From assembly GCA_024404435.1 (NCBI GenBank), contig JAKSPW010000019.1:1-13036 (forward strand): a stretch of 13,036 bases of DNA. The letters run 5' to 3'. The notes under the pieces were generated by a model, which saw only the letters and a list, made by a program, of their open reading frames with translations, made no database searches and was not told the origin of the DNA. A program made the translations under genes and the position numbers. Below are positions 1 to 13,036 of this stretch, piece by piece. The stretch's first letter is position 1. Each line of letters begins with the position of its first letter. The DNA is from Clostridia bacterium (GTDB lineage Bacteria > Bacillota > Clostridia > Oscillospirales > CAG-272).

Positions 1-70
1 GCATTTCACACGCCGCAGGCGTATTTCACATCCGCAGGATATTTCACAAATCCCGCAAGGGATTTATTTC
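1..70. repeat. three-hairpin intergenic repeat with ATTTCACA spacers
   Basis: Three short palindromes follow one another, each preceded by the octamer ATTTCACA (3-10, 23-30, 41-48). They are ACGCC-GCA-GGCGT (10-22), ATCC-GCA-GGAT (30-40) and AAATCCC-GCAA-GGGATTT (48-65). The tract closes with ATTTC. The hairpins differ in sequence while the spacers are constant, so the element looks built from modules, and it probably extends past the left edge. It lies downstream of the minus-strand SLH gene. I recall similar modular repeats in uncultured gut Clostridia, but no function is known to me. It is not a CRISPR array: the units are too short and each is self-complementary. Confidence 0.75.
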
Positions 71-72
71 GT

Positions 73-126
73 TTTCGGCGCATGGGCAGTTGCTTCAAAA
101 AACATCCTTATGGGCACGCGCCGAAA
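73..126 (-). other. 9-bp inverted repeat downstream of the SLH gene, possible weak terminator
   Basis: TTTCGGCGC at 73-81 and GCGCCGAAA at 118-126 are perfect inverted copies around a 36-base loop. They lie 28-81 bases after the SLH stop on the minus strand. The heptamer ATGGGCA occurs twice inside the loop (82-88 and 110-116). No T-run follows the stem in either direction, so a standard intrinsic terminator is not convincing. It could be a processing or Rho-related 3' structure, or part of the repeat element beside it. Confidence 0.35.
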
Positions 127-153
127 TCGGCAGGTGTTCTGTTTTGTGCTGTT

Positions 154-1599
154 TCAGCCGTCAAGCTCCGCGCTGAACGGCACGTAGGTCACCGAGAGCT
201 TTTCAAGCGCCTGCTCGGCTTTCTCAAGCGTATCGCAGGTGATCCTTATGACCATGCCGTCGACGGCGACCTCGATCGTCGGATAGGTGAAAAGAATCCT
301 TTCACTGCGCCCGTCGACCGTCACGAGAGCCTTGACGCTTCTGCCCATCACCGTGTACTCCTTCTCATACACTTCGGCGCTGTCGAGCATGAACGGATCA
401 ACGTATACCGCTTCGTAGGAATAGGGACTCTGGTAGATATTGTGATTTCTTTCGTGCATATCCTTCCAGTCGCCGTACTCGTCTACGTTGACGCTTCTCT
501 GATGCAGCTCGTGGATGAGCCATGCGGTGCCGTTCTCATTGAGCCTCGATTCGAGAGCCTTGTCGTAGTACGTGATCTCGACGATATTCGCCCCGTCGAT
601 CCCGAACGAGAGCGACGGCCTGTTCAGATATCCGTACGGCTTGAACAGCAGGTAGTCGTTTTCGAAATCCACTCCGCCGTTGACGCACGGATAGGGGATA
701 CCCTCGGAAAGGAGCCTGCGGCAGAACTCGGATGCTATGCCGTTCTTCAGCTCGTCTGCCGAGAAGTAGTCAAATCCGAGCCTGTCCTCGAGTATCTGAT
801 CTTCAATTGTAAACCCTTCTCTAATGTACGTCGTGAAACGCTCCATTGACGTGAGAAGCTCATACGGAGAACTGAAAGTCTCCTTGACACCGAGCCATTC
901 TCCGCCGATGACGTCTTCCTGAGACCCGTAACCGCCGCCGCCGACACCGCTCACCTTGTTCTCTTTCAGATATCTGAGCATCTTCGAGAAAATCTCGGCA
1001 GCGTGAGCGCGCCGTGTCGGCTCGTCGGGCCTGAACGAGCCATCGGGATATCCGCCGATAAGTCCGGATGCGGAGAATCTTCCGACGGACTCTGCCGCCC
1101 ATCCCGACACCTTGTCTGCGTCGGTGAACGCGGGGGAGATCGCTTCACCGAGGTCCTTGCCCGCGTAAGCGAAATATCTGTCGAGCATCGTGCAGAAAGC
1201 TTCACGGGTGAGCATTCCGTCGGGAGCGAATTTTCCGTCGCCCACGCCGCCGACGATGCCCTTGTCCTTTGCCCATGCAACGGCGTCGCAGTACCAGCTT
1301 CCCTCGGCGACGTCATCGAACGGAGACGCTTCACACTTCGGTATTTCCTCTCCGCTCATCCTTGCGAGCACGGTCGCGAGCTCGCTTCTTTTCATTTCCG
1401 CATTCGGGCGGAAGAGGCCGAAGCTTCCGAACATCAGCCCCGCACGGTCTGCGGTGTAAACGGCATTTTCATACCATGCGCCGCTCTTGACGTCGAGAAA
1501 TCCGGCGGAGCCGCTGACCGATATCGCGGACGCAGGCACGAAAGTGAGTGTGCCGAGACAGAATATCAGTGATAAAACGAGTGATATTGTTTTTTTCAT
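154..1599 (-). CDS. secreted protein with three SLH repeats and an orphan C-terminal domain
   Basis: This 481-residue protein begins with a signal peptide (KK, then a hydrophobic stretch, likely cut after ASA at 23-25). Three SLH repeats follow at about 34-83, 93-146 and 157-212. Each has the FxDV...W...AV...G...G core, and the third carries GGYPDGSFRPDEPTRRA. SLH repeats normally anchor proteins to pyruvylated secondary wall polymers. A glycine-rich hinge at 217-225 leads to a C-terminal region (about 235-481) that I do not recognise; it is rich in Tyr, Glu and Asp and ends in a beta-rich stretch. I chose the ATG at 1599 because it begins the signal peptide and has AAAGGAG eight bases upstream. 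A longer frame exists but overlaps the serpin. The gene lies 13 bases after the serpin stop, so it is probably co-transcribed with it and the sigma gene. Confidence 0.88.
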   Translation of the reverse strand: MKKTISLVLSLIFCLGTLTFVPASAISVSGSAGFLDVKSGAWYENAVYTADRAGLMFGSFGLFRPNAEMKRSELATVLARMSGEEIPKCEASPFDDVAEGSWYCDAVAWAKDKGIVGGVGDGKFAPDGMLTREAFCTMLDRYFAYAGKDLGEAISPAFTDADKVSGWAAESVGRFSASGLIGGYPDGSFRPDEPTRRAHAAEIFSKMLRYLKENKVSGVGGGGYGSQEDVIGGEWLGVKETFSSPYELLTSMERFTTYIREGFTIEDQILEDRLGFDYFSADELKNGIASEFCRRLLSEGIPYPCVNGGVDFENDYLLFKPYGYLNRPSLSFGIDGANIVEITYYDKALESRLNENGTAWLIHELHQRSVNVDEYGDWKDMHERNHNIYQSPYSYEAVYVDPFMLDSAEVYEKEYTVMGRSVKALVTVDGRSERILFTYPTIEVAVDGMVIRITCDTLEKAEQALEKLSVTYVPFSAELDG

Positions 1600-1612
1600 T
1601 TTTTTGCTCCTT

Positions 1613-3082
1613 TCAGCCAACGTCGCAGACGATGCCGACGAACAGAGGCAGGTCTCCCGCACCGCGTATGACGAAGATGAACGGTCTGTCGAGCGTCATC
1701 CTGAAATATTCTAACGGAATGCATGACGTGGCCTCATAAATGATCGTGAAAGCGGCTGCCTCACAGCCGTCCTCGTCTACCGTGACGCGGGCTGCGTGAG
1801 AGACGCCCGACACGTACGGAGAATCCGCGCCGGGGGAAACGGGAGTAAAGTCGGCGACTCCGCGAACGAAGGCGTCTTTCACTCCGAGTTCTTCAAGCAT
1901 CGGCTTGAGGTCGAGGCTCGAGTCGACGTCGAACTTCGGAAGGGAAAGGGTGATCTCGTCGGCTTTGACGGCGAGGCTTTCGCCTCCGCGCACGATGAAG
2001 TCGAGCGCAGATTCGTCTCTCAGGAGATCATCGGGAGTCTTTCCCTCGTCGGGGAGTATGAACGTCATTTTGTATTCGTTGTTTCTGAAGTATTTATCTT
2101 CCGCGATGAAGCCGTCGCCGATGTACGCCGTGTCACCGCCGCCGTTCATGAAGTCACACCTCTCGTCGGTCTTGCCGTGAAAGACGCTTTTCTTCGTGGC
2201 GCCGCTCCAGAATTTGCCGTCCCAACCGGCTTTGAAGTGTATTGCGGATACGAGGGCAAGTGCGGTCTCGGAATCGAACTTTTCTTTTCCCGCATGCTCT
2301 TCGAGCAGACCGCCCGTCTGGTCGTTCAACCAGTCCTGAAGCATCTTGTCGTATTCGGGAGAGCCCATTTCGCCGACGAAGGTCGACGCGAAATAGTTTT
2401 CCGCGAGCGTTTTGACGAGCGACTCGTTGTAGTTCATGTCATGCCTGAGCCACAGGGAGTTGGCGAGCAGTGAGCGCGTGACGCCGTCGTCCGTGTACGC
2501 CGCCTTCCAGACTGCGTTTGCAGAGGAGCGCACGGAGTCCGTGTCCGCCTCCCCGAGAAGTGCGAGGAGCTGATCCTTCGTTTCGCCCGCGGCACACTCC
2601 GAGAGCATGCTGAGCGCGAGGTAGACGTTTGTCGGCGAGAAAACGACGTTGCCGTCCCGGCCCGTCATGAACTCACTGACGGTCTTTCTGAAAAATTCCG
2701 TCGTGCCGTCAGACAGAGTGCCGAGATTCTTTTCTTTTTCCGCCGTTGTTTCTCCCCACTTCTGCAGCGTGTTGAGGTAACCGTCATACGTCATCGTGTC
2801 GGGCACGGGAAATTTTTCCGTTTCGGGGTAATCGGCCGCAGCCGCAGCGAACGGAGAAAAGTGATGAACGGGTTCGGGCGGCACGTCACTCACGGAGCCG
2901 CTCCTGCCGCCGCCGACGAAGACGGCGGTCACGGTCACGGCGCAGACGAGCATCGCCGCGACGGCGGAATACACGATCTTTCTGTTCTTTTTCCTCTGCG
3001 GCTTGTAATTTTCCGCGTCGGCGAGGTATTTGTCACCGATGCCGCTTATCGCACCGTAGAGCTTTTCGCTGTTTTTACTCAC
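1613..3082 (-). CDS. membrane-anchored serpin with anti-sigma-like N-terminus
   Basis: The protein has 489 residues. Residues 1-34 are a short charged segment (EKLYGAISGIGDKYLADAEN, then basic RKKNRK). A single membrane span (about 36-57) and a linker follow, then a full-length serpin domain (about 120-489). Serpin marks include NVVFSPTNVYLALSML (145-160), the hinge DEDGCEAAA (436-444), DRPFIFVIR (465-473) and LFVGIV near the end. Aligning with alpha-1-antitrypsin puts the scissile bond near Ser453-Cys454 (ATS-CIPL). The Ala-rich hinge suggests an inhibitory serpin that traps a protease outside the membrane. The N-terminus, from memory, resembles short cytoplasmic segments of clostridial proteins encoded beside ECF sigma factors. 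I chose the GTG at 3082: it overlaps the sigma stop in GTGA, and the upstream residues of the longer frame are sigma-gene shadow. The anti-sigma role is inferred. Confidence 0.92.
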   Translation of the reverse strand: MSKNSEKLYGAISGIGDKYLADAENYKPQRKKNRKIVYSAVAAMLVCAVTVTAVFVGGGRSGSVSDVPPEPVHHFSPFAAAAADYPETEKFPVPDTMTYDGYLNTLQKWGETTAEKEKNLGTLSDGTTEFFRKTVSEFMTGRDGNVVFSPTNVYLALSMLSECAAGETKDQLLALLGEADTDSVRSSANAVWKAAYTDDGVTRSLLANSLWLRHDMNYNESLVKTLAENYFASTFVGEMGSPEYDKMLQDWLNDQTGGLLEEHAGKEKFDSETALALVSAIHFKAGWDGKFWSGATKKSVFHGKTDERCDFMNGGGDTAYIGDGFIAEDKYFRNNEYKMTFILPDEGKTPDDLLRDESALDFIVRGGESLAVKADEITLSLPKFDVDSSLDLKPMLEELGVKDAFVRGVADFTPVSPGADSPYVSGVSHAARVTVDEDGCEAAAFTIIYEATSCIPLEYFRMTLDRPFIFVIRGAGDLPLFVGIVCDVG

Positions 3083-3636
3083 AGTAATATACCGTTCCTT
3101 TCGAGATATTTTCCGAGATTTTTTCTCAGCCTGAAGAGCCGTCCCGCCATCTGGGACGCGTTCATCCCGAAGCGGGCGGCAAGCTCCTTCACGGAGTCGC
3201 CGTACCAGTAGCGGCGCACGAAGATGGCCGCGTCCTCGGTACGGAGCCCGTCGAGCCATTTTTCGATAGACTCTGAGGTGAAAGCCGCTTCTGCGAGATC
3301 CTCGACTCCGTCGCGGGACGGGATCGCGTCCTCGAGCTCGGAGAGCAGGAGCTCCTCCGCGCCGCCTCTTGAGGCGGACGTTTTCTGCCTGAATCTTCCG
3401 ACGGCGATGTTCCGTGCGATCCTTGCGGTATATCCCGCAAAGTGAACGGGGCGTTCCGGCGGTATTTTCTGCCAGAGCGCGTGGAGAGTGTCGCTTTCGA
3501 CCTCCTCCGCGTCCTCGCGGTCGCCGAGAACGTTCATCGCGACGCGCCTGCTCAGAGCACCGTACTTTGAGGCGGTCTCACTCAGCGCCGCCTCGTCGCG
3601 TGCGAAAAACAGATCGGTTATCTCACGGTCATCCAT
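3079..3636 (-). CDS. ECF-type RNA polymerase sigma factor
   Basis: At 185 residues this has the usual length and layout of an extracytoplasmic-function sigma factor. Region 2 spans about 24-84 (KYGALSRRVAMNVLGDREDAEEVESDTLHALW..., with FAGYTARIARNIAVGRFRQ for -10 binding and melting). Region 4 spans about 121-178, with a helix-turn-helix at SVKELAARFGMNASQMAGRLFRLR. It directs RNA polymerase to a specific promoter set. ATG 3636 has AAGGAGG ten bases upstream. Its TGA stop overlaps the GTG start of the membrane serpin by four bases, the usual arrangement of a sigma factor with a membrane-bound antagonist. The promoter is not obvious, and self-regulation is likely but unproven. The ECF subgroup cannot be named by eye. 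Confidence 0.93.
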   Translation of the reverse strand: MDDREITDLFFARDEAALSETASKYGALSRRVAMNVLGDREDAEEVESDTLHALWQKIPPERPVHFAGYTARIARNIAVGRFRQKTSASRGGAEELLLSELEDAIPSRDGVEDLAEAAFTSESIEKWLDGLRTEDAAIFVRRYWYGDSVKELAARFGMNASQMAGRLFRLRKNLGKYLERNGILL

Positions 3637-3744
3637 CGGTCGGCTTCCTCCTTGTATGAAAAATCAAAGGCCTTTACCTATACAGTCGCAAAAAAAACGG
3701 AAATATTCGCATGAAACGATATTTTTTTGTTTTTTTACAAATTA
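3637..3744 (-). promoter_or_regulatory. AT-rich upstream region of the sigma-serpin-SLH operon
   Basis: These bases lie directly upstream of the sigma gene and should hold its promoter. They contain the 10-bp palindrome AAAGGCCTTT (3666-3675), an eight-base A-run (3690-3697) and a T-rich tract (3719-3737). On the minus strand a TATAGG box (3677-3682) follows TTTTTTTTGCGACTG. This does not match a good sigma-A -35/-10 pair, which would fit an ECF-type self-regulated promoter. No consensus can be assigned from one copy. Confidence 0.35.
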
Positions 3745-3770
3745 CGCATCAGGCGTTTCCGCCTGATGCG
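3745..3770 (-). terminator. perfect 11-bp hairpin with GAAA loop, likely terminator of the araC-glycosidase operon
   Basis: CGCATCAGGCG (3745-3755) and CGCCTGATGCG (3760-3770) pair perfectly around a four-base loop. On the minus strand the loop reads GAAA, a stable GNRA tetraloop, and the stem is followed by TAATTTGT. The U-tract is weak. Position, about 100 bases after the glycosidase stop, and the loop type favour termination of minus-strand transcripts. It may also be one arm of the repeat element that fills this gap. Confidence 0.5.
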
Positions 3771-3788
3771 CATTGTTGAGCATTGAGA

Positions 3789-3879
3789 GCCTTAAGCCTT
3801 AAGCTTTTATAATGTACATTTCCGCGCCGCGGAAATGTTCCGATTATTCTGAAAACTTAAAACTTAAAACTGAAAACTA
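3789..3879. repeat. mosaic intergenic element: heptamer repeats and a 10-bp hairpin
   Basis: GCCTTAA occurs twice in tandem (3789-3802). ACATTTCCGC (3816-3825) and GCGGAAATGT (3829-3838) form a perfect 10-bp hairpin with a three-base loop. Four 7-bp units (AAAACTT, AAAACTT, AAAACTG, AAAACTA) then run from 3852 to 3879. The last heptamer contains CTA, the minus-strand TAG stop of the glycosidase gene. Together with the hairpin at 3745-3770 this fills the whole gap between the two minus-strand operons and looks like an inserted mosaic repeat. I see no coding capacity in 3637-3876. Confidence 0.65.
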
Positions 3880-5751
3880 TTTGATCCCTGCCGCGGATCT
3901 GACCGCGTCGTCGTAGAGCTTCAGGATCTCTTCCTTCTTATCGGGAGTCATCGGGCGGAAGTTCTCCGCGTCGAACGGGAGCTCGCGCCTTTCGGCGGCG
4001 GCGTGCACCATGTCGCAGACAGTCTTCGAGAACTCGTCTTTTCCCTCCGAAAATCTTTCATATATATCAATGAGGTCACGCGGCAGAACGGAAACGTCTG
4101 CCTTATAAGCCTTTTCCGGCTCGACGTCGTGCCACTTGTAGCCCTCGCCTCTCATATCGATCAGCACGTCGTTTACGTCGTTGAGGATCGACGCGGGCAC
4201 GGTCGTGCCTCTGATCTTGATGCCGTTGACGAAGAGAACGGGCTCGTGATCCCCGTTTGCGACGCGGAAGTTTATTTCCCCGCCCGCGTAGTTCACCGTC
4301 TGGTGCTGAACGTATTCGGTGATGTCCTTCGGGATATTGACGCGCACCGTCAGTCCGACGGCCGTGGGGATATATGAAAGCAGTCCGCGCCCGAGGCAGG
4401 TCGCCGTCGCGAAATTGTCGATCATCACGCCGACGGGACGGCCGATCTTCTCGTGACCGTCATCCGCTCCGTTTTCCTCCTGCCACGGATTGCAGGTGTT
4501 GTGTCCCCACTGCGACATCGGCTGATCCTGACGGTAATCCGCCGCCCATTTCATGTAGTAATCCGCCGCACGGAAAGCATCGTCAGCCGCGCCCGCTTCG
4601 AGATAGGCGATGATGGCACGTCCCTCGACGGTCGACCAGCATCCGCCGTCCACCCAGTTGCCGGGCTTGTGGATATAAGAAGTGCGCAGGTCGTCGAGAT
4701 CGAGATATCTGAACAGCGAGTCGTCGAGAGACGGATAATTGTTGCAGAGGATGCCCGCGGGACGGATGCCCTCGACCGAGGCGATCTTATTGTAGATCGT
4801 CTTCACGGTCTCCTCATCCACCATCGAGTGCGCGATCGCGTCCACGTTGCAGACAGCCTCGAGGTATCCGTGCTTTTCGGCGCCGTATACTCCGTGGAGA
4901 GTGCCGTCGGGATCCATGCTCTTGGCAAGGTAGCCTTCCTCCGTCAGAAGCTGGGGAAGGGCAGCGTACGTTCTCTCGTATTTTTCAAGGCATCTGTCTC
5001 TGAGCTTTCTGTCCCCTCCGAGCTCGGAGACCTCGGCGAGCTTTTTCATCGCCGCGCCGTAGGTGACTGCGAGTCCCGTGAGATATGCTTTTCCGGGAGT
5101 TTTCGTCTTCTCGTCGAACGAGCCGCCGTAGCTCGGCGCGAGCAGATTTGCCGATGCGCCGACGAGGAAAAGCCCGTTTTCGGCTCTCGTTTTCTCGATA
5201 TGATCCGCCGCGCGGAGCAGGAGATCGATATATTTTTCTATTTCCGTCAGGTCTCTGTTGAAGAGAAGCAGGTCGCATTCAAGAAGGATGCCGCAGGCGG
5301 TGGCTTCATAGAACCAGTCGTACAGCTCGAAGGGGCCGTCGCCCTGCTTGTAGACGATGCCGCCGTCGATCACGCAGTCGCCGAGCGCGCCGTCGGGCGC
5401 GCACAGATGGCGGCAGGCGAGCCCATTCGGCACTCCGTCGTCGGCACCGATCCGCTTTCCGTCGCCGAGCCTGTCCCAGAACAGGTCGAGCGAGTTCTGG
5501 AGCACGCGCCTCCATTTTTTCGAGAGGAAGGGCATGGCTCCGTACGCGAAGCCGTAGCTGTTCTGCATCCAGAAGCCATTCCCCCAGATAAATCCTTCCT
5601 TAAAAGTCTCCGTTTCCGGATTATAAAGCATCTGCAGATAAGGCAGGCGAGATGTCGGGTGAAGCATCGAAAAGCTGTCGTCGATGAGCTTCAGCCAATC
5701 GTTTCTGCCCGCGCCTCCCGCGTAAATTCCGTTGTAAGTCGTCTCCGTCAC
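3877..5751 (-). CDS. putative cytoplasmic six-hairpin (alpha/alpha)6 glycosidase-like protein
   Basis: The protein has 624 residues from the GTG start. Its pattern of repeated helices with aromatic, Gly and acidic turns fits the (alpha/alpha)6 barrel shared by GH15, GH63, GH78, GH94 and related enzymes. Numbering from the alternative ATG, examples are EGFIWGNGFWMQN (56-68), GDGPFELYDWFYEATACG (141-158), NWVDGGCWSTVEGRAIIAYLEAG (369-391) and SQWGHNTCNPWQEENGADDG (417-436). A beta-rich part (about 470-560) and a helical tail follow. No signal peptide or membrane segment is seen, so it should be cytoplasmic. I cannot assign a GH family, substrate or catalytic acids. GTG 5751 overlaps the AraC stop as GTGA with AAGGA 11 bases upstream. 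ATG 5763 is also possible, but GG directly abuts it, leaving no room for a ribosome site. The TAG stop is the only one in the window and falls inside a heptamer repeat. Confidence 0.75.
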   Translation of the reverse strand: MTETTYNGIYAGGAGRNDWLKLIDDSFSMLHPTSRLPYLQMLYNPETETFKEGFIWGNGFWMQNSYGFAYGAMPFLSKKWRRVLQNSLDLFWDRLGDGKRIGADDGVPNGLACRHLCAPDGALGDCVIDGGIVYKQGDGPFELYDWFYEATACGILLECDLLLFNRDLTEIEKYIDLLLRAADHIEKTRAENGLFLVGASANLLAPSYGGSFDEKTKTPGKAYLTGLAVTYGAAMKKLAEVSELGGDRKLRDRCLEKYERTYAALPQLLTEEGYLAKSMDPDGTLHGVYGAEKHGYLEAVCNVDAIAHSMVDEETVKTIYNKIASVEGIRPAGILCNNYPSLDDSLFRYLDLDDLRTSYIHKPGNWVDGGCWSTVEGRAIIAYLEAGAADDAFRAADYYMKWAADYRQDQPMSQWGHNTCNPWQEENGADDGHEKIGRPVGVMIDNFATATCLGRGLLSYIPTAVGLTVRVNIPKDITEYVQHQTVNYAGGEINFRVANGDHEPVLFVNGIKIRGTTVPASILNDVNDVLIDMRGEGYKWHDVEPEKAYKADVSVLPRDLIDIYERFSEGKDEFSKTVCDMVHAAAERRELPFDAENFRPMTPDKKEEILKLYDDAVRSAAGIK

Positions 5752-6716
5752 GTCGGTTTCCATCCTTTTTTGAGGTTTTTCACGTATTCCTTCGGGGTAC
5801 ATCCCGTGATTTTTCTGAATGACTTGTAGAAGCCGGAGCTGCTCGTGAATCCGCTCGCGTAAGCGGCGTCGAGGATGTTGCAGTCCGTCTCCGTCAGAAG
5901 TCTGACCGTGTTGTCGACACGACATTTGAGGATAAAGTCGTTCACGCTCATCCCCGTGTATTTGCGGAAAATCTTGTAGAAGTGGCTGCGGCTCATGTGT
6001 GCGCTCGCGGCAAGCTCCGAGACGCTGATCTCGCCCGAGATCTGCGTGCGGATGAGGTTGAGCACGTAGACGATTGCAAACGAGTGGTCTCCCGCCGCGG
6101 GCACGCTCCTCGCGGGTGCGCCGCACAGCTCGAACGAAAAGACGGAGTCGTTGTCAGCCGATTTGTCGTACGGCTCGATCCTTTCCGTGCCGAATCCGAC
6201 GCCGAACGCGCGGCAGACGGACATGAGAGCACAGGTGAGGAGCCCGCGCACCATGTTCGCACTCGAACTGTCGGCGAGCTTCATCTCGTCCTTGACGCGT
6301 CCGAGATATTCTCTGATGGCGGAGTTGTACGGAGAGCCTCTGCGCAGGACGGTGTTCTCGACCGTCGATTCCGTCATGAAAAGCTCCGTGCAGGCGGAGT
6401 TGTTCAGAAAATCGGGCGTGAATTCGTATATGTCGAGGACGATGTTTCCGCCCTCGGGATAGTTCTCGAAATGTCTGACCGTTCCGGGACGCAGGATCAC
6501 GACGTCCCCGGGGGAAATGTGTATCGTCGTCTGACCGAGGCACCAGTCTGCCTCCTCCGCGGAGACCACCGCGATCTTCATCCGCGGATAAACGTAATTT
6601 CCCGTCCCGCCCGTGTCGTCGATAAATTCAAGGTCGTTGTACCTGAACAGTATCTCGCCCCTCGGATTTGTGATGCAGTAACTGTCGGTATGCTCCGGTA
6701 GCGTATTCTGCTTCAT
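5748..6716 (-). CDS. AraC-family transcriptional regulator with cupin sensor domain
   Basis: The protein has 322 residues. The N-terminal part (about 15-105) is an AraC-type beta-barrel sensor, with HISPGDVVILRPGTVRHF at 66-83 as the usual cupin strand-turn. A helical linker follows. The C-terminus has both helix-turn-helix motifs: ISVSELAASAHMSRSHFYKIF (230-250) and the second with GFTSSSGFYKSFRKITGCTPKEYV (289-312). Such proteins normally bind a sugar and activate nearby catabolic genes, so the coupled glycosidase and the divergent rightward genes are the likely targets. ATG 6716 has GGAAAGGAG four bases upstream. The TGA stop overlaps the next gene's GTG. The ligand is unknown. Confidence 0.95.
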   Translation of the reverse strand: MKQNTLPEHTDSYCITNPRGEILFRYNDLEFIDDTGGTGNYVYPRMKIAVVSAEEADWCLGQTTIHISPGDVVILRPGTVRHFENYPEGGNIVLDIYEFTPDFLNNSACTELFMTESTVENTVLRRGSPYNSAIREYLGRVKDEMKLADSSSANMVRGLLTCALMSVCRAFGVGFGTERIEPYDKSADNDSVFSFELCGAPARSVPAAGDHSFAIVYVLNLIRTQISGEISVSELAASAHMSRSHFYKIFRKYTGMSVNDFILKCRVDNTVRLLTETDCNILDAAYASGFTSSSGFYKSFRKITGCTPKEYVKNLKKGWKPT

Positions 6717-6729
6717 GAGTCTCCTTTCC

Positions 6730-6742
6730 GCCGCTTTGCGGC
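6730..6742 (-). other. leader hairpin next to the araC ribosome site
   Basis: GCCGC-TTT-GCGGC forms a 5-bp stem in the araC leader. On the minus-strand message it ends a few bases before the GGAAAGGAG ribosome site. A similar short GC hairpin precedes the ribosome site of both lipoprotein genes in this window. It may protect the 5' end or simply keep the ribosome site open. Confidence 0.4.
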
Positions 6743-6766
6743 ACCGGTAAACACGTAACTGATTAT

Positions 6767-6794
6767 ATTATATCAAAAGTCCGGAATATTGCAA
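6767..6794 (-). promoter_or_regulatory. extended -10 promoter for araC and the glycosidase gene
   Basis: On the minus strand TTGCAA (6789-6794) is 16 bases from TATAAT (6767-6772). The -10 is preceded by TGA, giving the extended -10 element TGATATAAT. The start site would fall near 6760, about 45 bases upstream of the araC ATG. The match to a housekeeping sigma-A promoter is good. A second TATAAT sits five bases further downstream (6762-6767). Confidence 0.7.
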
Positions 6795-6867
6795 GATTTA
6801 ATTCAAAAATAGATAAAAGAAAAACAAAAGTAGAGGCAAGTTCGGGTCAATAATTGTAAAATATACG

Positions 6868-6911
6868 ATGAAGTAATATGAAGTGACGGGATGCTTCCGC
6901 ATTTTCCGTCA
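6868..6911 (+). promoter_or_regulatory. direct repeat ATGAAGT and leader hairpin before the oxidoreductase gene
   Basis: ATGAAGT occurs at 6868-6874 and 6878-6884, exactly 10 bp apart, or one helical turn. TGACGG (6884-6889) then pairs with CCGTCA (6906-6911), with an inner ATGC/GCAT stem. The hairpin ends eight bases before the AAGGGAG ribosome site. I could not fix a confident sigma-A promoter for the rightward oxidoreductase gene in 6795-6931. An activated promoter depending on the divergent AraC protein would explain that, with the direct repeat as candidate half-sites. This is inference. Confidence 0.35.
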
Positions 6912-6931
6912 GAAAAAAAGGGAGAAATACT

Positions 6932-8308
6932 ATGAGTTTTATCACTGAAGCTCCGAAGCAGGTGCCCGTAATATACGAGGCTGACGTCTGCGTCGTCGGC
7001 GGCTCCTGCACGGGAGTTTTTGCGGCAGTAAGAGCAGCGCGTCTCGGCGCGAAGGTCGTTATCGTCGAGCAGCAGAACAGCTTCGGCGGCGTTGCCACGA
7101 ACGGTCTTGTCAGCGTATGGCACAGCTTTAAAGATACGGAAAGAAAGAAGCAGATCATTTCGGGACTTTCGGAAGAGGTCCTCGACCGTCTTCCCCAGTT
7201 CGACAGCATGGTGGCTTTCAGCGATTCTCACTTCTTCAACCCCGTCGAGCTGAAATGCGAGCTCGACGCCATAGTCAAAGAAGCGAACATAAAGGTCTAT
7301 TTCCACACCTTCTACTCCGGCCTCGTGTCGGACGGCGACAAAATCGAGGCGATCTTCGTCGATAACAAGGACGGACGCGGCGCGATCAAGGCCAAGTTCT
7401 TCATCGACGCGACGGGCGACGGCGACCTCTGCCGCGACCTTCAGATCGAGAGATTCGAGAACGAATTCAGACAGCCGCCGTCATACGTCTTCCTGATGCA
7501 GGGCTCCGACGAGGCCGCATCTCTCCAGTGGTTCAACAAGGACGGCTCGGATATCGTCAGCCACATGCTCAACAGCTTCTCCGACGAGTTCGAGGTCGAG
7601 AAGGACTGGGGCTGGTCGACCTTCGTCCCGGGCGTAAAGGGCGCGAAGATGAGAGCGAACACGCACGTCTTCAACGTCAACTGCGGCAAAGCGGATGACC
7701 TCACGTTCGCCGAGATGAACGGCAGAGAAAAAATGCGCAAGGTAGTCCGTATGATGAGAAAATACGGCGACCACGACCAGAACTACACGGCTCTCTCCGA
7801 CTGCTCGTACATCGGCATCAGAGACAGCTTCCACTATAAGACCGGCTGGCAGGCAGACGGAATGTCTCTCCTTCTCGGCGAGCATTACGACGACTGCATC
7901 ATGGGCGGCACTTATAACGTCGGCATGCACCACACCGCAGACGGCATCACGTTCATGTACTTCGACGGAACGTACAGAACGGAGGACACGGACGGCAACT
8001 GTACGACCGGCAACTGGTGGAAAGAGAGGGGACTCCCGCTCGACAGAAAAGTCCCGACGTTCTACGAGCTCCCGTTCCGCTGCCTCGTCGGTGAGAAGTA
8101 CACGAACATCATCGCCGCAGGCCGCATGATCAACGCGGACGAAGTCGCGTTCGGCGCGCTCAGAGTCATGATCAACCTTAACCAGATCGGTGAGGCTGCC
8201 GGTGTCGGCGCTTACCTCGCCGTCAACGGAAACAAGAAGATCCAGGACGTAGACGGTGCGGAAGTCGCACGTCTGCTCTCCAAGGGCGGTTCCGCAAACC
8301 TCGACTGA
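6932..8308 (+). CDS. FAD-dependent oxidoreductase (FAD_oxidored type)
   Basis: The protein has 458 residues. An N-terminal Rossmann fold binds FAD: ADVCVVGGSCTGVFAAVRAA (17-36), then KVVIVE (41-46) with the terminal Glu for the ribose. FGGVATNG (51-58), IDATGDGDL (158-166), IGIRDS (294-299) and the C-terminal AAGRMINADEVAFGALRVM (395-413) with GEAAGVGAYLA (420-430) are typical of the FAD_oxidored group (Pfam PF12831, from memory). No signal peptide is seen, so it is cytoplasmic. The substrate is unknown. Members often sit in sugar-use loci, and here it faces an AraC regulator and precedes two sugar-binding proteins, so oxidation of a sugar or glycoside is plausible. ATG 6932 has AAGGGAG seven bases upstream. 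A terminator follows. Confidence 0.9.
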   Translation: MSFITEAPKQVPVIYEADVCVVGGSCTGVFAAVRAARLGAKVVIVEQQNSFGGVATNGLVSVWHSFKDTERKKQIISGLSEEVLDRLPQFDSMVAFSDSHFFNPVELKCELDAIVKEANIKVYFHTFYSGLVSDGDKIEAIFVDNKDGRGAIKAKFFIDATGDGDLCRDLQIERFENEFRQPPSYVFLMQGSDEAASLQWFNKDGSDIVSHMLNSFSDEFEVEKDWGWSTFVPGVKGAKMRANTHVFNVNCGKADDLTFAEMNGREKMRKVVRMMRKYGDHDQNYTALSDCSYIGIRDSFHYKTGWQADGMSLLLGEHYDDCIMGGTYNVGMHHTADGITFMYFDGTYRTEDTDGNCTTGNWWKERGLPLDRKVPTFYELPFRCLVGEKYTNIIAAGRMINADEVAFGALRVMINLNQIGEAAGVGAYLAVNGNKKIQDVDGAEVARLLSKGGSANLD

Positions 8309-8317
8309 AAAAAATAC

Positions 8318-8350
8318 GAGCCGGGCTCCGATGAGTCCGGCTCATTTTTT
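8318..8350 (+). terminator. intrinsic terminator after the oxidoreductase gene
   Basis: GAGCCGGGCTC (8318-8328) pairs with GAGTCCGGCTC (8333-8343) over 11 bp with one G-U pair and a CGAT loop. ATTTTTT follows at once. It starts nine bases after the stop codon and separates this gene from the lipoprotein gene's own promoter. Confidence 0.9.
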
Positions 8351-8362
8351 GTGATTTTCGCC

Positions 8363-8391
8363 TTGAAAAATCAAGAGTTTTATTATATAAT
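8363..8391 (+). promoter_or_regulatory. sigma-A promoter of the first binding-protein gene
   Basis: TTGAAA (8363-8368), a 17-base spacer and TATAAT (8386-8391) form a near-consensus promoter. It is 42 bases upstream of ATG 8434. The second lipoprotein gene has an identical -35, spacer length and -10, so the promoter was probably duplicated with the gene. A small hairpin (TGCC-AAGC-GGCA, 8405-8416) follows in the leader. Confidence 0.88.
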
Positions 8392-8433
8392 AGCAATATC
8401 AAAATGCCAAGCGGCAATAAGAAAGGAAAAATT

Positions 8434-9909
8434 ATGAGCAGAAAGATAATAGCTCTGCTTCTTGTCCTCGTCATGATCGTCCCGATGATCGCCTCCTGCG
8501 GCGGTGAAGAGAAGGATAAAAACGAGGAAACGAAAAGCACCGGCACAGACGTTGCCGAAACGGTCGAAAACGAATTCGCCGAGATCGACGGATACGTCGA
8601 AGACCTCGTATCCCAGAGCGGTACCTACGGCGGAGAGACGTTCACGATGCTCCTGAATCAGGCTGACTGGCCGGAGGAAGAGGAGATCACCGGAAACCTT
8701 CTCGACGACGCGCTCTACAACCGTATCCGCGACATCGAAGAGTACTTCGAGGTGGACATGGTCCCGTACAAGACTGACGGCACCGGATACGAAACGTCCG
8801 GCGCACAGATGGCTGACCTCGTCTTCCAGGACACGATGGCGGGCAGCATGTCCTACGACCTCGTACACGCCAACCTCATGACCTGCGGTCAGGTCATGCT
8901 CAACACCGGCTCTATCAGATACGTCGAGGAGATGGATCCCCTCGATTTCTCGAACAAATGGTGGCTCAACGACCTCGAGGATCAGTTCTCGATCGGCGGG
9001 CATCTCTACTTCCTCACCGGCGAGATAGTTTCCAACAACTTTACGGACCCGGCGTGCATAATCTTCAACAAGAAGATCGCCGAGAACTACGGCCTGCCGA
9101 ATCTGTACGACATCGCAAACGCGGGCGATTGGACGTTTGATAAAATGGTGGAAGTTTCGAGCGTCATCACTCCCGGCTCCGGCACGTACAGCCTCATCAC
9201 GGGCGGCGCATCGGGCGGACTCTGCTTCTACATCGGCGCAGGCTATAAGATCGCCGAGACGGACGAGGAAGGCAATCCCACGATCGCGCCTACTCTGACG
9301 GGAGAACAGGTAGACTTCATCGACAAGCTCGCATCCGTGATCGGCGACAATACCGTCACGGTGACCGATATGAACGAGCTCTCTTATTCCGGAACCAATG
9401 CACAATTTGAGGCAATGGACGACGACGTTTCCCTCTTCCTTTCATCGGGAATCGGCGCGGCAGCATCCCTCAGAGCCTACGACATCGACTTCGGCATCCT
9501 GCCTATCCCGAAGGGCACCGCTTCGCAGGACAAGTACATCAGCCTTTCCTCCGCATGGACGGTCGCAGGTGTATTCTTCCCGAAGCTTCTCAAAAACGAG
9601 GAGATGACCTCCACCATTACCGAGGCCATGGCGGCTCTCAGCGACAAGTATCTGCGCCCCGCGTTCTATGAGAAGGCCCTCAAGGGCAGAAGCACTAACG
9701 ACGTCGAATCGAGACGCATGCTCGACCTCATCTACGCCGCAAAGAGGATCGACCTCGCCGACACTTATCAGTGGGGCGAAGTAGTCAAGGTCATCAACGA
9801 AGCATGCATGGGAGAGAAGGACGAAGTTGTGTCGACCTACAACGGCTCGGCCAAGTTCGCGAACACGCAGATCAAACGCCTCCTCAAGCAGATTGAAAAG
9901 CAGAACTGA
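8434..9909 (+). CDS. ABC-transporter sugar-binding lipoprotein, paralog 1
   Basis: The protein has 491 residues. It opens with a lipoprotein signal (MSRKIIALLLVLVMIVPMIA) and lipobox IASC, with Cys22 as the lipidated residue. An acidic, Ser/Thr-rich linker to about 45 is followed by a fold like extracellular solute-binding proteins of carbohydrate ABC importers (family 1-like). Supporting segments are NKKIAENYGLPNLYDIANAG and the late FGILPIPKG. It should sit on the outer face of the membrane and deliver an oligosaccharide to a permease, but none is encoded here. ATG 8434 starts the signal peptide and has AAGAAAGGA upstream; a longer in-frame start at 8404 would add residues ahead of it. It is closely related to the next gene over its full length, including the C-terminal ALKGRST region. 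The ligand is unknown. Confidence 0.9.
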   Translation: MSRKIIALLLVLVMIVPMIASCGGEEKDKNEETKSTGTDVAETVENEFAEIDGYVEDLVSQSGTYGGETFTMLLNQADWPEEEEITGNLLDDALYNRIRDIEEYFEVDMVPYKTDGTGYETSGAQMADLVFQDTMAGSMSYDLVHANLMTCGQVMLNTGSIRYVEEMDPLDFSNKWWLNDLEDQFSIGGHLYFLTGEIVSNNFTDPACIIFNKKIAENYGLPNLYDIANAGDWTFDKMVEVSSVITPGSGTYSLITGGASGGLCFYIGAGYKIAETDEEGNPTIAPTLTGEQVDFIDKLASVIGDNTVTVTDMNELSYSGTNAQFEAMDDDVSLFLSSGIGAAASLRAYDIDFGILPIPKGTASQDKYISLSSAWTVAGVFFPKLLKNEEMTSTITEAMAALSDKYLRPAFYEKALKGRSTNDVESRRMLDLIYAAKRIDLADTYQWGEVVKVINEACMGEKDEVVSTYNGSAKFANTQIKRLLKQIEKQN

Positions 9910-9918
9910 CACCCTATC

Positions 9919-9954
9919 GGTTTCTCCGCGCACCGCGCGGAGAAACCTTTTTTT
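9919..9954 (+). terminator. strong intrinsic terminator after binding-protein gene 1
   Basis: GGTTTCTCCGCGC (9919-9931) and GCGCGGAGAAACC (9935-9947) pair perfectly over 13 bp with loop ACC, followed by seven T residues. It starts ten bases after the stop codon. Confidence 0.95.
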
Positions 9955-9962
9955 ATTTTGAC

Positions 9963-9991
9963 TTGAAAAAATGCGGCAATTATATTATAAT
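9963..9991 (+). promoter_or_regulatory. sigma-A promoter of the second binding-protein gene
   Basis: TTGAAA (9963-9968), a 17-base spacer and TATAAT (9986-9991) repeat the layout of the promoter at 8363-8391. Similarity continues past the -10 (AATAG, then TATC and AAAAT). The leader to ATG 10053 is longer than in paralog 1 and can fold into an imperfect hairpin (GCCG...CGGC with inner CGGT-AAA-ACCG) before AAGAAAGGA. Confidence 0.88.
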
Positions 9992-10052
9992 AGTATTATC
10001 GAAAATATGCCGTGCGCGGTAAAACCGTGCGGCGGAAAGAAAGGATTTTATC

Positions 10053-11324
10053 ATGAGCAAAAAAATCATGGCGCTGCTTCTCGTCCTCGTCATGGTCATC
10101 CCGATGATCGTTTCCTGCGGAAGCGACGACAAAGGGACGGACGAAACGAATGCGGGAACGCAGAGCGCAACGAAACCCGTCGAGACCAACGAATTCACCG
10201 AAATGGAAAATTACGTTGCAGAGCTTTCGGCGAACAACAAGTTCGGCGGCGCGACGTTCAACATCATCGGCTCCGGCGGAAGCATCTACCCCGAGGTCGA
10301 GGAAGTAACCGGCGTACTCGAGGACGACGCGCTTTACAACCGTGTCCGCTCGCTCGAGGAAAACTTTGAGATCGACATCACGTTCCGCGAATCTCTCGGA
10401 ACGGACGGCTACGACAATACGGGTGCTGAGACTGCCGACATGGTACGTCAGGACGTAATGGCGAACAGCGAAGGCTCGTACGACCTCGCTGAGGGCCACC
10501 TCACGACCTGCGGTCAGGTAATGCTCGGCGGCAGACTCATTCTCCCCGTTGACGATCTCGACTACGTCGATCTCTCGAGAGAATGGTGGCTCAACGACCT
10601 CGAAGAGGTCTACGGCATCGGCGGCAGAACTTACTTCCTTACGGGTAAGATCAACCCCGATCATTACACGAACGCTTCGTGCATGCTCTTCAACAAGGAA
10701 GTAGCGACGAACTACGGCATCGACAATCTGTACGAGCTTGTTGACGCGGACGAGTGGACCTTCGACAAGATGGTCGAGACCGCTTCCGTCATCACTGCCG
10801 GCGGTGAAGTCAGACGCTACCTCATCGGTGCGACGACTTCTCTGTACTTCGGCGCGGGCTTCAAGCTCAGCGAGCGCGACGAGAACGGTGACCCGTATCT
10901 TCCGTCGGCACTTTCGTCCGACGCCGTCGACTACATCGACAAGATGGCGGCTGTCTTCAGCGACGACTCGACCGTTTTCAACGTAAAGAACAACACGGCG
11001 ACACCGTCCAAGGAAGGCGAGTTCTACGACAGACAGGAGTTCGAGGACGGACATTTCCTCTATTGGTTTGACAACGTCGGCCGCGCGATCGACCTCCGTC
11101 AGAACGACTATGAGGCCGAGTTCGGCATCCTCCCGATCCCGAAGAAGGACACGGCACAGAAGGATTATATCAGCTATACCGAAGGCAGAGCGGTTTACAT
11201 CCCGACGAACGTCAAGAACAAGGCCATGACGGACGTAGTCACCGAGGCTATGGCAGCCCTCTCGATCGAGTACCTCGAGCCCGCTTACTACGAAAAGGCT
11301 CTGAAGGGCAAAGTCGAGAAATGA
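10053..11324 (+). CDS. ABC-transporter sugar-binding lipoprotein, paralog 2, main part of a split gene
   Basis: This frame encodes 423 residues. The signal peptide and lipobox (MSKKIMALLL..., IVSC, Cys22) match paralog 1 almost residue for residue. The mature part shares blocks such as EWWLNDLEEVYGIGGRTYFL, NKEVATNYGIDNLYEL, EWTFDKMVE and EFGILPIPKK. It therefore belongs to the same sugar-binding family and was probably produced by tandem duplication. The frame ends early as ALKG-KVEK-TGA, where paralog 1 reads ALKGRSTNDVESRR. The missing C-terminus is encoded in another frame from 11321. Removing 20 bases (11302-11321) would join the two parts exactly. ATG 10053 has AAAGAAAGGA seven bases upstream. 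A version lacking about 75 C-terminal residues would probably not fold normally. Confidence 0.9.
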   Translation: MSKKIMALLLVLVMVIPMIVSCGSDDKGTDETNAGTQSATKPVETNEFTEMENYVAELSANNKFGGATFNIIGSGGSIYPEVEEVTGVLEDDALYNRVRSLEENFEIDITFRESLGTDGYDNTGAETADMVRQDVMANSEGSYDLAEGHLTTCGQVMLGGRLILPVDDLDYVDLSREWWLNDLEEVYGIGGRTYFLTGKINPDHYTNASCMLFNKEVATNYGIDNLYELVDADEWTFDKMVETASVITAGGEVRRYLIGATTSLYFGAGFKLSERDENGDPYLPSALSSDAVDYIDKMAAVFSDDSTVFNVKNNTATPSKEGEFYDRQEFEDGHFLYWFDNVGRAIDLRQNDYEAEFGILPIPKKDTAQKDYISYTEGRAVYIPTNVKNKAMTDVVTEAMAALSIEYLEPAYYEKALKGKVEK

Positions 11325-11330
11325 AGGGCA
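11302..11330 (+). repeat. 9-bp direct repeat bordering a 20-bp frameshifting insertion
   Basis: TGAAGGGCA occurs at 11302-11310 and 11322-11330, separated by AAGTCGAGAAA. Deleting one copy plus the 11 bases between restores an open frame (A L K G R S T Y D I D S R R) matching paralog 1. The 9-bp duplication plus residue resembles the footprint of an excised insertion element with a 9-bp target duplication. Replication slippage or an assembly error are alternatives. Confidence 0.7.
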
Positions 11331-11548
11331 GAAGCACGTACGACATCGACTCCAGACGCGTCCTTGACACGCTTTACAACTCCAAGATCGTTGACCTTGC
11401 CTGCACTTACGGCTGGGGCGATCTCGATAAGACCATCGGTCAGGCCTGCGTCGGCGACATCGACGGATACGTTTCCGCATACAACGCTTCCGTGAAGCTC
11501 GGCAACAGAAACATCCAGACGCTTCTCAAGACTCTTGCAAAGAACTGA
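11321..11548 (+). CDS. C-terminal fragment of binding-protein paralog 2
   Basis: The 75-residue frame KGRSTYDIDSRRVLDTLYNS... to LLKTLAKN aligns with the last part of paralog 1 (KGRSTNDVESRRMLDLIYAA... to LLKQIEKQN). It is the displaced C-terminus of the gene before it, not an independent protein. Its possible ATG at 11321 overlaps the upstream TGA as ATGA, so translational reinitiation could make it as a separate chain. It has no signal peptide, and only GAG in GTCGAGAA resembles a ribosome site. If made, it would stay in the cytoplasm and could not join the exported part. Confidence 0.75.
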   Translation: MKGRSTYDIDSRRVLDTLYNSKIVDLACTYGWGDLDKTIGQACVGDIDGYVSAYNASVKLGNRNIQTLLKTLAKN

Positions 11549-11559
11549 ATATAATAGGT

Positions 11560-11588
11560 AAGCCGCCCGAAAGGGCGGCTTTCTTTTT
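11560..11588 (+). terminator. intrinsic terminator after binding-protein gene 2
   Basis: AAGCCGCCC (11560-11568) and GGGCGGCTT (11573-11581) pair over 9 bp with a GAAA tetraloop, followed by TCTTTTT. It starts 11 bases after the stop of the C-terminal fragment, which shows that the fragment belongs to the original transcription unit. Confidence 0.93.
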
Positions 11589-11607
11589 GATAAAAAATCC
11601 GTAAAAC

Positions 11608-11636
11608 TTGAATAAAGCGCGGTTTTATGGTATCAT
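11608..11636 (+). promoter_or_regulatory. sigma-A promoter of the beta-helix enzyme gene
   Basis: TTGAAT (11608-11613), a 17-base spacer and TATCAT (11631-11636) form a good promoter 41 bases upstream of ATG 11678. It has the same spacer length as the two lipoprotein promoters but a weaker -10. Confidence 0.75.
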
Positions 11637-11677
11637 ATCCGTAATGAAACAAACGCGGAGAAAGGAATGTCTGCAAC

Positions 11678-13003
11678 ATGGAAAAAACAGTGGATCTTTC
11701 GCTTTTCAGAGGCGAAGACGACCTCGAAAGCTTCAGACGCGCGCTCGAAGAGGCAAAAAAAGAAGAGGGAAGCACGCTCGTCGTGCCGCACGGGACGTAT
11801 TATTTCTCGACGCCGCTCGCAAGAGAGGCGCAGGAGCACGTCATGAACGGCGACTTCGGCGCAAACCCCGAGCCCGTGATGTTTTCTCCCGATTACGTCT
11901 ACGACGTCGGGCTTGATTTCACGGGACACCGCGGAACGACGGTGACGGCACCCGACGGAGCGAAGATCATGATCGACGGCTTCATGGAGCCCGTGTCGGT
12001 CAGAGACTGCGAGGGAGTCACGCTCGACGGCTTCACCTTCGATCACGTGAGAAAGCCGTACAGTAAGGCAAGGCTGACATATAGATCAAAGGACGGGGAA
12101 GGACTTCACTACGACGCGGAGTTCGACCTGCCGGTGGGGGCCGCTGCGCCGAAGATGCGCCGCGCCGTATACGTCGCGGCGGCGGGAAGATTCGATCCGT
12201 ATCAGTGGGTCGATCCCGAGAAGCTCGTCTTCACCGACGAGTATCACGCGACCTGCGTGACGAGCGAGCCGGAGGCGGGCCTCGATCCCGCGGGCGAGCG
12301 CGAGCTGTACGTCTGGCACACCTTCCATTCCCGTCCCGTCATCCTCATCGAGCGGGCGAAGAACACGACGGTGAAAAACGTGACGATCCACTCCGCGCCC
12401 GGCATGGGCATCACCGCGATGCACGCCGAAAACGTCACCGTCCGGAGGCTCCGTGTCGTGCCCGAAGCGGGAGAACACGTCTCGACGAACACCGACGCGA
12501 CGCATTTCGCCTCCTGCCGCGGGAAACTGCGTCTCGACGGCTGTGAGTTCATGGGGCAGGGAGACGACTCGATAAACGTGCACACGTATTACTATACTCC
12601 CGAAAAACTCTCGCCTCGCCGCATGATACTCCGCTGCGAAGCGCCGACGGGAACGCACACGCAATCGGTCGACCGTCCCAAGGTCGGCGACACGCTCGAG
12701 CTTGTCTGTGAAAAGTCGCTCGTTCCGGTCCCGACGGAAAAATATACCGTGACGGCGGTGGAGGTCGACATCAAAAACCGTTATGCAATTGTCGAAATTG
12801 ATTCGGATCTGCCCGAAAGCCTCGACGGGTATCTCGTGTGCGATCCGGACGAAGTCCCCGAAACAGAGTTCAGGAACTGCACTCTTACGAACCATTACGC
12901 GAGAGGGATACTCCTCAAGTGCCGTTCGGCAGTTGTCGAAAATTGTACCGTAAGGGATGTTTACATCAACGCCGTGAAGATCGCCGCGGAGGCGGGCTGG
13001 TAA
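11678..13003 (+). CDS. GH110-like parallel beta-helix glycosidase, ended early by an in-frame TAA
   Basis: The frame encodes 441 residues with repeated beta-helix rungs (VSVRDCEGVTLDGFTF at 107-122, TTVKNVTIHS at 230-239, NVTVRRLRVV at 252-261, AVVENCTVRDV at 418-428). NTDATHFASC (271-280) and MGQGDDSINVH (292-302) match GH110 alpha-1,3-galactosidases as I remember them. Asp273, Asp296 and Asp297 have the same spacing as the three active-site aspartates reported for a GH110 enzyme (321, 344, 345, from memory). The likely role is removal of terminal alpha-galactose. No signal peptide is seen, so it would be cytoplasmic, unlike many secreted relatives. ATG 11678 follows AGAAAGGA by 11 bases. 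The TAA at 13001 comes early: the next codons (E G I N A A C V T V R) continue a rung to the window edge. GH28-like helices are the main alternative. Confidence 0.83.
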   Translation: MEKTVDLSLFRGEDDLESFRRALEEAKKEEGSTLVVPHGTYYFSTPLAREAQEHVMNGDFGANPEPVMFSPDYVYDVGLDFTGHRGTTVTAPDGAKIMIDGFMEPVSVRDCEGVTLDGFTFDHVRKPYSKARLTYRSKDGEGLHYDAEFDLPVGAAAPKMRRAVYVAAAGRFDPYQWVDPEKLVFTDEYHATCVTSEPEAGLDPAGERELYVWHTFHSRPVILIERAKNTTVKNVTIHSAPGMGITAMHAENVTVRRLRVVPEAGEHVSTNTDATHFASCRGKLRLDGCEFMGQGDDSINVHTYYYTPEKLSPRRMILRCEAPTGTHTQSVDRPKVGDTLELVCEKSLVPVPTEKYTVTAVEVDIKNRYAIVEIDSDLPESLDGYLVCDPDEVPETEFRNCTLTNHYARGILLKCRSAVVENCTVRDVYINAVKIAAEAGW

Positions 13004-13036
13004 GAAGGCATCAACGCCGCGTGCGTCACGGTGCGC

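What the first reader, a model, noticed from the sequence alone, without database searches (positions are those of the whole stretch)
154..3636. Sigma factor, membrane serpin and SLH protein in one operon
An ECF sigma factor is coupled by a GTGA overlap to a gene in the position of an anti-sigma factor. That gene encodes a short cytoplasmic segment, one membrane span and a full serpin outside, and an SLH surface protein follows 13 bases later. Serpins change shape irreversibly when a protease cuts their loop. A serpin joined to an anti-sigma-like tail could therefore report extracellular protease attack across the membrane and release the sigma factor. The architecture is visible in the sequence; the signalling role is a hypothesis. 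This is my best candidate for an undescribed system here.
Basis: partly seen in the sequence, partly recalled or inferred. Interest (0 to 1): 0.72.

Follow-up and report, generated by a model that had tools for sequence, protein, structure and literature searches.

The report
Serpin-headed anti-sigma factor senses proteases
Overlapping a sigma-factor gene, this bacterium encodes a membrane protein with a serpin (a one-shot protease trap) predicted to lie outside the cell and a short inner tail predicted to hold the sigma factor off, so that attack by an outside protease would likely switch genes on; the same two-gene design recurs in many Clostridia genomes, mostly from animal guts.

Summary
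An ECF sigma gene (3636-3079, minus strand) overlaps by GTGA a 489-aa protein: 36-residue basic tail, one membrane span, complete serpin. An SLH gene follows after 13 bases.

The sigma-serpin pair is conserved; the SLH gene is not. In 80 named loci, 57 of 86 serpin genes have an ECF gene directly upstream (46 by the same 4-base overlap). All 57 carry a tail-type N-terminus; none of the 28 without sigma has a full tail (one has a truncated one).

The tail is a portable module: other ectodomains use it directly behind ECF genes (25 of 26 new loci), tail distances follow sigma more than serpin distances, and serpins also occur on a distinct tail paired with another ECF group. The same tail carries an alpha-2-macroglobulin-like protein, a second, unrelated protease-trap fold; of 16 such genes examined, 5 have tail plus sigma and 10 look like lipoproteins.

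Best reading: an anti-sigma receptor whose sensor is a suicide protease trap. The anti-sigma role is very likely; protease-triggered release is inferred and untested. My searches of open papers found no description. New variant of a known kind.

The parts
3079..3636 (-). ECF sigma factor, 185 aa
   Evidence: TIGR02937 6.4e-17, Sigma70_r2 1.2e-9; nearest solved relative by sequence CnrH (E 5.6e-4)
3079..3082 (-). GTGA overlap of sigma stop and serpin start
   Evidence: sequence; a 4-base overlap occurs in 46 of 57 sigma-serpin pairs
1613..3082 (-). tail + membrane span + serpin protein, 489 aa
   Evidence: AlphaFold2 mean pLDDT 85.6, pTM 0.81
2975..3082 (-). cytoplasmic tail, residues 1-36, predicted anti-sigma segment (two short helices predicted with low confidence, then a basic stretch)
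2915..2971 (-). transmembrane helix, residues 38-56
   Evidence: hydrophobic stretch in the sequence; helix in the model
1622..2665 (-). serpin domain, residues 140-487
1715..1774 (-). hinge and bait loop, residues 437-456 (EDGCEAAAFTIIYEATSCIP; P17 to P3' if counted as in alpha-1-antitrypsin, a recalled numbering)
   Evidence: hinge conserved; loop 3 of 19 identical in the closest homologue, serpin body 276 of 367
3677..3692 (-). promoter-like motif TTTGCGACTGTATAGG upstream of sigma, resembling stretches before sigma genes of related loci; predicted autoregulation
154..1599 (-). SLH surface protein, 481 aa, directly behind the serpin here but not a conserved component

Best explanation
The sigma gene and the serpin gene form a conserved two-gene unit in which the serpin protein's tail very likely acts as a membrane anti-sigma factor and its outer serpin would act as a one-shot sensor of extracellular proteases. 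Proposed mechanism, in order: (1) at rest, the 36-residue tail binds the ECF sigma factor at the membrane (inferred). (2) An extracellular protease, perhaps one that cuts after small residues, attacks the bait loop (inferred from the hinge and loop). (3) The loop inserts into sheet A, trapping the protease and irreversibly changing the fold (known for inhibitory serpins; not tested here). (4) The trapped protease or strained domain next to the membrane exposes the juxtamembrane stalk to a site-1 cut, as lysozyme binding does for RsiV (analogy). (5) An RseP/RasP-type protease cuts the span and sigma is freed (inferred; a fragment of such a gene is in the draft genome). (6) Sigma transcribes its own operon (a promoter-like motif is present) and unknown targets. 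Each receptor would be used once, making it a dosimeter of protease attack.
For: Pair conserved: 57 of 86 serpin genes in 80 named loci have an ECF gene directly upstream, 46 with the 4-base overlap; all 57 have a tail-type N-terminus; of 28 without sigma none has a full tail, one a truncated one. Tail belongs to sigma: of 30 tail-profile loci fetched, 4 are profile members; of the other 26, 25 lie directly behind an ECF gene and 25 are not serpins. In the window's own draft genome 3 full-length tail hits all sit behind ECF genes. Distances of 48 pairs: sigma-tail r 0.735, partial given serpin 0.645; tail-serpin given sigma 0.098. Serpins also sit on a second tail type with a different ECF group. 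Protease sensing: hinge E-x-G-C/V-x-A-A-A-F/Y-T kept in nearly all of 55 aligned tail serpins and shared with sigma-less ones; bait loop far more divergent than the body in the closest homologue; serpin fold confident, top matches loop-inserted forms; alpha-2-macroglobulin-like ectodomain on the same tail behind an ECF gene in the window's genus and in further genomes. RseP-type fragment present.
Against: No binding, cleavage or transcription data. The sigma-tail structure prediction is inconclusive: one of five models is confident (mean pLDDT 82.4, others 72.3-75.6), it used an artificial read-through chain, no coordinates were available for contacts, and the domain arrangement superposed on no solved sigma/anti-sigma complex closely. 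The tail matches no named anti-sigma family. Most other ectodomains on the tail have no sign of being protease inhibitors, so the tail itself says nothing about proteases. Sigma distances also correlate with serpin distances after allowing for the tail (partial 0.365, 0 of 2000 permutations). P14 is mostly C or V instead of the usual T/S (recalled) and P9 is mostly aromatic. Native serpins score within 2 Z units of loop-inserted ones. No regulon was found: in the own genome the motif occurs exactly only before this operon, and hits with 2 mismatches do not exceed the reversed-pattern control; it is not enriched before sigma-less serpins (1 of 28).
Confidence: 0.62

Rival explanations
1. The tail is an anti-sigma domain, but the serpin is an effector: a membrane-tethered inhibitor protecting the envelope, while the signal is something else (for example span or stalk stress).
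For: The same tail carries many unrelated ectodomains; the operon may be autoregulated, which would raise serpin dose; similar serpins exist as lipoproteins.
Against: Secreted serpins already do this without a sigma gene; the link is to an anti-sigma tail in particular, and a second protease-trap fold shows the same two forms.
Confidence: 0.2
2. The protease cuts the stalk between membrane and serpin directly (site-1 cut by the attacker); the serpin is a decoy or brake, and loop insertion is not the trigger.
For: Low-confidence stalk around residues 58-77; several relatives have long linkers.
Against: The hinge needed for loop insertion is strongly kept and the bait loop varies while the body is conserved, as expected if the loop is the point of contact.
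Confidence: 0.13
3. Chance neighbours: the serpin has no regulatory role and the overlap is incidental.
For: Small operons with overlapping genes are common in bacteria (general knowledge).
Against: 57 of 86 serpin genes, with a full tail only where sigma is present, across many genera.
Confidence: 0.03

Closest known systems
RsiV / sigma-V (DUF4179, ECF30; lysozyme receptor)
   Same: ECF sigma plus single-span anti-sigma protein whose outer domain binds the attacking enzyme itself; site-1 cut by signal peptidase, then RasP (passages of PMC6066255).
   Different: Outer domain there is not a serpin; DUF4179 was not matched by the window protein nor by any of 28 tail proteins scanned, two second-type serpins included. 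A serpin would bind by covalent, irreversible trapping.
CnrY-type (class II) short anti-sigma factors
   Same: Very short anti-sigma segment; the paper says CnrY's two helices wrap around CnrH (passage of PMC7406223); CnrH is the nearest solved sigma by sequence.
   Different: No detectable sequence match of the tail to a solved anti-sigma; no known outer serpin.
RsgI / SigI of cellulolytic Clostridia
   Same: Membrane anti-sigma with interchangeable outer sensor modules such as CBM3 (passages of PMC3413522 and PMC12484212).
   Different: Senses polysaccharides with a sigma-I-type factor; no RsgI N-terminal domain among the Pfam hits of the window protein at E up to 0.1.
Secreted bacterial serpins (siropins of Eubacterium siraeum, cellulosomal serpins of C. 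thermocellum)
   Same: Serpin fold; siropins inhibit neutrophil elastase and proteinase 3, C. thermocellum serpins inhibit subtilisin-like proteases (passages of PMC6718151 and PMC12484212).
   Different: No anti-sigma tail in the passages seen. One C. thermocellum serpin is called a membrane protein there; its genomic neighbour was not checked.

Membership tests
ECF sigma / anti-sigma operon | sigma region 2 and 4 protein of ECF type | tested here: met
   (TIGR02937 and Sigma70_r2 over cut-off; Sigma70_r4_2 24.7 bits, just under its 25.7)
ECF sigma / anti-sigma operon | adjacent membrane protein with cytoplasmic N-terminal segment, conserved in relatives | tested here: met
   orientation inferred from charge
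ECF sigma / anti-sigma operon | physical binding of the N-terminal segment to sigma | tested here: inconclusive
   one of five models confident, no contacts measurable; distances covary
RsiV / DUF4179 family | match to the Pfam model | tested here: not met
   window protein, E up to 0.1; 28 tail proteins, E up to 0.01
RsiV-like signalling | site-1 cut by signal peptidase then site-2 protease | not testable with these tools
   only an RseP-type fragment was seen, at a contig end and below the curated cut-off
Zinc-binding (class I) anti-sigma domain | cysteine/histidine zinc motif (recalled) or Pfam match | tested here: not met
   no C or H in the 36-residue tail (sequence); no such Pfam hit
Serpin | full serpin domain and fold | tested here: met
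Inhibitory serpin | hinge with P15 G and small residues at P12-P10 (criterion recalled) | tested here: met
   window E-D-G-C-E-A-A-A-F-T; P14 C and P9 F are not the usual residues
Inhibitory serpin | covalent protease complex | not testable with these tools
   needs purified protein

The most novel reading that the evidence does not exclude
Gut Clostridia possess a class of anti-sigma receptors whose sensors are suicide protease traps: serpins on at least two distinct anti-sigma tails, and alpha-2-macroglobulin-like traps on one of them. Each trapped protease spends one receptor and frees one sigma factor, so the cell counts protease attack irreversibly.
Probability: 0.45. Interest if true: 0.85.

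Novelty: new variant of a known kind. Interest (0 to 1): 0.72.

Why it matters
Serpins are known mainly as inhibitors; a serpin whose irreversible fold change is wired to a transcription switch would be a new use of the fold and a direct way for gut bacteria to sense host or rival proteases. PMC6718151 (passage) says that the physiological functions of prokaryotic serpins remain elusive; a tail-serpin/sigma pair makes that question testable in one operon, and the same logic may extend to alpha-2-macroglobulin-like proteins. The tail module also offers a handle on a large set of uncharacterised outer sensor domains.

Tried and rejected
SLH as a conserved third part: rejected.

Regulon by promoter motif: exact match only before this operon; of two hits with 2 mismatches, one lies before another ECF gene of the genome (C88); the reversed-pattern control gave 3+3 hits, so no regulon is claimed. 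Motif before sigma-less serpins: 1 of 28, at background.

Tail against solved structures: best E 0.13, not an anti-sigma.

Sigma-tail model: tail-only rows were misaligned by MAFFT, so they were left out; the model rests on three read-through rows plus sigma rows. Inconclusive. The second look at solved chains aligned mainly sigma regions 2 and 4.

Natural one-frame fusions of sigma with tail or with serpin: none in the 142 loci held.

The tally (53 of 59 genomes with a tail hit at E up to 0.1) is inflated by matches to the membrane span alone; I use only the loci checked one by one.

Literature: search listings 17, 18, 26, 86, 97, 102, 103. Full-text search for serpin with anti-sigma found 13 papers, 12 listed; I saw passages of four of these (PMC3413522, PMC12484212, PMC3990059, PMC10059941), where the two words concern different proteins; the other eight I judged by title. 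Macroglobulin with anti-sigma: 3 papers, passages of one seen, unrelated. The library is open-licence PMC only; an ECF classification paper was not held.
Full report

Conservation. In 146 genomes of the window's taxonomic family, 99 have a serpin match. I read the 30 loci fetched: besides the window, 18 have an ECF gene directly upstream of a tail-serpin of the window's type, and 3 more (L020, L021, L023) of a second type whose sigma I recognised by eye (the attempt to scan one failed). In L015, of the window's genus and counted among the 18, the sigma frame is interrupted by a stop. A separate scan of named genomes returned 80 loci, mostly metagenome assemblies from gut samples labelled Oscillospiraceae, Lachnospiraceae or Clostridia, plus a few isolates such as Flavonifractor sp. 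AGMB03687 and Pseudoflavonifractor phocaeensis An507. The scan kept the best 80 of 525 relatives, so it is biased to serpins like this one. In these 80 loci there are 86 serpin genes: 57 with an ECF gene directly upstream, 28 without, 1 without a start in the contig. The overlap is exactly 4 bases in 46 of 57. All 57 have a tail-type N-terminus (four of the second type). Starts were chosen by a simple rule. Among the 28, checked over their whole frames, one (the second serpin of L045, a locus with another sigma/tail-serpin pair) has a basic tail and span but lacks the first part of the profile (positions 14-54 matched), and L042 and L080 matched mainly the span; a simple lipobox pattern fits 16. 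Two of the 28 (L039, L099) have under 240 bases upstream, so a missing sigma is untested there.

The tail is a module that belongs to the sigma factor. A profile of 17 tails (A2) was searched in 59 relatives. Of the 30 loci fetched, among the best hits, 4 (L113-L116) are profile members; of the 26 others, 25 have an ECF gene directly upstream, 20 with the 4-base overlap, and 25 of 26 are not serpins; L131 has no sigma detected. Ectodomains named by Pfam include VWA, LRR_5, DUF4367 and Big_5/MG2; most have none (two of its 28 rows are second-type serpins). In the window's own genome 5 matches were counted; of the 4 listed, 3 span the profile (C101, C88, C61) and all sit behind ECF genes, the fourth covers the span only. 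Pairwise distances of 48 sigma/tail/serpin sets (of 57; dropped: four second-type tails, L068, L079 and three whose serpin start was not recognised) gave sigma-tail r 0.735, sigma-serpin 0.563, tail-serpin 0.468; partial sigma-tail given serpin 0.645, sigma-serpin given tail 0.365, tail-serpin given sigma 0.098; 0 of 2000 permutations reached the observed sigma-tail r, its partial, or the sigma-serpin partial. Shared descent contributes to all of these; the contrast suggests that tail and sigma travel together while the serpin is exchanged more freely.

Independent recruitment. A second tail type (M-N/K-R-Y-K/Q-K/E-A-N...) carries serpins behind a different ECF group: the sigma profile of the first group scores these only at E 2e-9 to 3e-8, while the general ECF model recognises L083 and L085 clearly (TIGR02937 1.7e-22 and 2.3e-20). 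On a serpin-domain tree of 93 rows the labels are intermixed: 16 changes in all; well-supported branches force at least 6 changes for the first tail and 2 for the second (quick tree, 42 of 90 branches weak). Seven rows were left out because my domain pattern missed them, and the own genome's second serpin was missed too.

Protease trap. In the aligned tail serpins (55 including the window; 79 of the 87 available sequences were aligned) the hinge is nearly invariant: P15 G 54, P12 A 52, P11 A 49, P10 A 52, P8 T 54; P14 is C 29 or V 22, P9 F 25 or Y 25. The 24 sigma-less serpins aligned show the same. P1 by counting from P17 is small in many (S-C in the window); this numbering is recalled from human serpins. 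Against its closest homologue (P0007, 74 percent identity overall) the window's bait loop has 3 of 19 identities, against 276 of 367 in the body.

A second trap fold. L118, in the window's genus (G151), carries the tail and overlaps an ECF gene by ATGA; the full protein, 1641 aa, has Pfam A2M_BRD 1.7e-8 and A2M 6.6e-5, both over cut-off. It had no match among solved structures by sequence. Relatives occur in 18 of 196 family genomes; I fetched the N-terminal surroundings of 15 places in 14 of those 18 genomes. With the first, 16 genes: 5 have tail and ECF gene (L187, L227, L228, L239, L241), 10 have lipoprotein-type starts (by eye) and no ECF gene detected in the stretch, 1 (L240) has a membrane start without ECF gene. 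The gene of L228 holds a stop inside its match. A second full protein (L197, same gene as L227) also passes the A2M and A2M_BRD cut-offs; the other three were not scanned in full or showed only Big_5 in the part scanned. So two unrelated protease-trapping folds each occur as a free inhibitor and as the outer domain of the same tail. This is my main reason for preferring protease sensing; it is inference. Whether these macroglobulin-like proteins trap proteases is not known.

Sigma-tail contact. I predicted one chain made of the L060 sigma factor, the spacer read through its stops, and the tail. Best model: mean pLDDT 82.4, pTM 0.78, tail blocks 84 and 88; the other four models average 72.3-75.6. 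The higher tail confidence than in the serpin model would fit docking, but it is a different protein, only three rows contain a tail, and there were no coordinates or error matrix. Structure comparison recovers ECF sigma folds; full-length superposition on solved sigma/anti-sigma complexes is poor (7 angstrom rmsd or more). I count this as inconclusive.

Promoter. Many sigma genes in these loci are preceded by a motif like TTTGCGACTnTATAGGTGAA. A loose pattern occurs before the sigma gene in 19 of 55 loci (one search counted 19 of 57 rows, two loci twice), against 6 percent in shuffles and 4 percent in random windows, and before 1 of 28 sigma-less serpins. In the own genome the exact motif is only before this operon. 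Autoregulation is likely; targets are unknown.

Known systems. RsiV is the nearest working analogue: lysozyme binding allows signal peptidase to cut, then RasP (passages, PMC6066255). The window protein has no DUF4179 match, so I do not file it there. Short two-helix anti-sigma factors such as CnrY (passage, PMC7406223) show that a tail of this size can suffice, and RsgI proteins (passages) show anti-sigma factors with exchangeable outer sensors. Statements on siropins and C. thermocellum serpins are from passages.

Verdict. Observation confirmed; anti-sigma role very likely (about 0.9 in my judgement); protease-trap sensing the best single mechanism (0.62 overall); SLH gene incidental to the conserved unit.

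Noticed in passing
L001 (G000:C245, 27-2201); L171 (G086:C84): The window's genome has a second serpin with SLH repeats in the same frame (724 aa) and no sigma gene seen; a congener has a similar SLH-serpin frame.
   Followed up: partly
L075:4938-6773: A serpin with what look like dockerin repeats near its N-terminus (recognised by eye), as in cellulosomal serpins.
   Followed up: no
L008, L017, L045, L082, L106: Tandem arrangements: serpin, sigma, tail-serpin; two sigma/tail-serpin pairs in a row; or (L045) a pair followed by a serpin with a truncated tail.
   Followed up: partly
L015 (G023:C5): In a congener the sigma frame in front of a tail-serpin is interrupted by a stop codon (decay or assembly error); only described.
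   Followed up: no
window 10053-11548 (+): The second of two similar lipoprotein-like genes seems split: frame 10053-11324 is followed in another frame by 11321-11548, which resembles the C-terminus of the intact neighbour 8404-9909.
   Followed up: no
P0008 and P0009 against P0007 and P0001: Close serpin relatives carry a quite different N-terminal tail (5 of 28 identities to the window) while the serpin body stays at 57-59 percent: probably a tail swap.
   Followed up: partly
P0080 (685 aa): A database protein joining an ABC-transporter ATPase to a serpin; possibly an assembly chimera.
   Followed up: no
L117-L142: Many uncharacterised outer domains (VWA, LRR_5 and unnamed ones) share the same tail and ECF gene order: a large set of orphan sensors.
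   Followed up: partly
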